Source: Asticcacaulis aquaticus (GTDB lineage: Bacteria; Pseudomonadota; Alphaproteobacteria; Caulobacterales; Caulobacteraceae). From it: a stretch of DNA of 64,000 nucleotides. A program made the position numbers and the translations under genes. Positions 1 through 64,000 of this stretch are shown in pieces (position 1 is the stretch's first letter; each line of letters starts with the position of its first letter). Under the pieces are notes generated by a model. That model was given only the letters and a program-made list of their open reading frames with translations. It did not search any database and was not told the DNA's origin. The stretch covers positions 124,001-188,000 of the forward strand of contig NZ_JAQQKX010000002.1 of the NCBI RefSeq assembly GCF_028550415.1, given 5' to 3'.

Positions 1-2
1 TT

Positions 3-560
3 TACGCCTATGCGCGGCAACCGGACGCGGTGTTCTGGAACCTGCACCAGTTGGCCCGTTGCCTGAGCCTGATCGGCGACAGCGCGCCGCTGATCGATAG
101 CCTGAACGCCTTTACCGACCGCTATCAGACGGCGATGGCCGAAACCTTCTGCCGCCGGTTGAATATCGTCTCACAAGGGCTGGAGGCCGATACGGCATTG
201 CTCGCCGCCGGGTTTAAGGTGTTGGAGACGCTCAAGCCGCAACCGCGCAGTTTCGAGGGCTTTTTCTTCGATTGGTTCGGAGGCGTAATGTCGGAAGGCC
301 GCGCCTTGTCCGGTCCACGCGCCGAGGCCTATACGACCGATGCAGGACTGATGTGGCGTGAACGGTTGAAGGGCTACACGACTGCCGATCCCGACCGGCT
401 CGATCATCCGTTCTTCACGCGCCCCGATCCGGCCACCCTGCTCTATGACGAGATCGAAGCCTTATGGGCACCGATTGCAGACCGGGATGACTGGTCGCTG
501 TTCGAGGCGAAACTGGCTGAGATCGATGATTACAGGACGGCGTTGGCGCTTAACCCGTAA
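3..560 (+). CDS. selO: SelO/YdiU protein adenylyltransferase, C-terminal part
   Basis: The reading frame is open from the window edge, so this is the 3' end of a longer gene. It encodes about 185 residues. The opening (AVFWNLHQLARCLS) matches the WNL..LA..L signature near the C-terminal end of SelO pseudokinases, and the FFFDW segment and closing helices fit alphaproteobacterial members. SelO transfers AMP to protein hydroxyl groups and is linked to redox stress. The kinase-like catalytic core lies outside the window, so activity cannot be judged. Its stop overlaps the convergent parE gene by 11 bases. The GTG at 30 is an internal codon, not the start. Confidence 0.75.
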   Translation, partial: YAYARQPDAVFWNLHQLARCLSLIGDSAPLIDSLNAFTDRYQTAMAETFCRRLNIVSQGLEADTALLAAGFKVLETLKPQPRSFEGFFFDWFGGVMSEGRALSGPRAEAYTTDAGLMWRERLKGYTTADPDRLDHPFFTRPDPATLLYDEIEALWAPIADRDDWSLFEAKLAEIDDYRTALALNP

Positions 561-840
561 GCATATCGGCGTTCACCAATCGGGCGCTGTGCAGGATGCG
601 GCTGACCCTCAGTTCCACCCCAGCCAGACGGTAGAAGATAGAATAGTTACCATAAGGTGCACGTCTGAACTCACCCAAACCTTCGATTTGAGCATAGCCG
701 CGTGGCCGATCGCCTAAACCCAGACAGAAACTCTTAAGCTCAAGCGCAAAACGAACCGCTTGCACCGGGCTATCCTGTGCGATGAAATCCGCGACGTCTT
801 CAAGATCAGCCAAGGCTTGGCGCGTTATGAAAACCATCAT
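550..840 (-). CDS. parE: ParE/RelE-family toxin
   Basis: A 96-residue protein with the compact ParE/RelE fold pattern: an N-terminal strand (MMVFITRQALADL), two helices, then a beta sheet ending in the FRRAPYGNYSIFYRL and LRVSRILHSAR strands typical of ParE toxins. ParE proteins generally poison DNA gyrase, while RelE relatives cut mRNA; the target here is not known. The start codon overlaps the antitoxin stop by 4 bases (ATGA), the standard arrangement for translational coupling. The 3' end runs into selO on the opposite strand. Confidence 0.85.
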   Translation of the reverse strand: MMVFITRQALADLEDVADFIAQDSPVQAVRFALELKSFCLGLGDRPRGYAQIEGLGEFRRAPYGNYSIFYRLAGVELRVSRILHSARLVNADMLTG

Positions 841-1127
841 GCCGCAGCGTCGTCCTTGAGCATGGCCTGGTATTTGGCGATCAACTTATCGAAGGCTTCT
901 TCGGCAGGCACGTAACCGCTCGCCTCGCCCTCATCGATCAGGGTTTTCAATTCGGCGATCTTCTGCTCGCGCTGCTGTTGCTTGTATTTCCAATCGCGCA
1001 GGGCTTCGCGGACGACTTCGGAGACTGATGCGTATTCACCGCCGTCCACCGCCTGACGGATCGTGGCGGCCATATCGGCGGTCAGAGCAATGCTGACCTT
1101 TTCGACGCGGGGCTTATCATCGGGCAT
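837..1127 (-). CDS. parD: ParD-type ribbon-helix-helix antitoxin
   Basis: A 96-residue antitoxin placed first in the pair. The N-terminal strand (KVSIALTADMAATIRQAVDGG) and the helix-turn-helix EYASVSEVVREALRDW form a ribbon-helix-helix DNA-binding domain of the ParD/CopG class. A charged helix (residues about 45-90) is expected to wrap the toxin. The ParD-ParE complex normally represses its own promoter, and a palindrome that could be the operator lies at 1148-1165. Family-level call; specificity is not inferred. Confidence 0.85.
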   Translation of the reverse strand: MPDDKPRVEKVSIALTADMAATIRQAVDGGEYASVSEVVREALRDWKYKQQQREQKIAELKTLIDEGEASGYVPAEEAFDKLIAKYQAMLKDDAAA

Positions 1128-1147
1128 GGCACGTCTCCAGTAGGAAA

Positions 1148-1165
1148 TGGTAGTAATTTATACCA
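1148..1165 (-). promoter_or_regulatory. Candidate parDE operator palindrome
   Basis: An 18-bp imperfect palindrome with TGGTA and TACCA arms around an AT-rich centre, 21 bases upstream of the parD start. Position and symmetry fit an autoregulatory RHH operator. No binding data; inference from position. Confidence 0.45.
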
Positions 1166-1169
1166 CCGA

Positions 1170-2093
1170 TCACAACACCGAACAATTGGTGATCTGGCTG
1201 AACGCCTCCAGAGCCGCGAAACCAACCACCGACGTGCCGAAACGATCCAGTTCCGGCGACCAGACGGCGATTGTCGCCTGACCGGGGATGACCGCGACGA
1301 TGCCGCCGCCGACACCGCTTTTCGCAGGCAGCCCGACGCGATAGGCGAACGACCCCACCGAATCGTACAAGCCGCAGGTCAGCATCAGCGCATTGAGCCG
1401 CCGCGCCAGTCGTTCAGGGAACACCGTCTCCTCGACCACCGGCGAAAACCCGCCCGCCGCCAGAGGCAGGGCTGCACGCGCCAGATCGCGGCAGGAAATG
1501 GTGATCGCGCATTGGCGGCAATAGGCGGCAATGACCGCCTCGACGTCGTGCGTGATCGTGCCCGCGCCCTTCATCAGATTGGCGATGGCGCGGTTCTTAT
1601 GCGCGGTCTCGACTTCAGATGCCGCCACGTCTTCGTCGATGGTCAGGGACGATTGCGCCAGAAAGCCCATATAGTCGCGCACCAGCGCATCGGAGCGCTT
1701 TGCCACCCGCATCAGCATATCGGTGACGGCCAGCGCCCCGGCATTGATAAACGGATTACGTGGCAAGCCCCCTTCGTGCTCCAACTGCGACAGGAAGTTG
1801 AACGGCGTCCCCGATGGCTCCTTGCCGACGCGGGTCCAAACCTCATCGCCGATACGGTTGAGCGCGATGCCCAGCGCGAACAGCTTGGTTACCGACTGCG
1901 CCGAAAAGGGCTCGTCAGCGTCGCCCACGACGTATTCGGCACCGGACACCATCTTGACCGCCATGCCGAACTTGCGCGGATCGACGCGTTGCAGTTCGGG
2001 GATATAGTCGGCGGGGCGGCCCTTGCCGAAATGCGGCTGCACGGTCTTTTCGACCTGCGACAGGACCTCTGCGATGGACAGTTCGTGTTTCAT
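1170..2093 (-). CDS. glsA: Glutaminase (serine-dependent, GlsA family)
   Basis: Hydrolyses L-glutamine to glutamate and ammonia. The 307-residue length matches bacterial glutaminases. The catalytic SxxK motif is SVTK at residues 67-70, and the NPFINAGALAV and GLYDSVGSFAYRVGLPAKSGVGGG blocks are family hallmarks. The start MKHELSIAEV (ATG at 2093) is used because the upstream in-frame extension translates a palindromic intergenic repeat. The gene stands alone between parDE and the beta-lactamase gene on the same strand. Confidence 0.93.
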   Translation of the reverse strand: MKHELSIAEVLSQVEKTVQPHFGKGRPADYIPELQRVDPRKFGMAVKMVSGAEYVVGDADEPFSAQSVTKLFALGIALNRIGDEVWTRVGKEPSGTPFNFLSQLEHEGGLPRNPFINAGALAVTDMLMRVAKRSDALVRDYMGFLAQSSLTIDEDVAASEVETAHKNRAIANLMKGAGTITHDVEAVIAAYCRQCAITISCRDLARAALPLAAGGFSPVVEETVFPERLARRLNALMLTCGLYDSVGSFAYRVGLPAKSGVGGGIVAVIPGQATIAVWSPELDRFGTSVVGFAALEAFSQITNCSVL

Positions 2094-2105
2094 AGCACCT
2101 CTATA

Positions 2106-2219
2106 CCCCCTCTCCCCGCAAGCGGGGAGAGGGCTGGGGTGAGGGGCCACTTTCTTTGTGCGACTCGCTCCTCATCCGGCCTTATCAGGCCACCTTCTCC
2201 CCGTAAACGGGGAGAAGGG
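2106..2219. repeat. Composite intergenic palindromic repeat (CTCCCC type)
   Basis: Two strong hairpins flank a short spacer: CCCTCTCCCCG/CGGGGAGAGGG (about 2108-2133) and CCTTCTCCCCG/CGGGGAGAAGG (2193-2218), with a GGTGAGGGG box and CTCATCCGGC between them. The same set of parts recurs at 38463-38565, and a single hairpin recurs at 39099-39124. It looks like a dispersed, non-coding palindromic element that may also serve as a terminator for the beta-lactamase operon. Confidence 0.7.
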
Positions 2220-2221
2220 AA

Positions 2222-3154
2222 TTACGACGAGGCGCTCTCGCTGTCGAGGCTTTCGGCAAAGGCCAGGGCATCGACGACCAGCCGCGCGATATCGGCGACG
2301 ATCGCGTTGCGGGCCTTGTCGTCCAGCGTCCCGCCGGTCGTATAGATGGCGAGGAAGATCGGTGCCGTTTCACCCGCCGGCCAGATCACCGCCACGTCGT
2401 TGACGGCACCATTAGCCCCGCGCCCGGTCTTGTGCCCCAAGGTCCAACCCTGCGGCAAACCAGCGGGGATCATGTTCGGCCCCGTCGTCGTCGCCTTCAT
2501 CCAGTCGGTCAGCATCGACAGGCTTTTCGGCGTCAGCACATTGCCGGTAAACACTGTGCGCAGCAAACCGCTCATGGCGTCGGGCGTCGTTGTATCGCGC
2601 GCGTCGCCTTCGACATTGCTATTGAGTTCCGGCTCGGTGCGATCCAGCCGCGTCACTGTATCGCCCAGGCTTTGCACAAAGGCGGTCAACCCTGCCGGAC
2701 CGCCGATCAGCGGCAGCAGCAGATTGGCCGCCGTATTGTCGGATACGGCCACCGTCGCCGCACAGAGATCACCGATCGTCATGCGGCCCTCGTCGAGGTG
2801 GATCGTGGTGACCGGCGCGTGATCGACAATATCGGCCTTTGAGTATTTGACCTCTTGCGCAACGGTCAGCTTGCCCTCATCGACAGATTTGAGGATCGCC
2901 GCGGCCAGCACCCACTTGAAGGTCGAGCACATGGCGAAACGTTCCGTCGAATTGATATTCAGGCTGCCGTCGGCGGCCGTGTCACCCACCATCCGCGTCG
3001 AGCTGGTCAGGGTCGACACCCCGATCCGGCCGCCGTGACGCGCCTGAATCTCCATCAGCCTCTTGCCGAGGTCGATCACGCGATTGACCTTTTCCGAACA
3101 TCCGGTCAGGGCGAGCGCACCCGCCCCGGCCAATATCCCCCGCCGCGTCAGCAT
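2222..3154 (-). CDS. bla: Class A beta-lactamase (Tat-type signal)
   Basis: A 310-residue class A serine beta-lactamase that hydrolyses beta-lactam rings in the periplasm. All catalytic motifs are present: STFK (77-80, Ser70 box), SDN (138-140, Ser130 box), EPELN (174-178, Glu166/Asn170) and KTG (242-244). The leader has a twin arginine (TRRGILAG) and ends in a lipobox-like LTGC with Cys19, so it is probably Tat-exported and may be lipidated. Its ATG directly follows the TAG of the peptidase gene, so the two are co-transcribed. No ampR-like regulator is adjacent. Substrate range cannot be read from sequence. Confidence 0.93.
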   Translation of the reverse strand: MLTRRGILAGAGALALTGCSEKVNRVIDLGKRLMEIQARHGGRIGVSTLTSSTRMVGDTAADGSLNINSTERFAMCSTFKWVLAAAILKSVDEGKLTVAQEVKYSKADIVDHAPVTTIHLDEGRMTIGDLCAATVAVSDNTAANLLLPLIGGPAGLTAFVQSLGDTVTRLDRTEPELNSNVEGDARDTTTPDAMSGLLRTVFTGNVLTPKSLSMLTDWMKATTTGPNMIPAGLPQGWTLGHKTGRGANGAVNDVAVIWPAGETAPIFLAIYTTGGTLDDKARNAIVADIARLVVDALAFAESLDSESASS

Positions 3155-5227
3155 CTATTTCGCCTTCGTGTTTTCGTTCAGCCAGTCGAACACGGTGTTG
3201 TGCCACTTGAGCGAATTTTGCGGCTTGAGCACCCAGTGGTTCTCATCCGGGAAGCGCAGGAACTTCGATTTGACGCCGTTCATTTGCAGCGCGGTGAAGG
3301 TGCCGATCCCCTGTTCCGGGATGACGCGGAAGTCCTGATCCGAGTGGATGACCAGCATCGGCACCGACCAGTCCTTCGAATGGAGCGCCGGATTGAACTT
3401 GTCGTAGTTTTCCGGCTTTTCGTACACCGTACCGCCGTTTTCCCATTCCGAGAACCACAGCTCTTCGGTCGCGTAGCCCATCGAGCGGTTGTCGAACAGG
3501 CCGTCGTGGTTGACCAGGCACTTCCACGGTTCTTTCCACTGCGACGCGATCCAGTTGATCATGAAACCGCCATAGGACGCCCCCAACGCACAGGCGCGGT
3601 CCTTGTCGAGGAAATTGTACTTCGACAGGGCGAAGGCATAGCCCTTTTGCAGGTCTTCCAGCGGGCGGTCGCCCCAGTGCTGACTGATGGCGTCGGTGAA
3701 GCCCTGCCCGTAGCCGGTCGAACCATGGAAGTCGATCATGATCACCGCGTAACCGGCCCCGGCATAGGTTTCCGGGTTCCAGCGGTACGACCACGACTCG
3801 CCGAACGAACCCTGCGGCCCGCCATGGATCAGGAAGGCGATGGGATACTTTTGGCCTTCGACGTAATTGGCGGGTTTGAGGATATAGCCATGCACCGTCT
3901 CGTCGTTCCAGCCCTTGAACGAAAACTGCTCGAAGGCCCCGAAAGCGCGATTGCCGATCACCGCATCATTGATGGTGGTCAGCTTGGTCGCGCCATCGTC
4001 TATGAGTTTGGCCTTGGGCTGGGACACAAACAGTTGCGACGGGGTATCGAGGCTGCTCTTCATGAAGACGAAGCCGGTTTTCAGCGGCGCGAAGGCGTCC
4101 ATATGCCCGCCCTTCGACAGCGGCGTGACCTTGTTTGTCGCGATATCGACCTGAAACAGCGGCGTCTTGCCGACGTCACCGGCAACGACATAGAGCGACT
4201 TGCCGTCAGCGGCCCATTTCAGGCTGTCGGCCGAGCGGTCCCAGTCGGCGGCAATCTGCTTCGTCTCACCGGTGGCCAGATTGCGCAGGAATATCTCGAA
4301 TTGATCGGCCTCGAAACCTGCGCGCTTCATGGCGCGATAGGCCAGCCACTTGCCGTCAGGCGAGACTTCGGCCCCCGTGTCCCACGCCGTATTGGCCTCG
4401 GTCAGGTTGGTCTGAACCGTGGGGTTGGCGATATCGACCTTGTAGATGTCGAAATTGGTCGAGCGCGGCTCGTCCTTACCGGCGATGCGCACCGAATAAT
4501 AGACGCTCTTGCCGTCGGGCGAGAAGCTGTATTCGCTCTCATCACCAAAGGGCTTGGACGGCACATCGCCATCGACTCCGGCGGTCAGCGATACGGCCTC
4601 ACCCCCGGCCAGTGGAACGTAGAACAGGTGGTTTTGCGTCCCATCGGCCCAGGTGTCCCAGTGGCGGACGAACAGGCGATCATAGACAACGCCGGTCGAC
4701 TTCTCGGCCTTCTTCGCCTCGGCGACTTTCAGCGTGCAGGCGATTTCATCGGTCTCGCAGGTCTCGGCGATAGCCAGCGCCACGACGACGCCCTTGCCGT
4801 CCGGCGACAGCTTGTAGGCCCCGACATCGAGCGCCAGTTTCGTGACCTGAACAGCCTCGGAGTCCTTCGTGTCGGTCTTCCACACCTGCATTGAGCCCGA
4901 GCGCGCCGAAAGGAAATAGAGCGCGCCATCGGCCCCCCACTGCGGCGACAGGGCCCCACCCTTCGAGGCCACCGTCAGGGGCTTCGAGGTTTTCGTCTTT
5001 AGGTCTGTCAGCCACAGACCGTTGACGCCCTTGCTCTTTTCCGCATTGAGCACGCGGACCTGAAACGCCGCGAAGCTCTCCGTCTTATCCACCGCAAGGC
5101 CTGATATGCGGTCGAGCGAGATCAGGTCTTCGTAGGTGAAGGGTTTTTTATCCTGAGCCTGAACGGGCAGACCGGTGAAAAGAACAGCCGTCCCTAGGGC
5201 GACAGAGGCGAGCAAACGGTGTTTCAT
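3155..5227 (-). CDS. S9-family serine peptidase (prolyl oligopeptidase/acylaminoacyl peptidase-like)
   Basis: A 690-residue exported peptidase with a signal peptide (MKHRLLASVALGTAVLFTG...AQA), a beta-propeller region with WxxDG/SPDGK repeats (roughly residues 60-390) and a C-terminal alpha/beta hydrolase domain. The nucleophile is the Ser of GASYGGF, about residue 551; a downstream HSDQDFRV and a late DENHW supply Asp and His. The family removes short peptides or acylated residues from N-termini. ATG at 5227 is preferred to a GTG three codons upstream. First gene of an operon with the beta-lactamase (zero spacing). Confidence 0.9.
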   Translation of the reverse strand: MKHRLLASVALGTAVLFTGLPVQAQDKKPFTYEDLISLDRISGLAVDKTESFAAFQVRVLNAEKSKGVNGLWLTDLKTKTSKPLTVASKGGALSPQWGADGALYFLSARSGSMQVWKTDTKDSEAVQVTKLALDVGAYKLSPDGKGVVVALAIAETCETDEIACTLKVAEAKKAEKSTGVVYDRLFVRHWDTWADGTQNHLFYVPLAGGEAVSLTAGVDGDVPSKPFGDESEYSFSPDGKSVYYSVRIAGKDEPRSTNFDIYKVDIANPTVQTNLTEANTAWDTGAEVSPDGKWLAYRAMKRAGFEADQFEIFLRNLATGETKQIAADWDRSADSLKWAADGKSLYVVAGDVGKTPLFQVDIATNKVTPLSKGGHMDAFAPLKTGFVFMKSSLDTPSQLFVSQPKAKLIDDGATKLTTINDAVIGNRAFGAFEQFSFKGWNDETVHGYILKPANYVEGQKYPIAFLIHGGPQGSFGESWSYRWNPETYAGAGYAVIMIDFHGSTGYGQGFTDAISQHWGDRPLEDLQKGYAFALSKYNFLDKDRACALGASYGGFMINWIASQWKEPWKCLVNHDGLFDNRSMGYATEELWFSEWENGGTVYEKPENYDKFNPALHSKDWSVPMLVIHSDQDFRVIPEQGIGTFTALQMNGVKSKFLRFPDENHWVLKPQNSLKWHNTVFDWLNENTKAK

Positions 5228-5326
5228 GACGGGCACCCGATAGTTGCAACAGAAAGTGTGTCCGTTTTAGACGCCTGTTTCGGAATCCTGTCGAGTCTGT
5301 GCCCGCCCTGAGAAGATTAAAAAATG

Positions 5327-6202
5327 TTAATATACGGGCGCGCGCTCCGAAGGCCGCATCCCCGACGGTCCCGGCTCACCGACGGCGGGCGGTACGATAT
5401 CGGGCGTCGCCGGCACCTTAGGCGATCGGATGAGGTACTTTTTCAACGGCGTGTTCAAACGCGTCAAACCGTCGATGACCAAGGCCGCATTGAACGCCGC
5501 ACCGGCCCAGTTCGGGTGGACGTCTTCTTTCGGGGGAAAGAAGTCCGCCGTTACCTTTGCCTGCCCGATGACGTCATACCTGTCTGCAATCATGCCATTA
5601 AGCGGAATGAACAGCGCCTTTTCCTGTTCGGCGGCCTGCTGCGCCCACAAGGCATAATCCGTATCGTTGCGGTTGACCTTGTCGCCGGTCCAGCGGTTGC
5701 GCGGGATCAGCGATACGACGATCGGCACCGCCCCCTTCGCACGCACCTGCCGGATATATTCGCGCATATACCAGCCGTAGCTGTGGACCCCCTCGATCAC
5801 CTTGCCCGCCTTGTCGGTCAGCGGTCCCGTCTCATCGCCATTGCCTTTCAGCGAGCCCTTGCTGTCATTATGCCCGAAAGCCATCATGACGTAGTCGCCG
5901 GGCCGGATCATCGGCACGACTTTCGCCCACAGATCCGGCGAGGTCTGGAAACTGCGCGACGAGGTGCCGCCCATGGCGTCATTGACGACATGCAGGCGCG
6001 ACGTGTCGAAATAGTACTTCATCATGCGCCCCCAGCCGAATTGCCCGCCGGTCGCGCCATTGTCCTCACGCCCGTTGCGGACGGTGGAGTCGCCGATCAG
6101 AAACAAGGCGGGCTTGTCCTTCACCTCGGCCCAAGATGACGAGGCGATGACGGTGGTGGCTGCGGTCAATTGCAGCAGGCGGCGGCGAACGAAAGATGAC
6201 AT
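5327..6202 (-). CDS. Rhamnogalacturonan acetylesterase-like SGNH hydrolase
   Basis: A 291-residue secreted SGNH/GDSL esterase of the carbohydrate esterase 12 type. An N-terminal RRR-containing signal is followed by block I GDST (Ser39), block II GGTSSRS, block III GHND (110-113) and block V DVHPN (Asp227, His229), giving the full catalytic set. The CE12 family removes acetyl groups from pectin rhamnogalacturonan. It is monocistronic, 99 bases upstream of the peptidase start. Together with the esterase at 61506 and the pentose genes at 45-48 kb it suggests plant polysaccharide use. Confidence 0.87.
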   Translation of the reverse strand: MSSFVRRRLLQLTAATTVIASSSWAEVKDKPALFLIGDSTVRNGREDNGATGGQFGWGRMMKYYFDTSRLHVVNDAMGGTSSRSFQTSPDLWAKVVPMIRPGDYVMMAFGHNDSKGSLKGNGDETGPLTDKAGKVIEGVHSYGWYMREYIRQVRAKGAVPIVVSLIPRNRWTGDKVNRNDTDYALWAQQAAEQEKALFIPLNGMIADRYDVIGQAKVTADFFPPKEDVHPNWAGAAFNAALVIDGLTRLNTPLKKYLIRSPKVPATPDIVPPAVGEPGPSGMRPSERAPVY

Positions 6203-6349
6203 GGGTTTCCCTCAAATATTTATTGGTTTTGAGAGTGAAACGCCGGTCTCCGCCACAATCCGGCGATAAGCGGTAAATATTAGTGCTTTTTTATTTGCGA
6301 GCCGTTCTTATAGAGCCATTGTTTCGCCGCCTGACGTCGCGGCGGGGGT

Positions 6350-8617
6350 TTGCGGTATTTTTTGACAGGATTTTCGACCTTGCGCCTGGTGTTTCCAGCC
6401 TTTCTGGCCTTGACGTGGCTGACCGGCGAAGCGGCGGCGCAAACCGTGCCGCAACCGGTTCAGGATGCTCCTCCCGTCGATGAAACCCCGATCATCACCG
6501 ATGAGGATTTCGAAAAGGCGCTGCCGTCCCTGACCGCGCCGAAACCCGTCCCGAAACCCGAAACGGATCAGGCGAAAGCCGGAGAAAAACTGCCTGACAA
6601 AACCACGGCTGAAAAAACGGAAGCTGAAAAGGAAACGCCACCCCCAACGCCTCCATTGTCGGCGCAGGTCGGCGGTCTCGAAGTCCTCGAATTGCCCGAT
6701 TTCCCGCCCCTGACCGATCCGGAACTGAAGACCGATCTGGCGCCGCTGGAAAGTTTCAACCCCGATGCCGCCCCCGTCGGCGAGGCCATCGCCAACAACG
6801 ATTCCGAAGTCCCGCCGCCCATCGCCTACGAATTGCACGTCGACGGTCTGGCGGCTCTGGGTCTTGAGGGCCGCTTCAAGGATCTCAGTGCGCTCGCCAG
6901 CGGCAAGGGCAAGGCCGACAACGCCGCCATGTTGCGTGCGCGCCTGACCGAAGACGAGCAAACCGCGCTCAAGCTACTGAAATCCGAAGGCTATTACGAC
7001 GCCGTGGTCATAGCCCGCGTCGAAAATGCCGACATGGCCTCCAGTCAACCCCTCGGGCCTCAATCTGAAAATACCGCGCCGAAAAATGACGCCAATACGC
7101 CGCAACGCCGCCTGTCGGTGCTGGTCAACGCCAATGCCGGTGAGGCCTACAAGCTGTCCTCGGTCAAGGTCGTCGCCGATCCGACCGAGCCGCCCGATCT
7201 GGTGCGCAACGCCCTGCCGCTCAGCCCCGGCGACGTCATCGCCGCCGACCTTATCAAGTCGGCCGAGGCGAATGTGGCGCTGATTCTGCCTCAGGAAGGC
7301 TATCCCTTCGCTGAACTGGGGCTGCGCGACATTCTGATCGATCCGCAGACGCGAACCGGCGACTATACCTTGCCCGTCAAGACCGGACCGCGCGCCCGCT
7401 TTGGCGCCATCGTCAACGACACCAGCGGCGGGCGTCAGGCCTTCGGCCCCGACCACGTCCAGATTCTGTCGCGCTTCGAGACGGGCGACCTGTACGACAG
7501 TCGTGAGGTCGACGACCTGCGTCAGGCCATGACCGCCACCGGCCTGTTTACCTCGGTCGGCGTCGAACCGGTCCTCACCGATCGCAAGAACGCCGACGGC
7601 ACGGCGGTGGTCGATCTCAAGGTAACGCAGAACGCCGGGCGGCCGCGGACCATCGCCGGCGATCTCGGCTTCTCCACCGGTCAGGGGGCACGCGCCGAAA
7701 TCAACTGGACGCACCGCAATTTCCGTCCGCCCGAAGGCGCGCTGATCGCCAGTATCATCGTCGGCACGCAGGAGCAGGGCCTGAGCGGCACCTTCCGCCG
7801 CTCGAACGCCAAACGCCGCGACCGCACCTTCCAGTACGGCGCCTCCTTCAACCATCAGGCTTACGATTCCTACGAAGCCCAGACCGTCTCCCTGTCGACC
7901 AGCGTCTCGCGCGTCTCGACACCGCTGTGGCAAAAGCTGTGGACCTGGTCCTACGGGGCCGAGCTTCTGGCCACCCGCGAAACCGGTTTTTCCAAGACGC
8001 GCGGCGTCGATGTGCAGGACGACTATTTCTATGCCTCCCTGCCGCTCAAGCTGAATTACGACCGCACCGACAATCTGCTCAACCCGGCAAAAGGCTGGCG
8101 CGCGGGGGTGCAATCGACGCCGACCGTGACGCTCAACGGCCAGGGCGGCTATTTCGTCTCCAATATCGGCGACGTATCGTGGTATCGGCAGGTCTCGACC
8201 AAGTGGGTCGTCGCCGCGCGCGGACGCGTCGGCTCGATCTACGGCGCGGATACCGGCGTCATCGCCCCCTCGCGCAGACTCTATGCCGGCGGTGGCGGGT
8301 CGGTGCGCGGCTTCGGCTATCAGGAACTGGGCCCGCGTGACGCCAATAACAACCCGTTCGGTGGTCGCAGCGTCGTCGAAATGGCCGTCGAGGCGCGCTA
8401 CCGCTTCGGCAATTTCGGCGTCGTGCCGTTTATCGACGCCGGGCAGGTCTACGACAAGGAATTCCCGGAATTCACCAATATCCGTTTCGGCGTGGGTATC
8501 GGCGCGCGCTACTACACCAATTTCGGCCCGGTGCGCATCGACATCGCCACCCCGATCAGCCGCCGCGACGGTGAATCGCCCGTCTCCCTCTATGTCGGTA
8601 TCGGGCAGGCCTTCTGA
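6350..8617 (+). CDS. tamA: TamA-like Omp85 outer-membrane assembly factor
   Basis: About 755 residues: a signal peptide ending near AAAQ, a Pro/Glu/Lys-rich low-complexity stretch (about 35-130), POTRA domains (about 150-420) and a C-terminal 16-strand Omp85 barrel ending in GQAF. The SVRGFGYQELGP motif is the conserved barrel-lumen VRGF/Y loop. With TamB it assists insertion of outer-membrane proteins. No ATG exists after the in-frame stop at 6332; TTG at 6350, 6362 or 6380 must initiate, so the exact start is uncertain. The stop overlaps the tamB start by one base. Confidence 0.88.
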   Translation: MRYFLTGFSTLRLVFPAFLALTWLTGEAAAQTVPQPVQDAPPVDETPIITDEDFEKALPSLTAPKPVPKPETDQAKAGEKLPDKTTAEKTEAEKETPPPTPPLSAQVGGLEVLELPDFPPLTDPELKTDLAPLESFNPDAAPVGEAIANNDSEVPPPIAYELHVDGLAALGLEGRFKDLSALASGKGKADNAAMLRARLTEDEQTALKLLKSEGYYDAVVIARVENADMASSQPLGPQSENTAPKNDANTPQRRLSVLVNANAGEAYKLSSVKVVADPTEPPDLVRNALPLSPGDVIAADLIKSAEANVALILPQEGYPFAELGLRDILIDPQTRTGDYTLPVKTGPRARFGAIVNDTSGGRQAFGPDHVQILSRFETGDLYDSREVDDLRQAMTATGLFTSVGVEPVLTDRKNADGTAVVDLKVTQNAGRPRTIAGDLGFSTGQGARAEINWTHRNFRPPEGALIASIIVGTQEQGLSGTFRRSNAKRRDRTFQYGASFNHQAYDSYEAQTVSLSTSVSRVSTPLWQKLWTWSYGAELLATRETGFSKTRGVDVQDDYFYASLPLKLNYDRTDNLLNPAKGWRAGVQSTPTVTLNGQGGYFVSNIGDVSWYRQVSTKWVVAARGRVGSIYGADTGVIAPSRRLYAGGGGSVRGFGYQELGPRDANNNPFGGRSVVEMAVEARYRFGNFGVVPFIDAGQVYDKEFPEFTNIRFGVGIGARYYTNFGPVRIDIATPISRRDGESPVSLYVGIGQAF

Positions 8618-11600
8618 TGAGCAAACCGCCGAAAAAAACCTCAGATACGCCCGTTGAAACGCCGGAGATTGTGCCGCAGGACCATGCGCAAACCGAAACG
8701 GAGGATTTACCGCCGCCGGAACGTAAGACCCCGGAAAAGAAGCTGTTTCCCGTCAAAAAAGCCCTGTTGTGGACCGGTGGCGTATTGGGCGGCCTTGTCG
8801 TGCTGGCCGGTCTGACCGTCGCGGGACTGGACAGCGATCCCGGCAAGCGCTTTATCGTGTCTCAGATCGTCGGATTGAAGCCCGATAACGGGCTGAAAAT
8901 CGGCATTGGTCGTATCGAAGGCTCGATCTATGGCGACATGACGATACACGACCTGACCGTCGCCGACCCGCAGGGCGTCTTCCTCAAAAGCCCGGCGGTG
9001 CGCCTGAACTGGAAGCCCTTCGCTCTCCTCAACAAGCACGTCGATGTGCGCGAACTGTCGTCGCCGCGCGTCGAGATGCTGCGCATGCCCGCGTTCAAGC
9101 CGACAGCCCCCACCGGCCCGTCCGAACCGTTCAAGCTACCCGACATCAGGATCAACGCCGAAAAAGTCGATTTCAAATCGATCTATTTGGCCGAACCGGT
9201 CACCGGTCAGGCCCAGACCCTGACGCTCACCGGCACGGCGCATATGCTCAAGGGTCGCGCCACCATCGATGCGCGCCTCAATGGCGATAAGGACGACCGC
9301 GCCGAGCTGAAACTCGACGCCCAGCCCGACGCCAATAAACTCAGCCTGTCGGGCATGGTCAATGCACCGCAAAAGGGGGCGATTGTCGGCCTGATCGGGC
9401 TCGATGCGCCATTGAACGCCACCCTGAGCGGCCAGGGCGACTGGAAGAACTGGACCGGCAAATTGGTCGGCACCACCGGCGAAGCCCAACTGACAGACCT
9501 GACCCTCACCGCGCGTGACGGTCTGTTCGGTATCAAAGGCACCGCGCGGCCTCAGGCCCTGATCCCGTCCACCGCCGACCTGTTCGCGCCGGCCGTCAGC
9601 ATCGACCTCTCGACCACCTTCAAGGACCGCGTCGCCGACGGCACGCTCGCCCTCGCCTCCGATGCCCTGTCATTGGGCGCGAAAGGCCGCATCGATCTGG
9701 CCAAGGGCGAATTCGGCGAACTGAGCTTACGCGCCGACCTGTATAAGCCCGCCTCAGTGGCCAAGGGCCTGACCGGCAACGACGTGTCGGCGGATGTCTT
9801 GCTCGACGGACCGTTCAAGCGCCCGCTGATCGATTACAAGCTCAATGCCAAAACCATCGGCTTCAACGACGTGGTCGTGCATCAGCTCAAGGCCGAGGGT
9901 CGTTCGCGCCTCGACGGCGATCACATCCTGATCCCGGTCAAGGCGTCGGCGAAACACATCACCGGCCTCGATGCCGCGGCGGAGTCGCTGGTCAGCAATA
10001 TTACGATCAATGGCGATCTGGCGTGGTCGGACGGCATGATCCTGTCGGACAATCTGAAAATCCGCTCGGACAAGATCAACGGTACCGCGATCATTCTGGC
10101 CCAGCCCAGCGAAGGCCGCTACGAAGGCGCGCTGAAAGGCAAGGTCAATCAGTATCTTGTCCCCGGCCTCGGCATCTTCAACCTGACCATCGACGCCGAC
10201 CTCAAGCAACTAAACGTCGGCGGTTTCGGCATCGTCGGCAAGGTCGATGGCGAAAGCGTACGCCTCGACAATGGTGGGCTGCGCGACTTTATGGGGGGCA
10301 ATTTCAAGTTCTCCGGTGGCATGAACACCACCGGCAGCGGCGACATCGTCCTGCAACGCCTGAACGTCACAGGACCCGATTTCCGCGTCACCTCGGCCAG
10401 CGGGCGCTACGCCAAAAATGGTACGCTGAATTTCAAGCTAACCGCCGAGTCCAAAAAATACGGCCCCCTCGCCGCCGATGTCGGCGGCACCATCAAGGCC
10501 CCCACGGCCACCCTGCGCGCCGCCAGCCCGGGCCTGGGCCTCGACCTGCAAAACGTCGTGGCGCGCCTGTCCACGACCGAAGCGGGTTACGTCATCAAGG
10601 CCGAAGGCGGCTCGAAATACGGCCCGCTGCTGGGCGATGTGGTCGTGCGCAAGGGCGACGGGCCCCTGACCATCGATATCAACACGGCTCAGGCCGCCGG
10701 CATCACCGCCAAGGGCACGGTCGTGCAATCCGACGCCGGTCCGTTCACCGGCACGATCTCGCTCACCGGTCAAGGGATCAACGGCACGGCGCGGCTGCAA
10801 GGCTTCGGCGCGACCCAAGGCGCTCAGATTTCCGCCCGCGCCAATAATTTCGTCGTCCCCGGCGTCGCCGATGTCCGCATCGGGCGAGCCATCATCGAGG
10901 CTACGGCCAAGCTGGAAGACCAGCCCACCATTCAGGGCGACATCCAGATCGCCGACCTGCGCTACGGCGGCAACTGGGTCCAAAAAGCCCGCGCGAAGGT
11001 CAACCTGACCGGGATGCGCGGCACGGTGCAGATGATCGCCAATGGCGACGCCGGCACCTCGTTCAACCTCGCCGCCAATGCCGAGGTCGCGCCGGACAAT
11101 ATTATCTTGGCGCTCAGTGGCCGCAGCGGTGCCGTGCCCTTCGCGCTCGAAGCCCCCGCTCGTGTCATCAAACAAGGCGAGGACTGGGTGCTGGCCCCCG
11201 CCGTGCTTTTGACCGCGCAGGGTAAGGTCAATCTGGCCGGGCGCTTCGGCAAGGTCATCCGGGCGCAGGCGCAGTTCACGCGCTTCGACCTCTCGATCCT
11301 CAACATCATCAATCCGGACCTCGGCATCAACGGCGCAGTCTCGGGCGGCCTGGACTACACCCAGCGGGGAGACGCCTTCCCCGAAGCGAAGATGCAGCTT
11401 GAGTTCGACAATATCACGCGTTCGACCATCGCCCGCGTCTCGACCCCGATCGACATCCAGATGGAAGGCACGCTGGGGTCGAACAACACCTCGGCGCGCG
11501 GGGTGATCCGTCAACAGGGTCTGGTTATCGGGCGCTACGACTTCCGCCTCGATCCGCAAGGTGGCGGGTCCTGGACCACGCAACTGATGAACGGCACGGT

Positions 11601-12882
11601 GCGCGGCGGCCTGCGCTATAACGGCCCCTCCAGCGCCCTGTTCTCGCTGGCCGGTCTTGCCGATCAGCAGATGACCGGCAATGTGGCCCTGGCCGCCGAC
11701 GTGTCGGGCAGCCTCGGCTCGCCGCGCCTCAATGGTCTGGTCAAGGGCACCGGCCTGACCTACGAGCACCTGACCTTCGGCACCCGCATCCGCGATATCG
11801 CGCTGGAAGGCCGTTTCTCCAACGACCGGCTGGAGTTGCAGAAATTCGACGGTCGCGCGGGGTCCGGTACGGTGTCGGCGACCGGCTTCGTCGGTCTGTC
11901 GGCGGACGACAAGTTTCCGATGAAGCTTAATGCCAAACTCGACAATGCCCGTCTGGCGGCGTCGGACGCGGTGTCCTCGACCGTTTCCGGCACCATCGAC
12001 GTCACCAACGACGCCCAGAGCGGCCCGTGGATCAGGGGCGACCTGCGCCTGCCCGAACTGCGCTACGCCGTGGTGTTTCAGGGGGCCTCCAAGGTCAACG
12101 AGCTTGAGGGTGTCCGCATCAAGGGCGTCGAGCTCAAGCCGCGGCAATCCGGCAATGCCGCACCGTCCCTGTGGAACCTCGACATCAAGGTCGCAGCGCA
12201 GAACCAGATATTCGTCACCGGCATGGGCCTTGAGTCCGAATGGAGCCTGAACCTTGCCGTGACCGGCTCCACGCAAAATCCGCGCGTGCTCGGTCGCCTT
12301 AACGCGTTGCGCGGCACCTACGCCTTCTCGGGCCGCGAATTCGACATCGACAAGGGCCAGATTCTCTTCGACGGCGGCAGCCTGACCAATCCGGAAATCG
12401 AGCTGACCGCCTCGACCGTCGTCGAGGACATCACCGGCACGATCAATGTGACCGGTCGCGCGCAGAACCCGCAGATCGCCTTTGGCTCCTCGCCGTCCCT
12501 GCCGCAGGACGAAGTCCTGTCGCGCATCCTGTTCGGGGAAAACGTCGCCAACCTGTCGGCCACTCAGGCGCTGCAACTGGCCGGATCGCTTCAGGCGCTC
12601 CAGGGCGGCGGCAACGGTCTCAACCCGCTGGGCAAGCTGCGTTCGGTGACCGGGATCGACCGCCTGCGCGTTCTGGGGGCCGATGCGACCGCCGGACGCG
12701 GCACGGCGCTGGCGGCGGGGCAGTACCTGACCAACGACATCTATGTCGAGATCGTCACCGACACCAAGGGCTTCACGGCGACCCAGATCGAGATCGCCCT
12801 GTCGCGCACCCTGTCGATCCTGACCCAAACCGGAACGACCAGCGGCACCAGTGTCAACCTCAGATATTCAAGGGACTACTAA
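8617..12882 (+). CDS. tamB: Translocation and assembly module subunit TamB
   Basis: A 1421-residue AsmA/TamB-type protein. A short cytoplasmic Pro/Glu-rich head is followed by one transmembrane anchor (about 45-67). The rest is a long repetitive beta-rich periplasmic rod. The C-terminal DUF490/TamB domain includes the ALRGTYAFSGREFDIDKGQI block and the IDRLRVLGAD segment. TamB bridges the inner membrane to TamA and is linked to outer-membrane protein insertion and phospholipid transport. Start overlaps tamA (TGATG), showing translational coupling. Length is typical for alphaproteobacteria. Confidence 0.93.
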   Translation: MSKPPKKTSDTPVETPEIVPQDHAQTETEDLPPPERKTPEKKLFPVKKALLWTGGVLGGLVVLAGLTVAGLDSDPGKRFIVSQIVGLKPDNGLKIGIGRIEGSIYGDMTIHDLTVADPQGVFLKSPAVRLNWKPFALLNKHVDVRELSSPRVEMLRMPAFKPTAPTGPSEPFKLPDIRINAEKVDFKSIYLAEPVTGQAQTLTLTGTAHMLKGRATIDARLNGDKDDRAELKLDAQPDANKLSLSGMVNAPQKGAIVGLIGLDAPLNATLSGQGDWKNWTGKLVGTTGEAQLTDLTLTARDGLFGIKGTARPQALIPSTADLFAPAVSIDLSTTFKDRVADGTLALASDALSLGAKGRIDLAKGEFGELSLRADLYKPASVAKGLTGNDVSADVLLDGPFKRPLIDYKLNAKTIGFNDVVVHQLKAEGRSRLDGDHILIPVKASAKHITGLDAAAESLVSNITINGDLAWSDGMILSDNLKIRSDKINGTAIILAQPSEGRYEGALKGKVNQYLVPGLGIFNLTIDADLKQLNVGGFGIVGKVDGESVRLDNGGLRDFMGGNFKFSGGMNTTGSGDIVLQRLNVTGPDFRVTSASGRYAKNGTLNFKLTAESKKYGPLAADVGGTIKAPTATLRAASPGLGLDLQNVVARLSTTEAGYVIKAEGGSKYGPLLGDVVVRKGDGPLTIDINTAQAAGITAKGTVVQSDAGPFTGTISLTGQGINGTARLQGFGATQGAQISARANNFVVPGVADVRIGRAIIEATAKLEDQPTIQGDIQIADLRYGGNWVQKARAKVNLTGMRGTVQMIANGDAGTSFNLAANAEVAPDNIILALSGRSGAVPFALEAPARVIKQGEDWVLAPAVLLTAQGKVNLAGRFGKVIRAQAQFTRFDLSILNIINPDLGINGAVSGGLDYTQRGDAFPEAKMQLEFDNITRSTIARVSTPIDIQMEGTLGSNNTSARGVIRQQGLVIGRYDFRLDPQGGGSWTTQLMNGTVRGGLRYNGPSSALFSLAGLADQQMTGNVALAADVSGSLGSPRLNGLVKGTGLTYEHLTFGTRIRDIALEGRFSNDRLELQKFDGRAGSGTVSATGFVGLSADDKFPMKLNAKLDNARLAASDAVSSTVSGTIDVTNDAQSGPWIRGDLRLPELRYAVVFQGASKVNELEGVRIKGVELKPRQSGNAAPSLWNLDIKVAAQNQIFVTGMGLESEWSLNLAVTGSTQNPRVLGRLNALRGTYAFSGREFDIDKGQILFDGGSLTNPEIELTASTVVEDITGTINVTGRAQNPQIAFGSSPSLPQDEVLSRILFGENVANLSATQALQLAGSLQALQGGGNGLNPLGKLRSVTGIDRLRVLGADATAGRGTALAAGQYLTNDIYVEIVTDTKGFTATQIEIALSRTLSILTQTGTTSGTSVNLRYSRDY

Positions 12883-12983
12883 GGCGAGCAAAAAAGGGTT
12901 GTTAACCATAGGGCTTACCCAAATATTCACCCTTCCCCTATAGATTGAGGCGATTGAATATCAGTTGTGTAAAGCGTACCCCT

Positions 12984-15221
12984 ATGTCTGCATTTCCCGC
13001 TGCCCTGCCCATGCCCTTACCTATCCCATCGGGACCGGAGGAAATGGCCCTGCTCAAGGGCGTGGCCATCGAGGAGATCGACACGGCGGTCATCATTACC
13101 GACGCCGGCGGCCGCTTTCTCTATCTCAACCCCCGTTTCAGCGAATTGACTGGCTATCAGCCCGATGACGTGACCGGACGGGCGATACCCGACTTGTGCG
13201 CCCGCCATTCGGCGTCGTGCGGTCATATTCAGGACATCCTGTCGCGTGTACGCCTCAAGAGGCAATATTCGGGCGAAGTCCTGATCCACAACAAGGACGG
13301 CCACCCCATGTGGGTGGAACTCAACGCCACGGCGGTGCGCGACGCGCACAAACGCCAGCGCCTGATCGCCACCGTCACCGACATCACCTACGCCAAGCTG
13401 CACGACACGCTTCAGCGCAAGGTGCTGGAGGCCCTGCTAGAAGACCGCCCGCTGGTCGATACGCTGAACCTGATCTGTCATGAGGTCGAAACCCTTTTGC
13501 ACGGCGTGACCATGTCGGTCCTGCGCATCGTCGACGACCGTCTGGTGCCGCTGGCCGGGCCGAACCTACCCGACTGGTACAACAACGCCATCAACGGCGT
13601 CCCCGTCGGTCCGGATCAGGGGTCGTGCGGCACGGCGGCGTTCCGCGGCGAGCCGGTGCTGGTCAACGATATCCCGACTGATCCTTTGTGGTCAGAATAC
13701 CGCAAGGCCGTCGCGCCATTGGGTTTCCGCGCCTGCTGGTCCACGCCCATCAAGGACAAGTCGGGCACGGTGGTGGGCACCTTCGCCTTCTATGCGCCCA
13801 AGCCGCTGGTGCTCAACACCTTCACCCAGAGCATGGTCGATATCTGCTCGCGCCTGTGCTCGCTGGCGTTTGAGAAGTGCGCCTTTCAGGATCGCATCCA
13901 GTTTCTCGCGCACCACGACGCCCTGACCGGCCTGCCCAACCGCGCCTTCTTTCAGGCCCGCCTGGCCGAGGAAGCGACGCGCGCCACGCGGCAGAAGACG
14001 CAACTGGCCCTGCACATCATCGACCTCGACCGCTTCAAGGAGGTCAACGACACCCTGGGCCATCCCGTTGGCGACGAGGTGCTTAAGACGGTCGCGCGAA
14101 CCCTGCGAACCCACGCCGCCCCCGGCGACGTCACCGCGCGTCTGGGTGGCGACGAGTTCGTCTTCCTGCAGGTCGGGATCACCGATCGCGCGCAGGCCGA
14201 GTTACGCGCCACGCAACTGATCGATGGCATCCGCGAGACCCTGTCGGCGCAGTTCGATCACCACGGCCCGCAAACCAGCGCCAGCGCCGGTTTCGCCCTG
14301 TTTCCCGACGAAGCACCGTCCTTCGATCACCTGATCCGCCATGCCGACATGGCACTCTACCGCGCCAAGACCGAAGGCCGTAACCGCTGGCGCGCCTTCG
14401 ACGCCACCATGGCGCAGGCCCTGCTCTATCGCCGCCGGCTGGAAAGCGACCTGCGCGACGCGCTCGCTGCGGACGGTGAAGGCCTGTCCCTGGTCTATCA
14501 GCCGCAATTCTGTCTCAATGACAGCCGCATCATCGGTTATGAAGCTCTGGCGCGCTGGAAGCATCCGTCGTTCGGTGCCATCCCCCCCGCTGAATTCATC
14601 CCCATCGCCGAAGAGGCCGGGATGATCGCCGAACTGGGCGAATGGATTTTGAACCGCGCCTGCGATGCCGCCCGCGCGTGGGCAGATGATCTGACCATAG
14701 CCGTCAACCTCTCGCCCGCCCAGATTTTCGAAGGCGACCTGACCGCCTTCGTGAAGGCGACACTTGACCGTACCGGGCTTGATCCCGCACGGCTGGAACT
14801 CGAAGTCACCGAAGGCGTGCTGATCGACAATCCCGAGCGCGCCCTGCACGTCCTGCACGGCCTGAAGGACCTTGGTGTACGGATTTCGATGGACGATTTC
14901 GGCACCGGTTATTCGTCGCTGTCCTATCTGCAAACCTTCCCCTTCGATGCCATCAAGATCGACCGCAGCTTCACTCAGGGGCTCGACGAAACCCGCTCGA
15001 AGACCGGCCTGCACGCTGAAGCCATTGTTCGTGCCGTCATCGGTCTGGGTCACGCCATCGGTATCCCGGTCATCGCCGAGGGTGTCGAAACCCAGACGCA
15101 GTTCGACCGACTCAAGGCGTTGAAATGCGACGCGGTTCAGGGTTATCTCATCGGCAAGCCCATGCCGCACCTGATCGATCCACTGCCGGAATTCGACACA
15201 AAGATCGTGCGGATTGCTTAA
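12984..15221 (+). CDS. PAS-GAF-GGDEF-EAL cyclic-di-GMP signalling protein
   Basis: 745 residues with no membrane segment. Order: PAS (about 20-130, with ITDAGGRFLYLNPRFSELTG), GAF (about 150-300), GGDEF with an intact GGDEF motif at 388-392, then EAL with EAL at 520-522, the DDFGTGYSSLSYL loop and EGVET. Both cyclase and phosphodiesterase signatures look complete, so it may make or break c-di-GMP depending on the sensor state. ATG at 12984 (MSAFPAAL) is chosen; the longer frame begins at a TTG. It follows tamB after a 101-base gap with no clear hairpin. Confidence 0.92.
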   Translation: MSAFPAALPMPLPIPSGPEEMALLKGVAIEEIDTAVIITDAGGRFLYLNPRFSELTGYQPDDVTGRAIPDLCARHSASCGHIQDILSRVRLKRQYSGEVLIHNKDGHPMWVELNATAVRDAHKRQRLIATVTDITYAKLHDTLQRKVLEALLEDRPLVDTLNLICHEVETLLHGVTMSVLRIVDDRLVPLAGPNLPDWYNNAINGVPVGPDQGSCGTAAFRGEPVLVNDIPTDPLWSEYRKAVAPLGFRACWSTPIKDKSGTVVGTFAFYAPKPLVLNTFTQSMVDICSRLCSLAFEKCAFQDRIQFLAHHDALTGLPNRAFFQARLAEEATRATRQKTQLALHIIDLDRFKEVNDTLGHPVGDEVLKTVARTLRTHAAPGDVTARLGGDEFVFLQVGITDRAQAELRATQLIDGIRETLSAQFDHHGPQTSASAGFALFPDEAPSFDHLIRHADMALYRAKTEGRNRWRAFDATMAQALLYRRRLESDLRDALAADGEGLSLVYQPQFCLNDSRIIGYEALARWKHPSFGAIPPAEFIPIAEEAGMIAELGEWILNRACDAARAWADDLTIAVNLSPAQIFEGDLTAFVKATLDRTGLDPARLELEVTEGVLIDNPERALHVLHGLKDLGVRISMDDFGTGYSSLSYLQTFPFDAIKIDRSFTQGLDETRSKTGLHAEAIVRAVIGLGHAIGIPVIAEGVETQTQFDRLKALKCDAVQGYLIGKPMPHLIDPLPEFDTKIVRIA

Positions 15222-15571
15222 GCAAGGATCGGGCTTAGGTCAGCCAGATTGCATGTAGTTAGATCGACCGCGTCATCAGGCGGATCGCCATATTGATAGG
15301 CTTCGAGGCACAAGGTTTGATCGTCTTCAAACCATAGAATAAAACCCATTAATACCAACTGCGTACCGACTTGGACTTCCAGATCAGGTAGGTAGAAACT
15401 TCTGGATTCAGGCGCAGGCCGAGACAACGGTAAAGGTGTAAGTGTCGTATAAAAGCCAACGCCTGTATTTTCCCGTGCGTGGACTACAGCCCCCGAAACC
15501 CACGAAAAAATTTCAGGAAAATTGCTGACCGAACCAAGCACATAAGATTCCAGGGGTATAAAATCTGACAT
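15218..15571 (-). CDS. Uncharacterised 117-residue protein
   Basis: No family recognised. The protein is acidic and lacks a signal peptide or membrane segment; it contains aromatic strands such as RSFYLPDLEVQVGTQLVLMGFILWF. Its start overlaps the PP2C stop by one base (TAATG), so it is the third gene of a tightly coupled operon with the thioesterase and phosphatase. Its 3' end overlaps the convergent GGDEF-EAL gene by 4 bases. A substrate or partner of the phosphatase is possible, from position only. Confidence 0.6.
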   Translation of the reverse strand: MSDFIPLESYVLGSVSNFPEIFSWVSGAVVHARENTGVGFYTTLTPLPLSRPAPESRSFYLPDLEVQVGTQLVLMGFILWFEDDQTLCLEAYQYGDPPDDAVDLTTCNLADLSPILA

Positions 15572-16407
15572 TAAGGATTCGCTCCCGAGTCCAGATCGAT
15601 CAGCACAAAGCTGGCGTCGTCGTGAGTCTTGAAACGCGGATAGGTCACGCCATCCGGATCGGCGCGTTCGATGGCGCGCAGACGCTCGGTCAGCACCGCG
15701 CCTTCGCCAACCAGCAGATCAGAGAAGACCTCATCGAACGGCACGCCATAGGTCTTCCACAGATCGTAAAACCCATCCGTCGCCATGAGGATATGCGTCA
15801 CCTCGGCCACGGATATGCGGGTGATCTCCAGCCCTTTCAGGCAGGCCGGATCAAGGCTCAAGACCCAATAGCCCGCTTCGGTATTCATCAGAGCGCGCTT
15901 GTCTCGTAAAACCGGATCGAGCCACACCCGCGCCGTCTTGAGGTCCATAGGGCCCCGCTCGGCCTGAACGTGCTGCAAGACCTCCAGCGACTGCGCATCC
16001 AACGCTTCCAGCACGCCGCCGCCCAAAACGCGCCGCACACCGTCCGGTGCGATCAGCCACGCCTTGACGTCGCCCAGTGTAGCAATCTCCAGCCTGTCGC
16101 CATCCTGCCGCACCCAACACAGTCCCGCCGACGGCATGGCATAGGCTTCCGCAGCGACTGGCCCGAAGGTTTCATATTCGGCCCGCACCGCCGCGATGAC
16201 CGAACGTAGACGATCTTCAATGGTACCGCTGGCCGTCTCCAACGCCGCCGACACCTTTTCGACCAGCCATCGTGCCTCGCTGACGTCGAATCGCGATGGC
16301 CCCAGCGATGTCGCCCCGTCGAGCAGCCACACGGCATCCGCCGAATGCCCGATCATGTCTTCGTTTTGCGGGCTGCCGCGATCCGATCCCTGCGCGATGA
16401 CCTTCAT
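15571..16407 (-). CDS. PP2C-family serine/threonine phosphatase
   Basis: 278 residues with the metal-binding pattern of PP2C phosphatases: NEDMIG near residue 15, LLDGAT at about 28-33, ATDGFYDLW in the C-terminal third and HDDASFVLID close to the end. The Asp residues of DGAT, TDG and DDA are the expected metal ligands. No regulatory domain or membrane anchor is fused. Middle gene of an operon: 4-base overlap with the upstream thioesterase, 1-base overlap with the downstream unknown gene. No kinase gene lies nearby in the window. Confidence 0.8.
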   Translation of the reverse strand: MKVIAQGSDRGSPQNEDMIGHSADAVWLLDGATSLGPSRFDVSEARWLVEKVSAALETASGTIEDRLRSVIAAVRAEYETFGPVAAEAYAMPSAGLCWVRQDGDRLEIATLGDVKAWLIAPDGVRRVLGGGVLEALDAQSLEVLQHVQAERGPMDLKTARVWLDPVLRDKRALMNTEAGYWVLSLDPACLKGLEITRISVAEVTHILMATDGFYDLWKTYGVPFDEVFSDLLVGEGAVLTERLRAIERADPDGVTYPRFKTHDDASFVLIDLDSGANP

Positions 16408-16811
16408 TTGGGCATAAACCGGTCAAAGAATTCGCCGCGCGTCAGCTTCCCATTGATCTTGGCAATCACCTCTACGCGCGCCCGGATACACACCGCCTTA
16501 TCCGACACCCGCACAATGCGCTGATCGAAGATAGCCTTCGCGCCCTTGCGGCTGACCGTGCTTTCGACATCGAAGACCTGCCCGCCGCTCAGCGAGTTCA
16601 CGAAATCGATCTCCAAATGCGCCACCATCAGGTAAACCTGATCGCGCACCAGATCGGCAAAGGTCACCCCCTGCGCCTCAAGGAATTCATGCCGGGCATA
16701 TTCCATATAGACGAGGTAATTGGCGTTATTGACCACGCCCTGCGCGTCGCATTCGGAGTCGCGGACTTTCAATGTGGTCACAAAGGTCGTGCCGTCGAAG
16801 CGGTTATGCAT
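16404..16811 (-). CDS. Hotdog-fold acyl-CoA thioesterase (4HBT/YbgC-like)
   Basis: 135 residues of a single hotdog domain. The signature DAQGVVNNANYLVYMEYARHEFL corresponds to the catalytic Asp and long helix of YbgC/FadM-type acyl-CoA thioesterases, although the usual YHANY is NNANY. The substrate is unknown. First gene of the operon with PP2C (ATGA overlap). The pairing of a thioesterase with a protein phosphatase is not one I recognise. Confidence 0.82.
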   Translation of the reverse strand: MHNRFDGTTFVTTLKVRDSECDAQGVVNNANYLVYMEYARHEFLEAQGVTFADLVRDQVYLMVAHLEIDFVNSLSGGQVFDVESTVSRKGAKAIFDQRIVRVSDKAVCIRARVEVIAKINGKLTRGEFFDRFMPK

Positions 16812-16950
16812 GAAGGGCCTCCAACGGCTCTTCTACCTCATTTCGCTTACAGGGAAATTACAAATTACGCCGAACACCGGCAGCGCATCAAGATCGCGAA
16901 AATCCTAACCTTATCCTCAGGTTACAACTTCATAAAACAGGAGGACGGTC

Positions 16951-17028
16951 ATGGGCCGTGCGATTCTTCTCTGGCTGCTGGGCGTGCCGATTCCGGTCAT
17001 CATCCTGCTGGCGCTTCTTTTCCGTTAA
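16951..17028 (+). CDS. 25-residue membrane microprotein
   Basis: Encodes a 25-residue peptide starting MGRAILLWLLGVPIP and ending LLALLFR, essentially one transmembrane helix with a Pro kink and basic residues at both ends. It is supported by a perfect AGGAGG ribosome site at 16939-16944, six bases before the ATG, and by position 22 bases before the next membrane-protein gene. I believe similar peptides occur in other Caulobacterales and sphingomonads, but this was not searched. Function unknown; a partner of the protein at 17051 is plausible. Confidence 0.7.
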   Translation: MGRAILLWLLGVPIPVIILLALLFR

Positions 17029-17050
17029 ATCCTGAAACTGAGGACGCGTC

Positions 17051-17929
17051 ATGCCTACTGCAACCCCAACGACCGAAGTCGTCGCAACCGATGACGACTA
17101 TGAATATATCGATTACACCCCCGGCTCAGGGGCGTGCTGGCCAGCGATCATCGCCGGGGCCGTCGCCGCCACAGCCATCTCGTTAATCCTGCTGATGCTG
17201 GGGCAGGGACTCGGCCTGTCGTCCATTTCCCCGTGGCAGCCGATCCACGACACAGCGTTCAAACTGACGGCGGGCATCGCCATCTGGCTGATCGTCATGC
17301 AGTGGCTGTCTTCGGCGCTCGGCGGTTATCTCGCCGGTCGCCTGCGCAAAACCTATGTCGGCGTCGATAAGGACGAGGTCTTCTTCCGCGACACGGCGCA
17401 GGGCTTTCTGGCGTGGTGCGTGGCGACCCTGTTTACGGCGGCCGTTCTGGCCGGCGTCGCGGGGGCCGTCATCGGCACGGGCGTTCAGGCCACGGCAACC
17501 GTAGCGGCCAGCGCGGCCAAAGACTCCGATCCCGCCACGGCCTACTATGTCGATCAGCTTTATCGCCTGAACCCCAATGCTCAGGTCGCGGGGGCCCCTA
17601 CGGGTCAGACCCTGCCCGACGTGACGGCGGAAACCGGCCGTATCCTCAGCTACAGTCTGGAAACCGGTGACGTGTCGTCCGCCGACAAGGCGTATCTGGC
17701 TTCGCTGGTCGCCGCGCGCACGGGCCTGACTCAGACCGAAGCCGCCGCCCGTGTCGACACCACCCTGTCTCAGGCGAAGACGGCTCGCGACATGGCGCTC
17801 AAAACCGCTGACGACGCGCGCAAGATGTGGGCCAAGGTCACGCTATATGCCTTCCTGTCGCTGCTCATCGGGGCGTTTATCGCCGCGGTCGGCGGTGCCA
17901 TCGGTGGCCGCCAGCGCGATCAGGATTAA
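17051..17929 (+). CDS. Multi-span membrane protein of unknown function
   Basis: 292 residues with four likely membrane helices: about 32-52, 75-95, 120-142 and 262-285. The first pair is followed by a GGYLAGRLRK segment. A periplasmic or cytoplasmic loop of about 110 mostly helical residues separates the third and fourth helices, and an acidic N-terminus (DDDYEYIDY) precedes the first. No enzymatic motif seen. The gene follows the 25-residue microprotein with a 22-base gap and ends at a strong bidirectional terminator, so the two form an operon. Confidence 0.75.
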   Translation: MPTATPTTEVVATDDDYEYIDYTPGSGACWPAIIAGAVAATAISLILLMLGQGLGLSSISPWQPIHDTAFKLTAGIAIWLIVMQWLSSALGGYLAGRLRKTYVGVDKDEVFFRDTAQGFLAWCVATLFTAAVLAGVAGAVIGTGVQATATVAASAAKDSDPATAYYVDQLYRLNPNAQVAGAPTGQTLPDVTAETGRILSYSLETGDVSSADKAYLASLVAARTGLTQTEAAARVDTTLSQAKTARDMALKTADDARKMWAKVTLYAFLSLLIGAFIAAVGGAIGGRQRDQD

Positions 17930-17932
17930 AGA

Positions 17933-17969
17933 AAACATCCTCCCCTGCGTAGCGGGGGAGGATGTTTTT
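17933..17969. terminator. Bidirectional hairpin terminator
   Basis: A long stem CATCCTCCCC/GGGGAGGATG closed by TGCGTAGCG and bordered by A and T runs, between convergent genes. The T run includes the stop codon of the gene at 17968. The stem halves are nearly the same as the terminal inverted repeats of the element at 26152-26315. Confidence 0.85.
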
Positions 17970-18396
17970 AAGCAATGATATCCGGGCGGATGCGATCTTC
18001 CAGCGTACTGATCTGATCCCGAAGCGCCAGCTTCTTGCGCTTCAGGCGCGCAATCAGAATCTGATCCGGCATCGGCATGGTTTCCAGCGCCTGAATCGAA
18101 TCGTCGAGATCCTTATGCTCCTGCTTCAGGATCGCCGCCTGCGCCCGGAGCGCCACCGTCTCGCCATTGATCGGCAGGGCGGAGACAGGATTGTCCAGTT
18201 CGCGATAGGAGGGTTCCAGATCGTCCGGCTGCGTATCCACGGTCTCGTCGGAGACCAGTTCTAGCGTCACCTTGTCCAGCTCTTCGCGATGACCGACCCG
18301 CCGCTCAAGGTCACCATTGGCGTCGGCCGGCGTGTTTTTCACCAGTTGCAGCGAATCGGGACGGAAAAGCGCGCGGATGTTGTTGTCATCGTGCAT
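17968..18396 (-). CDS. DUF465 (YdcH-like) protein with N-terminal extension
   Basis: 142 residues. The C-terminal 50 (LKQEHKDLDDSIQALE...LKRKKLALRDQISTLEDRI) form the short helical hairpin of the DUF465/YdcH family, a likely coiled coil. The N-terminal 85 residues are acidic and not recognised. The neighbouring gene at 19732 is a plain 66-residue DUF465 protein, so the window holds a short and a long member. Function unknown. Confidence 0.72.
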   Translation of the reverse strand: MHDDNNIRALFRPDSLQLVKNTPADANGDLERRVGHREELDKVTLELVSDETVDTQPDDLEPSYRELDNPVSALPINGETVALRAQAAILKQEHKDLDDSIQALETMPMPDQILIARLKRKKLALRDQISTLEDRIRPDIIA

Positions 18397-18480
18397 AGGG
18401 CTCAGCTCCGGTCATTCTGGACGGTCTGTTGATCACAAAGCCCCTGACACGGTTAATTTCCACACCCGATCAGAGTCTTT

Positions 18481-18981
18481 TCATTCAGGAGTATAGCTTA
18501 AAAAACCGCGCTCCGAAAGGGCGTCGCTCAAGGCATGAAGCGGATTTCGCGGCACCACCGGCGCCCACGCCCTGGCCACGCGAACAAGGTTGTCCTTCGC
18601 CTGTTGAAAAGCCAGTGCCTGACCTGTGGGCGAAATCAGGGCCGACAAGGCCGCCATCTGCTCGCGCTCGCCCAGAAGCTCGGCGGATTTGACCTGTTCC
18701 CGCACGCGGTGTTTGGCGTCCGGTTCGATGTCGCCGATCGGGCCCTTGATCTGACGGCGGATGGCGCGCAAGGGGCCGACCACGTGGTGGGCCCAGGCGC
18801 GCGAGATATCGGCAGCCGCCTCAGCCGTCTCCTCGTCCAGCGCTACCCCGACCGAGGCCGCCCACTGCGAGAACAGCAGCAGCGGTACATTCTGGCCATG
18901 CATGTCCTGTAAATCGAGGCACAGCCCGGCGACGCTTTCTGCTGCATAGGCTTTCACCGCCCAATTCCAGAAGTTACTCAC
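18481..18981 (-). CDS. TIGR02444/DUF2390 family protein
   Basis: 166 residues. The opening NFWNWAVKAYAAESVAGLCLDLQDMHGQNVPLLLFSQW matches the TIGR02444 (DUF2390) family of small cytoplasmic helical proteins of unknown role. Its start overlaps the ubiX stop by 8 bases, so it is translated from the ubiX message. There is no signal peptide or catalytic motif. Confidence 0.78.
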   Translation of the reverse strand: MSNFWNWAVKAYAAESVAGLCLDLQDMHGQNVPLLLFSQWAASVGVALDEETAEAAADISRAWAHHVVGPLRAIRRQIKGPIGDIEPDAKHRVREQVKSAELLGEREQMAALSALISPTGQALAFQQAKDNLVRVARAWAPVVPRNPLHALSDALSERGFLSYTPE

Positions 18982-19558
18982 CCGCTAAACCATTCCAACG
19001 CGTCATGGGCGCATCAAGCCCGAACAGGTCGAGCGAGCGCGCCACGGTCTGATCGACCATGTCCTGAAGGCTTTGCGGGCGCGTATAAAAGGCCGGCATG
19101 GGCGGAGCGACAATGGCCCCCATTTCGGTCACCGCCGCCATCGCGCGGATATGGCCCAGATGCAGCGGGCTTTCGCGCACCATCAGCACCAGCCGGCGAC
19201 GCTCCTTGAGCACGACATCAGCGGCGCGGCTGATCAGGGTCGAGGTAACACCCGTGGCGATTTCGCCCATCGTCTTGACCGAGCACGGCGCGATCAGCAT
19301 CCCCAGCGTTTTGTAAGAGCCCGACGCGATGGTTGCCCCAATGTCGCCGACCTTGTGTACGTGATCGGCCAGGGCATTGACCTCGGCGACCGACAGGTCG
19401 GTTTCCGCCGACAGGGACAGGGCGGCGGCCTTTGAGATGACCAGATGGCTCTCGACCTTGAGAGCCCTCAGCATACGGAGTGCGGTGATACCGTAGATCG
19501 CCCCCGACGCGCCAGAGATCGCGACGATAAGCCTCTGATTACTCTGGGAGGCGCTCAT
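18974..19558 (-). CDS. ubiX: Flavin prenyltransferase UbiX
   Basis: 194 residues. UbiX attaches dimethylallyl to FMN to make the prenyl-FMN cofactor used by UbiD decarboxylases, including in ubiquinone synthesis. Typical segments are IVAISGASGAIYG at the N-terminus (flavin phosphate site), APCSVKTMGEIATG, RRRLVLMVRESPLHLGHIRAM and APPMPAFYTRP. Full family length. It heads a two-gene unit with the DUF2390 protein. No ubiD lies within this window. Confidence 0.94.
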   Translation of the reverse strand: MSASQSNQRLIVAISGASGAIYGITALRMLRALKVESHLVISKAAALSLSAETDLSVAEVNALADHVHKVGDIGATIASGSYKTLGMLIAPCSVKTMGEIATGVTSTLISRAADVVLKERRRLVLMVRESPLHLGHIRAMAAVTEMGAIVAPPMPAFYTRPQSLQDMVDQTVARSLDLFGLDAPMTRWNGLAGE

Positions 19559-19731
19559 GGTTACTCCGTAAGAAACCCATAAAATTAAGCTTTTATTTGA
19601 TTTGAATCTCGCAATTCCGTGAACGGATGTAATGGATTGTGATTACCGCGTCCAGCCTTTTGGGTGTTTGCTGAGGGGGTTCAGACACGGGTCTGGGCTG
19701 GACCTCTTACCCAATGTAAAGGAGACTGCCT

Positions 19732-19932
19732 ATGAGCATCGAAGCGAGAGTGCGTGAACTTGATCATCGTCATCAGGTCCTGAAAGACACCATCGCCAAG
19801 GAATCGCGTTCGCCGTCGGCGGATGCCCTCTATCTCAAGGAACTCAAGCGTAAGAAGCTCAAGCTTAAGGACGAAATCGACAAGATTCGCGCAGATATGC
19901 GACAGGAACGGGTGCTTGAGACTCTCCAGTGA
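19732..19932 (+). CDS. DUF465 (YdcH) small coiled-coil protein
   Basis: 66 residues, nearly all helical: ARVRELDHRHQVLKDTIAKE, a turn, then LYLKELKRKKLKLKDEIDKI. This is the standard DUF465/YdcH pattern, with a loop between two helices. A strong AAGGAGA ribosome site precedes the ATG and a perfect terminator follows 24 bases after the stop, so it is a single-gene unit that may be highly expressed. Function unknown. Confidence 0.85.
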   Translation: MSIEARVRELDHRHQVLKDTIAKESRSPSADALYLKELKRKKLKLKDEIDKIRADMRQERVLETLQ

Positions 19933-19956
19933 TGGGGGGTGATGCACCATTCTAAA

Positions 19957-19988
19957 AAAAACGCCGGAGGTTAGCCTCCGGCGTTTTT
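19957..19988. terminator. Bidirectional rho-independent terminator
   Basis: A 13-bp stem (AAAACGCCGGAGG with its exact complement) around a TTAG loop, flanked by an A run and a T run, between the convergent DUF465 and trcR genes. Confidence 0.93.
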
Positions 19989-19995
19989 TATTCAC

Positions 19996-20697
19996 TTAAT
20001 ATTCGTCGTCGTCTTCCGGAGCCGATTTGGTCGAGGTGCCGAACACGTCCTCGACCGTCAGGTCGGCCTTGCGGGCGTAAGGATCTTCGTCCTCATAGGC
20101 CGGAACGACCGGGGCGGCGGGCTTCAGCGACGGATCGTCAAGCGGGATGCCCAGCTTTTCGGCCTGCTTGCGCTTGACATCGGCGGCCTTGCGCACGGCG
20201 GCATCGAGTTCGATCTGCGAGATCAGGCCCAGGGTCACCGGATCGACGGCGCGCAGATTGGCCGAGTTCCAGTGCGTACGGTTACGCACCTGCTCGATGG
20301 TGGTCTTGGTCGTGCCGAGCAGCTTGGAGATCTGCGCGTCGGTAACTTCCGGGTGGTTCTTGACGAACCAGTTGATGGCGTCCGGACGGTCCTGACGACG
20401 CGAGACCGGGGTATAGCGCGGGGCCTTCTTCTGCGGCTTGAGCAGTTCGGCGTGGCGGCTCTTGAGAGCCTGCATACGATAGGCCGGGGTCTTTTCGGCC
20501 TTGTCCAGCTCTTCGCGGGTCAACTGACCGTTGGCGATCGGATCGGAGCCGCGGATGTCGCGCGCCACTTCGCCATCGGCAATGCCCTTCACTTCCAGAA
20601 GGTGCAGGCCGCAGAAGGCGGCGATCTGCTCGAACGAAAGGCTCGTATTGTCGACCAGCCACACGGCGGTCGCTTTCGGCATAAGAATGTCGGACAT
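19996..20697 (-). CDS. trcR: Cell cycle transcriptional regulator TrcR (DUF1013)
   Basis: 233 residues matching DUF1013/TrcR, a regulator found in alphaproteobacteria. The opening MPKATAVWLVDNTSLSFEQIAAFCGLHLLEVKGIADGE is strongly conserved in the family. A second helix-turn-helix-like region (ITDAQISKLLGTTKTTIEQVRNR, 122-145) may bind DNA. The tail is acidic (EDDDEY). TrcR was reported in Rhodobacterales as connected to the CtrA/GcrA network. A 9-base-arm hairpin at 20756-20780 sits in its upstream leader. Single gene, closed by the shared terminator. Confidence 0.88.
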   Translation of the reverse strand: MSDILMPKATAVWLVDNTSLSFEQIAAFCGLHLLEVKGIADGEVARDIRGSDPIANGQLTREELDKAEKTPAYRMQALKSRHAELLKPQKKAPRYTPVSRRQDRPDAINWFVKNHPEVTDAQISKLLGTTKTTIEQVRNRTHWNSANLRAVDPVTLGLISQIELDAAVRKAADVKRKQAEKLGIPLDDPSLKPAAPVVPAYEDEDPYARKADLTVEDVFGTSTKSAPEDDDEY

Positions 20698-20840
20698 GGA
20701 TACCGTCTTTCAAAATCGGCGCGCGGAACAACAATTCCACGGACCACAAATAGCTACGCCCGGCCTTTGCGACCGGGCGTGGATGTTCCTGAGTTTGATA
20801 TAAAACGATTTGTGCGCGAAGGAAACCCTATTTTACACGA

Positions 20841-21359
20841 TCAGGCTTTGGCCTGACACAGGCCCTTGGCCGACGCTATCCCCTTGCTGTCGCGCATGAT
20901 CGAGACCTCGAAGGGGCGATCCTGGGTCGTGGACGACGAAAGGGTGGCCAGATAGACCGCCCCGCGCGACCGGAAGCAATAGGTTTCCTGTACCCGCGTC
21001 CATTCACCCGACGTATAGGGATGATAGACGCCGAACGGGCTCAGCCTGTAGCCTCGCACCTCAAGGCTTTGCAGCAGCGCCCCCCGCAACTGCGCGCCAT
21101 CCCCCTTGGCGGCGCTGATCGTACAGCCGCCGTTAGAGGTGGTCACGCTCAGGCCGATATCACCATGCGGTGGACGCGAATCGGTCATTTCGGCCTCGGC
21201 CTTGATCGCACCCTTGCCCAGACCTTTCAGGCAGCCCTGTTCAAGCGCATGGTTCATGGCTCCGGTCAGGTCGGCATCGGGCTGCGCCTGAGCGCCCGAT
21301 GCCAGCGCCGCAAGCGCGATACCGCCGGTGCACAGTCTTACCGCAAAGTGTTTCCACAT
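20841..21359 (-). CDS. Secreted protein, paralogue of the gene at 21466
   Basis: 172 residues with a signal peptide cut near AQA|QPDA. No family recognised. Three Cys blocks (EQGCLKGL, NGGCTISAA and ETYCF with a final GLCQ) are shared in order with the next gene, as are GAQLRGALLQSLEVRGY, the W-RVQETYC motif and SSST. The even Cys number suggests periplasmic disulfides. The two genes share orientation but lie 106 bases apart; this one lacks the palindrome seen before its neighbour. Confidence 0.7.
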   Translation of the reverse strand: MWKHFAVRLCTGGIALAALASGAQAQPDADLTGAMNHALEQGCLKGLGKGAIKAEAEMTDSRPPHGDIGLSVTTSNGGCTISAAKGDGAQLRGALLQSLEVRGYRLSPFGVYHPYTSGEWTRVQETYCFRSRGAVYLATLSSSTTQDRPFEVSIMRDSKGIASAKGLCQAKA

Positions 21360-21465
21360 GACCCGAACCCTTCTGAAATCAGCCTTTGAGCCAATTGTCA
21401 GAGGTCGGACATAAGGAGTCGCAAGGGAATAGCGAATAAAAAATCAGAAACCGATAACCGTGTTT

Positions 21466-22035
21466 TTACGCCACACAGAGCCCTTTCTTCGCCGCCTCTC
21501 CTTCACGATCGGTCCAGATCGATACCTGAAGCGGCGTTCGGCTGCGATTGGCCGAGCTGGAAATCAGGATCATCCGCACGGCATCCCCATCGCGAACGCA
21601 ATAACTTTCCTGAACATAGCTCCAGTCGCGGTCGCGCGTCGCCGGACCGTAATCGGCAAACGGCACGGGTTCGAGGCCCATATGGCTCAGGGTTTCCAGC
21701 ACGGCGTCCCGCATGTCCGCACCGTTACCCAGCGTGCCGCGGATGTAGCAACCGCCACGCCCGTCACTTTTCACGGTGACATGCCCGCCGCCATAAAGCT
21801 TTTCCGCCTTGTCATCGCTGTCACCGGATACGTCCCTCTGAGTAACGGTGCGGCCATTGCGTCTGGAGTAGTCTTTCAGATTGCCGCCGTAACGCAACCA
21901 GGTCAGGCAACTCTGCTCGACGGCATAGGCGACCGTCTCCTGACTGGACGAAAACGGGTTGAGGCCGCCGGCCTGAACCGGGGCGGCAAGGCTCAAGACC
22001 GCGATCACCGCAGCCGCCGTTTTGAACATGCGCAT
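21466..22035 (-). CDS. Secreted protein, paralogue of the gene at 20841
   Basis: 189 residues with a signal peptide (cut near VQA|GG). It shares with the adjacent gene the pattern EQ-CL, GGC-I, G-GA-(L/M)R-A-L-(T/S)L, W-YVQESYC-R, SSS, P-QVSI-D-G and KGLC. It adds a charged insert around residues 55-80. The upstream region carries TGAACAATGTTCA at 22083-22095, the same 13-mer as in front of the gene at 33787. Function unknown; a tandem duplication that has since diverged. Confidence 0.72.
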   Translation of the reverse strand: MRMFKTAAAVIAVLSLAAPVQAGGLNPFSSSQETVAYAVEQSCLTWLRYGGNLKDYSRRNGRTVTQRDVSGDSDDKAEKLYGGGHVTVKSDGRGGCYIRGTLGNGADMRDAVLETLSHMGLEPVPFADYGPATRDRDWSYVQESYCVRDGDAVRMILISSSANRSRTPLQVSIWTDREGEAAKKGLCVA

Positions 22036-22082
22036 GGATAGTCCCTCGAATTATCGTCCCCGGGAGCTACCTACCGTAAAGA

Positions 22083-22095
22083 TGAACAATGTTCA
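22083..22095 (-). promoter_or_regulatory. Palindromic operator candidate TGAAC-N3-GTTCA
   Basis: Perfect 13-bp palindrome TGAACAATGTTCA, 48 bases before the start at 22035. Identical to the site at 33741-33753 and related to sites at 33702 and 40436. Confidence 0.6.
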
Positions 22096-22098
22096 ATT

Positions 22099-23085
22099 CT
22101 AAAGTTCCAGCACGACCTTGCCGCTGTGTGCGCCAGAATCGAGAAACGCATGCGCAGCCCCGACTTCGGCAAAGGGGAACACCTTCGCCACTACGGGCCG
22201 GATCGCGCCCGCCTCGATCAGTGGCCACACCTTCGCCCGAACTTCGGCGGTCAGGCGCGCCTTTTCCTCCGGTGACCGCGGCCTGAGCATCGAACCGGTC
22301 AGGATGGCCTGTTTCTGCATGATGCGCGTCACATCGATTTCCGCCGTGTTGCCGCGCGCCATGCCGACCTGCACCAGCCGTCCCCTGGGTTTCAGACACA
22401 GGATGTTTTTCGCCACATAGTCCCCCGCCACGATATCAAGTATGACATCGGCCCCGCCCTCCGCCTTCACCGTGTCGATGAAATCACCCGCTGCCGTGTC
22501 GATGACGACATCGGCCCCCAGCGCCCTGACCCAGTCGATCCGTTCTGCCCCGCGCACCGTGGCGATGACCCTGGCCCCAACTGCCTTGCCCAGCATGACG
22601 GTCATCGAGCCGATGCCCGAATTGGCCCCATGGACCAGCACCGCCTCTCCGGCTTTCAGCCCACCATGCTCGATCAGGTTGGCATAGACGGTCAGCGAGA
22701 CCTCCGGCAGGCTGGCGGCTTCGGCCAGCGACAGGCCTTTCGGCACGGGCAGAAGGTGACGGATATCGACACTGACATACGCCGCATAGCCGCCGCCATT
22801 GACCAGAGCGCAGACCTGGTCGCCGACTTTCCATCCAATGTCGTCGCCCCACTGGGGGTCGGGCACGATCTGTTCGATCACCCCCGCGACTTCGAGGCCC
22901 ATGATCGGTGACGCGCCCGGCGGCGGCGGATAGAGCCCGCGCCGCTGCAAAATGTCCGGGCGATTGACTCCCGCATGGGTGACCCGAATTAACACATGCC
23001 CCCGCCCCGTTTCGGGACGTGCTACCTCGATTATGCACAAATCGGCGGCGGTTTTCCCGCCGTCACGCACAGCTACGGCTTTCAT
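22099..23085 (-). CDS. NAD(P)H-quinone oxidoreductase (medium-chain, PIG3-like)
   Basis: 328 residues of the zinc-free quinone oxidoreductase branch of the medium-chain dehydrogenases. Evidence: the N-terminal catalytic part with HAGVNRPDILQRRGLYPPPPGASPIMGLEVAG, and the cofactor-binding fold with VHGANSGIGSMTVMLGKAVGARVIATV. The conserved RPDILQR segment is typical of the PIG3/TP53I3 subgroup. Start at MKAVAVRDG (ATG 23085); the longer frame reads through noncoding sequence. Divergent from the DUF1192 gene with a 109-base shared promoter region. Confidence 0.9.
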   Translation of the reverse strand: MKAVAVRDGGKTAADLCIIEVARPETGRGHVLIRVTHAGVNRPDILQRRGLYPPPPGASPIMGLEVAGVIEQIVPDPQWGDDIGWKVGDQVCALVNGGGYAAYVSVDIRHLLPVPKGLSLAEAASLPEVSLTVYANLIEHGGLKAGEAVLVHGANSGIGSMTVMLGKAVGARVIATVRGAERIDWVRALGADVVIDTAAGDFIDTVKAEGGADVILDIVAGDYVAKNILCLKPRGRLVQVGMARGNTAEIDVTRIMQKQAILTGSMLRPRSPEEKARLTAEVRAKVWPLIEAGAIRPVVAKVFPFAEVGAAHAFLDSGAHSGKVVLEL

Positions 23086-23194
23086 GGTGATTCGTTTTCC
23101 TTGCTTTTCTCGCGCCTTAGGGGTTTTATGACGCCAGCTTAAGGGCATTTGCGAACCGCGCACAATGCCCCCTTTTGGTTGTCCGGAGGTGGCG

Positions 23195-23416
23195 ATGTCT
23201 GAAGACGAAACCGTACCCGCGTTCAAAACCGGCGCCGGACAGGCCTCCGCCCTGTTCGCCTTGGTGCACGAAGACCTGAGCGACTATGCCGTGACGGATC
23301 TGAAAGACAGGATCGCGGCGCTGGAGGGCGAAATCGTCCGTGCAAAGGCTATGGTAGAACGCAAGCAAAGCGGTCGCAGCGCCGCCGATGCCCTGTTCTC
23401 CTTCAAAGGGAATTAA
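23195..23416 (+). CDS. DUF1192 family protein
   Basis: 73 residues. The pattern LSDYAVTDLKDRIAALEGEIVRAKAMVERKQSGRSAADALF fits DUF1192, a short alphaproteobacterial helical protein with a coiled-coil segment. The ATG at 23195 has a GGAGG ribosome site 6-7 bases upstream, so it is preferred to the frame start at 23165. It precedes rcdA by 136 bases, an order I believe recurs in related genomes. Function unknown. Confidence 0.82.
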   Translation: MSEDETVPAFKTGAGQASALFALVHEDLSDYAVTDLKDRIAALEGEIVRAKAMVERKQSGRSAADALFSFKGN

Positions 23417-23427
23417 GACTTTTTTAT
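23413..23427 (+). promoter_or_regulatory. Degenerate CtrA-box-like site upstream of rcdA
   Basis: TTAA, seven bases, then TTAT: one mismatch from the full CtrA consensus TTAA-N7-TTAA. It overlaps the DUF1192 stop, 126 bases before rcdA. In Caulobacter rcdA is part of the CtrA circuit, which makes the match worth noting, but the motif is short. Confidence 0.3.
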
Positions 23428-23468
23428 CCACACCCGTGGCACACAAAATGTGAGGCTTAGGGTGCGAA

Positions 23469-23484
23469 TGGCACGCCGGTTGCA
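23469..23484 (+). promoter_or_regulatory. Consensus sigma-54 (-24/-12) promoter upstream of rcdA
   Basis: TGGCACG, four bases, TTGCA: all invariant positions of the RpoN consensus (GG and GC with the required 10-base gap). It lies 69 bases before the rcdA ATG on the coding strand. No enhancer-binding site could be assigned. Confidence 0.55.
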
Positions 23485-23552
23485 GACGTGACCTGCATAT
23501 AAGTGGGCCGAAATAGGGCCTCTGTTTCGAGTTTGAAGAAAGATACGTTCCC

Positions 23553-24071
23553 ATGTCTGATGCTGGCGTCGCACCGTTTGCCCAACGCGTTGATATTGTC
23601 CGCGATTTTGCCCGTTCGGACCTGTTCGACCGCACCTTCCGCGAAGGCATGGCCCTGGTCGAGGAAACCGCCGCCTATCTCGATGGCGACGGCCGCCGCG
23701 ACTCGCGTATCCTCAGCCGCGAAGACGCCCTTCTATATGCCGGCGAATCCATGCGCCTGACGACGCGCCTGATGCAGATCGCCTCGTGGCTGCTGGTTCA
23801 GCGCGCCGTCCGCGAAGGCGACATGGAAGCCGCCGATGCCTGCGACGACAAATACCGCCTGTCACCCGCCAATGCGGTCGAGATCAACGAACAACTCACC
23901 ATCCTGCCGGAAGGCCTGCTGACCCTGCTCGACCGTTCGAACCGCCTGTACGACCGTATTTCGCATATGGACAAGCGCATGTTCGTCGAAGCCGAGGCCG
24001 ACCTGCCGATGGCCAATCCGGTGCTGGACCAGATGGCGCGCCTGCAAAACGCATTCGGCGTGTCGCTGTAA
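23553..24071 (+). CDS. rcdA: RcdA/DUF1465 family (regulator of CtrA degradation)
   Basis: 172 residues matching DUF1465, the family of Caulobacter RcdA. Helical segments [24 protein letters not shown] and [33 protein letters not shown] are characteristic. RcdA brings CtrA and other substrates to ClpXP at the cell pole, together with CpdR and PopA. Here it sits between DUF1192 and thiE, and its upstream region holds a sigma-54 consensus and a CtrA-like box. The window also encodes a second ClpXP adaptor, SspB. Confidence 0.87.
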
Positions 24072-24112
24072 GCGGGCTTGCTCTCACGCACGGTTTCAGG
24101 CATTCCGTCGGC

Positions 24113-24736
24113 ATGACCTGTCAGCTCTATCTCATCACCCCGCCACAAATCGCCGACCACGCCGCCTTCGCGAAGACGCTGGACGACGCCCTGTCGGCGG
24201 GCCCGGTCGCGGCGCTGCAAATCCGCCTCAAGGACGTGTCGCTCGACGAAATCCGCGCCCTGACGAAGCTGATCACGCCGATCGCCCATCGCCACGGCAC
24301 GGCGGTGCTGATGAACGACCACGTCAATCTGGCGAAGGAACTGAGGCTCGACGGCGTCCATATCGGTCAGTCGGACACCTCGTACAGGGACGCCCGCAAG
24401 ATGCTGGGCACTGAGGCCATGATCGGCGTCACCTGCCACAACAGCCGGCATCTGGCCATGGAAGCCGCCGAATCCGGCGCGGATTACGTGGCCTTCGGCG
24501 CGTTTTTCCCGACCTCGACCAAGACCGTCGAGCATATGGCCGAACTGGACACCCTGACCATCTGGCAGGAAACCATGGAAGTGCCCTGCGTCGCCATCGG
24601 CGGCATCACAGCCGACAATGCGGCTCAGGTCGCCGCCGCCGGCGCCGACTTCATTGCCGTATCAGGCGCGGTCTGGAACCACCCCGACGGCGACGGCGCA
24701 GGCGTAGCAACCTTACTCGCCGCTATTGCGGGTTAG
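24113..24736 (+). CDS. thiE: Thiamine phosphate synthase
   Basis: 207 residues. ThiE joins the thiazole and pyrimidine precursors to give thiamine phosphate. Key segments: LQIRLKD near residue 40, [31 protein letters not shown] (pyrophosphate and metal site), [33 protein letters not shown], and AIGGIT with AVSGAVWN at the end. The start ATG at 24113 lies 41 bases after rcdA, so it is probably co-transcribed. The stop overlaps the convergent lipoprotein gene by 14 bases. Confidence 0.9.
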
Positions 24737-25409
24737 CGGTCGCCGCCTCCGGGGACGGCCAGCCGACCGACAGACGCGACACCACCGGCTGAAGCGCCTG
24801 AAGATTGGCGTTGGTCGAGGGTATTTGCTGATCACCAACGATATCGCTGGTCAGGGCCTCGTTATGCCCCTTGGGCGGCGAAAACCGCAGACTCAGCACG
24901 CAACCGCCGTCGAGGGTATTCAACTTCCCGCCCTGAAAATCTGACGCATAGCCGCCATAGTCCCACTCGAAGCCATAGACCGTCAGGGGCCCGCCATTGG
25001 CGGCTTCGACATCCTTCAAGGGTGAACCGACGCGGATATTGCCGGGGCCGTACCATTGCACGGCCTCATCGCCGATACTGACATCGGCGACCTTCGTCTG
25101 TGCCTCGTCCCAGAAGGTGACGATCACCTTACGCGCCGGATCATTGGGGTAGATGACGACGGCATTTTCGGTCGAACCCTCCGGTCCCGGGACAGCTTCC
25201 TTTTTCGCATTGCCGGGAAAGGCTTTAAGGATCGCCTCGGCGGTCATGTCCTTAGTCACCGGTACGCCACACGACAGGGCCTGCACGCCCTTTTCGGCCA
25301 CGGCTTCGACTGAGGTCCCATCACCGGCCCCCGGTGGCGTCTCATCCTTTTTCGAGCAGGCGGTGAGCGCCAGCAGGGCCAGTCCGCTCATGGTGATAGT
25401 TCTGAACAT
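24723..25409 (-). CDS. Predicted lipoprotein of unknown function
   Basis: 228 residues with a lipoprotein signal ([18 protein letters not shown], lipobox LTAC). The mature part has Cys in LSCGVPV and GGCVLSL that may form a disulfide, and a repeated-motif-like stretch [36 protein letters not shown]. Family not recognised. ATG at 25409 is chosen because the longer frame runs back through the efp gene. Its 3' end overlaps thiE. Confidence 0.75.
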
Positions 25410-25577
25410 AAGACGCTCCCTTCGATTTGGCGCGCACGATGCGGCGCGTGAAATAAAAAGTCCATCGCCCTTTGGCCGCCTTTGCGAGGCCTTGCCTTTG
25501 GACGCCGTTACGGGTAGTAACGCGCGCAAGCTATTCCGGGTCTGCATGGCCCCTACTCTTTGACAAGTCATATCCTT

Positions 25578-26147
25578 ATGCCCAAAATTAACGCCAATAC
25601 GATCAAACCCGGCATGGTTCTGGAATATCAGGGCGGCCTGTGGTCGGTCGTCAAGACCGCTCACGTGAAGCCCGGCAAGGGCGGCGCCTTTGCTCAGGTC
25701 GAACTGAAGAACCTGATCACCGGCACCAAGCTCAACGAGCGCCTGCGTTCGGAAGACACGGTCGACCGCGTTACGCTGGAGCAAAAGGATCACCTGTACC
25801 TGTTCGAAGACGGCGACATGCTGGTCTTCATGGATCAGGAAAACTACGAGCAGATCAGCCTGCACAAGGATTGGGTCGGTGAAGACCAGATCCAGTACCT
25901 GCACGACGGCATGATCGTCATCCTCGAATTCCACGACGAGCGCCCGATCTCGATCACCCTGCCGGACACCGTGATCCTTGAGGTCATAGAAACCGAGCCC
26001 ACCATCAAGGGTCAGACCGCGTCGTCGTCCTATAAGCCCGCCAAGGCTTCCAACGGCATGCGCGTCATGATCCCGCCGTTCATGGGCGTGGGCGAGCGCA
26101 TCGTCGTCTCGACCGCCGACGGCGAATATATGAAGCGCGCCGACTAA
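25578..26147 (+). CDS. efp: Elongation factor P
   Basis: 189 residues, the usual EF-P length, with the KOW-like domain I and two OB-fold domains. EF-P rescues ribosomes stalled at polyproline. The tip is VKPGKGGAF with Lys34, so a lysine-type modification (EpmA/EpmB) would be expected rather than arginine rhamnosylation; the modifying genes are not in the window. Start at [12 protein letters not shown] (ATG 25578). The window contains several proline-rich secreted proteins (for example at 55073) that would depend on it. Confidence 0.96.
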
Positions 26148-26151
26148 CCAA

Positions 26152-26315
26152 CATCCTCCCCTGCGTGAGCGGGGGTATAGCGCCAGCGAAAGTACAGCTT
26201 TCGCCAGCGTTGGTCGCAACTTATTTGCGACGGAGGGGGCATTACCGACGGTTTTGCCCCCTCCGTCATTTCACTTCGCTCAATGCCACCTCCCCCGCTC
26301 ACGCAGGGGAGGATG
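26152..26315. repeat. Nested inverted-repeat element (MITE-like) between efp and suhB-like gene
   Basis: Perfect 24-bp terminal inverted repeats (26152-26175 and 26292-26315, beginning CATCCTCCCCTGCG) enclose two inner hairpins: GCGAAAG/CTTTCGC (26186-26204) and a 12-bp GACGGAGGGGGC/GCCCCCTCCGTC stem (26229-26267). No coding capacity. The terminal repeat is shared with the short hairpin at 17933. It could be a mobile palindromic element or a processed mRNA spacer. Confidence 0.7.
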
Positions 26316-26327
26316 AAGGAAAACCCA

Positions 26328-27122
26328 ATGGTTCTTCAATCCGCCCTCATTCAGGCTATGGTCTCCGCCATCCGCAAGTCCTGCAAAGGCGTGGCGCGCG
26401 ACTTCGGCGAAGTCTCGGAACTTCAGGTCTCGCGCAAGGGCCCCGGCGACTTCGTCACCGCCGCCGACAAGCGCGTCGAAGCCGCCCTGTTCGAAGAGTT
26501 GCTGCGTTTGCGCCCCGGCTATGGCTTCCTCGGGGAAGAGCAAGGCGCCCACGAAGGCACCGACAAGACGCACCGCTGGATCGTCGATCCCATCGACGGC
26601 ACGACCAACTTCATGCACGGCATCCCGGTCTTTGCCTGCACCGTCGCTCTGGAGCGCGAAGGTGAAATCGTCGCCGGGGTTACGTTCAATCCGGTGACCA
26701 ACGACCTATACTGGGCCGAAAAGGGGAAGGGCGCTTACCACAATGACAAGCGCCTGCGCGTCTCGGCGCGCCGCAACCTCGACGAATGCCTGATCGCCAC
26801 CGGCGCGCCGTTCATCGGCAAGACCGGCCACGCGCAATTCCTCAAGGACCTGCACCAGATCATGCAGCGCACGGTCGGCATCCGCCGTCTTGGCGCCTGC
26901 TCGCTCGACCTGGCCATGGTCGCCGCCGGTCGTGTCGACGGCTACTGGGAACGCGGCCTGAAACCGTGGGACATGGCGGCGGGCATCCTGCTGATCACCG
27001 AAGCGGGCGGCAAGGTCACCTCGATCGACTCCGATCAGTCGCCAATGGTCACCGGCGAGATGATCGCCTGCAATCTGGACCTTTACCCCGAATTCCTCGA
27101 CAAGCTACATCTGGCGAAGTAA
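26328..27122 (+). CDS. Inositol monophosphatase family protein (SuhB-like)
   Basis: 264 residues. Mg-dependent phosphatase fold with GPGDFVTAADKRVE, GEEQG (metal-binding Glu), WIVDPIDGTTNFMHGIPVFA (metal-binding Asp residues) and WDMAAGILLITEAGG near the end. Likely substrate myo-inositol-1-phosphate, but related enzymes act on other sugar phosphates and SuhB also has roles in rRNA transcription. Start ATG at 26328 with GAAGGA upstream. It follows efp through the inverted-repeat element and ends at a strong terminator. Confidence 0.9.
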   Translation: MVLQSALIQAMVSAIRKSCKGVARDFGEVSELQVSRKGPGDFVTAADKRVEAALFEELLRLRPGYGFLGEEQGAHEGTDKTHRWIVDPIDGTTNFMHGIPVFACTVALEREGEIVAGVTFNPVTNDLYWAEKGKGAYHNDKRLRVSARRNLDECLIATGAPFIGKTGHAQFLKDLHQIMQRTVGIRRLGACSLDLAMVAAGRVDGYWERGLKPWDMAAGILLITEAGGKVTSIDSDQSPMVTGEMIACNLDLYPEFLDKLHLAK

Positions 27123-27138
27123 GTCGGATACCAAGCAA

Positions 27139-27177
27139 CAAAAAAAGCCCGCCGGTCCGTACCGGCGGGCTTTTTTT
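27139..27177 (+). terminator. Rho-independent terminator
   Basis: Stem AAAGCCCGCCGGT with its complement ACCGGCGGGCTTT around CCGT, then a T run. Lies between convergent genes and can act both ways. Confidence 0.93.
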
Positions 27178-27181
27178 GTTT

Positions 27182-27850
27182 TTACGCTTCGATCCAGACC
27201 TCGTCGTCAGTGACTCGCATGTTCGGTGCAAACCCTCTGAAAGCCGTCCTGACCAGCTTTTCGGCCTCTTCGGCGTTCATCATGTTGAACCGGCCGGACA
27301 GGAAGCGGAACATCATCGTCCCGTAGAGGATGTCGAGACCCATCTGACGGTCGATATTAGCGCAAATATCGCCACGGTCGACACCGCGCTGCCACATGAC
27401 CGCCACCTCTTCCTTTCTTTGGGTAAGGAAGCGCTCCAGCAGCACCTCGTGGAAGTTGGCATCACCCTGCCCTTCGGCCAGAAGCTGCGCCAGGGTCCGG
27501 CCCGCCGGCGACGAATAGAAGGCCATGGCCTCGCGCACCTGAATCAGGAAGTCGCGCTCGGCCGAACCGGTATCGGGCGTTGCGACTTCCATCTTCACCC
27601 GCGCCATGAAGGCGTCAAACGCGATATAGGTCTTGTTCGGCCACCATTTATACAGGGTCGCCTTCGACACGCCCGCCTTCTTGGCGATGGCCTCGGCGGT
27701 CATTTCGCGCAAGGTCCCCTGCTCCAGCAATTCCATCGTCGCCTTGAGGATGGTATCGCGCGCACTTTCGGACCGCGGGCGCCCACGCGGACGCTTGACG
27801 GGCAGGACGGGTTCGGAAACGGCGGAGACGTCGCCGGTATAGGTGGTCAT
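27182..27850 (-). CDS. TetR/AcrR-family transcriptional regulator
   Basis: 222 residues. The N-terminal helix-turn-helix (about 30-78: RDTILKATMELLEQGTLREMTAEAIAKKAGVSKATLYKWWPNK) is a canonical TetR domain, preceded by an AT-hook-like RPRGRPRS. The ligand domain is not assignable. It is the second gene after the SDR gene (2-base gap) and probably controls that operon through the repeated 12-mer ATACGGAACGTT upstream. Confidence 0.9.
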   Translation of the reverse strand: MTTYTGDVSAVSEPVLPVKRPRGRPRSESARDTILKATMELLEQGTLREMTAEAIAKKAGVSKATLYKWWPNKTYIAFDAFMARVKMEVATPDTGSAERDFLIQVREAMAFYSSPAGRTLAQLLAEGQGDANFHEVLLERFLTQRKEEVAVMWQRGVDRGDICANIDRQMGLDILYGTMMFRFLSGRFNMMNAEEAEKLVRTAFRGFAPNMRVTDDEVWIEA

Positions 27851-27852
27851 GA

Positions 27853-28719
27853 TTACGCGGCCTTATCGGTCGAAAAGCTTACAGTACGCCAGGCCGCCAG
27901 TTCGGCCTGAAGGGTTTCCAGTTTCTTCACCGCCCGCTCATAGGCACCTTGGCCCAGCACGAGGTGCAGCGGCGGGTTGGCGGAGGTGACGGCGTTGAAC
28001 ATGGCCTCGGCGCCCAGCGCGGGATCGCCCGCCTGAACGCCATGGTTGGTGTCGCGGTAGCGGCGCGCCTGACCGGCGCTGACCTCATAGTCTTCGATGA
28101 TACGCTGAGTCGCGCCCAGCGAACCGCCGAGAAAATCGGTGCGGAACGGGCCCGGCTCGATCACCGTGACGCCGATACCGAGCGGACGCAGTTCCTGCGC
28201 CAGAGCTTCGGACAGGCCTTCGACCGCAAACTTGCTGGCATTATAGAGGCCCCAGCCCGCGCTGCCGACAAGGCCGGCGATGGACGACAGATTGACGATA
28301 TGGCCCTGACGGCGGGCGCGCATGTGCGGCAGGATGGCGCGCGTCACGCCCAGAAGGCCGAACAGATTGATGTCGAACAGAGCGCGCGTTTCCACGTCCG
28401 ACGCTTCTTCGACAGCGCCGAGCAGGCCGAAACCGGCATTGTTGACGAGAATATCGATATGACCGAAGCAGTGCAGTGCCGTATCGACGGCGGCCTGAAT
28501 GGCGGTCGCGTCATTGACATCCATTTCAAGCGCCACAAGCGCGTGGGCATGGTTGGGAAACGCTGCGCGCACGGCACCGGGGGTGCGCGAGGTGGCAACC
28601 ACAAAATCACCGCGCTCCAGCGCGATGCGGGTCAGCTCGTGGCCGAAGCCCTGAGACGTGCCGGTGATGAACCAGACGCGATGCGCCTGATCCTCCGGTT
28701 CGAGAAGATCGTGTGACAA
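27853..28719 (-). CDS. Short-chain dehydrogenase/reductase
   Basis: 288 residues of a classical SDR: cofactor motif GTSQGFG (19-25), NNAG at about 91-94, catalytic Ser in NLSS and YNASK. The acidic residue pattern after the second strand (ATSRT) suggests NADPH rather than NADH. Substrate not predictable. Promoter-proximal gene of an SDR-TetR operon, with probable TetR operators in the 296-base upstream gap. Confidence 0.88.
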   Translation of the reverse strand: MSHDLLEPEDQAHRVWFITGTSQGFGHELTRIALERGDFVVATSRTPGAVRAAFPNHAHALVALEMDVNDATAIQAAVDTALHCFGHIDILVNNAGFGLLGAVEEASDVETRALFDINLFGLLGVTRAILPHMRARRQGHIVNLSSIAGLVGSAGWGLYNASKFAVEGLSEALAQELRPLGIGVTVIEPGPFRTDFLGGSLGATQRIIEDYEVSAGQARRYRDTNHGVQAGDPALGAEAMFNAVTSANPPLHLVLGQGAYERAVKKLETLQAELAAWRTVSFSTDKAA

Positions 28720-28809
28720 GGTGCAAATGTCCTGAACAGGCCTTTATGCGGGGGAGGAAAAGGCCATGAAAAACCGGCTCTTACGCCACGCGCCGGATGA
28801 GGACGATAT

Positions 28810-28829
28810 AATACGGAACGTTTAGTATT
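28810..28829 (-). promoter_or_regulatory. Candidate TetR operator 1
   Basis: Palindromic 20-mer with AATAC and GTATT arms around AACGTT, about 90 bases before the SDR start. It contains the 12-mer ATACGGAACGTT that recurs inverted at 28923-28934. Confidence 0.55.
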
Positions 28830-28922
28830 TCAATTGTGCCCAGCCGTAAAAGATGATTTATTTTGCAACCAATTGTTTTTATTGGCGATAAAAATGCACG
28901 CTAGAGTTATATTTTACCGAGC

Positions 28923-28934
28923 AACGTTCCGTAT
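28923..28934 (-). promoter_or_regulatory. Candidate TetR operator 2
   Basis: AACGTTCCGTAT, the exact reverse complement of the core of operator 1, about 100 bases further upstream. The AT-rich stretch between the two sites (28830-28920) likely holds the SDR-tetR promoter. Nothing else is seen in this gap. Confidence 0.5.
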
Positions 28935-29015
28935 GCGGTATAATAAAACCGTCACCTTTGATATCGCTAACGCGTCCGGAGTTTAAATTCGCGATTCAGG
29001 CGAATCGGACGGCGC

Positions 29016-30863
29016 TTAACTGTTAAATTGAAGCTCCGCCAGACGCGCATAAAGCCCGCCCTTCATCACCAGTTCGTCGTGCGATCCCTGTTCAACCACG
29101 CGGCCTTCGTCGATCACGACGATGCGGTCGGCTTTGAGGACCGTGGCCAGACGGTGAGCGATAACCAAAGTCGTGCGTTCGCTCATGGCTTCGTTCAGCG
29201 CATCCTGCACCAGACGCTCATTCTCGGCATCGAGCGCCGAGGTCGCCTCGTCGAGCAGCAGGACCGGCGCGCGGCGGACCAGGGCCCGCGCAATCGACAG
29301 ACGCTGCTTCTGCCCGCCGGACAGCGATTTGGCGCGCTCGCCCAGAGCCGTACCGAATTTTTCCGGCAAGGCCTCGATGAAGCCCAGCGCCTGCGCCTTT
29401 TGCGCGGCCTCACGGATGTCCTCGTCGCTGGCGTCAGCGCGACCGAAGCGAATATTATCTGCCGCCGAGGCCGAAAACAGCGCCGCGTCCTGCGCCACCA
29501 GCGACAGACGCTCGCGCACGGCCTTCGGATCGGCCTTCGTGATATCGACGCCATCGAGCGAAATGGTGCCGCCGCTCATCTCGTAATAACGCAGCAGAAG
29601 CTTGAACACGGTCGACTTCCCGGCCCCTGACGGCCCGACCAACGCCACAGTCTCCCCCGCCTTTACATCGAGGCTGAACCCTTTCAGCACACGCTGATCC
29701 GGGCGCGCCGGATAGGCAAAATCGACATCCCTGAACACGATCTCGCCGCGCGCCGGTTCCGGCAGGGCCTGCGGATGCGCGGGCGCGACGATGGTAGACT
29801 TCGAGCCCAGAAGCTCATCGATACGCGCCATAGCGCCAGCGGCCTTTTGCACGTCGCCCCAGGTTTCCGACAGCGAACCGACTGAGCCCGCGACGAGTAC
29901 CGACAACATGACGAACTGAATCAGCGTCCCTTCGGACATGTCCCCGGCGATGACCGCGCGCGACCCCAGCCACAACACGAAGGCCACACCGCCAAAGACC
30001 AGCGAGATAACCAGCGCCGTCATGAAGGCGCGTGCCCCCATGCGCTTGAGCGACAGTTTGAACGCGGTTTCCACGCCCTCAGCGAACCTACCGCGCGCAT
30101 AGTCTTCGCGCACGAAGGCCTGCACAGTTTCGAGCGCATCCAGCGTCTCACCCGCGGTGCCGACGGCATTGGCGAAGCTGTCCTGCGTCTGCCGCGTCAG
30201 CTTGCCCACACGCTTGCCGAAGGTGAACAGTGGCACGAGCACGACCGGGAAGATGCACAGTACGAACAGGGTCAGTTTGGGGCTGACGAACATCAGCAGG
30301 ATCAGGCCGCCGATGAACGAAATGCCGTTTCTCAGCGCTACCGAAATCGAGGTCGAAACCAGCGTATCGACGATCTGCAGATCGGTCGTCAGGCGCGACA
30401 CGACTTCGCCCGTACGGATTTTCAGGAAAAAGCCGGGATCAAGGCTGAGGATATGGCTGAACACATCCTTGCGCAGATTGGCGACGACGCGCTCACCCAG
30501 CTTGGTGATATAGAAGTAGCGCAGGGCCGTCGCGAGCGCGAGCACCAGCGCCACCACGGCAACGATCAGGAACCAGAAGTTCAGTTGCGTGGCATTGCGC
30601 GACCCGAATCCGTTGTCGATCAGGAACCGCGACGCGCCCGTCAGGGCAAAGGTCGCCCCCGATGACAGCAGCAGGAACAGCACCGCCCCCAGCGCATCGA
30701 TCCTCGAGGCCGCAATATAGGGCCACAGGTGAATCAGTGGTTTAAGGTCGCGGGTTTTCTCACGCCCGCCGGCGGCGGTATTGAGCTGTCCCACCAGCTC
30801 CGCGCCCGATCCGGGGCGGTCTTTATGGGCGTCTGCGGCGGTCGGCTGTGTCTGATCGGTCAT
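29016..30863 (-). CDS. ABC exporter, half-transporter (MsbA/ABCB type)
   Basis: 615 residues. An N-terminal region of six membrane helices (about 55-330) is fused to one ATPase domain with Walker A GPSGAGKST (near 410), signature LSGGQKQR, Walker B VLLLDEAT and H-loop AHR. It works as a homodimer and most resembles the multidrug/lipid exporter branch; the cargo is unknown. The start MTDQTQPTAAD (ATG 30863) is preferred, since upstream residues come from noncoding DNA. A 70-residue cytoplasmic head precedes the first helix. Confidence 0.9.
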   Translation of the reverse strand: MTDQTQPTAADAHKDRPGSGAELVGQLNTAAGGREKTRDLKPLIHLWPYIAASRIDALGAVLFLLLSSGATFALTGASRFLIDNGFGSRNATQLNFWFLIVAVVALVLALATALRYFYITKLGERVVANLRKDVFSHILSLDPGFFLKIRTGEVVSRLTTDLQIVDTLVSTSISVALRNGISFIGGLILLMFVSPKLTLFVLCIFPVVLVPLFTFGKRVGKLTRQTQDSFANAVGTAGETLDALETVQAFVREDYARGRFAEGVETAFKLSLKRMGARAFMTALVISLVFGGVAFVLWLGSRAVIAGDMSEGTLIQFVMLSVLVAGSVGSLSETWGDVQKAAGAMARIDELLGSKSTIVAPAHPQALPEPARGEIVFRDVDFAYPARPDQRVLKGFSLDVKAGETVALVGPSGAGKSTVFKLLLRYYEMSGGTISLDGVDITKADPKAVRERLSLVAQDAALFSASAADNIRFGRADASDEDIREAAQKAQALGFIEALPEKFGTALGERAKSLSGGQKQRLSIARALVRRAPVLLLDEATSALDAENERLVQDALNEAMSERTTLVIAHRLATVLKADRIVVIDEGRVVEQGSHDELVMKGGLYARLAELQFNS

Positions 30864-30953
30864 AATGGGTTTCCTTAAAGGGTTATCCCTTGCGCCGCAA
30901 CGCCGCTTCCTGTAAGGAGCGCCCTTCGCTATTCCCGGCATCACCTTTCTTTG

Positions 30954-30983
30954 CGTCCGCATCCCTGCTGGCCGGACGTTTTT
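30954..30983 (+). promoter_or_regulatory. Hairpin with U-run in the rpmE leader
   Basis: CGTCCG and CGGACG arms (30954-30959, 30973-30978) followed directly by TTTTT, ending just before the rpmE ribosome site AAGGA. It looks like a small attenuator or an autoregulatory leader; function is inferred. Confidence 0.4.
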
Positions 30984-30996
30984 AAGGATCAAAGAC

Positions 30997-31221
30997 ATGA
31001 AAAAAGACGGTCACCCCGACTATCACTGGATCACGGTCACCCTGACGGACGGTTCGTCCTATCAGACGCGTTCGACCTACGGCAAAGAAGGCGCCGTCCT
31101 GAACCTCGACATCGACCCCCGCACGCACCCGGCGTGGACCGGTGGCAACGGCACCCTGCTCGACCGCGCCGGTCGCGTATCGCGCTTCAACAACAAGTTC
31201 GGTGGCTTCCTTAAGAAGTAG
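30997..31221 (+). CDS. rpmE: 50S ribosomal protein L31
   Basis: 74 residues with the L31 pattern [32 protein letters not shown] and a conserved end [31 protein letters not shown]. It lacks the zinc-binding cysteines, so it is the C-minus form. AAGGA ribosome site nine bases upstream. Single-gene unit with its own terminator. A divergent ABC exporter gene shares the 133-base upstream region. Confidence 0.95.
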
Positions 31222-31260
31222 TGGGCACCGCCCACAGGGACAACCGATCCTTGGAAATTA

Positions 31261-31289
31261 TCCGGCTCAGGCAACTGGGCCGGATTTTT
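31261..31289 (+). terminator. rpmE terminator
   Basis: A 10-bp stem TCCGGCTCAG/CTGGGCCGGA with a GCAA tetraloop, then TTTTTC. It lies between convergent rpmE and the DUF985 gene. Confidence 0.93.
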
Positions 31290-31699
31290 CATTCCGGCGC
31301 CCAACCGTCCGGCGCCATTTCAAATCCGGCAAATTCGAAGGCCGGTGCGACCGTGCATCCGACCAGAGTCCAGTCCCCCAGACTCTCCGCCGCCTGCCAG
31401 CCGCCCACCGGCACGACACCCTGAGGACGCTGACCGTTCAGAATATCAGGGCCAAGTATGATGTCCTCGCCACGCCCGCCATGGTGCAGGCTAAGCCGCA
31501 ACGGTGCCCCCGCGTAATAGTGCCAGACCTCGACCGCGTCGATACGATGCCAGTGCGACCGCTCCCCCGCTTTCAGCAGATAATAGATCGCCGAAGACGC
31601 CGCCCGTCCGTCGTCTGCATCGCGAAAGGTCTCGGCATAGTGCCCGCCTTCGGGATGCGGCCTGAGATTCAAACGGGTGATGATGGCATCGGCGGTCAT
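31289..31699 (-). CDS. Cupin-like DUF985 family protein
   Basis: 136 residues of a single cupin barrel. Motifs HPEGGHYAETFRD and SSAIYYLLKAGERSHWHRIDAVEVWHYYAGAPLRL supply the family's His/Glu cluster, and GDWTLVGCTVAPAFEFAGFEMA is the conserved end. DUF985 proteins are related to sugar-epimerase-type cupins, but most have no known reaction. Single gene. Confidence 0.88.
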   Translation of the reverse strand: MTADAIITRLNLRPHPEGGHYAETFRDADDGRAASSAIYYLLKAGERSHWHRIDAVEVWHYYAGAPLRLSLHHGGRGEDIILGPDILNGQRPQGVVPVGGWQAAESLGDWTLVGCTVAPAFEFAGFEMAPDGWAPE

Positions 31700-31869
31700 G
31701 AACGCTCCTTTGGCAGACGGCCCAGCCTAAGGCGATACACCCGCTTTGTCACTCAGGCTCAATAAACCGCATGACAGCCGCCCCCATATCCTGTATGCGC
31801 CGCGACATATACCTGTCACCCTTTGCTGATACGCCGGACGGCGTAATCCTGAGGTAATTTACACCCGAA

Positions 31870-32808
31870 ATGATCAAGCAGACCCAATCCGACGCGCAAC
31901 TCGAAGAAAAAGGCTGGGCCACCGCCCGTACACTGGCCGAGGCCCTGCCCTACATCCAGATCTACGACCGCGAAATCGTCACCATTAAATACGGTGGTCA
32001 CGCCATGGGCGACGAAGCGGTAGCCAAGCTGTTCGCCTCGGATATCGTGCTGCTTAAGCTTCTGGGCATCCATCCGGTCGTCGTCCACGGCGGTGGGCCA
32101 CAGATTTCGGCCATGCTCAATCGCGCGGGCGTCAAATCGACCTTCATTGACGGCCTGCGCGTCACCGACGAAGCGACGATGGAAATCGCCGAGATGGTCC
32201 TGTCGGGTGCGGTGAACAAGGAAATCGCCAACTGGATCACGCAGGCCGGGCGCGAAGCCGATGTGCGCGGCGTCGGCCTGTCGGGCAAGGACGCCGGCCT
32301 GCTGCTGGTCGATAAGGCCACGCGCACCAAAAAAGACCCGGACTCGATGATCGAACAGGTCGTCGATCTGGGCTATGTCGGCGAACCCAAGGTCGTCGAC
32401 GATAAGCTGATCCGCACCCTGATCGGCGATGCCGAACACGACTACGTGCCGGTCATCGCCCCCATCGGCGTCAGCGAGGACGGCCACACCTACAACATCA
32501 ACGCGGATACCGTCGCCGGGGCGGTCGCGGGTAAACTCAACGCCAAGCGCATGCTGCTGCTGACCGATATCGCGGGTGTGCTGGACGGTGACAAGGATCT
32601 GATCCGTCAGATGACGGTTTCCGAAGCGCGTCAGCTGATCGAGGACGGTGTCGCCGTCGGCGGCATGATCCCCAAGCTGGAAACGGCGATCGAGGCGATC
32701 AATGCCGGGGTCGAGGCCGTGGTTATCCTCGACGGCCGCCGCCCGCACGCCATGCTGGTCGAGCTGTTCACCGAACACGGTGCCGGTACGCTGATCACGC
32801 GGGACTGA
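31870..32808 (+). CDS. argB: Acetylglutamate kinase
   Basis: 312 residues. ArgB phosphorylates N-acetylglutamate in arginine synthesis. Features: the IKYGGHAM phosphate loop near residue 40, [14 protein letters not shown] substrate site, and [29 protein letters not shown] for ATP binding. The N-terminal helix before residue 30 ([17 protein letters not shown]) is the extension found in arginine-inhibited hexameric kinases, suggesting feedback control. Single gene; a palindromic element follows. Confidence 0.96.
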
Positions 32809-32827
32809 GTTGATTTAAGAATTTTTA

Positions 32828-32973
32828 ACCACGAAAAACACGAAAAGCACGAAAATGGTGCTGCAATTCCTGCGCGAAGCGCTGAGATGACTATATGCGC
32901 CACACAATCGTTAAAGCCCTTCGGGCTATATACTATCAACCTGCCTTTTCGTGTTTTTAGTGTTTTTCGTGGT
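32828..32973. repeat. MITE-like inverted-repeat element downstream of argB
   Basis: 28-bp terminal inverted repeats with 26 matches (left 32828-32855, starting ACCACGAAAAACAC; right 32946-32973) bound a 146-bp stretch with no gene. An inner AGCCC/GGGCT hairpin lies near 32915. The arms are themselves made of repeated CACGAAAA units. The left arm starts 19 bases after the argB stop. Confidence 0.65.
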
Positions 32974-33023
32974 CAAATCTTTCTGTGCTAACGCAACGCT
33001 TCGTCAAACTGCTTGAAATTTGA

Positions 33024-33704
33024 ATGCCAAACACCGAAGCTTACGGGATGACCGTAACTTCTCCCGCTGCCCTGCCGCACGTCTCGACCTGGCTGTTCGA
33101 CCTCGACAACACGCTCTATCCGCCCGAGGCCGAGGTGATGGCGCTGGTCGAAGGCAAGATGACCGCCTTCGTCATGCGTCAGACCGGACTGGCCAGACAG
33201 GAAGCCTTTGAGCTTCAGAAGAAGTACCTCTACGAGCACGGCACGACGCTGGCGGGGCTGATGGCCTATCACAGCATCGATCCCTATGCCTTCATGAACG
33301 AGGTCCACGACGTCTCGCTCGACAATCTCCTGCCCGATCACGACCTGAACGCCGCCATCACGGCCCTCGAAGGCCGCAAGCTGGTCTTCACCAATGGCGA
33401 CGAGAACCACGCCTATCGCATCCTCGACAAGCTGGAGATGACGCACCTGTTCGAGGACGTGTTCCACCTGGGCCACGCCGATCTGATCCCCAAGCCGAAC
33501 CTCGCCACCTTCCATCGCATGATGCAGAAACACGCGGTCACCGGTCCGGAAACGGCCTTCTTCGAAGACAGCCCGAAGAACCTCAGGCCCGCCCACGACC
33601 TGGGCATGACCACGATCCTCGTCGGGCCACACGCCGAAGCCAATACCGACGCTTTCATCCACGTCCGCGCCCCGTCGCTGAAAGCCTTTCTGTCCCAAAA
33701 TTGA
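33024..33704 (+). CDS. HAD-family pyrimidine 5'-nucleotidase-like hydrolase
   Basis: 226 residues. HAD motifs: FDLDNTLYP (motif I), FTNGD (II), Lys in IPKPN (III) and FFEDSPKNL (IV). The DNTLYP sequence and cap fit the SDT1/pyrimidine 5'-nucleotidase subgroup, which dephosphorylates nucleoside monophosphates. ATG at 33024 gives the longest form; ATG at 33048 (MTVTSPAA) is equally plausible and neither has a clear ribosome site. It sits between the argB repeat and the DUF2145 operon, with an operator palindrome across its stop codon. Confidence 0.82.
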   Translation: MPNTEAYGMTVTSPAALPHVSTWLFDLDNTLYPPEAEVMALVEGKMTAFVMRQTGLARQEAFELQKKYLYEHGTTLAGLMAYHSIDPYAFMNEVHDVSLDNLLPDHDLNAAITALEGRKLVFTNGDENHAYRILDKLEMTHLFEDVFHLGHADLIPKPNLATFHRMMQKHAVTGPETAFFEDSPKNLRPAHDLGMTTILVGPHAEANTDAFIHVRAPSLKAFLSQN

Positions 33705-33714
33705 ACGTCGTTCA
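33702..33714 (+). promoter_or_regulatory. Palindromic operator candidate, site 1 of DUF2145 operon
   Basis: TGAACGTCGTTCA, a perfect palindrome of the TGAAC-N3-GTTCA type extending to TTGAAC/GTTCAA. It overlaps the upstream gene's stop codon and lies 72 bases before the start at 33787. Confidence 0.6.
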
Positions 33715-33740
33715 AATTTAACTTGACGCGCGCTCGAAAA

Positions 33741-33753
33741 TGAACAATGTTCA
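33741..33753 (+). promoter_or_regulatory. Palindromic operator candidate, site 2 of DUF2145 operon
   Basis: TGAACAATGTTCA, identical to the site at 22083. Centre-to-centre distance from site 1 is 39 bases, nearly four helical turns, so two dimers could sit on the same face. Confidence 0.62.
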
Positions 33754-33786
33754 CAATTGCCATTTGTGGCATTGGGAGTCCCGTTC

Positions 33787-34152
33787 ATGTCCAGAACCCT
33801 AAGCCTCGCCTGTCTCATAACCGCTCTGGCCCTGCCTGCCGCCGCGCAGGACAGTCTGGAGAACGCCTCCCGGGCGTCCGGCCGGACCGCAAACGCCAGC
33901 GCCGAATTGTCGGGGGCCGGCGTGCTGGTCGCTGCAGGCAGCGTCGCCTTGCCGATCATTCTGGTCGGTGCCTCGGCCCAGAGCGGTGGCGAAGCCGTGC
34001 GCGATTCCGGCGAAACCCTGTGGGACGAAGCCAATGCCCCTTTGCCGGTCACGAAGGAAACCGTCGTCGCACAGGCCGCACCCGACGTGCCTTATGACGC
34101 ACAAAAGCCCGCCAAACCGGCACAAAAGACACCCCAGAAGACAGCCCAGTGA
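33787..34152 (+). CDS. Small exported protein upstream of DUF2145 gene
   Basis: 121 residues: signal peptide (MSRTLSLACLITALALPAAAQ), a middle hydrophobic segment (GAGVLVAAGSVALPIILVGA, about 44-63) that may span or insert into the membrane, and a Lys/Pro/Gln-rich tail. Family not recognised. Its stop overlaps the GTG start of the DUF2145 gene (GTGA), so the two are translationally coupled. Two TGAAC-N3-GTTCA palindromes precede it. Confidence 0.72.
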   Translation: MSRTLSLACLITALALPAAAQDSLENASRASGRTANASAELSGAGVLVAAGSVALPIILVGASAQSGGEAVRDSGETLWDEANAPLPVTKETVVAQAAPDVPYDAQKPAKPAQKTPQKTAQ

Positions 34153-34952
34153 AATCGCTCCCGGCCTTTCTGGCCGCGGGTCTGCTGCTGGTAACGCCTG
34201 CCTTCGCCGGCGACGAGTCGGGCGACAGCGCCGCCAATCCCGCTGTCCACCTCAGCCCGTCCGACGCCGCGCGCTTCGCCAAACAGATCGAGACCGACCT
34301 TGCCGCCAAAGGTGCGCGCGTCGCCATCGTCTTCCGCACCAGCCGACCGCGCGGCAAGTTACCCCCCGGCATCGCCTATACGCATGGCGCCTTCTGGGTC
34401 TATCGCGATATAGAGACCTCCGACGGTCGCGTCCTGAAGGGGTACGCGGTCTATAATCTCTACCATGGCGACGGCAAAACCCTGCCGGTCACCCGGTCAT
34501 ACCTCAAGCAGGATTTTCCGCTCAACTTCGCCGCGGTTACGGCCGAAAACGATGTCGGCATCATTATCCCGACGCCCGAAATGCAGCGCCGCCTCTACGG
34601 GCTGATCGGCACCCCGGCCTATGATCGCCTGCACATCCGCGACTATGCCCTGGTCTCGAACCCGTGGGATCCACGCTATCAGAACTGCGTCGAATTCCTG
34701 CTCGACGTGGTGGCGGCATCCGCGTGGGAAACGACATCTTACCCACAGATCAAGGCCAATCTCCGGGCCTATTTTCAACCGACGCTCGTCAAGGCCGGGT
34801 TCCTGCAGCGCGCGCTGGGACCGGCCGCCGACCCGCGTCTGAGAACGGACGACCACAAGGGCCCGGTCCGAACGGCGACCTATGAGAGCCTGTCGGCCTT
34901 CATGCTGGAACGGGGGCTGGCGGCACAGGCCTATATCCTCAACAGGGCTTGA
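34149..34952 (+). CDS. DUF2145 family periplasmic protein (papain-like fold suspected)
   Basis: 267 residues with a signal peptide (KSLPAFLAAGLLLVTPAFAG) and GTG start overlapping the upstream stop. It matches DUF2145: IAYTHGAFWVYRDI, YAVYNLYHGDG and YQNCVEFLLDVVA. The conserved His (YTHGAFW) and Cys (QNCVEF) suggest an NlpC/P60-like or YiiX-like cysteine hydrolase; that is inference. The operon is preceded by two operator palindromes shared with other secreted-protein genes. Confidence 0.78.
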   Translation: MKSLPAFLAAGLLLVTPAFAGDESGDSAANPAVHLSPSDAARFAKQIETDLAAKGARVAIVFRTSRPRGKLPPGIAYTHGAFWVYRDIETSDGRVLKGYAVYNLYHGDGKTLPVTRSYLKQDFPLNFAAVTAENDVGIIIPTPEMQRRLYGLIGTPAYDRLHIRDYALVSNPWDPRYQNCVEFLLDVVAASAWETTSYPQIKANLRAYFQPTLVKAGFLQRALGPAADPRLRTDDHKGPVRTATYESLSAFMLERGLAAQAYILNRA

Positions 34953-35014
34953 TCCATCAGGCCTAACCCTTTAAGGCCTCTCTCATTCCTTTTCCGATTG
35001 ATGAGAGACCCGCC

Positions 35015-35875
35015 ATGTCCGACCTCGCCGCCTTCCACGACGATATCGAAGCCGCCTGGGAAATCCGCGACACCCTGTCGCCGTCCACCACCGGTTCGGT
35101 CCGCGACGCCGTCGAAAAGGCGCTCGGTCTGCTCGACAACGGCCGCTTCCGCGTGGCCGAAAAGGTCGATGGCGAATGGGTCGTGCATCAGTGGCTGAAA
35201 AAAGCCGTCCTGCTGTCGTTCCGCCTCAATGCCAACGAACTGATGCACACGGGCCGGGGCCTGTTCGAGCAAGCCCCGATCGGGCCGTTCTGGGACAAGG
35301 TGCCGAACAAGTTCGCCAAGTGGAGCGCCGAAGACTATCAGGACGCCGGCTTCCGCTCGGTGCCGGGCGCCATCGTCCGCCACGGCGCGCACGTCGCTAA
35401 AAACGTCGTCCTGATGCCGTCCTTCGTCAATATCGGCGCCTATGTCGGCGAAGGCACCATGGTCGATACGTGGGCGACCGTCGGTTCCTGCGCCCAGATC
35501 GGCAAACACGTTCACCTGAGCGGCGGCGTCGGCATTGGTGGCGTGCTTGAGCCGCTGCAAGCCAACCCAACCATCATCGAGGACAACTGCTTCATCGGCG
35601 CGCGTTCCGAAGTCGTCGAAGGCGTCATCATCCGCGAAGGCTCGGTGCTGGGCATGGGCGTCTATATCGGTCAATCGACCCGCATCGTCGACCGCGCCAC
35701 CGGCGAAGTCTTCTACGGCGAAGTCCCGCCCTATTCGGTCGTGGTCGCCGGTTCCATGCCGTCGTCGAACGACAAGAACCCGAACGCGCCGCACCTCTAC
35801 TGCGCCGTCATCGTCAAACGGGTCGACGCCCAGACGCGCAGCAAGACCGGCATCAACGAACTGCTGCGGGACTAA
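35015..35875 (+). CDS. dapD: Tetrahydrodipicolinate N-succinyltransferase
   Basis: 286 residues. DapD transfers succinyl from succinyl-CoA to tetrahydrodipicolinate in the lysine/meso-diaminopimelate pathway. A helical N-terminal domain is followed by a left-handed beta helix of hexapeptide repeats (from about 115: [33 protein letters not shown]...). The C-terminal [37 protein letters not shown] is typical. Single-gene unit with a terminator. Confidence 0.96.
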
Positions 35876-35883
35876 TCTTCTTC

Positions 35884-35910
35884 ACCCTCCGAGGCTTCAC
35901 CTCGGAGGGT
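35884..35910. terminator. Hairpin terminator between dapD and convergent YiiX-like gene
   Basis: 11-bp perfect stem ACCCTCCGAGG/CCTCGGAGGGT with a CTTCA loop. The following T run is short (GTTTC), so termination may be modest. Confidence 0.75.
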
Positions 35911-35913
35911 GTT

Positions 35914-36573
35914 TCAGATCGGGTAGTTGGAGTAGATTTTCCGCACCTCGGCATCACGGGCGATGCTGACCGGTGTAACCAGTTCGCGCGACATAATGCG
36001 AGCGATACAGGCGTCGGGCGATAAGCCTTTGCAGTCCGGATCCTTAGCGGCGCGTTGCGCAATAAGTTTACGAGCTGCGCCTTCGCCGACGCCCAACTGA
36101 CCGATAGGCTGCCGCTGCCCCAGTTCGATGCCAACCGGTTTAAACACCAGATAGGCCAGTTCGCTGCAATAGATGCTGCGATTATCGAACGAGAAATAGA
36201 TATCATAAGGGCGACCGTACAACGCCTTAGCCGCAGCAAAGACTTTGCGTGTTTGGGCCTCGGTCAGCCGCTTTGGGCGATAGACGGCATAACGGGCAAA
36301 CTTGCCGCGCGCAACCCATGCCTTGAGCGGCGTTTCCTTGACCGGCCCGACGGCCTCGACAACAACCCAGCCATCGGGCGTGCGTTTGACGATCCCCATA
36401 TGTGTATAAAGGCTACGGCTGGCCAGCAGGATGGCTTTCGATTGCTGACTGCGCGAGGTTTGGAAAATCAGATCGCCGTCGCGCCATTCCGGCGTGGACG
36501 CATTCCAGCGCCAGACACTAACGGCCAGCCCGATACACAAAATGAGCCCGACGACTTTCCAGATTTTACCCAT
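35914..36573 (-). CDS. YiiX/YebB-like cysteine hydrolase (membrane-anchored)
   Basis: 219 residues with one N-terminal membrane anchor (about 7-23). The circularly permuted NlpC/P60 order of the YiiX family is visible: DGDLIFQTSRSQQSKAI, then His58 in YTHMGIV, then Cys136 in YCSELAYLVF. Such enzymes may cut lipid-linked or peptide amides, but specific substrates are mostly unknown. It lies 18 bases after the ketol-acid reductoisomerase-like gene on the same strand and is probably co-transcribed. Confidence 0.83.
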   Translation of the reverse strand: MGKIWKVVGLILCIGLAVSVWRWNASTPEWRDGDLIFQTSRSQQSKAILLASRSLYTHMGIVKRTPDGWVVVEAVGPVKETPLKAWVARGKFARYAVYRPKRLTEAQTRKVFAAAKALYGRPYDIYFSFDNRSIYCSELAYLVFKPVGIELGQRQPIGQLGVGEGAARKLIAQRAAKDPDCKGLSPDACIARIMSRELVTPVSIARDAEVRKIYSNYPI

Positions 36574-36591
36574 GTTCCCCCCTGACCGACG

Positions 36592-37590
36592 TTAGAGTTT
36601 AGCCTTATCCGCCACTTCGTCCAGATAACGCTTGGTATCATCCAGCGCGTTATTCGCCAGGGCCGCGCGGCGGCGCTTCAAATCCACCGCCCCCGCATCG
36701 TAATCGGCCATCAGAGCGCGCACGAAGTCACCCGACTGAACGTCTTTCAGCACGTCGTCCATCGCCGCTTTCGAGGCGTCACCGATGATGCGCGGGCCGG
36801 TCAGATAGGCCCCATATTCCGCCGTATTGGAAATCTTTTCGAAGCCCCCCGACATGCCGCGCTCCCACAACAGATCGACGACCAGCTTCAGTTCGTAACA
36901 CGTCTCGAACCACGCCACTTCGCGCGGATAGCCCGCCGCGACCAGCGTATCGAAGGCCGTCGTGACCAGTTCGCGCGTCCCGCCGCATAGTACCACCTGC
37001 TCGCCGAACAGGTCACTTTCGCATTCGGCCTTCATGGTGGTCTCCAGTATCCCCTTGCGCCCGCAACCCAAGGCCGCCGCGAACGACAGGCCGATGGATT
37101 TGGCTTCACCTGTGGTATCCTGATGCACGGCGAACAGGCAGAAGACCCCCTCGCCCGCCTCATAGATGTCGCGGATGCGCGGCCCGATCCCCTTGGGTGA
37201 GACCAGCAACACATCCACATCTGCGGGCGGCGTGACCAGCCCGAAATTGACCGACAGGCCATGCGCGAAGATCAGGGCCTGACCGGCGCGCAGATGCGGA
37301 TTGATCTGATCGCGGAACAGGGCCTGATGCGCCTCGTCCGAGGTCAGGATGACGATGACCTCGGCCCATTGAACACCCTCTTCGACCGTCACCACACTCA
37401 GGCCATCGGCCCACACTTTCGCGCGGGTATCGCTGTCGGGTTTAAGTGCGACCCTGATCTCGACCACGCCGGAATCGCGGGCATTGAGCGCCTGAGTCCG
37501 CCCCTGCGAGCCATAGCCAACGATGAGCAGTTTCTTGCCCCGTATGACGCTCAGGTCGCAATCGCGGTCGTAATAGACGGGCAATGACAT
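36592..37590 (-). CDS. Divergent ketol-acid reductoisomerase (IlvC-like)
   Basis: 332 residues of class I KARI architecture. Metal ligands are intact (ECESDLFGEQVVLCGG and WFETCYELKLVVDL), as is ISNTAEYG. It departs from usual IlvC at otherwise fixed places: GYGSQGRTQALN instead of GYGSQGHAHALN, PKGIGPRIRD instead of PKGPGHTVR, and an Asp-containing cofactor loop (LKPDSDT). It probably acts on a 2-aceto-2-hydroxy acid or a similar substrate, but the standard ilvC of the genome may be elsewhere. No ilvB/ilvH neighbours. Confidence 0.75.
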   Translation of the reverse strand: MSLPVYYDRDCDLSVIRGKKLLIVGYGSQGRTQALNARDSGVVEIRVALKPDSDTRAKVWADGLSVVTVEEGVQWAEVIVILTSDEAHQALFRDQINPHLRAGQALIFAHGLSVNFGLVTPPADVDVLLVSPKGIGPRIRDIYEAGEGVFCLFAVHQDTTGEAKSIGLSFAAALGCGRKGILETTMKAECESDLFGEQVVLCGGTRELVTTAFDTLVAAGYPREVAWFETCYELKLVVDLLWERGMSGGFEKISNTAEYGAYLTGPRIIGDASKAAMDDVLKDVQSGDFVRALMADYDAGAVDLKRRRAALANNALDDTKRYLDEVADKAKL

Positions 37591-37648
37591 GGGGCGAACT
37601 CCTCACTATAATCGTCGCAGAATCGTACCCCCTATAGAGTAGCGCGCC

Positions 37649-38455
37649 ATGACCCGACACCCCGAATATCAGTATCTCGATCTCGTGCGCGACCTCATGG
37701 ACAATGGCGTGACACGCATGGATCGCACAGGCACAGGCACGACCGGGGCGTTCGGGCGGCAGATTCGCTTCGATCTTTCAAAGGGTTTTCCGCTCCTCAC
37801 CACCAAGCGGGTGCATTTCAAATCCGTGGCGGTCGAGCTTCTGTGGTTCCTGCGCGGTGACACCAATGTGAAGTACCTCAAGGACCACGGGGTTTCCATC
37901 TGGGACGAATGGGCCGATGAGAACGGCGACCTTGGTCCCGTCTATGGCAAGCAGTGGCGCAGTTGGGCCGCCCCCGACGGTCGCGTCATCGATCAGATGG
38001 CGCAGTTGATCGAGAACCTGAAGACCAATCCCTATTCCCGCCGCCACGTCATTTCAGCTTGGAACCCGTCCGAGGTCGAAGACATGGCTCTGCCGCCGTG
38101 CCACTGCCTGTTCCAGTTTTTCGTGGCCGAAGGGAAACTGTCGTGCCAGCTTTATCAGCGTTCGGCGGACGTGTTCTTAGGTGTGCCGTTCAATATCGCC
38201 TCCTACGCTCTGCTGACGCATATGGTGGCTCAAGCGGTCGGCCTTGAGGTCGGCGACTTCGTGCACAGCTTCGGCGACGTGCATTTGTATTCCAACCATA
38301 TGGAACAGGCGACGACGCAACTGACCCGAAATCCGTTGCCGTTCCCGACGCTGAAACTAGCCCCCAAGACGGATTTGTTCGGGTTCGACTATGCCGATAT
38401 CGAACTGATCGATTACCAGTCGCATGGCGCGTTGAAAGCGCCGGTGGCAGTATAA
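37649..38455 (+). CDS. thyA: Thymidylate synthase
   Basis: 268 residues. ThyA converts dUMP to dTMP with methylene-tetrahydrofolate. Catalytic Cys151 is in [15 protein letters not shown] near the start binds phosphate; [20 protein letters not shown] is the substrate site. Followed by folA after a palindromic repeat, the classical thyA-folA pair in which DHFR regenerates the folate that ThyA oxidises. Confidence 0.97.
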
Positions 38456-38462
38456 CTTTTTC

Positions 38463-38565
38463 TTCGCCCCTGTGGGGAGAAGGTGCCGCAAAGCGGCGGA
38501 TGAGGGGGCCACTCCTCTAGTGTTATCCCCCTCACCCTAACCCTCTCCCCATAGGGGCGAGGGGA
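38463..38565. repeat. Composite palindromic repeat between thyA and folA
   Basis: Hairpins CTTCGCCCC/GGGGAGAAG (about 38463-38482) and CCTCTCCCC/GGGGCGAGG (38541-38564) with GGATGAGGGGG and CCCCCTCACCCTAA between them. The parts match the element at 2106-2219 in the opposite orientation. Confidence 0.7.
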
Positions 38566-38577
38566 TTAAGGTTAAAT

Positions 38578-39096
38578 ATGCCCCGTCCCAAACTATCCCT
38601 TATCGTGGCCATGAGCGAAAACCGCGTCATCGGGCGCGACAACAGCTTGCCCTGGCATCTGCGATCCGACCTGAAAATGTTCAAAGCGATTACCCAGTTC
38701 AAGCCGATCATCATGGGCTCGAACACCTGGGACTCGCTGCCGCGCAAGCCGCTGCCGGGACGGCTGAACCTCGTCTGTTCGCGTGATCCTAAGTTCGAGG
38801 CCGAGGGGGCCGTGGTGTGCGAAACCCTGTTCGAGGCGATGGAGATCGCGCGCGAACACGCGGCGGACGACGGTGCGGATGAGGTGGTGGTCATCGGCGG
38901 CGCCAATATCTACGCTCAAACCATCGGCAAGGCCGACCGGCTCTATGTAACGCTGGTCCACACGACGCTGGACGGTGACGCGCATTTTCCGGAAATCGAT
39001 CCGGCGGTGTGGACAGAAACCAAATCGGAGTTCGTCGAAAAAGGCGACGGCGACGATTTCGATTTCACGCTGAAGGTTTATGAGCGAAACCGGTAA
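38578..39096 (+). CDS. folA: Dihydrofolate reductase
   Basis: 172 residues of chromosomal-type DHFR, reducing dihydrofolate with NADPH. Motifs: LIVAMSENRVIGRDNSLPWHL, where the Asp/Trp region binds folate, PIIMGSNTWDSLPRKPLPGRLN, and VVIGGANIYAQTI for NADPH. The catalytic acidic residue is Asp in LRSDLKMFK. Downstream of thyA, likely in one transcript. A repeat hairpin separates it from the convergent gene at 39131. Confidence 0.96.
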   Translation: MPRPKLSLIVAMSENRVIGRDNSLPWHLRSDLKMFKAITQFKPIIMGSNTWDSLPRKPLPGRLNLVCSRDPKFEAEGAVVCETLFEAMEIAREHAADDGADEVVVIGGANIYAQTIGKADRLYVTLVHTTLDGDAHFPEIDPAVWTETKSEFVEKGDGDDFDFTLKVYERNR

Positions 39097-39098
39097 CC

Positions 39099-39124
39099 CC
39101 TTCTCCCCGTAACCGGGGAGAAGG
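39099..39124. repeat. Single CTCCCC palindrome (terminator-like)
   Basis: CCCTTCTCCCCG/CGGGGAGAAGGG hairpin between convergent genes. Same unit as in the composite repeats at 2106 and 38463. No T run on the folA side. Confidence 0.7.
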
Positions 39125-39130
39125 GAAGTC

Positions 39131-40408
39131 CTAAAACCCGATCTTGGACTTGACGCCTTCCTTGATCATGTCGCCCAGCATCGACTTCTTCTTTTTCTTC
39201 TCTTCGGGCTTGGCCGAGGACGACGCTTCGGATTCGGCCTCCGCTTGCGCGCCACCCATCATGTCCTGCATCGACTGCCCCAGCAGCCCGCCAGTCGAGG
39301 AGCGATAGCGCACCTTGACCGTCCACTGGATATTCCACGGCACCTTCAAATCGGTGGGGCGCGGCGGATAGCTGAGATTGGTCTCGCCGCCAAACGCCGT
39401 CAGACTGAGCATCGATTGGGGCGCGGCCTTATAGACTTCGGCCGGCACGGCGCAGGTCGTGGTCTGCGGCGACAGTAGCACCTTTTGCGTCACCAGACGC
39501 TGAGCCTCCGCGGGTGGCAAATAATCGGCCATCAGGCTCATCGCCATCAGACCGGCCTGCGCCTCCGACGAACTCCAGAACACGAAGGTGTTGCCGTCGC
39601 CGCCGATGGTCGAGGCAAAATAGCCGGTCGAATTACCGACGGCGTTCCACGCCAGGTTTACCGCGCCCGATGCCACCGGGGCATTCGACGTCAGCTCCAG
39701 CGGCGCCATGAAATCCTGCTGGGGTGTCAGATTGAAGGCGATGTCCGGGCTGTAATTCCCCTTGATCGTATGCGCCCCGGCGATCGAGCTTTGTCCCGGC
39801 AGGCCCTTGTTGTGCTTGACGTTCGGCCATTCGCCATAGGTCGTCGAGGTCGACGGTAGCGGTCCGACAACGGTATTGATCTTCACCGTCGACGCCGTCA
39901 GTTTCTGAAACTCCGCCAGACGCGCGTCGGTCGCCGTCAGTTTCGACAGATCGACCACCACCGGCTGACCCGGACGGGCCTTTTCACCGCAACCCCAATA
40001 GATCAGAATCTTGCCCTTGGGTGGATCGTAGGTATGGGTGCCCGGCCCTTCCTCGACCTTCCCCGGTTTGGTGGGCGTGGTCTTGAAATAGAGCGGCAGG
40101 CTGGCCCCCATGCCAAGCGCCGACGGCACGAAGTGATCGGCCTTGGCCTCGCCCGTGGCGGCTGTTTTCGAGGAGAGTTCCAGCTTGAGGTCGTGGTGGA
40201 CCTTATCGCCGCCGCCCATCATGGTGCTCATCATCGAGCCCATGCTCGGCTTGCCGCCACCGAGTGCGAAGCCGGTCCGCGTTGTGGTGTCCATCCAATA
40301 TTCAGCCACCGGTCCGGTGACCACCTGTTTCGGCTGCGTCGCCGAATGGGCCGTCGTCAGGGCAAGGCCTGAGCTGGCCACAATCATAGCTGCGGTCTTG
40401 ATACGCAT
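39131..40408 (-). CDS. Secreted protein of unknown function
   Basis: 425 residues with a signal peptide (MRIKTAAMIVASSGLALTTAHSA). No family recognised. The N-terminal third has a Gly/Met-rich run (GGGKPSMGSMMSTMMGGG), the middle contains GKILIYWGCGEKARPGQPVVVDLSKL, and the end is a Glu/Ser/Ala- and Lys-rich tail (EEKKKKKS). A half-conserved copy of the TGAAC-N3-GTTCA palindrome lies at 40436, 28 bases upstream. Confidence 0.72.
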   Translation of the reverse strand: MRIKTAAMIVASSGLALTTAHSATQPKQVVTGPVAEYWMDTTTRTGFALGGGKPSMGSMMSTMMGGGDKVHHDLKLELSSKTAATGEAKADHFVPSALGMGASLPLYFKTTPTKPGKVEEGPGTHTYDPPKGKILIYWGCGEKARPGQPVVVDLSKLTATDARLAEFQKLTASTVKINTVVGPLPSTSTTYGEWPNVKHNKGLPGQSSIAGAHTIKGNYSPDIAFNLTPQQDFMAPLELTSNAPVASGAVNLAWNAVGNSTGYFASTIGGDGNTFVFWSSSEAQAGLMAMSLMADYLPPAEAQRLVTQKVLLSPQTTTCAVPAEVYKAAPQSMLSLTAFGGETNLSYPPRPTDLKVPWNIQWTVKVRYRSSTGGLLGQSMQDMMGGAQAEAESEASSSAKPEEKKKKKSMLGDMIKEGVKSKIGF

Positions 40409-40435
40409 GTCCCAACCCTTCCGATAATAACAATA

Positions 40436-40448
40436 TGAACGACGTTAT
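40436..40448 (-). promoter_or_regulatory. Degenerate copy of the TGAAC-N3-GTTCA operator
   Basis: TGAACGACGTTAT: one perfect half-site, the other changed at the last two bases. It shares AACGTCGTTCA (read on the minus strand) with the site at 33702. Confidence 0.45.
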
Positions 40449-40490
40449 CCTAGGAAGGGTTGATGACAGCCGCAATACCAAATTGGGGAA

Positions 40491-41582
40491 TTATACGAGG
40501 GTCGCCAAGGCCGAACGGTCGAACGGCTTCAATTCCTCGTGACGACCGGCGCTGATCTTGGTCAGCCACGTCGGATCACCCAGAATAGCGCGCCCCACGG
40601 CCACCAGATCGAAGTCGCCGCGATCCAGTCGACGCAACAGTTCCTCGATCCCCTGCGGGCTGGAATGCTCGCCACCGAAGGCGCTGATGAAGTCGCCGCT
40701 CAGGCCGACGCTGCCGACCGTGATCACCGGTGCGCCCGTCAGTTTCTTGACCCAGCCCGCAAAATTGAGATCCGAACCCTCGAATTCCGGCTCCCAGAAG
40801 CGGCGCTGCGAGGCATGGATGATGTCGGCACCGGCATCGAGCAGCGGACGCACCCAGGCTTCGAGATCGTTTTCGGTCGTCACGACGCGGGCATCATAAA
40901 CCCCGCCCTTGAATTGCGAAATACGGATGATGATTGGATAGTCCGGCCCGACTTCGGCGCGGGCGGCCTTGATGACCTCAGACGCGAATTTTGTGCGCTC
41001 ACCGATGGTCGGTCCGCCCCACTGATCGCCGCGGCGGTTGGTCTGATCCCAGAAAAACTCATCGATCAGGTAGCCGTGCGCGCCGTGCAGTTCGATGGCG
41101 TCGAACCCCAGCCGTTTAGCGTCACTCGCCGCGCACCCGAAGGCAGCAATGGAGTCGGCAATCGCCGCGTCGGTCATCGGCGCCCACTTTTGTTCGCCCG
41201 TCAGGCTCAGGCCTGATGGCGTATCCTTGGGGGCCGGATCGTAGCCGCTCTGGCTGGCCGCCGCGCCTGTGTGCCAGAGTTGCGGCGCGATACGCCCACC
41301 CTTAGCATGGACGGCTTCGACAACCTTGCCCCACGCTGTCAGCGCCTCGCCGAAGAAATTCGGGATATTGGGCTCGTTCTTCGAGGCCGGACGCTCGATC
41401 ACCGTCCCTTCCGTGAGGATAAGGCCGATACCGTCCTCGGCGCGGCGCTCGTAATATCGGGTGACGTCATCGGTCGGCACGCCGCCGGGTGAAAACTGAC
41501 GCGTCATGGGTGCCATGACCACGCGGTTCGGCAGGTTCAGCGATTTCAGGGCGTAGGGCGACAGAAGGGTGTTCAGCGACAT
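40491..41582 (-). CDS. Old yellow enzyme-type NADH:flavin oxidoreductase
   Basis: 363 residues of a single FMN-binding TIM barrel. Signatures: NRVVMAPMTRQFS, PQLWHTGAAA, GFDAIELHGAHGYLIDEFFWDQTNRRGDQWGG and the C-terminal FDLVAVGRAILGDPTWL. The GAHGYL motif has the paired His-x-x-(Asn/His) ligand region typical of the family; here it is HGAHGYL. Likely reduces activated alkenes or detoxifies electrophiles. ATG at 41582 (MSLNTLLSP) is preferred to the longer frame. Confidence 0.9.
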   Translation of the reverse strand: MSLNTLLSPYALKSLNLPNRVVMAPMTRQFSPGGVPTDDVTRYYERRAEDGIGLILTEGTVIERPASKNEPNIPNFFGEALTAWGKVVEAVHAKGGRIAPQLWHTGAAASQSGYDPAPKDTPSGLSLTGEQKWAPMTDAAIADSIAAFGCAASDAKRLGFDAIELHGAHGYLIDEFFWDQTNRRGDQWGGPTIGERTKFASEVIKAARAEVGPDYPIIIRISQFKGGVYDARVVTTENDLEAWVRPLLDAGADIIHASQRRFWEPEFEGSDLNFAGWVKKLTGAPVITVGSVGLSGDFISAFGGEHSSPQGIEELLRRLDRGDFDLVAVGRAILGDPTWLTKISAGRHEELKPFDRSALATLV

Positions 41583-41675
41583 GGGCGCGGCTCCGGCGGA
41601 TAAGTAACCGATCCTGATATAGTTACGCTTTTCGCACCCGCAAGAAACACCCAAAGAAACGCCCTGTGGAAAAAC

Positions 41676-43022
41676 TTAGCCGATGATCTTGGGGTAGGCC
41701 TTGAGCAAATTGACCTCCGCCCCTTCGGCGGCCTTGAGCAATTCCGGCGGCAGTTGCGATTTCAAAGCGTCGCGCGCAGCGCCCGCTTGCGGATGCCCGT
41801 TACGGGCCGCCACATCCAGCCAGACATAGGCATTGGCCTGATCGTTCGGTGTCTTGGCCGTGTCGTTGAGAAAATACTGGCCCAGCGCATATTGCGCCTC
41901 GACATGCCCTTCCCTGGCGGCGTCGAGCCATAATGTCTTGGCACCTATCCGGTCGTTAGCGGCATGGACCTTTTGTCCTTTTAGATACAGCGCTCGGGGA
42001 TTGCGAGCAGAGACGGCATCATCCAGCCAAAGCGCGGCTCTTGCCTTGTCCATCACAACGCCCTCACCGCGATCGTATATCTCGGCAACCAGAAGCATTG
42101 CGTCCACATGGCCCGCACCACCTGCCTTTTCGAGAAGGTCCACGCCCCGTTTCTGATCCTTGGGCCCGGCCTCGCCGTTATACAGCAGGCGGCCGGCCTG
42201 ATACCGCGCCTGCGCCAGACCGCGCGTTTCGACAGTACCCTTCGACGCGATCACCCGTTCCGCAATCGTCAAAGCCTCAGGTAGATTACGAAGCTGCGGA
42301 TCGGGAAGCGTATAAAGATCGATCAGCCTCAGGGCACCCGTCAGGACAAAGTCAGGCATCACCGTATCGATCAAATCGCCCGCGCTGTCGTAACACAGGC
42401 GATGCCACTTCATAGCCTCATGCAGATCCTTAGCAACGCCATCGCCTTTGACGTAGAGCTCTGCCAGCAGACGGGTCGCAAGGCAGCGGTTATCGACTCC
42501 CAGACGCGGATTTGTGGCCATGCTGGTGATGAGGGCGATGCGCGCCTGTGGATCGGGCGCCATGCCGATCAGGACGTCCTGAGAGGTCGAAACCCCCAGA
42601 TACATGGACTGGGTATAGAGTTCCGTTGCCTTCACTATATCGGCGGGAACCCCCAGCCCTTTGCGGTACATGTCCGCCAGATCATGGCAGCTTCGCAGCG
42701 CCTGCGGCGTCCGGTTCAGGCGTGTCGCCCGTTCCGGCAGGTTCTTGCTTTTTGCGCCCGTGGCGACGGCCTTGCTACAGTCCTTGTCATACCGCTTCAG
42801 AAGATAGGGATAATCCTTCTTCCGGATCGCTTCGGCCACGTCTGTATCGACCTGCGGCAGGGCAACGGCCTTTTCTGCGTCGCGACGCGCTCTATAATCC
42901 TGGGTTCCCGAAGCCGTCCCGTAGGTATCCTGAAAGTCGCGGGAACTCTGCGTCTGGGCTTCGGCCGTACAAGCCATCGCCGTCGTCAGCAGCACAATAG
43001 CCAAGGCTGTATTCGAATTCAT
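41676..43022 (-). CDS. Sel1-like repeat protein, exported
   Basis: 448 residues with a signal peptide (MNSNTALAIVLLTTAMACTAEA). Several Sel1/TPR-like alpha-hairpins are visible, such as GDGVAKDLHEAMKWHRLC, GAGHVDAMLLVAEIYDRGEGVVMDKARAALWLDDA, REGHVEAQYALGQYFLND and QANAYVWLDVAARNGHPQAG. Sel1 repeats scaffold protein complexes, often at the envelope. No enzymatic domain. Single gene, 93 bases from the OYE gene start. Confidence 0.85.
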   Translation of the reverse strand: MNSNTALAIVLLTTAMACTAEAQTQSSRDFQDTYGTASGTQDYRARRDAEKAVALPQVDTDVAEAIRKKDYPYLLKRYDKDCSKAVATGAKSKNLPERATRLNRTPQALRSCHDLADMYRKGLGVPADIVKATELYTQSMYLGVSTSQDVLIGMAPDPQARIALITSMATNPRLGVDNRCLATRLLAELYVKGDGVAKDLHEAMKWHRLCYDSAGDLIDTVMPDFVLTGALRLIDLYTLPDPQLRNLPEALTIAERVIASKGTVETRGLAQARYQAGRLLYNGEAGPKDQKRGVDLLEKAGGAGHVDAMLLVAEIYDRGEGVVMDKARAALWLDDAVSARNPRALYLKGQKVHAANDRIGAKTLWLDAAREGHVEAQYALGQYFLNDTAKTPNDQANAYVWLDVAARNGHPQAGAARDALKSQLPPELLKAAEGAEVNLLKAYPKIIG

Positions 43023-43085
43023 ATTCCCCCTCGATCACGCCTCCCCGGCGCGTATTATGCCCCTACACAAGCATGAAGCGCCTGC

Positions 43086-44183
43086 TTAGGTCAACTGCGC
43101 CCACAGAGCCTTCGCCATCTCATCGAACCGCTCGGCCATGACGCCGGTTTGCAAAGGTGCGGCATCGTCCGACGCTTGCCGTAAGCCCGGATCGAGCGGC
43201 ACTTCGCCAAGGAACGGCAGGTCCAGCCCCTCGGCCATCCTGCGCGCGCCGCCGCGACCGAAAATCTCGATCGCCGTACCGTCGGCACCGAGGAAATAGG
43301 CCATGTTCTCGACGACCCCCAGCACCTTCGTCCCGGTTTTGCCGAACAGGGTCACGGCACGGCGGGCGTCGATCAGGGCCATGTCCTGCGGCGTGGAGAC
43401 CACCACCGCGCCGTCGATCAGCGTCTTCTGCGTCAGGGTCAGTTGTACGTCGCCCGTACCCGGCGGCAGATCGACGATCAGCACATCGAGCGGGACATCA
43501 GCGCTACCCCATGCCGTCTGGGTCAGGAGTTGCGTCAGGGCCTGCGACGCCATCGGTCCGCGCCAGATCATCGCCTGATCGGCATCGACGAGGAAACCGA
43601 CCGAATTGACCTTCAATCCGAAAGCCACCGGCGGCACCATATGCTTGTTATCGTCAAAGGTCGGCGGCGTGGTGATCCCCAGCATGACCGGCGCCGACGG
43701 CCCGTAGATATCGGCATCGAGCCAGCCGACACGCAGGCCGAGGCGTTTAAGGCCCAAAGCCAGATTGAGCGACACGGTCGACTTGCCGACCCCGCCCTTG
43801 CCGGAGCCCACGACGACGACGTGTCTGACGTGATCGGGACGCGCCGTGGCGACCGGCGCCTTCGGCTTGCCCTGATCAGCGGCCTGAGGCGAGAGCTTTG
43901 CTTTGGTTTCCGGACGCGGCTGAGTGGGCGCTTCGGTTTCGGCGGTCAGGACGACCTGCGCCTTCTCAATGCCCGGCAAACCAGCCAGCAGAGTCTCTGC
44001 AGCGTCCCGCACCGGCCCGAAGCGCGTCACTTCCTCTTGCGGCACCTCCAGCATGAAACCGACGCGACCCGGTGACAGGACCAGCCCGCGCACCAGCCCC
44101 GCCGCTGTCAGGCCTTTACCGGTCACCGGATCGGCAATCGTATCGAGGGCGTCGAGGACGGTCTGTTTGTCGAGGCTGGCCAT
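43086..44183 (-). CDS. mrp: Mrp/NBP35-type P-loop iron-sulfur carrier ATPase
   Basis: 365 residues. An N-terminal MIP18/DUF59-like domain (1-85) is linked by a Pro/Ala/Lys-rich stretch to a deviant Walker A domain (GSGKGGVGKST, 126-136) typical of Mrp/ApbC. The family carries and transfers [4Fe-4S] clusters. The CPxC pair normally found after VENM is replaced by FLGADGT here, so cluster binding at the dimer interface would need other ligands; I believe this is common in alphaproteobacteria. Single gene, divergent from miaA. Confidence 0.92.
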   Translation of the reverse strand: MASLDKQTVLDALDTIADPVTGKGLTAAGLVRGLVLSPGRVGFMLEVPQEEVTRFGPVRDAAETLLAGLPGIEKAQVVLTAETEAPTQPRPETKAKLSPQAADQGKPKAPVATARPDHVRHVVVVGSGKGGVGKSTVSLNLALGLKRLGLRVGWLDADIYGPSAPVMLGITTPPTFDDNKHMVPPVAFGLKVNSVGFLVDADQAMIWRGPMASQALTQLLTQTAWGSADVPLDVLIVDLPPGTGDVQLTLTQKTLIDGAVVVSTPQDMALIDARRAVTLFGKTGTKVLGVVENMAYFLGADGTAIEIFGRGGARRMAEGLDLPFLGEVPLDPGLRQASDDAAPLQTGVMAERFDEMAKALWAQLT

Positions 44184-44255
44184 TTTTGTCTATCCATACA
44201 GTGTTGTGCGCCGTATAGGCTGAAACGGAATTGGCACAACCTTTTTTCGCGTTTC

Positions 44256-45122
44256 ATGACTGACAAAGCGCCTCACATTCTGTTGCTGGGCGGCCCGACA
44301 GCCTCGGGCAAATCCGCACGCGCCTTGGCATGGGCGGCTGAAACCGGCGGCGTCATCCTCAATGCCGACTCGATGCAGCTTTATCGCGATGTGCCGACCC
44401 TCACCGCCCGGCCCGATGCGGCCGATGAAACGCAGGCCCCGCATGTCCTGTACGGTGTGCTGGGACCGGATCAGTTATGGTCCACCGGCGACTGGGTTCG
44501 TGCGGCAACGCCCTATATCGAGGCGGCTTTGCGTGGGGAGCAGCCCCTGTGCATCGTCGGCGGCACCGGGCTTTATTTCCTCAGCCTGACGCGTGGGCTG
44601 GCCGAAATCCCTGAGATCGATGACGCGGTGCGACTCCGCGCGCGCCAGACCTACGAAAACGAAGGGGAAACCGTGGTGCGCGACCTGCTGCGCGCGCTTG
44701 ATCCCGATGCGGCGGCGCGTATCGCCCCAAACGATCGTCAACGCCTGACCCGCGCGCTGGAAGTCGTCTGGCAGACCGGCACGGCGCTCAGCGACTGGCA
44801 GAAACGCAATGTGCCGCTTCTTCCGCAAGGCCGCTACAGGCTCGACATCCTGAAACCCGACCGCGACTGGCTCTATGCGCGTTGCGATCTGAGGTTCGAT
44901 CTGATGCTGGCCCAAGGGGCATTGGATGAGGTCGAAACCCTTGTGGCCAGCAGCCTGCAAGCCGACTGGCCGATACTGCGTATCCTGGGTCTGGCGGAGT
45001 TGTGGGCGTATCTGCGCGGCGACATGACGCTCGATGCCGCCCGCGATCTGGCGAAACAGAAAACCCGCAACTACGCCAAGCGCCAGACGACCTTTTTCGG
45101 CAATCAGTTCGCGCAAAGATAA
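44256..45122 (+). CDS. miaA: tRNA dimethylallyltransferase MiaA
   Basis: 288 residues. MiaA adds dimethylallyl to A37 of tRNAs reading UNN codons. P-loop GPTASGKS at 13-20, NADSMQLYRD with the catalytic Asp, and IVGGTGLYF are standard. A little shorter than the 300-315 of many homologues. The C-terminal ends at KQKTRNYAKRQTTFFGNQF. Single gene divergent from mrp. Confidence 0.95.
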   Translation: MTDKAPHILLLGGPTASGKSARALAWAAETGGVILNADSMQLYRDVPTLTARPDAADETQAPHVLYGVLGPDQLWSTGDWVRAATPYIEAALRGEQPLCIVGGTGLYFLSLTRGLAEIPEIDDAVRLRARQTYENEGETVVRDLLRALDPDAAARIAPNDRQRLTRALEVVWQTGTALSDWQKRNVPLLPQGRYRLDILKPDRDWLYARCDLRFDLMLAQGALDEVETLVASSLQADWPILRILGLAELWAYLRGDMTLDAARDLAKQKTRNYAKRQTTFFGNQFAQR

Positions 45123-45282
45123 TTACACCGTGACCGCAACCCCGCTTGATTTGTACGATAATTAATTTTATAAAGTTTTCTATTGTCTGACTAAAAACCA
45201 AGGTCTAATCATCACCATAAGCCGCGACAAGACGCGGCAGCGTGTTCAGGAAACGCAATCCCTTCATGGAAAGGCCTAAGGC

Positions 45283-46440
45283 ATGACATTCTCCACCTCC
45301 ACGGCGCTGGCCGCCGGTATCGTTCTGGCTGGCCTCGGCCTGACCACGGGCGCGTTCGCCGCCACCGCCACCAGCGAATCGTTCGGCAAGCTGGCCGACG
45401 GGACCGAGGTGAAGGCCGTCGTGCTGAAAAACGCCAAGGGCGTCACGGCCAAGGTCATTTCTTACGGCGCTACCCTGCAATCGCTGAAGACGCCCGACCG
45501 CGCCGGCAAGATCGCCGACGTCGTCATCGGCTACGACACGATCAACGGCTATGTCGAGACGCCGCAATATACGGGCGTCACGGTGGGCCGCTACGCCAAC
45601 CGTATCGCCAAGGGCAAGTTCTCGATCGACGGCAAGGAATATACCCTGGCCACCAACAATAACGGCAACCACCTGCACGGTGGCCTTAAGGGCTGGGACA
45701 AGGTCAACTGGACTGTCAAGGACGTGAAGTCCGGCGGCGCGGCGGGGGCCGCCTCGGTGACGCTGGCCTATACCTCGCCCGACGGTGAGGAAGGCTATCC
45801 CGGCACGGTCAAGGTCGAGGTGACCTACACCCTCAGCGAGACCAACGACCTGACCGTCACCTACAAGGCGACGACCGACAAGCCGACCGTCATCAACCTG
45901 ACCAACCACTCGCTGTTCAACCTCGGCGGCGTCAATTCGGGCCGCTCGGCGCTCGACGCCACGCTGCAACTGGAATCGGACGGTTATCTGCCGACATCGG
46001 ACACCGCCATTCCGTCGGGTGAGATCACCCCGGTCAAGGGCACGCCGTTCGACTTTACCAAGCCGGCGCTGATCGACAGCCGCGTCCGCGACGCCCGCGA
46101 CCCGCAGATCCTCGTCGGCCTCGGCATCGACCACAACTACGTCCTGCGCGGCGGTGTGACCAAGACCCCGCGTCTGGCCGTTACGCTCACCGACGCCAAG
46201 TCCGGTCGCGGTCTGAAAATCCTGACGACGGAACCGGGCATCCAGATGTACACCGGCAACTTCCTCGATGGTAAGGTCCCGGGCAAGGGCGGTCAGGTCA
46301 CCCGCATGGGCGACGCCGTGGCCTTCGAAGCCCAGCACTTCCCCGACAGCCCGAACCAGCCGAAATTCCCGACCACGCGTCTGAACCCCGGCGAAACCTA
46401 CACCCAGACGACGGTCCACCACCTGTACGTCACCAAATAA
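45283..46440 (+). CDS. galM: Aldose 1-epimerase, exported
   Basis: 385 residues with a signal peptide (MTFSTSTALAAGIVLAGLGLTTGAFA), so the enzyme is probably periplasmic. GalM interconverts alpha and beta anomers of aldoses. Motifs: GRYANRIAKGKF, NNGNHLHGGLKGWDKVNW (catalytic His region), LTNHSLFNLGG (second His) and HFPDSPNQPKFPTTRLNPGE (with the Glu base). It is followed 36 bases later by a pentonate dehydratase, suggesting a sugar-oxidation unit. The AT-rich 160-base upstream gap likely contains its promoter; no known operator was seen. Confidence 0.93.
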   Translation: MTFSTSTALAAGIVLAGLGLTTGAFAATATSESFGKLADGTEVKAVVLKNAKGVTAKVISYGATLQSLKTPDRAGKIADVVIGYDTINGYVETPQYTGVTVGRYANRIAKGKFSIDGKEYTLATNNNGNHLHGGLKGWDKVNWTVKDVKSGGAAGAASVTLAYTSPDGEEGYPGTVKVEVTYTLSETNDLTVTYKATTDKPTVINLTNHSLFNLGGVNSGRSALDATLQLESDGYLPTSDTAIPSGEITPVKGTPFDFTKPALIDSRVRDARDPQILVGLGIDHNYVLRGGVTKTPRLAVTLTDAKSGRGLKILTTEPGIQMYTGNFLDGKVPGKGGQVTRMGDAVAFEAQHFPDSPNQPKFPTTRLNPGETYTQTTVHHLYVTK

Positions 46441-46476
46441 TCCTTCTGTCTCTATATAAAAAAGATCCCCATACCG

Positions 46477-48288
46477 ATGTCTCAGAACGCCGTACCCCGC
46501 TCCAAGACCACGCTGCGCTCGCGCCAGTGGTTCGACAATCCCGACAATGCCGACATGACCGCGCTTTATCTTGAGCGCTACATGAACTTCGGCCTGTCGC
46601 TGGAGGAGCTTCAGTCTGACAAGCCGATCATCGGCATTGCCCAGACGGGGTCGGACCTGAGCCCGTGCAACCGCCATCACCTCGAACTGGCCAAGCGCAT
46701 TCGCGACGGGATCATCGAAGCCGGCGGCATCCCGCTGGAGTTCCCGGTCCACCCGATTCAGGAAACCGGCAAGCGCCCGACCGCCGGTCTCGACCGCAAC
46801 CTGGCCTATCTCGGCCTCGTCGAGGTGATCTACGGCTACCCGCTCGACGGCGTCGTCCTGACGATCGGCTGCGACAAGACGACCCCAGCCTGCCTGATGG
46901 CCGCCGCCACCGTCAACATCCCGTCGATCGCCCTCAGCGTCGGGCCCATGCTCAATGGCTGGTACAAGGGTGAGCGTACCGGCTCCGGCACCATCGTATG
47001 GAAGGCCCGCGAACTGCTGGCCGCCGGTGAAATCGATTATCAGGGCTTCATCAAACTGGTCGCCTCCTCGGCCCCGTCCACCGGCTACTGCAACACCATG
47101 GGCACGGCGACGACCATGAACAGCCTGGCCGAAGCGCTGGGCATGCAACTCCCCTACTCCGCCGCCATCCCCGCACCGCACCGCGACCGTCAGGAATGCG
47201 CCTACCGCACCGGTCAGCGCATCGTCGACATGGTCCACGAAGACCTCAAGCCGTCGGACATCCTGACCAAGGAAGCCTTCATCAACGCCATCCGCGTCAA
47301 TTCGGCCATCGGCGGCTCGACCAATGCCCCCATCCACCTCAACGCACTCGCCCGTCACATCGGCGTCGAGCTGAAAGTCGAGGAATGGCAGGAGTACGGC
47401 GAAGAGGTGCCGTTGCTGGTCAATCTGATGCCCGCCGGTGAATATCTAGGCGAAGACTACCACCATGCGGGCGGTGTTCCCGCGGTTGTGGGCCAGCTTA
47501 TCAAGCAGGGCCTGATCTATGAGGGCGCGCTGACCGTCAACGGCAAGACCATTGGCGAGAACTGCAAGGACGCCATCATCGAGGACGAACGCGTCATCCG
47601 TCCGTTCGAGCAGCCGTTGAAACTGGCCGCCGGGTTCCGCGTCCTTAGCGGCAACCTGTTCGACAGCGCCGTCATGAAGTTCTCGGTCATCTCGCCGGAA
47701 TTCCGCGAGCGCTACCTCTCCGATCCGGCCTCGCCCAACGCCTTCACCGGTCGCGCCATCGTTTTCGACGGCCCGGAAGACTATCACCACCGCATCGACG
47801 ACGAGTCGCTGGCTATCGACGAACACTGCATCCTGTTCATGCGTGGTGCCGGTCCGATCGGCTATCCGGGGGCCGCCGAAGTCGTCAATATGCGCGCCCC
47901 GAACTACCTGCTCAAGCGCGGCGTGACCTCGCTGGCCTGTATCGGCGACGGTCGTCAGTCGGGCACGTCCGGGTCTCCGTCGATCCTCAACGCCTCGCCG
48001 GAAGCGGCGGCGGGCGGAAACCTCGCCATCCTGCAAACGGGCGACAAGGTCCGCGTCGATCTCAATGCCAACACGGTCAACGTCCTGATCTCCGACGCAG
48101 AGATCGCCGACCGCCGTACCGCCCTTGAGGCCGCCGGTGGCTTCCAGTACCCGGCGCACCAGACGCCGTGGCAGGAAATGCAGCGCGGTGTCGTCGGCCA
48201 GATGGGCTCGGGCATGGTGCTGGAAAACGCCGTCAAGTATCAGCGTATCGCTCAGATCGGCATCGGTGTCCCCCGCGACAACCACTGA
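46477..48288 (+). CDS. IlvD/Edd-family pentonate dehydratase (xylonate/arabinonate type)
   Basis: 603 residues. Closely follows the pattern of Caulobacter xylonate dehydratase Xyl[67 protein letters not shown] and [22 protein letters not shown]. The Fe-S ligands are Cys64, Cys132 and Cys205. It should convert a pentonate to its 2-keto-3-deoxy acid (Weimberg/Dahms routes); xylonate versus arabinonate is not decided. Downstream of galM with a 36-base gap, closed by a terminator. Confidence 0.88.
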
Positions 48289-48336
48289 TTTTGGCACTAG
48301 GCCACGGGCCTAGGACCGTTACTTGGAACAGAATGA

Positions 48337-48367
48337 GCCGCCGGAGTTTTAACCTTCGGCGGTTTTT
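48337..48367 (+). terminator. Terminator after the dehydratase gene
   Basis: Stem CCGCCGGAG/CTTCGGCGG with one mismatch and a short TTTTAAC loop, then TTTTT. The remainder of the gap to 48512 is AT-rich and probably holds the next promoter. Confidence 0.85.
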
Positions 48368-48511
48368 CTGCGCAATAAATTTCTGTAATTCTGGATATTG
48401 AGATTAATTGTCTTAAATATCCTTTTTACAATTTTCCTCTTACACTCACCTTGCCCCGCAGAATGGGCCGTCGTGCAAAGTCACGAACCATAGTTACCGA
48501 GAGGAACCGCC

Positions 48512-49333
48512 ATGTCTATCCGCGCCCGCATCTTCGCGCTGGTCGCCGTCTTCGCGGCCATGGCGCTGGCCATAACCGCGCTGGGGCTGGTGACCATCGC
48601 CCAGTACCGCGACATGATCGGCGAATATGGCCGCGCCTATGAACATACCTACGATATCGAGCGCCTCAACCATCTCGTCAGCAATGTCGTCATGGAATCG
48701 CGCGGCATCTACAGCGCCCGCAATCAGGCCGAAGCCAACGATTTCGCGGGCAAGCTGACCGGCAATCTCGACGCCATGGAACTGCTGCTGGCCGACTGGC
48801 GCACATCGAAAGACCCGGACGATCGGGCGCGTTTGAAAACCACCGAACCGCTGGTCGGCAAGTTCATCAGCGTTCGCCGCAATCTGGCGGCACTGGCGAC
48901 CCAACGGCGCATCGAAGAGGCGCGCGCGCTCGGCCTGACCGACCGCGCCGATCGCATCCGGTTCCAGTCGCATCTTGACGGGCTGGTGGCCGATTCACGC
49001 AAGGAACTGACCGCCAGTCAGGACCGGACCGCTGCCTTTAACGCCGACCGCACCATTACCTTCCTGCTGGCCGCCCTTCTGGCCATCGTTGTCATCAGTG
49101 TGGTGTCGCTGTGGCTGATCGTCAACTTCATCAACAAACCGTTGCGCCATCTGGCGGGAACGATCATCGGCCTGTCGGAAGGCCAGTTGGACACACCGGT
49201 TCCCGACACCGACGGCCAGGACGAACTGGCGCAGGTCTGGCGCGCCGTGGCCCGGTTGAAGGCCCATGCCATAGAAGCCGAGGCCGTGATAGAGGCCCAG
49301 CGCGAAGCCGACCGCCAGATACTTTTGGATTAG
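48512..49333 (+). CDS. Receptor-like protein: TM-sensor-TM-HAMP without output domain
   Basis: 273 residues. First membrane helix at about 7-28, a periplasmic four-helix-bundle-type region of about 150 residues, second membrane helix at about 185-207, then a HAMP domain (FINKPLRHLAGTIIGLSEGQLDTPVPDTDGQDELAQVWRAVARLK). The protein stops about 20 residues after HAMP, so there is no methyl-accepting, kinase or cyclase domain. GAGAGG ribosome site present. It overlaps the convergent activator gene by 4 bases. It may modulate other receptors by mixed dimer formation, or be a remnant. Confidence 0.82.
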   Translation: MSIRARIFALVAVFAAMALAITALGLVTIAQYRDMIGEYGRAYEHTYDIERLNHLVSNVVMESRGIYSARNQAEANDFAGKLTGNLDAMELLLADWRTSKDPDDRARLKTTEPLVGKFISVRRNLAALATQRRIEEARALGLTDRADRIRFQSHLDGLVADSRKELTASQDRTAAFNADRTITFLLAALLAIVVISVVSLWLIVNFINKPLRHLAGTIIGLSEGQLDTPVPDTDGQDELAQVWRAVARLKAHAIEAEAVIEAQREADRQILLD

Positions 49334-50361
49334 ACAAGCCCGGCTTTGCGATAGATCGTCGAACGGTGAATGCCCAAGGCCCGCGCCGCCGCGCTGACAT
49401 TACCGCCGTGAGCCTCAAGCGCCCGACGAATGGCGGCGGTTTCCACGTTGTCCAAAGTCTCTGCGGCGGCCAAAACCCCGCGCCCGCTATCGTCGCAACG
49501 GCTGAAATAGTCGCGCCCATCATGCCCCCTGAGCCGTCCGGTGCTATTCGGTGCACCATCGAACAGATCACCCAGACGCACCTGATCGAGATCGTCCCAG
49601 TTGCGCCCGATCAGCGACAGGCCGCGTCGGTTAGCGCCCACCACCACATCGTCGCGCAGGACCAATATGCCTTCGCGCACCGCGCCCAAAAGACCCGGAT
49701 CGCTGTGAAAGCGCAGGGTGCGGCAATCCTCGAAACCTTCGCGGAACAGGCGGTGTTCGATCTGCTCGACCGCCAACCGCATCAAACCCAGCATGTGTGC
49801 GCCCTGTACGCTGGCGGGCGTCGAGATATCGAGCACCCCCAGCACCGCCCCGCGCGGATCGATGATCGGCGTGGCGGCGCAGCTTAAGACCCCATGCACC
49901 TGAAAATAATGTTCCGCGCCATTGACCGAGACGCCGCGCCGTTCGGCAATCGCCGTGCCGATGGCATTGGTCCCCGTGCCGTCCTCGCTCCACAGGGCGC
50001 CGGGACGCAGCGCCACTTCGGCGGCTTTTCCGGCGAAGGTCGCGTCTCCCACCGCATCGAGAATTTCACCCTTGGCATTGGTCAGAATGACGATCCCCGA
50101 CAGGTCGCGCGCCTCCGAATAGAGCGCGTCCAGTTCCGGGCGGGAAATCCGGCGCAGAGCTTCATAGCGTTCATGCAGATGACGGATATCCGACGCGCTG
50201 GGGGCCTCGGCGGGTGGGGCCCGGCGCGCATCGAGGCCCATGTCGGCGCAACGCATCCACGAACGCAGAATGGCGTGATTGACCTGATCGACGGGCAGGC
50301 TGCGCTGCTCGAAAAACACCTTGCGCGCCGCTTCGACGCGAGCGGCATCCATGACGGTCAT
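49330..50361 (-). CDS. GAF/Fis-type activator (AcoR-like, lacking the AAA+ domain)
   Basis: 343 residues. N-terminal region like AcoR (ILRSWMRCADMGLDARRAP), a GAF domain (about 85-215: GIVILTNAKGEILDAVGD...VLGVLDIS), a PAS-like part (LLGAVREGILVLRDDVVVGANRRG) and a C-terminal Fis helix-turn-helix (AAIRRALEAHGGNVSAAARALGIHRSTIYRKAGL). The sigma-54 AAA+ domain of AcoR is absent, so it should not open sigma-54 promoters. ATG at 50361 has a GGGAGA ribosome site. It is divergent from the aldehyde dehydrogenase gene and is the obvious candidate for its regulator. Confidence 0.85.
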   Translation of the reverse strand: MTVMDAARVEAARKVFFEQRSLPVDQVNHAILRSWMRCADMGLDARRAPPAEAPSASDIRHLHERYEALRRISRPELDALYSEARDLSGIVILTNAKGEILDAVGDATFAGKAAEVALRPGALWSEDGTGTNAIGTAIAERRGVSVNGAEHYFQVHGVLSCAATPIIDPRGAVLGVLDISTPASVQGAHMLGLMRLAVEQIEHRLFREGFEDCRTLRFHSDPGLLGAVREGILVLRDDVVVGANRRGLSLIGRNWDDLDQVRLGDLFDGAPNSTGRLRGHDGRDYFSRCDDSGRGVLAAAETLDNVETAAIRRALEAHGGNVSAAARALGIHRSTIYRKAGLV

Positions 50362-50439
50362 GAGCGTCTCCCGGTAGGTTCGGTCCATTCTTACGACCGG
50401 TTTGCGGCCATTATGCGCCCTCTTTTTTACCCTGTCACC

Positions 50440-50486
50440 TGTCGCAATTTGCGACACCTGCGACACCCCTGACGCAGGGCGCGACA
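50440..50486 (+). promoter_or_regulatory. Candidate activator site array upstream of aldehyde dehydrogenase
   Basis: A 17-bp perfect palindrome TGTCGCAATTTGCGACA (50440-50456) followed by further GCGACACC half-sites at about 50459 and 50480. Located in the divergent region between the activator and dehydrogenase genes, as expected for a Fis-type HTH target. Confidence 0.6.
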
Positions 50487-50619
50487 CCCCGCAAACCCTT
50501 ACGATCACAAGGCGCGTGATGCCGCGCCGCAGCATCGCGGCTTTTGATTGCCGGACGGTTTCAGGCAGGCGCAGACTAAAATTCTCAGGGGAAACCAAAC
50601 CATACGAAGGACAAAGCAA

Positions 50620-52137
50620 ATGACCAAGCATGAACGCGATATTTCCGCCGCTACGCCGTTCAAGACGCGCTATGGCAATTTCATCGGCGGCGACTGGGTC
50701 GAGCCGGTCAATGGCCGTTACATGGACAATATTTCGCCGGTCAACGGACAGAAACTGTGCGAAGTCCCGCGCTCCGACGCGCAGGACATCGAACGCGCGC
50801 TCGACGCTGCGCACAAGGCGAAGGCCGCGTGGGGCCGGACCTCGGTCACCGAACGCTCGAACATCCTGCTCAGGATTGCCGACCGCATCGAAAGCCACCT
50901 CGCCACCATCGCCGAGGCCGAGACCTGGGACAATGGCAAGCCATTGCGGGAGACCACCGCCGCAGACATTCCGCTGGCTATCGACCACTTCCGTTACTTC
51001 GCCGGCTGCATCCGCGCGCAGGAAGGCTCGATCGGCGAACTGGACCACGATACCGTCGCCTATCATTTTCATGAGCCGCTGGGCGTGGTCGGTCAGATCA
51101 TCCCTTGGAACTTCCCGATCCTGATGGCGGCGTGGAAGCTGGCGCCGGCGCTGGCCGCCGGGAACTGCGTCGTGCTGAAACCCGCAGAGCAGACCCCGGC
51201 CTCGATCCTTGTCGTGGCCGAATTGATCGCCGACCTGCTGCCGCCCGGCGTGCTCAACATCGTCAATGGTACCGGTATCGAGGCGGGCGCACCCCTGGCC
51301 AAAAGCCCGCGTATTGCCAAGATCGCCTTTACCGGCTCGACCGCCGTCGGCAAGGACATCATGCGTTCCGCCGCCGACAACCTGACCAACATCACACTGG
51401 AACTGGGGGGCAAGTCACCGAACGTTTTCTTCGCCGACGTGATGAACGAAGACGATGCCTTCCTCGACAAGGCGCTCGAAGGCTTCGCCTTCTTTGCGCT
51501 CAATCAGGGCGAGGTATGTACCTGCCCCTCGCGGGCGCTGGTCCACGAGTCGATCTACGACCGTTTTATGGAAAAGGCCATTGCCCGCGTCGAATCCATC
51601 ACGCAGGGCGATCCGCTCGATATGGGCACGATGATCGGTGCGCAGGCCTCGCTGGAGCAATATACCAAGATCCAGCGCTATCTCGATATCGGCAAGTCCG
51701 AAGGTGCCAAGGTGCTGACCGGGGGCGAAGCCAACCGCCTCTCCGGCGACCTTAAGGACGGCTTCTACATCAAACCGACCATCTTCGAAGGTAACAACAG
51801 GATGCGCGTGTTTCAGGAGGAAATCTTTGGCCCCGTCGTGTCGGTAACCACCTTCAAGACCGTCGAGGAAGCCATCGAGATCGCTAACGATACGGTCTAT
51901 GGCCTCGGCGCGGGCGTGTGGTCGCGCGACCAGAACATCGCCTACCGCGCCGGGCGCGGCATCGAAGCGGGCCGCGTGTGGACCAACTGCTACCATGCCT
52001 ATCCTGCCCATGCGGCGTTCGGCGGCTACAAGCAGTCAGGCATCGGCCGCGAGACGCACAAGATGATGCTCGATCACTATCAGCAAACCAAGAACATCCT
52101 CGTCTCCTACGCGCCGCAGAAGCTTGGTTTCTTCTAA
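50620..52137 (+). CDS. NAD-dependent aldehyde dehydrogenase (AldB/AcoD type)
   Basis: 505 residues, class 3/AldB-like. It oxidises short aldehydes such as acetaldehyde to acids. Conserved blocks: [32 protein letters not shown] (NAD site), ELGGKSPN (catalytic Glu region), NQGEVCTC with Cys300/Cys302 (nucleophile), and [10 protein letters not shown]. Start ATG at 50620 with a GAAGGA ribosome site. Regulated probably by the divergent GAF/Fis protein through the TGTCGC palindrome. Such pairs occur in alcohol/acetoin use. Confidence 0.93.
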
Positions 52138-52227
52138 CCCCGATACAGGGCGTCTCTCCCGGACGCCCTGACGCACGGCGCTTTGTCCCGAAGCGGGCCG
52201 TCCCCCAAAGCCCCTGAGGTCGTGCGC

Positions 52228-52269
52228 CCAGACCACGCTGCATTTTGAAGGAAATGCAGCGTGGTCTGG
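52228..52269. repeat. Perfect 18-bp inverted repeat
   Basis: Arms of 18 bases (CCAGACCACGCTGCATTT and its exact complement) with a 6-base loop TGAAGG. There is no T run after it. It sits 90 bases after the aldehyde dehydrogenase stop, before the dispersed repeat at 52282 and a true terminator. Confidence 0.75.
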
Positions 52270-52281
52270 AGTCTTTGCGGG

Positions 52282-52330
52282 TCGCATGCTTGAGACGAAA
52301 AACCGGTTTCCACTTTTTCGCAGCATGCTC
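52282..52330. repeat. Dispersed palindromic repeat, copy A (GCATGCT...AGCATGC)
   Basis: About 49 bp bounded by TCGCATGCT and AGCATGCTC with CGAAAAACCGGTTTCCAC inside. Nearly identical to 57305-57353 and related to 61424-61471. Confidence 0.8.
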
Positions 52331-52334
52331 CAAG

Positions 52335-52364
52335 GCCGTCCGCTTAACCGCGGACGGCTTTTTT
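52335..52364 (+). terminator. Strong rho-independent terminator
   Basis: GCCGTCCGC and GCGGACGGC arms followed by TTTTTT. It ends the aldehyde dehydrogenase transcript and insulates the tmRNA gene. Confidence 0.92.
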
Positions 52365-52417
52365 ATGTGCATGAGGCCCCACCCCTCTTTCTTAATGACC
52401 AGAGAGCGCCTATATTC

Positions 52418-52745
52418 AAGGCGTTCCTTCGGGGACTATGGGGATAAACGCCCACGTAATAAGCGGACTGGACCCGGGTGCGATTCCCGGCGGCTCCACC
52501 ATTTCTCCCTTACGGGATATCATGGGGCCGATCAGCATCGACAGACGTGTAAAGGTGTCGCCTTCTCTCAGTGTGAGCCTCTGTGATCGGCTCAAACATA
52601 TAGTTGCGAACGATAACTTCGCTTCGGATGTCGCTCTTGCTGCGTAATGCGGCGGAGTAAATCCACCTAAACTCCTGAAGAATAAGCCCTTCAGGCGGGG
52701 CCCGGCGAGGGCCTGGCAACAGAACCTCGCCACTTCTCACACATT
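52418..52745 (+). ncRNA. ssrA: tmRNA, circularly permuted two-piece form
   Basis: tmRNA frees stalled ribosomes and tags the nascent protein. The order is permuted as in other alphaproteobacteria: the acceptor piece comes first (about 52418-52501, with a T arm CCGGG/CCCGG and the 3' end GGCTCCACCA), then a 22-base spacer, then the coding piece from GGGGCCG at 52524. GGGGCCG pairs with CGGCTCC with a G-U third pair, the alanine identity signal. The tag frame is 52606-52647; with the charged Ala the tag is AANDNFASDVALAA. A GGCGAGG/CCTCGCC hairpin holding GCCTGGCAACAGAA (52704-52730) lies near the coding piece 3' end. Both outer ends are approximate. A TATATT at 52411 may be the -10 box. Confidence 0.92.
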
Positions 52746-52952
52746 TAGTTCAGGCCCTCGCCTCTTTTTTGAGTGTCTTTGGGAGGGCCTGGCAACAGAA
52801 CCTCGCCACTTCTCACACATTTAGTTCAGGCCCTCGCCTCTTTTTTGAGTGTCTTTGGGAGGGCCTGGCAACAGAACCTCGCCACTTCTCACACATCTAG
52901 TTCAGGCCGTCGCCTCTTTTTGAGTGTCTTTGGGGGGCCTGGCAACAGAACC
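52708..52952. repeat. 76-bp tandem repeats of the tmRNA 3' region and terminator
   Basis: Units start at 52708, 52784 and 52860 (76, 76 and 75 bp); a fourth is cut after 18 bases (52935-52952). Units 1 and 2 are identical; unit 3 has two substitutions and one lost T. Each full unit has AGGGCCTGGCAACAGAAC, then AGGCCCTCGCC, then a T run. Unit 1 belongs to tmRNA, so the array is a serial copy of its 3' hairpin plus terminator. Confidence 0.93.
52752..52770 (+). terminator. tmRNA transcript terminator (right arm and T run)
   Basis: AGGCCCTCGCC (52752-52762) is the exact complement of GGCGAGGGCCT at 52704-52714 and is followed by TCTTTTTT. The left arm also forms the short hairpin of mature tmRNA, so the two structures are alternatives. 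Two more copies follow in the array, the last with a mismatch. Confidence 0.7.
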
Positions 52953-52977
52953 CCATCAATTTCCAAAATTCCGGAAT

Positions 52978-54333
52978 TTAAGACGCCTTGCGCAGGGTCT
53001 CGAAGAACCGTTCGACATGGGTCGTCAGTTGCTGCGATTGCGCCGTCAGGGTGCCCGCCGAACCGTCGACATCGCGGGTTGCTGCGCGGGTTTTCTGCAC
53101 CGCCCCGTCAAGCGCGGAAATGTGATCGCTGAGGCGACCTGCCGCATCCGATACGTGCTGAATGCTGCCGGCGATTTCATTAGTAGCCGTCGATTGTTCC
53201 TCCATCGCTGCCGCGACCGAGGTCGTCGCCGCCTCGACGTCATTGACCGCAATGGCGATGTCGCGGATCGAGGCCACCGCGCGACCGGTCGAGGCCTGAA
53301 TGGTCTGGATGTGGTTGCCGATTTCGGTCGTTGCCCGCGCCGTCTGATCGGCCAGCGCCTTGACTTCAGTCGCAACCACGGCAAAGCCCTTGCCCGCATC
53401 TCCGGCGCGGGCCGCTTCGATCGTGGCGTTGAGCGCCAGCAGATTGGTCTGGCTGGCGATACCCTGAATGAGGCCCAGAATTTCACCGATGCGGTTGACG
53501 GCGCCGGACAGTTGCGCCACCTCTTCGGAGGAGGTTTCGGCCATGGTGACGATGCGCCGCACATGTTGCGATGCGCCGGTCACCTGAGACGTGATTTCCT
53601 GAATCGACTTGGTCAGTTCTTCGGACGCCGCCGCCACCGATGACGCGTCCATCTGCGAGCGCGCGGCGACATCGGCCACGGTGCGCGAGGTGTCTTCGGT
53701 GATCCCGACCGTCTGGCCCAGGTCCTGCGACGTACCCTGAAGCTGGGCCGAGCTTTCGGCGAAGATACCGGCGATCTGATCGAAGGCCGTGCGGAAATCC
53801 TCGATGGCCGATTCGGTGGCGCGCGAACGGACACGGATCGCCTCCTCGCTGGCGTGCTGATAGGTCGAGATGGCGATATCGAGGTCGAGGAACACCGCCT
53901 TGATCACCGAGGTGAGCGACGCCCCCATGGCCTGAGTGCGGAAGCGGTTATGAACGGCCAGCACGGCGATGATTTCATCGAGCACGAACTGATAGGCCGC
54001 GACGTACCAGCGCGGCTCCAGACCGATGCGGTGGTGAGTCTGGCCGATGCGATAGGCCTGTTCGAAATAGGCCTCGCTGAACCCCGAGGTGAACAGGTTG
54101 CGCCAGTGGCTGATCTGGGCCCGTTGCAGGCGGTCTTCGTGGTCGCCGATCATGCGCGCCAGCGAGTCTTCGCGCTTCACATGCGCGTAGAAGGCGTTGA
54201 GGATGCGCGGCAGGTGCGGCTCCAGCACCGGCCACACCGTCTTCAAACGCATGATATCGGCCGGCGCGATCCGCGCAAACGCCAGACGGTGGGCATAGTT
54301 GGTGTCGACGACGGAAGCAGCGGAAGTCATCAT
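52978..54333 (-). CDS. Globin-coupled methyl-accepting chemotaxis protein
   Basis: 451 residues, soluble. Residues about 10-165 are a globin-coupled sensor domain: His100 in [20 protein letters not shown] is the expected proximal heme ligand. Residues about 190-445 form the signalling coiled coil, with the hairpin tip near [32 protein letters not shown]. It should sense oxygen or another heme gas and signal to CheA. ATG at 54333 or 54330 is used; the longer frame starts at GTG. No che genes are adjacent. Its 3' end lies 26 bases after the truncated fourth tmRNA repeat. Confidence 0.92.
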
Positions 54334-54552
54334 GGTCGGTGCCTTACGGATCACTAAAACTCAAACGCGAATAATGCCGTTAAGACTCAACCTTTATGAT
54401 TAATAAATCATTGCCGGACCTGCGACAGGTGGTCGCGGCATCCCCATTTTTTTAAGGTTCCATTACCATTTTTTGGTTTCGTTTCACCGGTGCCGTGCTA
54501 AGTCTTCTCATCTCACTCAGCGCATGAACCCTCAGCAGGTACCCAGAGTCAG

Positions 54553-55047
54553 ATGTCAGATACGCCGGCCGTCATCGATCACATGGACTACGCCAACCTG
54601 ACCCAGAACGCCCTGCGCGGCGTCATCCGTCAGGCGCTCCTGCGTGCGGCGCAACCCGGCGGCCTGCCCGGCGATCACCACTTCTATGTGACCTTCCTGA
54701 CGCGCGCCGAGGGCGTCTCGATCCCCGACGACCTGCTGCAGCGCTATCCCAACGACATTACCATCGTCCTCCAGCATCAGTTCCGCGACCTCAAGGTCGA
54801 ACAGGATCGCGTCAGCGTCACCCTGAGCTTCGGCGGCATGCCCAAGGTCTTGCGTTTCCCCTATGCGGCGATCACGCGTTTCTATGACCCCAGTGTGCAG
54901 TTCATCCTCGAATTCGAGGTCGAGGAGGCCGAAGAGGCCAATGACGACCTGATCACCGAGGCCGAAGACACGCCTGTCGAGCCGGTGAAAACCGACAGCG
55001 ATGACGCCCCCAAGGTCGTCTCGCTCGATCAGTTCCGCAAGAAATAA
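54553..55047 (+). CDS. sspB: SspB, ClpXP adaptor (alphaproteobacterial type)
   Basis: 164 residues. The folded domain (1-125: MDYANLTQNALRGVIRQALLRAA...GDHHFYVTFLTRAEGVSIPDDLLQRYPNDITIVLQHQF) is typical SspB-alpha. A flexible acidic linker follows, and the tail KVVSLDQFRKK is the ClpX-docking motif. SspB delivers ssrA-tagged proteins to ClpXP. The tmRNA gene that makes those tags is about 2 kb upstream, with the chemoreceptor between. The 219-base upstream gap contains an ATGATT/AATCAT palindrome at 54396-54411 and T-rich stretches. Confidence 0.93.
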   Translation: MSDTPAVIDHMDYANLTQNALRGVIRQALLRAAQPGGLPGDHHFYVTFLTRAEGVSIPDDLLQRYPNDITIVLQHQFRDLKVEQDRVSVTLSFGGMPKVLRFPYAAITRFYDPSVQFILEFEVEEAEEANDDLITEAEDTPVEPVKTDSDDAPKVVSLDQFRKK

Positions 55048-55072
55048 ACGGCCCTTTCGCGGAAAGCCAACC

Positions 55073-57259
55073 ATGTCCGGGTTTCACGCTTCCCTCATAA
55101 AATTAACCAAACATCGCTTGCCGATTATAGCCGGTGTGATCGCCGCCCTTTGCCCGGTTGGTGCCTTCACCGCCGCGGTGCCACCACCGGTCGAAGTCCC
55201 TGTCGCCGCCGTTGATACCCCCCCGCCGCCGGTCAATCCGACGCCCCCGCCTCGCCGCCGGGTGGTGCCGCGCACGATCGTCTCCCCCGCCCCGCCGCCC
55301 ATCGTCAACCGCCTCACCGGCACCCCGGTCAGTGCAGACGATATCGAAAATTTCACCGACGCCCTGATCCCGGCGCTGATGCAGCGCGACCACGTCGTGG
55401 GCGTCACCGTCGCCGTCGTGCAGGGCGATACGCCGGTCCTGATCAAGGGCTACGGCTATGACCGCCTGTCGCCGCGTCACGCAGTGGACGGTAATGCCAG
55501 CCTGTTCCGTATCGGCTCGATCACCAAGACCTTTACCTGGATCGTGGCGCGTCAGGAAATCGAGGCCGGGCGGCTGAAACTCGACGGTCCCGTCGCCGCG
55601 CACCTGCCACCGGACATTTTTCGTGACGATCGCCGCTATACCCGACCGCTGCGGATGCGCGATCTAATGGCCCATACCGGCGGCTTCGAGGATTCGTCGC
55701 TCGGCCACCTGTTCCGCCTCGATCAGGGCAGCATCGAATCGACCGACACCTATTTCCGTCGCCACGCACCCGACCGGGTGCGCGAACCCGGCGCCTTCGC
55801 CAGCTATTCCAACTATGGCGCCGCGCTCGCCGCCCGTGCCGCCGCCCATACGGCCAAGGCATCCGACGTCCCTACCCTTATGGAAGCCCGGATTTTCAGA
55901 CCGCTGGGCCTCAATGCTACCACCTTGCGCGAACCCTATGACCCGGCGCTTATCAATGCCTCAGCCGCCGCCGAAGGCCTGCCCGCCCCTATGCCGGCGG
56001 CGCTGGCCGGACGCCTGTCGCAAGGCTACAGCTGGGACGGCGCGACCTGGAAAACCCAGCCTTTCGACTATGCCCTGCCGCTGGCCGGGGCGTTGAGCGG
56101 ATCTTCGACCGCCGCCGATATGGGTCGCTACATGTCGCTGCTGCTCGGCGATGGGCAACTGAACGGTGTACAGCTTTTCGATGCCGGATCGGCCCGGGCC
56201 TTCCGTTCGCCCCTGCTGAGCATGCCCAACGGCTATAATGGCTGGGCCTCGGGCCTGCGCATCGGCGAAACCTCTCAGGGGCGCAAGACCTACGGCCATG
56301 CCGGCGCGACCCTGTGGTTCAACGCCAATATGATTCTGGTGCCGGAACTGGGCATCGGCATCTTCGTCGCCGCCAATACCGAAACCGGCGACGTCCTGAC
56401 CCGCGCCTATCCGGAACTGCTGGTCCGCCATCTCGAAGGTGCCGCTACCACGGGACCGCGTCAACCTGCCCAGAGCTACGCCCGCAACCCTGCCTATTTC
56501 GACGCCCTGCGCGGCACCTATGTGTCTTCGCGCCGTGCCTACGGCGGGCTGGAAGGCGCGGTTACCCGCCTGATCAATACGGTCGAGGTTGACGTCGACA
56601 ATGACGGCCGCCTGATCGTCGCCGCACAGGACGGCGCGTCCGCCTTCGTCACCACCTCGGCGCGCGGCTTTTTCGTCCCGCAGGAAATGAACCCGCTGGG
56701 GCCGCAGATCGGTTTCGAGAACCTGCATTTTCTGTTCAAGCCGCAGGGCGGCAAGGCCACCGCCTTTGAAACCTCGGCCAATATGGCGCGCTTCGAGCGC
56801 GTCGGATGGTATCATACCCCCGACTTCCTCTACAGCATGACCGCCCTGATGCTGGGGTCGTGCGTCATGGTCCTGATGGGACTCAGCCGTATCGGTCAAC
56901 GCGACCATCCGACCGACCCGCAGATCATGGCGACGTGGATTTCCTATGCCACCGCCTTCGTATGGATACTGGCCATCGCCGTCTTCCAGAGCTGGAAAAC
57001 GAGTCTCGACGGCGACCCCAGCGCCCTGTTCACGCGCTGGCCCAGCGGCCAGTTGCAACTGGCGTCGGGCATGGCGGTGCTCGCGTCGCTGGCGACCCTG
57101 TTCCAGTTGGGCAACCTCTATCGCGTCTACGAAGAGGCTCACTATCATGCCGATGGCTGGGCCCTGTGGCAGAAGACGGCGCACACGGCGCTCAATCTCG
57201 GCTGGTTGAGCTATGCGGTGCTGCTGATGTCATGGGGGGCGTTAACGCCGTGGGGGTAA
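55073..57259 (+). CDS. Beta-lactamase-like serine hydrolase with C-terminal membrane domain
   Basis: 728 residues: signal or anchor helix (about 14-34), a Pro-rich linker (38-77), a class C/DD-peptidase-like domain (about 85-475) and three or more C-terminal membrane helices (about 610-720). Active-site motifs are SITK (149-152), YSN (245-247) and HAG in YGHAGATLW, which replaces KTG. It probably acts on cell-wall peptides or small esters; beta-lactam hydrolysis is not implied. It starts 25 bases after sspB and may be co-transcribed. Polyproline runs (PPPPVNPTPPP) would need EF-P. Confidence 0.85.
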   Translation: MSGFHASLIKLTKHRLPIIAGVIAALCPVGAFTAAVPPPVEVPVAAVDTPPPPVNPTPPPRRRVVPRTIVSPAPPPIVNRLTGTPVSADDIENFTDALIPALMQRDHVVGVTVAVVQGDTPVLIKGYGYDRLSPRHAVDGNASLFRIGSITKTFTWIVARQEIEAGRLKLDGPVAAHLPPDIFRDDRRYTRPLRMRDLMAHTGGFEDSSLGHLFRLDQGSIESTDTYFRRHAPDRVREPGAFASYSNYGAALAARAAAHTAKASDVPTLMEARIFRPLGLNATTLREPYDPALINASAAAEGLPAPMPAALAGRLSQGYSWDGATWKTQPFDYALPLAGALSGSSTAADMGRYMSLLLGDGQLNGVQLFDAGSARAFRSPLLSMPNGYNGWASGLRIGETSQGRKTYGHAGATLWFNANMILVPELGIGIFVAANTETGDVLTRAYPELLVRHLEGAATTGPRQPAQSYARNPAYFDALRGTYVSSRRAYGGLEGAVTRLINTVEVDVDNDGRLIVAAQDGASAFVTTSARGFFVPQEMNPLGPQIGFENLHFLFKPQGGKATAFETSANMARFERVGWYHTPDFLYSMTALMLGSCVMVLMGLSRIGQRDHPTDPQIMATWISYATAFVWILAIAVFQSWKTSLDGDPSALFTRWPSGQLQLASGMAVLASLATLFQLGNLYRVYEEAHYHADGWALWQKTAHTALNLGWLSYAVLLMSWGALTPWG

Positions 57260-57270
57260 GCCTCCGGCGG

Positions 57271-57289
57271 GCAGGGTCACAGACCCTGC
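57271..57289. terminator. Small hairpin after the serine hydrolase gene
   Basis: GCAGGGTC/GACCCTGC with a 3-base loop, 11 bases after the stop. No T run follows, so terminator function is weak. Confidence 0.4.
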
Positions 57290-57304
57290 ACCCGTAGACA
57301 GTGG

Positions 57305-57353
57305 TCGCATGCTTGGCGCGAAAAACCGGTTTCCACTTTTTCGCAGCATGCTC
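57305..57353. repeat. Dispersed palindromic repeat, copy B
   Basis: TCGCATGCTTGG to AGCATGCTC, with CGAAAAACCGGTTTCCAC inside. Differs from copy A (52282) at only a few bases. Located between convergent genes. Confidence 0.8.
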
Positions 57354-57360
57354 TAACGAT

Positions 57361-57720
57361 TCACCGCTTCAGCGCATAGACCCGGATGTGGATTTGCTCG
57401 CGCTCGCCTTCGAAGCGTTCGACCAGCAGCCGCGCCACCTGACTGTCGTCGTGAAACACAAACCCCTTGATCGCATCGAGCAGGGCCTTGGCCAGATTGT
57501 CGAGGTCCATCCACGGCGGATCGCCGATATGTTCCATGCGGATTTCCACCGCATGATCGCCCCAGGCCGGACGCGATCCGCGCCACTCCTTGCGGAAGAA
57601 CTCATAGACCAGGGGCTTATAATACTTGGCCTGAGTCGTCAGGCCATCGATAAAGAGCTCCAGCCCATCGGCGGTTTCCCGCGCCCGCACCTTGCCCCAG
57701 ACGGTCCAGCCTTCCGTCAT
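57361..57720 (-). CDS. RusA-family Holliday junction resolvase-like protein
   Basis: 119 residues. The segment PPWMDLDNLAKALLDAIKGFVFHDDSQVARL carries the Asp pattern of RusA (D-DN-K-LLDA--G-V--DDSQV). RusA cuts Holliday junctions as a dimer. These proteins are often phage-borne, but no phage genes surround it. The ATG overlaps the uvrD stop by one base (TGATG), so it is coupled to a helicase. A GTG one codon upstream is an alternative start. Confidence 0.82.
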   Translation of the reverse strand: MTEGWTVWGKVRARETADGLELFIDGLTTQAKYYKPLVYEFFRKEWRGSRPAWGDHAVEIRMEHIGDPPWMDLDNLAKALLDAIKGFVFHDDSQVARLLVERFEGEREQIHIRVYALKR

Positions 57721-60038
57721 CACGCCTTTTCCACGAAGCTGTCGATGACCTTTTTCTCACCCGACACGTCGAAGTCGACGATCAGCTTGTTGCCCTCGGT
57801 CTCCATCACTTCGCCATAACCGAACTTGGTGTGGAAAACGCGGGTGCCGATGGTGAAGCCCTTCGACGGCTGCGGTTTTGACGGCGCCACACGGTGCGGC
57901 GTGGGTTTGCGTTCCAGACGGCTCATATCGACGCCCGATAGGCGGTCGCTGAAGCTGTCGGTCTTTTTCTCGTGGTTCGGCTGATAGCCCGCGCGATCCC
58001 AACGCGATTCCTGCGACTGCCAGCCGGCCTGATTATAGCCGGTCTGCGACGACGCCTCGACGTGTTCGATCGGCATTTCATCGACGAAGCGCGACGGTAT
58101 CTGGTTCGTCCAACGCCCGAAGACCTGCCGGTTGGCAACGAAACTGACCTTGGCCAGTTCGCGCGCCCGCGTCAGCCCGACATAGGCCAGACGCCGCTCT
58201 TCTTCGAGGCTTTTCAACCCACCCTCGTCCAGCGACCGTTGCGACGGGAAGACGCCCTCTTCCCAGCCCGGCAGGAAGACGACGGGGAACTCCAGCCCCT
58301 TGGCGGCGTGCAGAGTCGAGATGCGCACCGTGTCGTCGCCCCCCTTGCCCTCGATGTCCATGACCAGCGACACGTGTTCCAGATAGGATTCGAGGTTGTC
58401 GAAATCCTGCATGGAATTCATCATTTCCTTGAGGTTGTCGATGCGCGTCGCCCCCGACACCTTGTCGGCACGCTGCATGTCGTAATAGCCGCTGTCGGTC
58501 AGGACCACATCGAGCAGATTGTCGTGCGCGGTCTCTTTCGCGACGGCGACCCACTTGTCGTAGTCGCGCAGAAAGGCAATCAGGGGCGTCTTTGTCCGTG
58601 TCGGCAGTTCATCCGTCTGGACCAGATCGCGCACCGCGGCCATGACGCTTTGCCCGGCCAGTCGCGCCTGCATCAGAAGCTTTTGTACCGTCGCATCGCC
58701 GATGCCGCGCTTGGGGACATTGACGATACGCTCGAAGGCCAGATCGTCGTCCGGCGACTGGATCAGGCGCAGATAGGCCAGGGCGTCGCGGATTTCGGCG
58801 CGCTCGAAAAAGCGCGGGCCACCGACCACCGTATAGGGGATTTGCAGCATCAGAAACCGCTCTTCAAACGCCCGCATCTGGAACGAGGCGCGCACCAGCA
58901 CGGCCATGTCCTGATAGCGGCGGCCCTGCTTTTTCAGGCGCTCGATGTCCTCGGCGACGTTCTGGGCCTCGGCCGCGCCGTCCCACAGACCGTTGACGCG
59001 AACCTTTTCACCGCCTTGCTGATCGGTGAACAGGGTCTTACCCAGACGCGCGCTGTTCGACTTGATCAACCCGGATGCCGCCGACAGGATGTGCTGTGTC
59101 GAGCGATAATTGCGCTCCAGTCGGATGACCTTGGCGCCCGGATAGTCGCGCTCGAACTTGAGGATATTATCGACCTCCGCACCACGCCAGCCATAGATCG
59201 ACTGATCATCATCTCCCACGCAACAGAGGTTGCGGTCGGCATTGGTCAGCAGGCGGAGCCATAAATACTGGGCGACATTGGTGTCCTGATATTCGTCGAC
59301 CAGCACATATTTGAATCGCCGATGGTACTGGGCCAGAATGTCCGGATTTTCGGTCAGGATTTTCAGCGTGTGCAGCAGCAAATCGCCGAAGTCACAGGCG
59401 TTGAGCACCCGCATCCGCTCCTGATACTCGGCGTAGATTTCCGCGCCTTTGTTGGAGGCGAACTGCGCCCCTTCGTCGGCGGTCATTTTCAGGACCTTGT
59501 CCGGCGTCAGACCCTTGTTCTTCCACTGATCGAGGAAGTGCGCCATGACCTTGGGCGGGAAGCGCTTCACGTCGATACGGCGCGCCTCCATGATCTGCTT
59601 CAGGAGGCGCGTCTGGTCGTCATCGTCGATGATGTTGAAGCTCGATTTGAGCCCGACCAGATCGGCGTGACGACGCAGGATCTGCGCGGCGATCGAGTGG
59701 AAGGTACCGAGATTCGACAGGTCGCTGGCCGAATGCCCGATCAGGCGCTCGGCCCGCTCGCGCATTTCGCGCGCAGCCTTGTTGGTGAAGGTGACGCAGA
59801 GGATTTCCCACGGCTTCGCCAGTCCCTGATTGAGGATATGGGCGATTCGCGTGGTCAGCACCCGCGTCTTGCCCGTCCCGGCCCCGGCCAGAACCAGCAC
59901 CGGCCCCTGCGTCGAGCGCACGGCATCGGCCTGTTCAGCATTAAGTCCCTGAAAATAATCGACCGGACGGCCCGCGCCATTGACGGAGGCCTGCTGGCTG
60001 ATCGAAAGACCGGAGTTCGGGATATCATCTGGAGTCAT
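57720..60038 (-). CDS. uvrD: UvrD/PcrA/Rep-type superfamily 1 DNA helicase
   Basis: 772 residues, the normal length. Helicase motifs: LNAEQADAV (Q motif), AGAGTGKTRVL (51-58 Walker A), VDEYQDTN (II), VGDDDQSIYGWRGA (III), LERNYRST (IV), and VRISTLHAAKGLEFPVVFLPGWEEGVFP (V) with YVGLTRA (VI). A 3'-5' helicase for repair or replication; UvrD versus PcrA is not separable here. The C-terminal part has a Tudor-like end (GTRVFHTKFGYGEVMETEGNKLIVDF) that binds RNA polymerase in PcrA. Co-transcribed with the RusA-like gene. Confidence 0.93.
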   Translation of the reverse strand: MTPDDIPNSGLSISQQASVNGAGRPVDYFQGLNAEQADAVRSTQGPVLVLAGAGTGKTRVLTTRIAHILNQGLAKPWEILCVTFTNKAAREMRERAERLIGHSASDLSNLGTFHSIAAQILRRHADLVGLKSSFNIIDDDDQTRLLKQIMEARRIDVKRFPPKVMAHFLDQWKNKGLTPDKVLKMTADEGAQFASNKGAEIYAEYQERMRVLNACDFGDLLLHTLKILTENPDILAQYHRRFKYVLVDEYQDTNVAQYLWLRLLTNADRNLCCVGDDDQSIYGWRGAEVDNILKFERDYPGAKVIRLERNYRSTQHILSAASGLIKSNSARLGKTLFTDQQGGEKVRVNGLWDGAAEAQNVAEDIERLKKQGRRYQDMAVLVRASFQMRAFEERFLMLQIPYTVVGGPRFFERAEIRDALAYLRLIQSPDDDLAFERIVNVPKRGIGDATVQKLLMQARLAGQSVMAAVRDLVQTDELPTRTKTPLIAFLRDYDKWVAVAKETAHDNLLDVVLTDSGYYDMQRADKVSGATRIDNLKEMMNSMQDFDNLESYLEHVSLVMDIEGKGGDDTVRISTLHAAKGLEFPVVFLPGWEEGVFPSQRSLDEGGLKSLEEERRLAYVGLTRARELAKVSFVANRQVFGRWTNQIPSRFVDEMPIEHVEASSQTGYNQAGWQSQESRWDRAGYQPNHEKKTDSFSDRLSGVDMSRLERKPTPHRVAPSKPQPSKGFTIGTRVFHTKFGYGEVMETEGNKLIVDFDVSGEKKVIDSFVEKA

Positions 60039-60125
60039 GATCGCAGTTTAGCCCGATCCGTGAACGGAACCAAACGGAAACATGCGCATCATGGATTTCA
60101 GCGGCGCTTATGCACAGGCCGCCCT

Positions 60126-60365
60126 CTAAACCTTCTTGCGTTTCACCGGCCCGCCCTTGCTCTGGACGAAGGCCAGGGCCGACAGGCGGCAGAACGACGC
60201 CAGCAGGCTTTCGCCGCGACGCGAATCCAGATCGGCGATCAGCGCCGCCAGACTGATTCGCTTGTCCTGCGCCATACTTTCGAGCACAGCCCAGAATTCC
60301 GGCTCCAGCGCCACCGATGTTGCGTGCCCCGCAAGGTTAACTGATCTCTTTTTCAAGCCCGGCAT
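60126..60365 (-). CDS. Ribbon-helix-helix domain protein (RHH_4)
   Basis: 79 residues. KKRSVNLAGHATSVALEPEFWAVLESMAQDKRISLAALIADLD matches the small RHH_4 domain proteins common in alphaproteobacteria, often near sspB and DUF4169 genes. Probably DNA-binding; target unknown. Start MPGLKKRS (ATG 60365). It follows the DUF4169 gene on the same strand, and an imperfect inverted repeat at 60431-60458 lies upstream. Confidence 0.82.
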   Translation of the reverse strand: MPGLKKRSVNLAGHATSVALEPEFWAVLESMAQDKRISLAALIADLDSRRGESLLASFCRLSALAFVQSKGGPVKRKKV

Positions 60366-60430
60366 AGTGTCCCTCCTGATCCCAGGGCGCCCCCGATAGA
60401 GCATGAGTCCCGTCATGCCCGCCTTAGTGT

Positions 60431-60458
60431 ATGTGAAGCAGATACATTTGCTTCATAT
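60431..60458. repeat. Imperfect inverted repeat upstream of the RHH gene
   Basis: ATGTGAAGCA and TGCTTCATAT arms (9 of 10 pairs) around an 8-base centre, about 66 bases before the start at 60365. It may be an autoregulatory site or a weak terminator of the DUF4169 gene. Confidence 0.4.
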
Positions 60459-60527
60459 GTACTTGTGGTATTATTAAACCACTGACATTTCTAAGATTAT
60501 CGAGAGTTGGTTGTTTGGTGCAAAACG

Positions 60528-60725
60528 TCAACTCTTTTTATTTTCATCGCTTTTTCCGAGACGCAACTGATCCAGTTTTCGCATCTCCAGGCGTTCGTTT
60601 TCGCTTGCCGCCTGCCGGTCCCGGGCTGAAATGCCGTACACCACACGGTTTTGCGCCGCCGTCGCCTTTTTCTGGTCTTTCTGCCGGGCCTTTCTGGCCT
60701 TGTTCAGATTGATGACTTCACTCAT
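60528..60725 (-). CDS. DUF4169 family protein
   Basis: 65 residues, highly charged and helical, opening SEVINLNKARKARQKDQKKA as in DUF4169. Function unknown; the basic helix could bind nucleic acid. Two ATG codons lie side by side; the second (60725) is better placed relative to GAGG. The RHH_4 gene comes next downstream. DUF4169, RHH_4 and sspB often cluster with fumC in relatives; fumC is not seen here. Confidence 0.83.
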   Translation of the reverse strand: MSEVINLNKARKARQKDQKKATAAQNRVVYGISARDRQAASENERLEMRKLDQLRLGKSDENKKS

Positions 60726-60969
60726 CATACGCCTCGGTTTGCACTCTGATATCGTCCGGACACATCCCCATGGCCCGGCCGATTTATAAAACGTTTTTTC
60801 GTTTGCGGTCTGATTATACGCCAATACCATAACTTATGAAAGAATTTTAACGTGATCACAGCGCTAAACCCTTTATAATCTTGATTAAAACGCCGTTACG
60901 TCAACAAAATCAATGCCTCGTTCAATACCCTGCACGGCAGCAACTCAAGGCCTCATAAGAGAAAAAAGC

Positions 60970-61368
60970 ATGACTCTCCTTCTCAACCTTCTGTGGTTCG
61001 TTTTCGGCGGCTTCGTGACCGGAATCGCCTGGCTGCTTGGCGGCTGCCTGCTGGCCATCACCATCGTCGGCCTGCCGTGGGCCGGGGCCGCCTTTCGCAT
61101 CGCCGGGTTCAGCTTCTTCCCGTTCGGCAAGGCCATCGCCGACCGCGACCTGCATCTGGGGCGCGACGATCTCGGCACCGGCGTGTCCGGCGGGATTCTC
61201 AATATCGTGTGGATTCTGCTCGGCGGCTGGTACATCGCGCTGGGGCACCTGACCCTTGCGGTGGCGCAGGCGGTGACGATCATCGGCATCCCCTTCGCCA
61301 TCAAGAACGTGCAACTGGCCTGGCTGGCGCTGGCCCCCGTCGGCAAGATCGTCGTTGAAAAGCCTTAG
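60970..61368 (+). CDS. YccF-family inner-membrane protein
   Basis: 132 residues with the duplicated YccF domain: LLWFVFGGFVTGIAWLLGGCLLAITIVGLPWAGAAFRIA and a second copy, ILNIVWILLGGWYIALGHLTLAVAQAVTIIGIPFAIKNVQLA. At least four hydrophobic helices. Role unknown. The start ATG at 60970 follows an AT-rich 244-base gap that likely holds divergent promoters for this gene and DUF4169. A palindromic repeat pair follows. Confidence 0.88.
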   Translation: MTLLLNLLWFVFGGFVTGIAWLLGGCLLAITIVGLPWAGAAFRIAGFSFFPFGKAIADRDLHLGRDDLGTGVSGGILNIVWILLGGWYIALGHLTLAVAQAVTIIGIPFAIKNVQLAWLALAPVGKIVVEKP

Positions 61369-61377
61369 TCATCCGGT

Positions 61378-61412
61378 TAGAGCCCGTTCCAATTCAATGT
61401 GAACGGGCTCTA
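61378..61412. repeat. Hairpin repeat TAGAGCCCGTTC/GAACGGGCTCTA
   Basis: 12-bp perfect arms with an 11-base loop, ten bases after the yccF stop. A type of palindrome often seen in alphaproteobacterial intergenic DNA; it probably terminates or protects the yccF message. Confidence 0.75.
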
Positions 61413-61423
61413 GGTTTTGCTCT

Positions 61424-61471
61424 GTCGCGCATTTGAGTCCAAAAACCGTTGCACACTTTTCGGAATGCGCT
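61424..61471. repeat. Dispersed palindromic repeat, copy C (diverged)
   Basis: TCGCGCATTTGAGTCC to CGGAATGCGCT with AAAAACCGTTGCACAC inside: the same layout as copies A and B, with more changes. Confidence 0.6.
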
Positions 61472-61505
61472 TTAAGCTTTCCCGATAAGATTACAGGGAA
61501 ACGTC

Positions 61506-62480
61506 ATGACCATCGACCGCCGCACGCTTCTGTCCGCAGGCCTGACATCCGGTCTGATTGCCACCTCTGCCGGTGCCGTTCATGCGACGACGCCACAGGA
61601 GGTCATGGGCCTGCCCGATACCACCGAATATATAGATCTGTGGCCCAAGGGCCCCGCAGGCCGCCTCAACCCGGCCCTGACCGAGACGTCTCCGGCATCG
61701 GGTGAACCTGCCATGCGCCGCACCTCCGGCATCGTCAATCCGCGCATGGCGGTTTACCGGCCGAAGACTCCAAACGGCAGCGCCATGCTGATCATTCCCG
61801 GCGGCGGCTACCGCATCGTGTCGATCGACAATGAGGGCCATTACATCGCGCGCTATCTGGCGGCCGCCGGTATCACCGCCTTCGTCCTCTTCTATCGCCT
61901 GCCCAACGAAGGGTGGGCCAATCAGGCCGATGTGCCTCTGACCGACGCCCAGCGCGCCATGCGTCTGATCCGCGCCAGAGCCAAGACCTACAACCTTGAT
62001 CCGCAGAAGGTCGGCGCCATGGGGTTCAGCGCCGGGGGGCATCTGTGCTGTTCGCTGGCCACACGCTATGCCGCCTCCGTCTATACAGCGGTCGATGAAG
62101 CCGATGCACTCGACGCCCGCCCTGTCCTGTTTGCGCCTGTCTACCCGGTCGTCTCCATGCGCCCGGGCATCACCCATACGGGATCGCGCGACAACCTGAT
62201 CGGGGCGACCGCCGAAGAAGCGAAGCTGGCGCTATATTCAACCGACGAGCAGGTCACGACCCAGACCCCGCCCGCCTTCATCGTCCATGCCGAGGACGAC
62301 AAGACGGTGCCGGTGGAAAACAGCCTGCGCCTGCGCGCCGCCCTGCGCAAGGTCGGGGTTACGGTCGAAACCCATCTTTATCCCGAAGGCGGACACGGTT
62401 TCGGCCTGCGCAACCCCAAGGCGCAATGGGGTGAATTGTTCCTCAATTTCGCCAGAGGCCGCGGCCTGTTCAACGGATAA
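61506..62480 (+). CDS. Exported alpha/beta hydrolase (acetyl-/xylan-esterase-like)
   Basis: 324 residues with a Tat-like leader (MTIDRRTLLSAGLTSGLIATSAGAVHA). The oxyanion loop IIPGGGYRIVSIDNEG, nucleophile Ser175 in GFSAGGHL, Asp in VHAEDDKTVPVE and His in GGHGFGL give a complete triad. The family includes bifunctional acetylxylan/feruloyl esterases, so deacetylation of plant hemicellulose is a fair guess. Single gene after the palindromic repeats. Confidence 0.87.
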   Translation: MTIDRRTLLSAGLTSGLIATSAGAVHATTPQEVMGLPDTTEYIDLWPKGPAGRLNPALTETSPASGEPAMRRTSGIVNPRMAVYRPKTPNGSAMLIIPGGGYRIVSIDNEGHYIARYLAAAGITAFVLFYRLPNEGWANQADVPLTDAQRAMRLIRARAKTYNLDPQKVGAMGFSAGGHLCCSLATRYAASVYTAVDEADALDARPVLFAPVYPVVSMRPGITHTGSRDNLIGATAEEAKLALYSTDEQVTTQTPPAFIVHAEDDKTVPVENSLRLRAALRKVGVTVETHLYPEGGHGFGLRNPKAQWGELFLNFARGRGLFNG

Positions 62481-62649
62481 GGCGTTCAGGCGCGTATAAT
62501 CTATTCGACAAACACCGAAACTTACGCCGCCCCGTGTATGACTCAAGTGTAACAATGTTAAATACGCTTCATGACAGAGGTTTAATTTGACCCACAGGAC
62601 TATGTGCGGGATTTTTTAGCTCACATAATTGGTGGATAATCTGACCGTC

Positions 62650-63585
62650 ATGCGCGTAACCCTGCTCCTTTTTGCTTTGCTTTCCCTGCCTGGACTGGCC
62701 CTGCCCGGACTGGCCCAGGCCGGTGAAGACCGCGTCGAGCTGAAAAACGTCGCGGCGCGCGTGATCGTCATTGCCCAGCCGCGCGCCGATGTCGATGTCC
62801 GCGTCAAGGCCGGGACCCGCGCCATGCCTCAGGTGACCGTCGCCCGTCAGAACAATGTCGTTCGTATCAATGGCAATGTCTCCCCCCGCAATCAGTCCTG
62901 CGGCGAAACGACCAATATCTTCGCCTTCAATTTCGCCGACAAGAACGTCACCACGGTCAAGGTATCGGGCATGGGACAGGTCAATCTTGGCGACCTGCCC
63001 GTCATCTATATCTATGCGCCGGAAAACCTCGAAATCGTCAGCCACGGGGCCGTCTACGGCTCGCTGAACGAGACGAGTTCGCTGAAACTCAGCGTGCATG
63101 GCTGCGGCGACTGGCGGCTGGGGCCCGTGCGCGGCGATCTTAAGCTCATGTCGACCGGGTCGGGCAATATCCACGGGCCCAATGCCGGACGGACCGAAAT
63201 CGTCAGCGGCGGCTCCGGCGACATCATCATGGGCCCGGTGCGCAGCCTCAAGGTGTCGCAATCCGGCTCCGGCGACATCGTCACCGGTCCGGTCGCCGAG
63301 GGGCTGTCCGCCGCTCAGGCCGGGTCGGGCGATATGGCGATCGCCTCGGTCAACGGTCCGATCGAGGTCAGTCTGGCCGGATCGGGCGACGTCACCATCG
63401 CCCGCGGCCGCGCCCAGACGCTGAAGATCGCCATTGCGGGATCGGGCGACGTGCATTTCGGCGGCGAAGCCCACGCGGTCGAGGCCGCCATCGTCGGCTC
63501 AGGCGACATCTATGTCGCGCGCTCCACGGGTTCGGTGCAAAAGAAGGTGCTGGGCTCGGGCGAGGTCAGCATCGGCGGTCGCTGA
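62650..63585 (+). CDS. Secreted GIN/DUF2807-type repeat protein
   Basis: 311 residues with a signal peptide (MRVTLLLFALLSLPGLALPGLAQA). The body is a chain of short beta-helix repeats with the recurring phrase GSGDI/GSGDV/GSGEV (at least seven times), as in the GIN-domain (DUF2807) family of surface or periplasmic proteins. Cys in NQSCGE and HGCGDW may bridge. ATG at 62650 is preferred over TTG/GTG upstream. A palindrome GTAACAATGTTA at about 62549 resembles, but does not match, the TGAAC-N3-GTTCA operator. Confidence 0.8.
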   Translation: MRVTLLLFALLSLPGLALPGLAQAGEDRVELKNVAARVIVIAQPRADVDVRVKAGTRAMPQVTVARQNNVVRINGNVSPRNQSCGETTNIFAFNFADKNVTTVKVSGMGQVNLGDLPVIYIYAPENLEIVSHGAVYGSLNETSSLKLSVHGCGDWRLGPVRGDLKLMSTGSGNIHGPNAGRTEIVSGGSGDIIMGPVRSLKVSQSGSGDIVTGPVAEGLSAAQAGSGDMAIASVNGPIEVSLAGSGDVTIARGRAQTLKIAIAGSGDVHFGGEAHAVEAAIVGSGDIYVARSTGSVQKKVLGSGEVSIGGR

Positions 63586-63610
63586 CACTTTTTGGCATAT
63601 CGCTCTAAGA

Positions 63611-64000
63611 TTACAGAATATCCGCGTCCTTGTCCTTGAGACGCTTGCGGACGGAGGCCCTAAGCACCGATACGCCGATAGTCAGTGGCGCGAGAGCCCA
63701 TACATAGGCCTTGCGCCACACATTGTCGGCGCGTTTGTTGAAATAGTAGATCAGGCCGATGCCCTTGTTCATTTCCACAAAGATCGGCTCGACCCGCGAG
63801 GTGTGGCCTTCGTGGATGACCTCGGCCTTTGGATGGAATAGCACCGTGCCGCCCTTTTTTCGGATACGCCAGCATAGGTCGATATCTTCGACGTGCAGGA
63901 AGAAGCGCGTGTCGAAACCGCCCATGCCGAGGAAATCGGCCCGCGCCATAGTGAAGCAGGCGCCGGACACCACCGGAACGCTGATCGGTGCCTCGGGCAG
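63611..64000 (-). CDS. Family 2 glycosyltransferase, C-terminal part
   Basis: The frame is open to the window edge, so this is the 3' part (about 129 codons). VSGACFTMARADFLGMGGFDTRFFLHVEDIDLCWRIRKKGGTVLFHPKAEVIHEGHTSR matches the acceptor-side region of GT2 enzymes such as rhamnosyltransferases, with the catalytic-type ED(I)D. Near the end it may have an amphipathic or membrane-contacting helix (VWALAPLTIGVSVL). It likely acts in polysaccharide or O-antigen synthesis. The nucleotide-sugar site lies outside the window. Confidence 0.82.
   Translation of the reverse strand: MPEAPISVPVVSGACFTMARADFLGMGGFDTRFFLHVEDIDLCWRIRKKGGTVLFHPKAEVIHEGHTSRVEPIFVEMNKGIGLIYYFNKRADNVWRKAYVWALAPLTIGVSVLRASVRKRLKDKDADIL

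What the first reader, a model, noticed from the sequence alone, without database searches (positions are those of the whole stretch)
52708..52952. Tandem array copying the tmRNA 3' hairpin and terminator
Three 76-bp units plus a partial fourth lie in tandem immediately after ssrA. Unit 1 includes the end of the coding piece (GCCTGGCAACAGAA loop) and the terminator; units 1 and 2 are identical, so the expansion is recent or kept by gene conversion. Possible effects: stacked terminators, read-through RNAs with extra tmRNA-like pseudoknots acting as decoys for RNase or SmpB, or simple slippage. I know of no report of tmRNA-tail tandem repeats.
Basis: partly seen in the sequence, partly recalled or inferred. 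Interest (0 to 1): 0.78.

Follow-up and report, generated by a model that had tools for sequence, protein, structure and literature searches.

The report
Stacked old ends of tmRNA gene
Behind the gene for the ribosome-rescue RNA (tmRNA) of this bacterium lie three extra copies of the gene's own last hairpin, and comparison with relatives suggests that such copies are former gene ends pushed downstream when a new end took over, a turnover seen in many alphaproteobacteria without a visible mobile-element gene.

Summary
The array is real. Window 52704-52957 holds four copies of the 3'-terminal hairpin of a permuted alpha-tmRNA gene; the Rfam match 52384-52734 ends in the first. Loop spacing is 76, 76, 74; units 1 and 2 are identical. 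The first three units also carry a third arm complementary to the hairpin's 5' arm, followed by a T-run: a terminator-like alternative fold. It is not an oddity of one genome: 15 of 25 congeneric loci, 36 of 76 deliberately enriched other family loci and 3 of 68 loci elsewhere in the class have extra hairpins, some in single-contig genomes. Downstream hairpins often have a different stem, in 9 of 14 cases the working stem of another congener; they keep the inner four pairs and lose the outer three. Three close pairs differ by 41-, 45- or 75-bp unit indels at the base of the first hairpin. Best reading: stacked, displaced former tmRNA 3' ends, made by recombination or template switching at a hairpin hot spot, then expanded locally. 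No tyrosine integrase lies within 100 kb of ssrA in 8 genomes tested. The decoy idea has no support; serial termination is plausible, unproven. Direction (gain or loss) and agent are not settled.

The parts
52384..52734 (+). ssrA, permuted two-piece tmRNA gene
   Evidence: RF01849 240.8 bits, model 1-355 complete
52606..52647 (+). tag reading frame ANDNFASDVALAA and stop
   Evidence: translation
52704..52731 (+). hairpin 1, the working tmRNA 3' end: left arm L1 52704-52710, loop 52711-52724, right arm R1 52725-52731 (7 pairs)
52753..52762 (+). third arm T1, complementary to L1 plus start of loop (12 bp when extended), followed by TCTTTTTT
   Evidence: inverted repeat I3
52783..52807 (+). hairpin 2, in a unit identical to unit 1; left arm reduced to the inner GAGG
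52829..52838 (+). third arm T2 followed by TCTTTTTT
52859..52883 (+). hairpin 3 (unit slightly diverged)
52905..52914 (+). third arm T3 with one change, followed by TCTTTTT
52933..52957 (+). hairpin 4: inner GGGG, loop 52937-52950, right arm CCCCATC; this right arm equals that of the single working hairpin of the sister genome G012 (L020)
52978..54354 (-). protoglobin + MCP signalling-domain gene (globin-coupled sensor), convergent; its stop lies 20 bp behind hairpin 4
   Evidence: ORF; Pfam PF11563 and PF00015
54553..55047 (+). sspB (adaptor for ssrA-tagged proteins), in most sampled relatives the gene next behind ssrA
   Evidence: Pfam PF04386; synteny

Best explanation
The array is a stack of former 3' ends of the tmRNA gene. 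The gene's last hairpin (7-bp stem, loop GCCTGGCAACAGAA) is replaced from time to time by a new unit (hairpin plus a tail; in the long form with a third arm that can pair with the left arm) that enters at or just inside the 5' base of the old hairpin, directly behind the conserved ...GGCGGGGCCCG. The new hairpin becomes the working tmRNA end; the old one is pushed downstream, keeps the inner 4 bases of its left arm, its loop and right arm, and decays. Units with the same stem then multiply by local duplication, as units 1-3 here. Shown: copies, anatomy, stem statistics, unit-sized indels at the base of hairpin 1, near confinement to the ssrA locus. Inferred: the direction (gain rather than loss) and the mechanism, most likely recombination or replication template switching in which polymerase stalls a few bases inside the hairpin and copies from another ssrA end (sister or incoming DNA). 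In this genome each long unit also carries an intrinsic-terminator-like stem and T-run, so the array may act as serial terminators, I think as a side effect more than as a selected device.
For: Working versus displaced stems, 67 distinct arrays (26 duplicates of 93 removed): 66 first hairpins pair at the seven positions from the loop outward at .98 1 1 .98 .98 .95 .79; 98 displaced ones at .96 .88 .94 .86, then .60 .52 .18 (right arms shuffled among units.44 .82 .78 .74 .47 .54 .30). 36 displaced right arms differ from the first one at two or more of seven positions; 25 of these 36 still have all four inner pairs with their own left arm, 12 of 36 if the first right arm is put in. In the genus 9 of 14 displaced right arms unlike their own first one equal the working right arm of another of the 25 loci; letter-shuffled arms give mean 0.21, maximum 3 in 2000. 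L007/L011 differ by a 41-bp unit, L004/L012 by 45 bp, L024/L025 by 75 bp, each placed right behind GGCGGGGCCCG, with the other stem next in line; their tmRNA bodies differ at 5, 2 and 2 of about 308 positions. Hairpin 4 of the window has the right arm of the single hairpin of its sister L020. Loop changes per hairpin by rank: 0.09, 0.28, 0.29, 0.33 (n 66, 67, 24, 6; one of rank 5 has 0; the finder admits one mismatch, so this is capped). The exact loop motif is nearly confined to ssrA: 3 stray hits in 25 genomes, by eye without a stem.
Against: Direction is not proved: on the tmRNA-body tree L024/L025 can be read as loss of a unit in L024, and L002 and L012 both have three hairpins, so L004 may also have lost one; 7 of 25 inner branches are open. 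L006 against L007 shows an extra stretch with two hairpins that is not at the first position. 59 of 98 displaced right arms equal the first one, so plain tandem duplication suffices for those. 5 of 14 displaced right arms in the genus match no other congener. Nothing identifies an enzyme or a donor, and import of units was not shown: unit identity between L001 and the other clade (0.79-0.82) is not above body identity (0.85-0.86).
Confidence: 0.55

Rival explanations
1. Ordinary tandem repeat: slippage or unequal crossing-over at a hairpin-prone terminator makes 1-5 copies that drift; stem differences between units are mutations.
For: Units 1 and 2 identical; 59 of 98 displaced right arms equal the first; copy number varies 1-5 among relatives; the left-flank identity of same-stem copies peaks at 4 bases, a plausible slippage end point.
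Against: 36 of 98 displaced units differ from R1 at two or more of seven positions, 25 of them with all four inner pairs to their own left arm, and 9 of 14 in the genus equal the working stem of another genome. The last hairpin of the window has a different tail, which an in-place duplication would not give.
Confidence: 0.25
2. The units are footprints or minimal cassettes of integrative elements that use the 3' end of ssrA as attachment site, as genomic islands do at other tmRNA genes; the island bodies are gone, or the ~75-bp unit itself is the mobile cassette moved in trans.
For: Same logic as ssrA islands: target 3' end restored, old fragment displaced in the same orientation, stacked series (PMC3146451, PMC2764846, PMC4383910, passages only).
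Against: No tyrosine integrase match (PF00589) within 100 kb of ssrA in 8 of 8 genomes, none on the window's 337-kb contig. sspB is found behind the last hairpin on the same strand in 35 of 51 family arrays, 30 of them within 263 bp. Viral contigs showed single-hairpin tmRNAs and no half site. No plasmid or phage record matches the window stretch. Serine recombinases were not searched.
Confidence: 0.12
3. The array is a selected RNA device: hairpin 1 (L:R) and a terminator (L:T) exclude each other, and the next left arm can take T back, so the array tunes 3'-end formation of tmRNA and read-through into sspB.
For: T matches L at 9-10 of 10 bases in 34 of 51 family arrays, 3 of 50 family singles and 0 of 65 class singles; controls: L of another locus 0.1-0.2%, letter-shuffled L 0.7-2.8%. 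Over 42 distinct arrays with a T arm, predicted pairing is L:R in 42 before T, L:T in 40 once T is made, and with hairpin 2 present T:L2 in 22, L1:R1 in 20, L1:T in 5.
Against: The T-run behind T is often weak (0-2 T in 8 bases in 11 of 42); units without T exist (17 of 51 family arrays have no match of 9 or 10); in the window sspB is separated by a convergent MCP gene, and none of the 3 class arrays outside the family shows sspB behind it in the held stretch. T and L may stay matched by copying, not selection. The pairing rests on prediction only.
Confidence: 0.15
4. Assembly artefact.
For: The window's assembly is in 38 contigs, and identical 76-bp units can be miscounted by short reads.
Against: Extra hairpins occur in single-contig genomes (G017, G020) and in a contig whose title names the assembler Canu (Phenylobacterium sp. 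J367, L119 = L034); unit 3 and hairpin 4 differ from units 1-2. Only the exact copy number here is uncertain.
Confidence: 0.03

Closest known systems
Genomic islands integrated at ssrA with displaced 3' fragments (tDNA islands; Dehalococcoides ssrA islands)
   Same: A new 3' end takes over the gene and the old end lies downstream in the same orientation; islands can stack, and for one Dehalococcoides pair the authors infer that the one further downstream came earlier (passages of PMC3146451, PMC2764846, PMC4383910).
   Different: 76 of 78 spacings here are 35-104 bp, the units hold no gene, no tyrosine integrase lies near in 8 genomes, and the site is the non-tRNA-like hairpin of a permuted gene. 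From memory only: Williams 2003 reports an island at the permuted 3' end in cyanobacteria; that paper is not held.
Rfam RF01849 alpha_tmRNA 3' hairpin
   Same: Unit 1 is the last part of this model; the loop CCUGGCAACAGAA is in its consensus.
   Different: The model has one such hairpin. In the tmRNA database paper PMC11915505 (passages and one section read) the words 'tandem' and 'duplicat' do not occur in the main text.
Intrinsic terminators
   Same: L:T stem of 10-12 bp followed by TCTTTTTT in the window.
   Different: The 5' arm is shared with the mature RNA hairpin, the loop is 35 nt in the window, and the T-run is not conserved in relatives. The consensus scan reports none in the array; it admits loops of 3-8 only.
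Tandem pseudoknots of cyanobacterial tmRNA (recalled, not looked up)
   Same: A tmRNA structural element in tandem.
   Different: Those lie inside the mature RNA; here the copies lie behind the modelled 3' end.

Membership tests
Permuted alpha-tmRNA gene (RF01849) | Full covariance-model match with intact tag frame | tested here: met
   240.8 bits, positions 1-355; ANDNFASDVALAA*
Genomic island at a tmRNA gene | Restored target gene end plus displaced fragment of it downstream, same orientation | tested here: met
Genomic island at a tmRNA gene | Integrase gene in or next to the element | tested here: not met
   no PF00589 match within 100 kb of ssrA in 8 of 8 genomes; serine recombinases not searched
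Genomic island at a tmRNA gene | Cargo DNA between target and fragment | tested here: not met
   76 of 78 spacings are 35-104 bp, the others under 190; no room for a usual gene
Intrinsic terminator | G+C-rich stem directly followed by a T-run | tested here: met
   in the window: 12-bp stem and TCTTTTTT, unit 1, with a 35-nt loop that the consensus scan does not admit; in 42 distinct arrays with a T arm the T-run is often weak
Intrinsic terminator | RNA 3' ends at the T-run | not testable with these tools
   needs Term-seq or northern blot
Simple tandem repeat | Units are copies of one another | tested here: inconclusive
   true for units 1-3 of the window and 59 of 98 displaced right arms; not for hairpin 4 and 36 of 98
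Dispersed palindromic repeat / mobile element | Copies elsewhere in the genome | tested here: not met
   exact pattern hits outside ssrA: 3 in 25 genomes, by eye without a stem at the loop

The most novel reading that the evidence does not exclude
A previously undescribed, gene-less kind of cassette turnover: 'tail cassettes' of about 40-95 bp, each a complete replacement for the tmRNA 3' hairpin, are inserted at one fixed point of the permuted ssrA gene, newest first, so that the locus keeps a readable record of former ends and the stem of a conserved RNA can jump between unrelated sequences in one step.
Probability: 0.3. Interest if true: 0.82.

Novelty: new variant of a known kind. Interest (0 to 1): 0.6.

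Why it matters
tmRNA is among the most conserved bacterial RNAs, and its gene is a favourite landing site of mobile DNA. Here the very end of the gene seems to turn over by whole hairpins, without a visible mobile element, and to leave old ends behind. That would give a natural record of how compensatory change in an RNA stem can happen in one step, a marker locus that varies between close relatives, and a caution for annotating tmRNA ends and the terminators behind ssrA. If the T arm works as predicted, it would be a terminator that borrows an arm of the mature RNA.

Tried and rejected
Dispersed element: the exact loop pattern occurs outside ssrA 3 times in 25 genomes (reversed pattern: once), by eye without a stem at the loop. 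Phage attachment half sites: 156 stretches of viral contigs with three loop variants; 88 pass a loose test of at least 4 adjacent pairs, none of the stretches listed twice. I scanned 12 of these with Rfam; 10 hold a permuted tmRNA over the cut-off, L260 and L322 do not; no array or half site seen. Plasmid and phage records: no match to window 52690-52960. Resident islands: no tyrosine integrase within 100 kb of ssrA in 8 genomes. Decoy RNAs: no evidence found. Import of the window's unit from the neighbouring clade: unit identity not above body identity, left open. 'The T arm is the normal ssrA terminator of the class': rejected, 0 of 65 class singles have a match of 9 or 10. Two exact loop hits 2.3 kb apart in G504 were not followed up.

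Rows dropped or weak: the family loci outside the genus were chosen to be rich in multi-hit genomes. 80 of the 274 sampled genomes outside the genus were searched with RF01849, 75 matched; 78 loci were held, including two contig-edge loci without a model match (L094, L095), and two were dropped (L088 loop not recognised, L104 contig edge), leaving 76, of which 36 are arrays in 35 genomes (G258 has two). So 36 of 76 is no prevalence; 35 of 274 is a lower bound. Class sample: 70 genomes searched, 69 matched, L220 dropped (loop not recognised), 68 used; L210 ends at a contig edge just behind the loop and counts as single. Of the 40 named stretches L135 was not recovered by my script. L002's third hairpin, with a shortened loop, is not counted. 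One first hairpin (L118) has a doubled loop start and scores no pairs. My first removal of duplicates missed three, so the pooled numbers here are those (genus only) is not affected. Eight identities between unnamed and named loci were checked over 600 bp.

Literature: the listings (several cut to 15 or 20 rows of up to 92) show no title or abstract opening on tandem tmRNA 3' hairpins; the library holds open-licence PMC papers only. Williams 2003 is not held and Mao 2009 was not looked up, so an earlier mention there cannot be excluded.

Full report
What is there. Window 52384-52734 is a complete permuted alpha-tmRNA gene (RF01849, 240.8 bits) with an intact tag frame. Its last element is a hairpin: left arm GGCGAGG (52704-52710), loop GCCTGGCAACAGAA (52711-52724), right arm CCTCGCC (52725-52731). 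Behind it follow three more copies of the loop at 52787, 52863 and 52937. Units 1 and 2 are identical over 76 bp; unit 3 is slightly changed; hairpin 4 has another right arm, CCCCATC. Units 1-3 each contain a third arm T (GGCCCTCGCC, once GGCCGTCGCC) that is complementary to the full left arm of hairpin 1 plus the start of the loop and is followed by TCTTTTTT or TCTTTTT.

Not unique. Each of the 25 genomes of the genus has one RF01849 match over the cut-off. Two of them carry the same sequence as MAGs named Asticcacaulis (L011 = L113, L006 = L117). 15 of the 25 loci have two or more hairpins. From a family sample of 299 genomes I examined 76 further loci, chosen to be rich in multiple hits; 36 have arrays, and family arrays hold 2-5 hairpins. 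Elsewhere in the class 3 of 68 loci have a second hairpin. An exact two-loop pattern found 40 stretches in the collection of 84,980 genomes, 39 of them recovered as arrays by my script; record titles include Caulobacter radicis, C. hibisci, C. endophyticus, a strain filed as C. vibrioides T5M6, Phenylobacterium kunshanense, Brevundimonas aveniformis, and outside the family Rhodobacter sp. KR11, Tabrizicola oligotrophica and a Beijerinckiaceae MAG. Of 78 spacings in the family and class loci 51 are 70-79 and 12 are 40-49.

Anatomy across species. The first hairpin is nearly always a good stem (six or more contiguous pairs in 63 of 66), and its sequence differs between species. Downstream hairpins keep the inner four pairs and lose the outer three. 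In the genus 9 of 14 displaced right arms unlike the local first one are the working right arm of another genome. Three close pairs differ by a unit-sized indel placed right behind GGCGGGGCCCG, with the other stem next in line. I read this as displacement of old ends by new ones. Loss with repair of the outer left arm would also give such pairs; by my reading of the arms it needs two matched base changes in each of the three, so I think it less likely, but the tree does not decide. L006 against L007 shows that units are also gained or lost further down.

The third arm. T matches L at 9 or 10 of 10 bases in 34 of 51 family arrays and 30 of 39 named arrays (many of them the same loci), against 3 of 50 family singles and 0 of 65 class singles; with the L of another locus (three or more differences) the rate is 0.1-0.5%, with letter-shuffled L 0.7-2.8%. 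Over the 42 distinct arrays with such a T arm, predicted folding goes from L:R (42) to L:T once T is made (40), and with hairpin 2 present T:L2 exceeds one half in 22 and L1:R1 in 20. In the window this is a fair intrinsic-terminator candidate, though the consensus scan, which admits short loops only, lists none there; the T-run is not general. T is therefore part of the long unit rather than of the ordinary gene, and short units lack it.

Surroundings. ssrA is mostly followed by sspB, the adaptor gene for tagged proteins: same strand, in 51 of 65 class singles and 73 of 101 family loci, as far as the held stretches reach, and in 0 of 3 class arrays. In the window a protoglobin-MCP gene on the other strand (52978-54354) lies between the array and sspB (54553-55047). 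No tyrosine integrase match lies within 100 kb of ssrA in eight genomes of the genus. Viral stretches showed single hairpins; plasmid and phage records gave no match.

Known relatives. The closest known situation is the island at ssrA: new end restored, old fragment displaced, islands stacked (passages of PMC3146451, PMC2764846, PMC4383910). The present arrays share the outcome and lack the element. The main text of the tmRNA database paper PMC11915505 does not hold the words tandem, terminator or duplicat (passages and section 7 read). The listings show no description of tandem tmRNA 3' hairpins.

Verdict. Observation confirmed; interpretation partly supported. A recurrent, structured turnover of the tmRNA 3' end, most likely by recombination or template switching at the hairpin; function, if any, probably serial termination; agent and direction unproven.

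Noticed in passing
window 52198-52340: A perfect 18-bp inverted repeat (52228-52245/52252-52269) and, on the minus strand, a sub-threshold match to the Brucella sRNA BASRCI27 (46.4 bits, cut-off 59.8) lie between an aldehyde dehydrogenase gene and ssrA; by eye, sequence like part of it separates the two hairpins in L114 and L152.
   Followed up: no
window 52978-54354: A globin-coupled MCP gene interrupts the usual ssrA-sspB neighbourhood here; other congeners (L002-L005, L012) show similar minus-strand sequence behind ssrA (by eye).
   Followed up: partly
window 52384-52734: ARAGORN reports no tmRNA in the window although RF01849 matches at 240.8 bits.
   Followed up: no
L251, L262, L292, L301, L307, L340, L344, L359, L382, L403: Viral contigs carry their own permuted tmRNA with the same terminal loop and one hairpin; 10 of 12 scanned stretches pass an Rfam cut-off.
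   Followed up: partly
L027 1825-2110: In one distant family member (G039) two extra hairpins are spread over about 250 bp with other sequence between them.
   Followed up: no
L074 and L102 (G258): One family genome has two RF01849 genes on different contigs, both with a second hairpin but with different stems.
   Followed up: no
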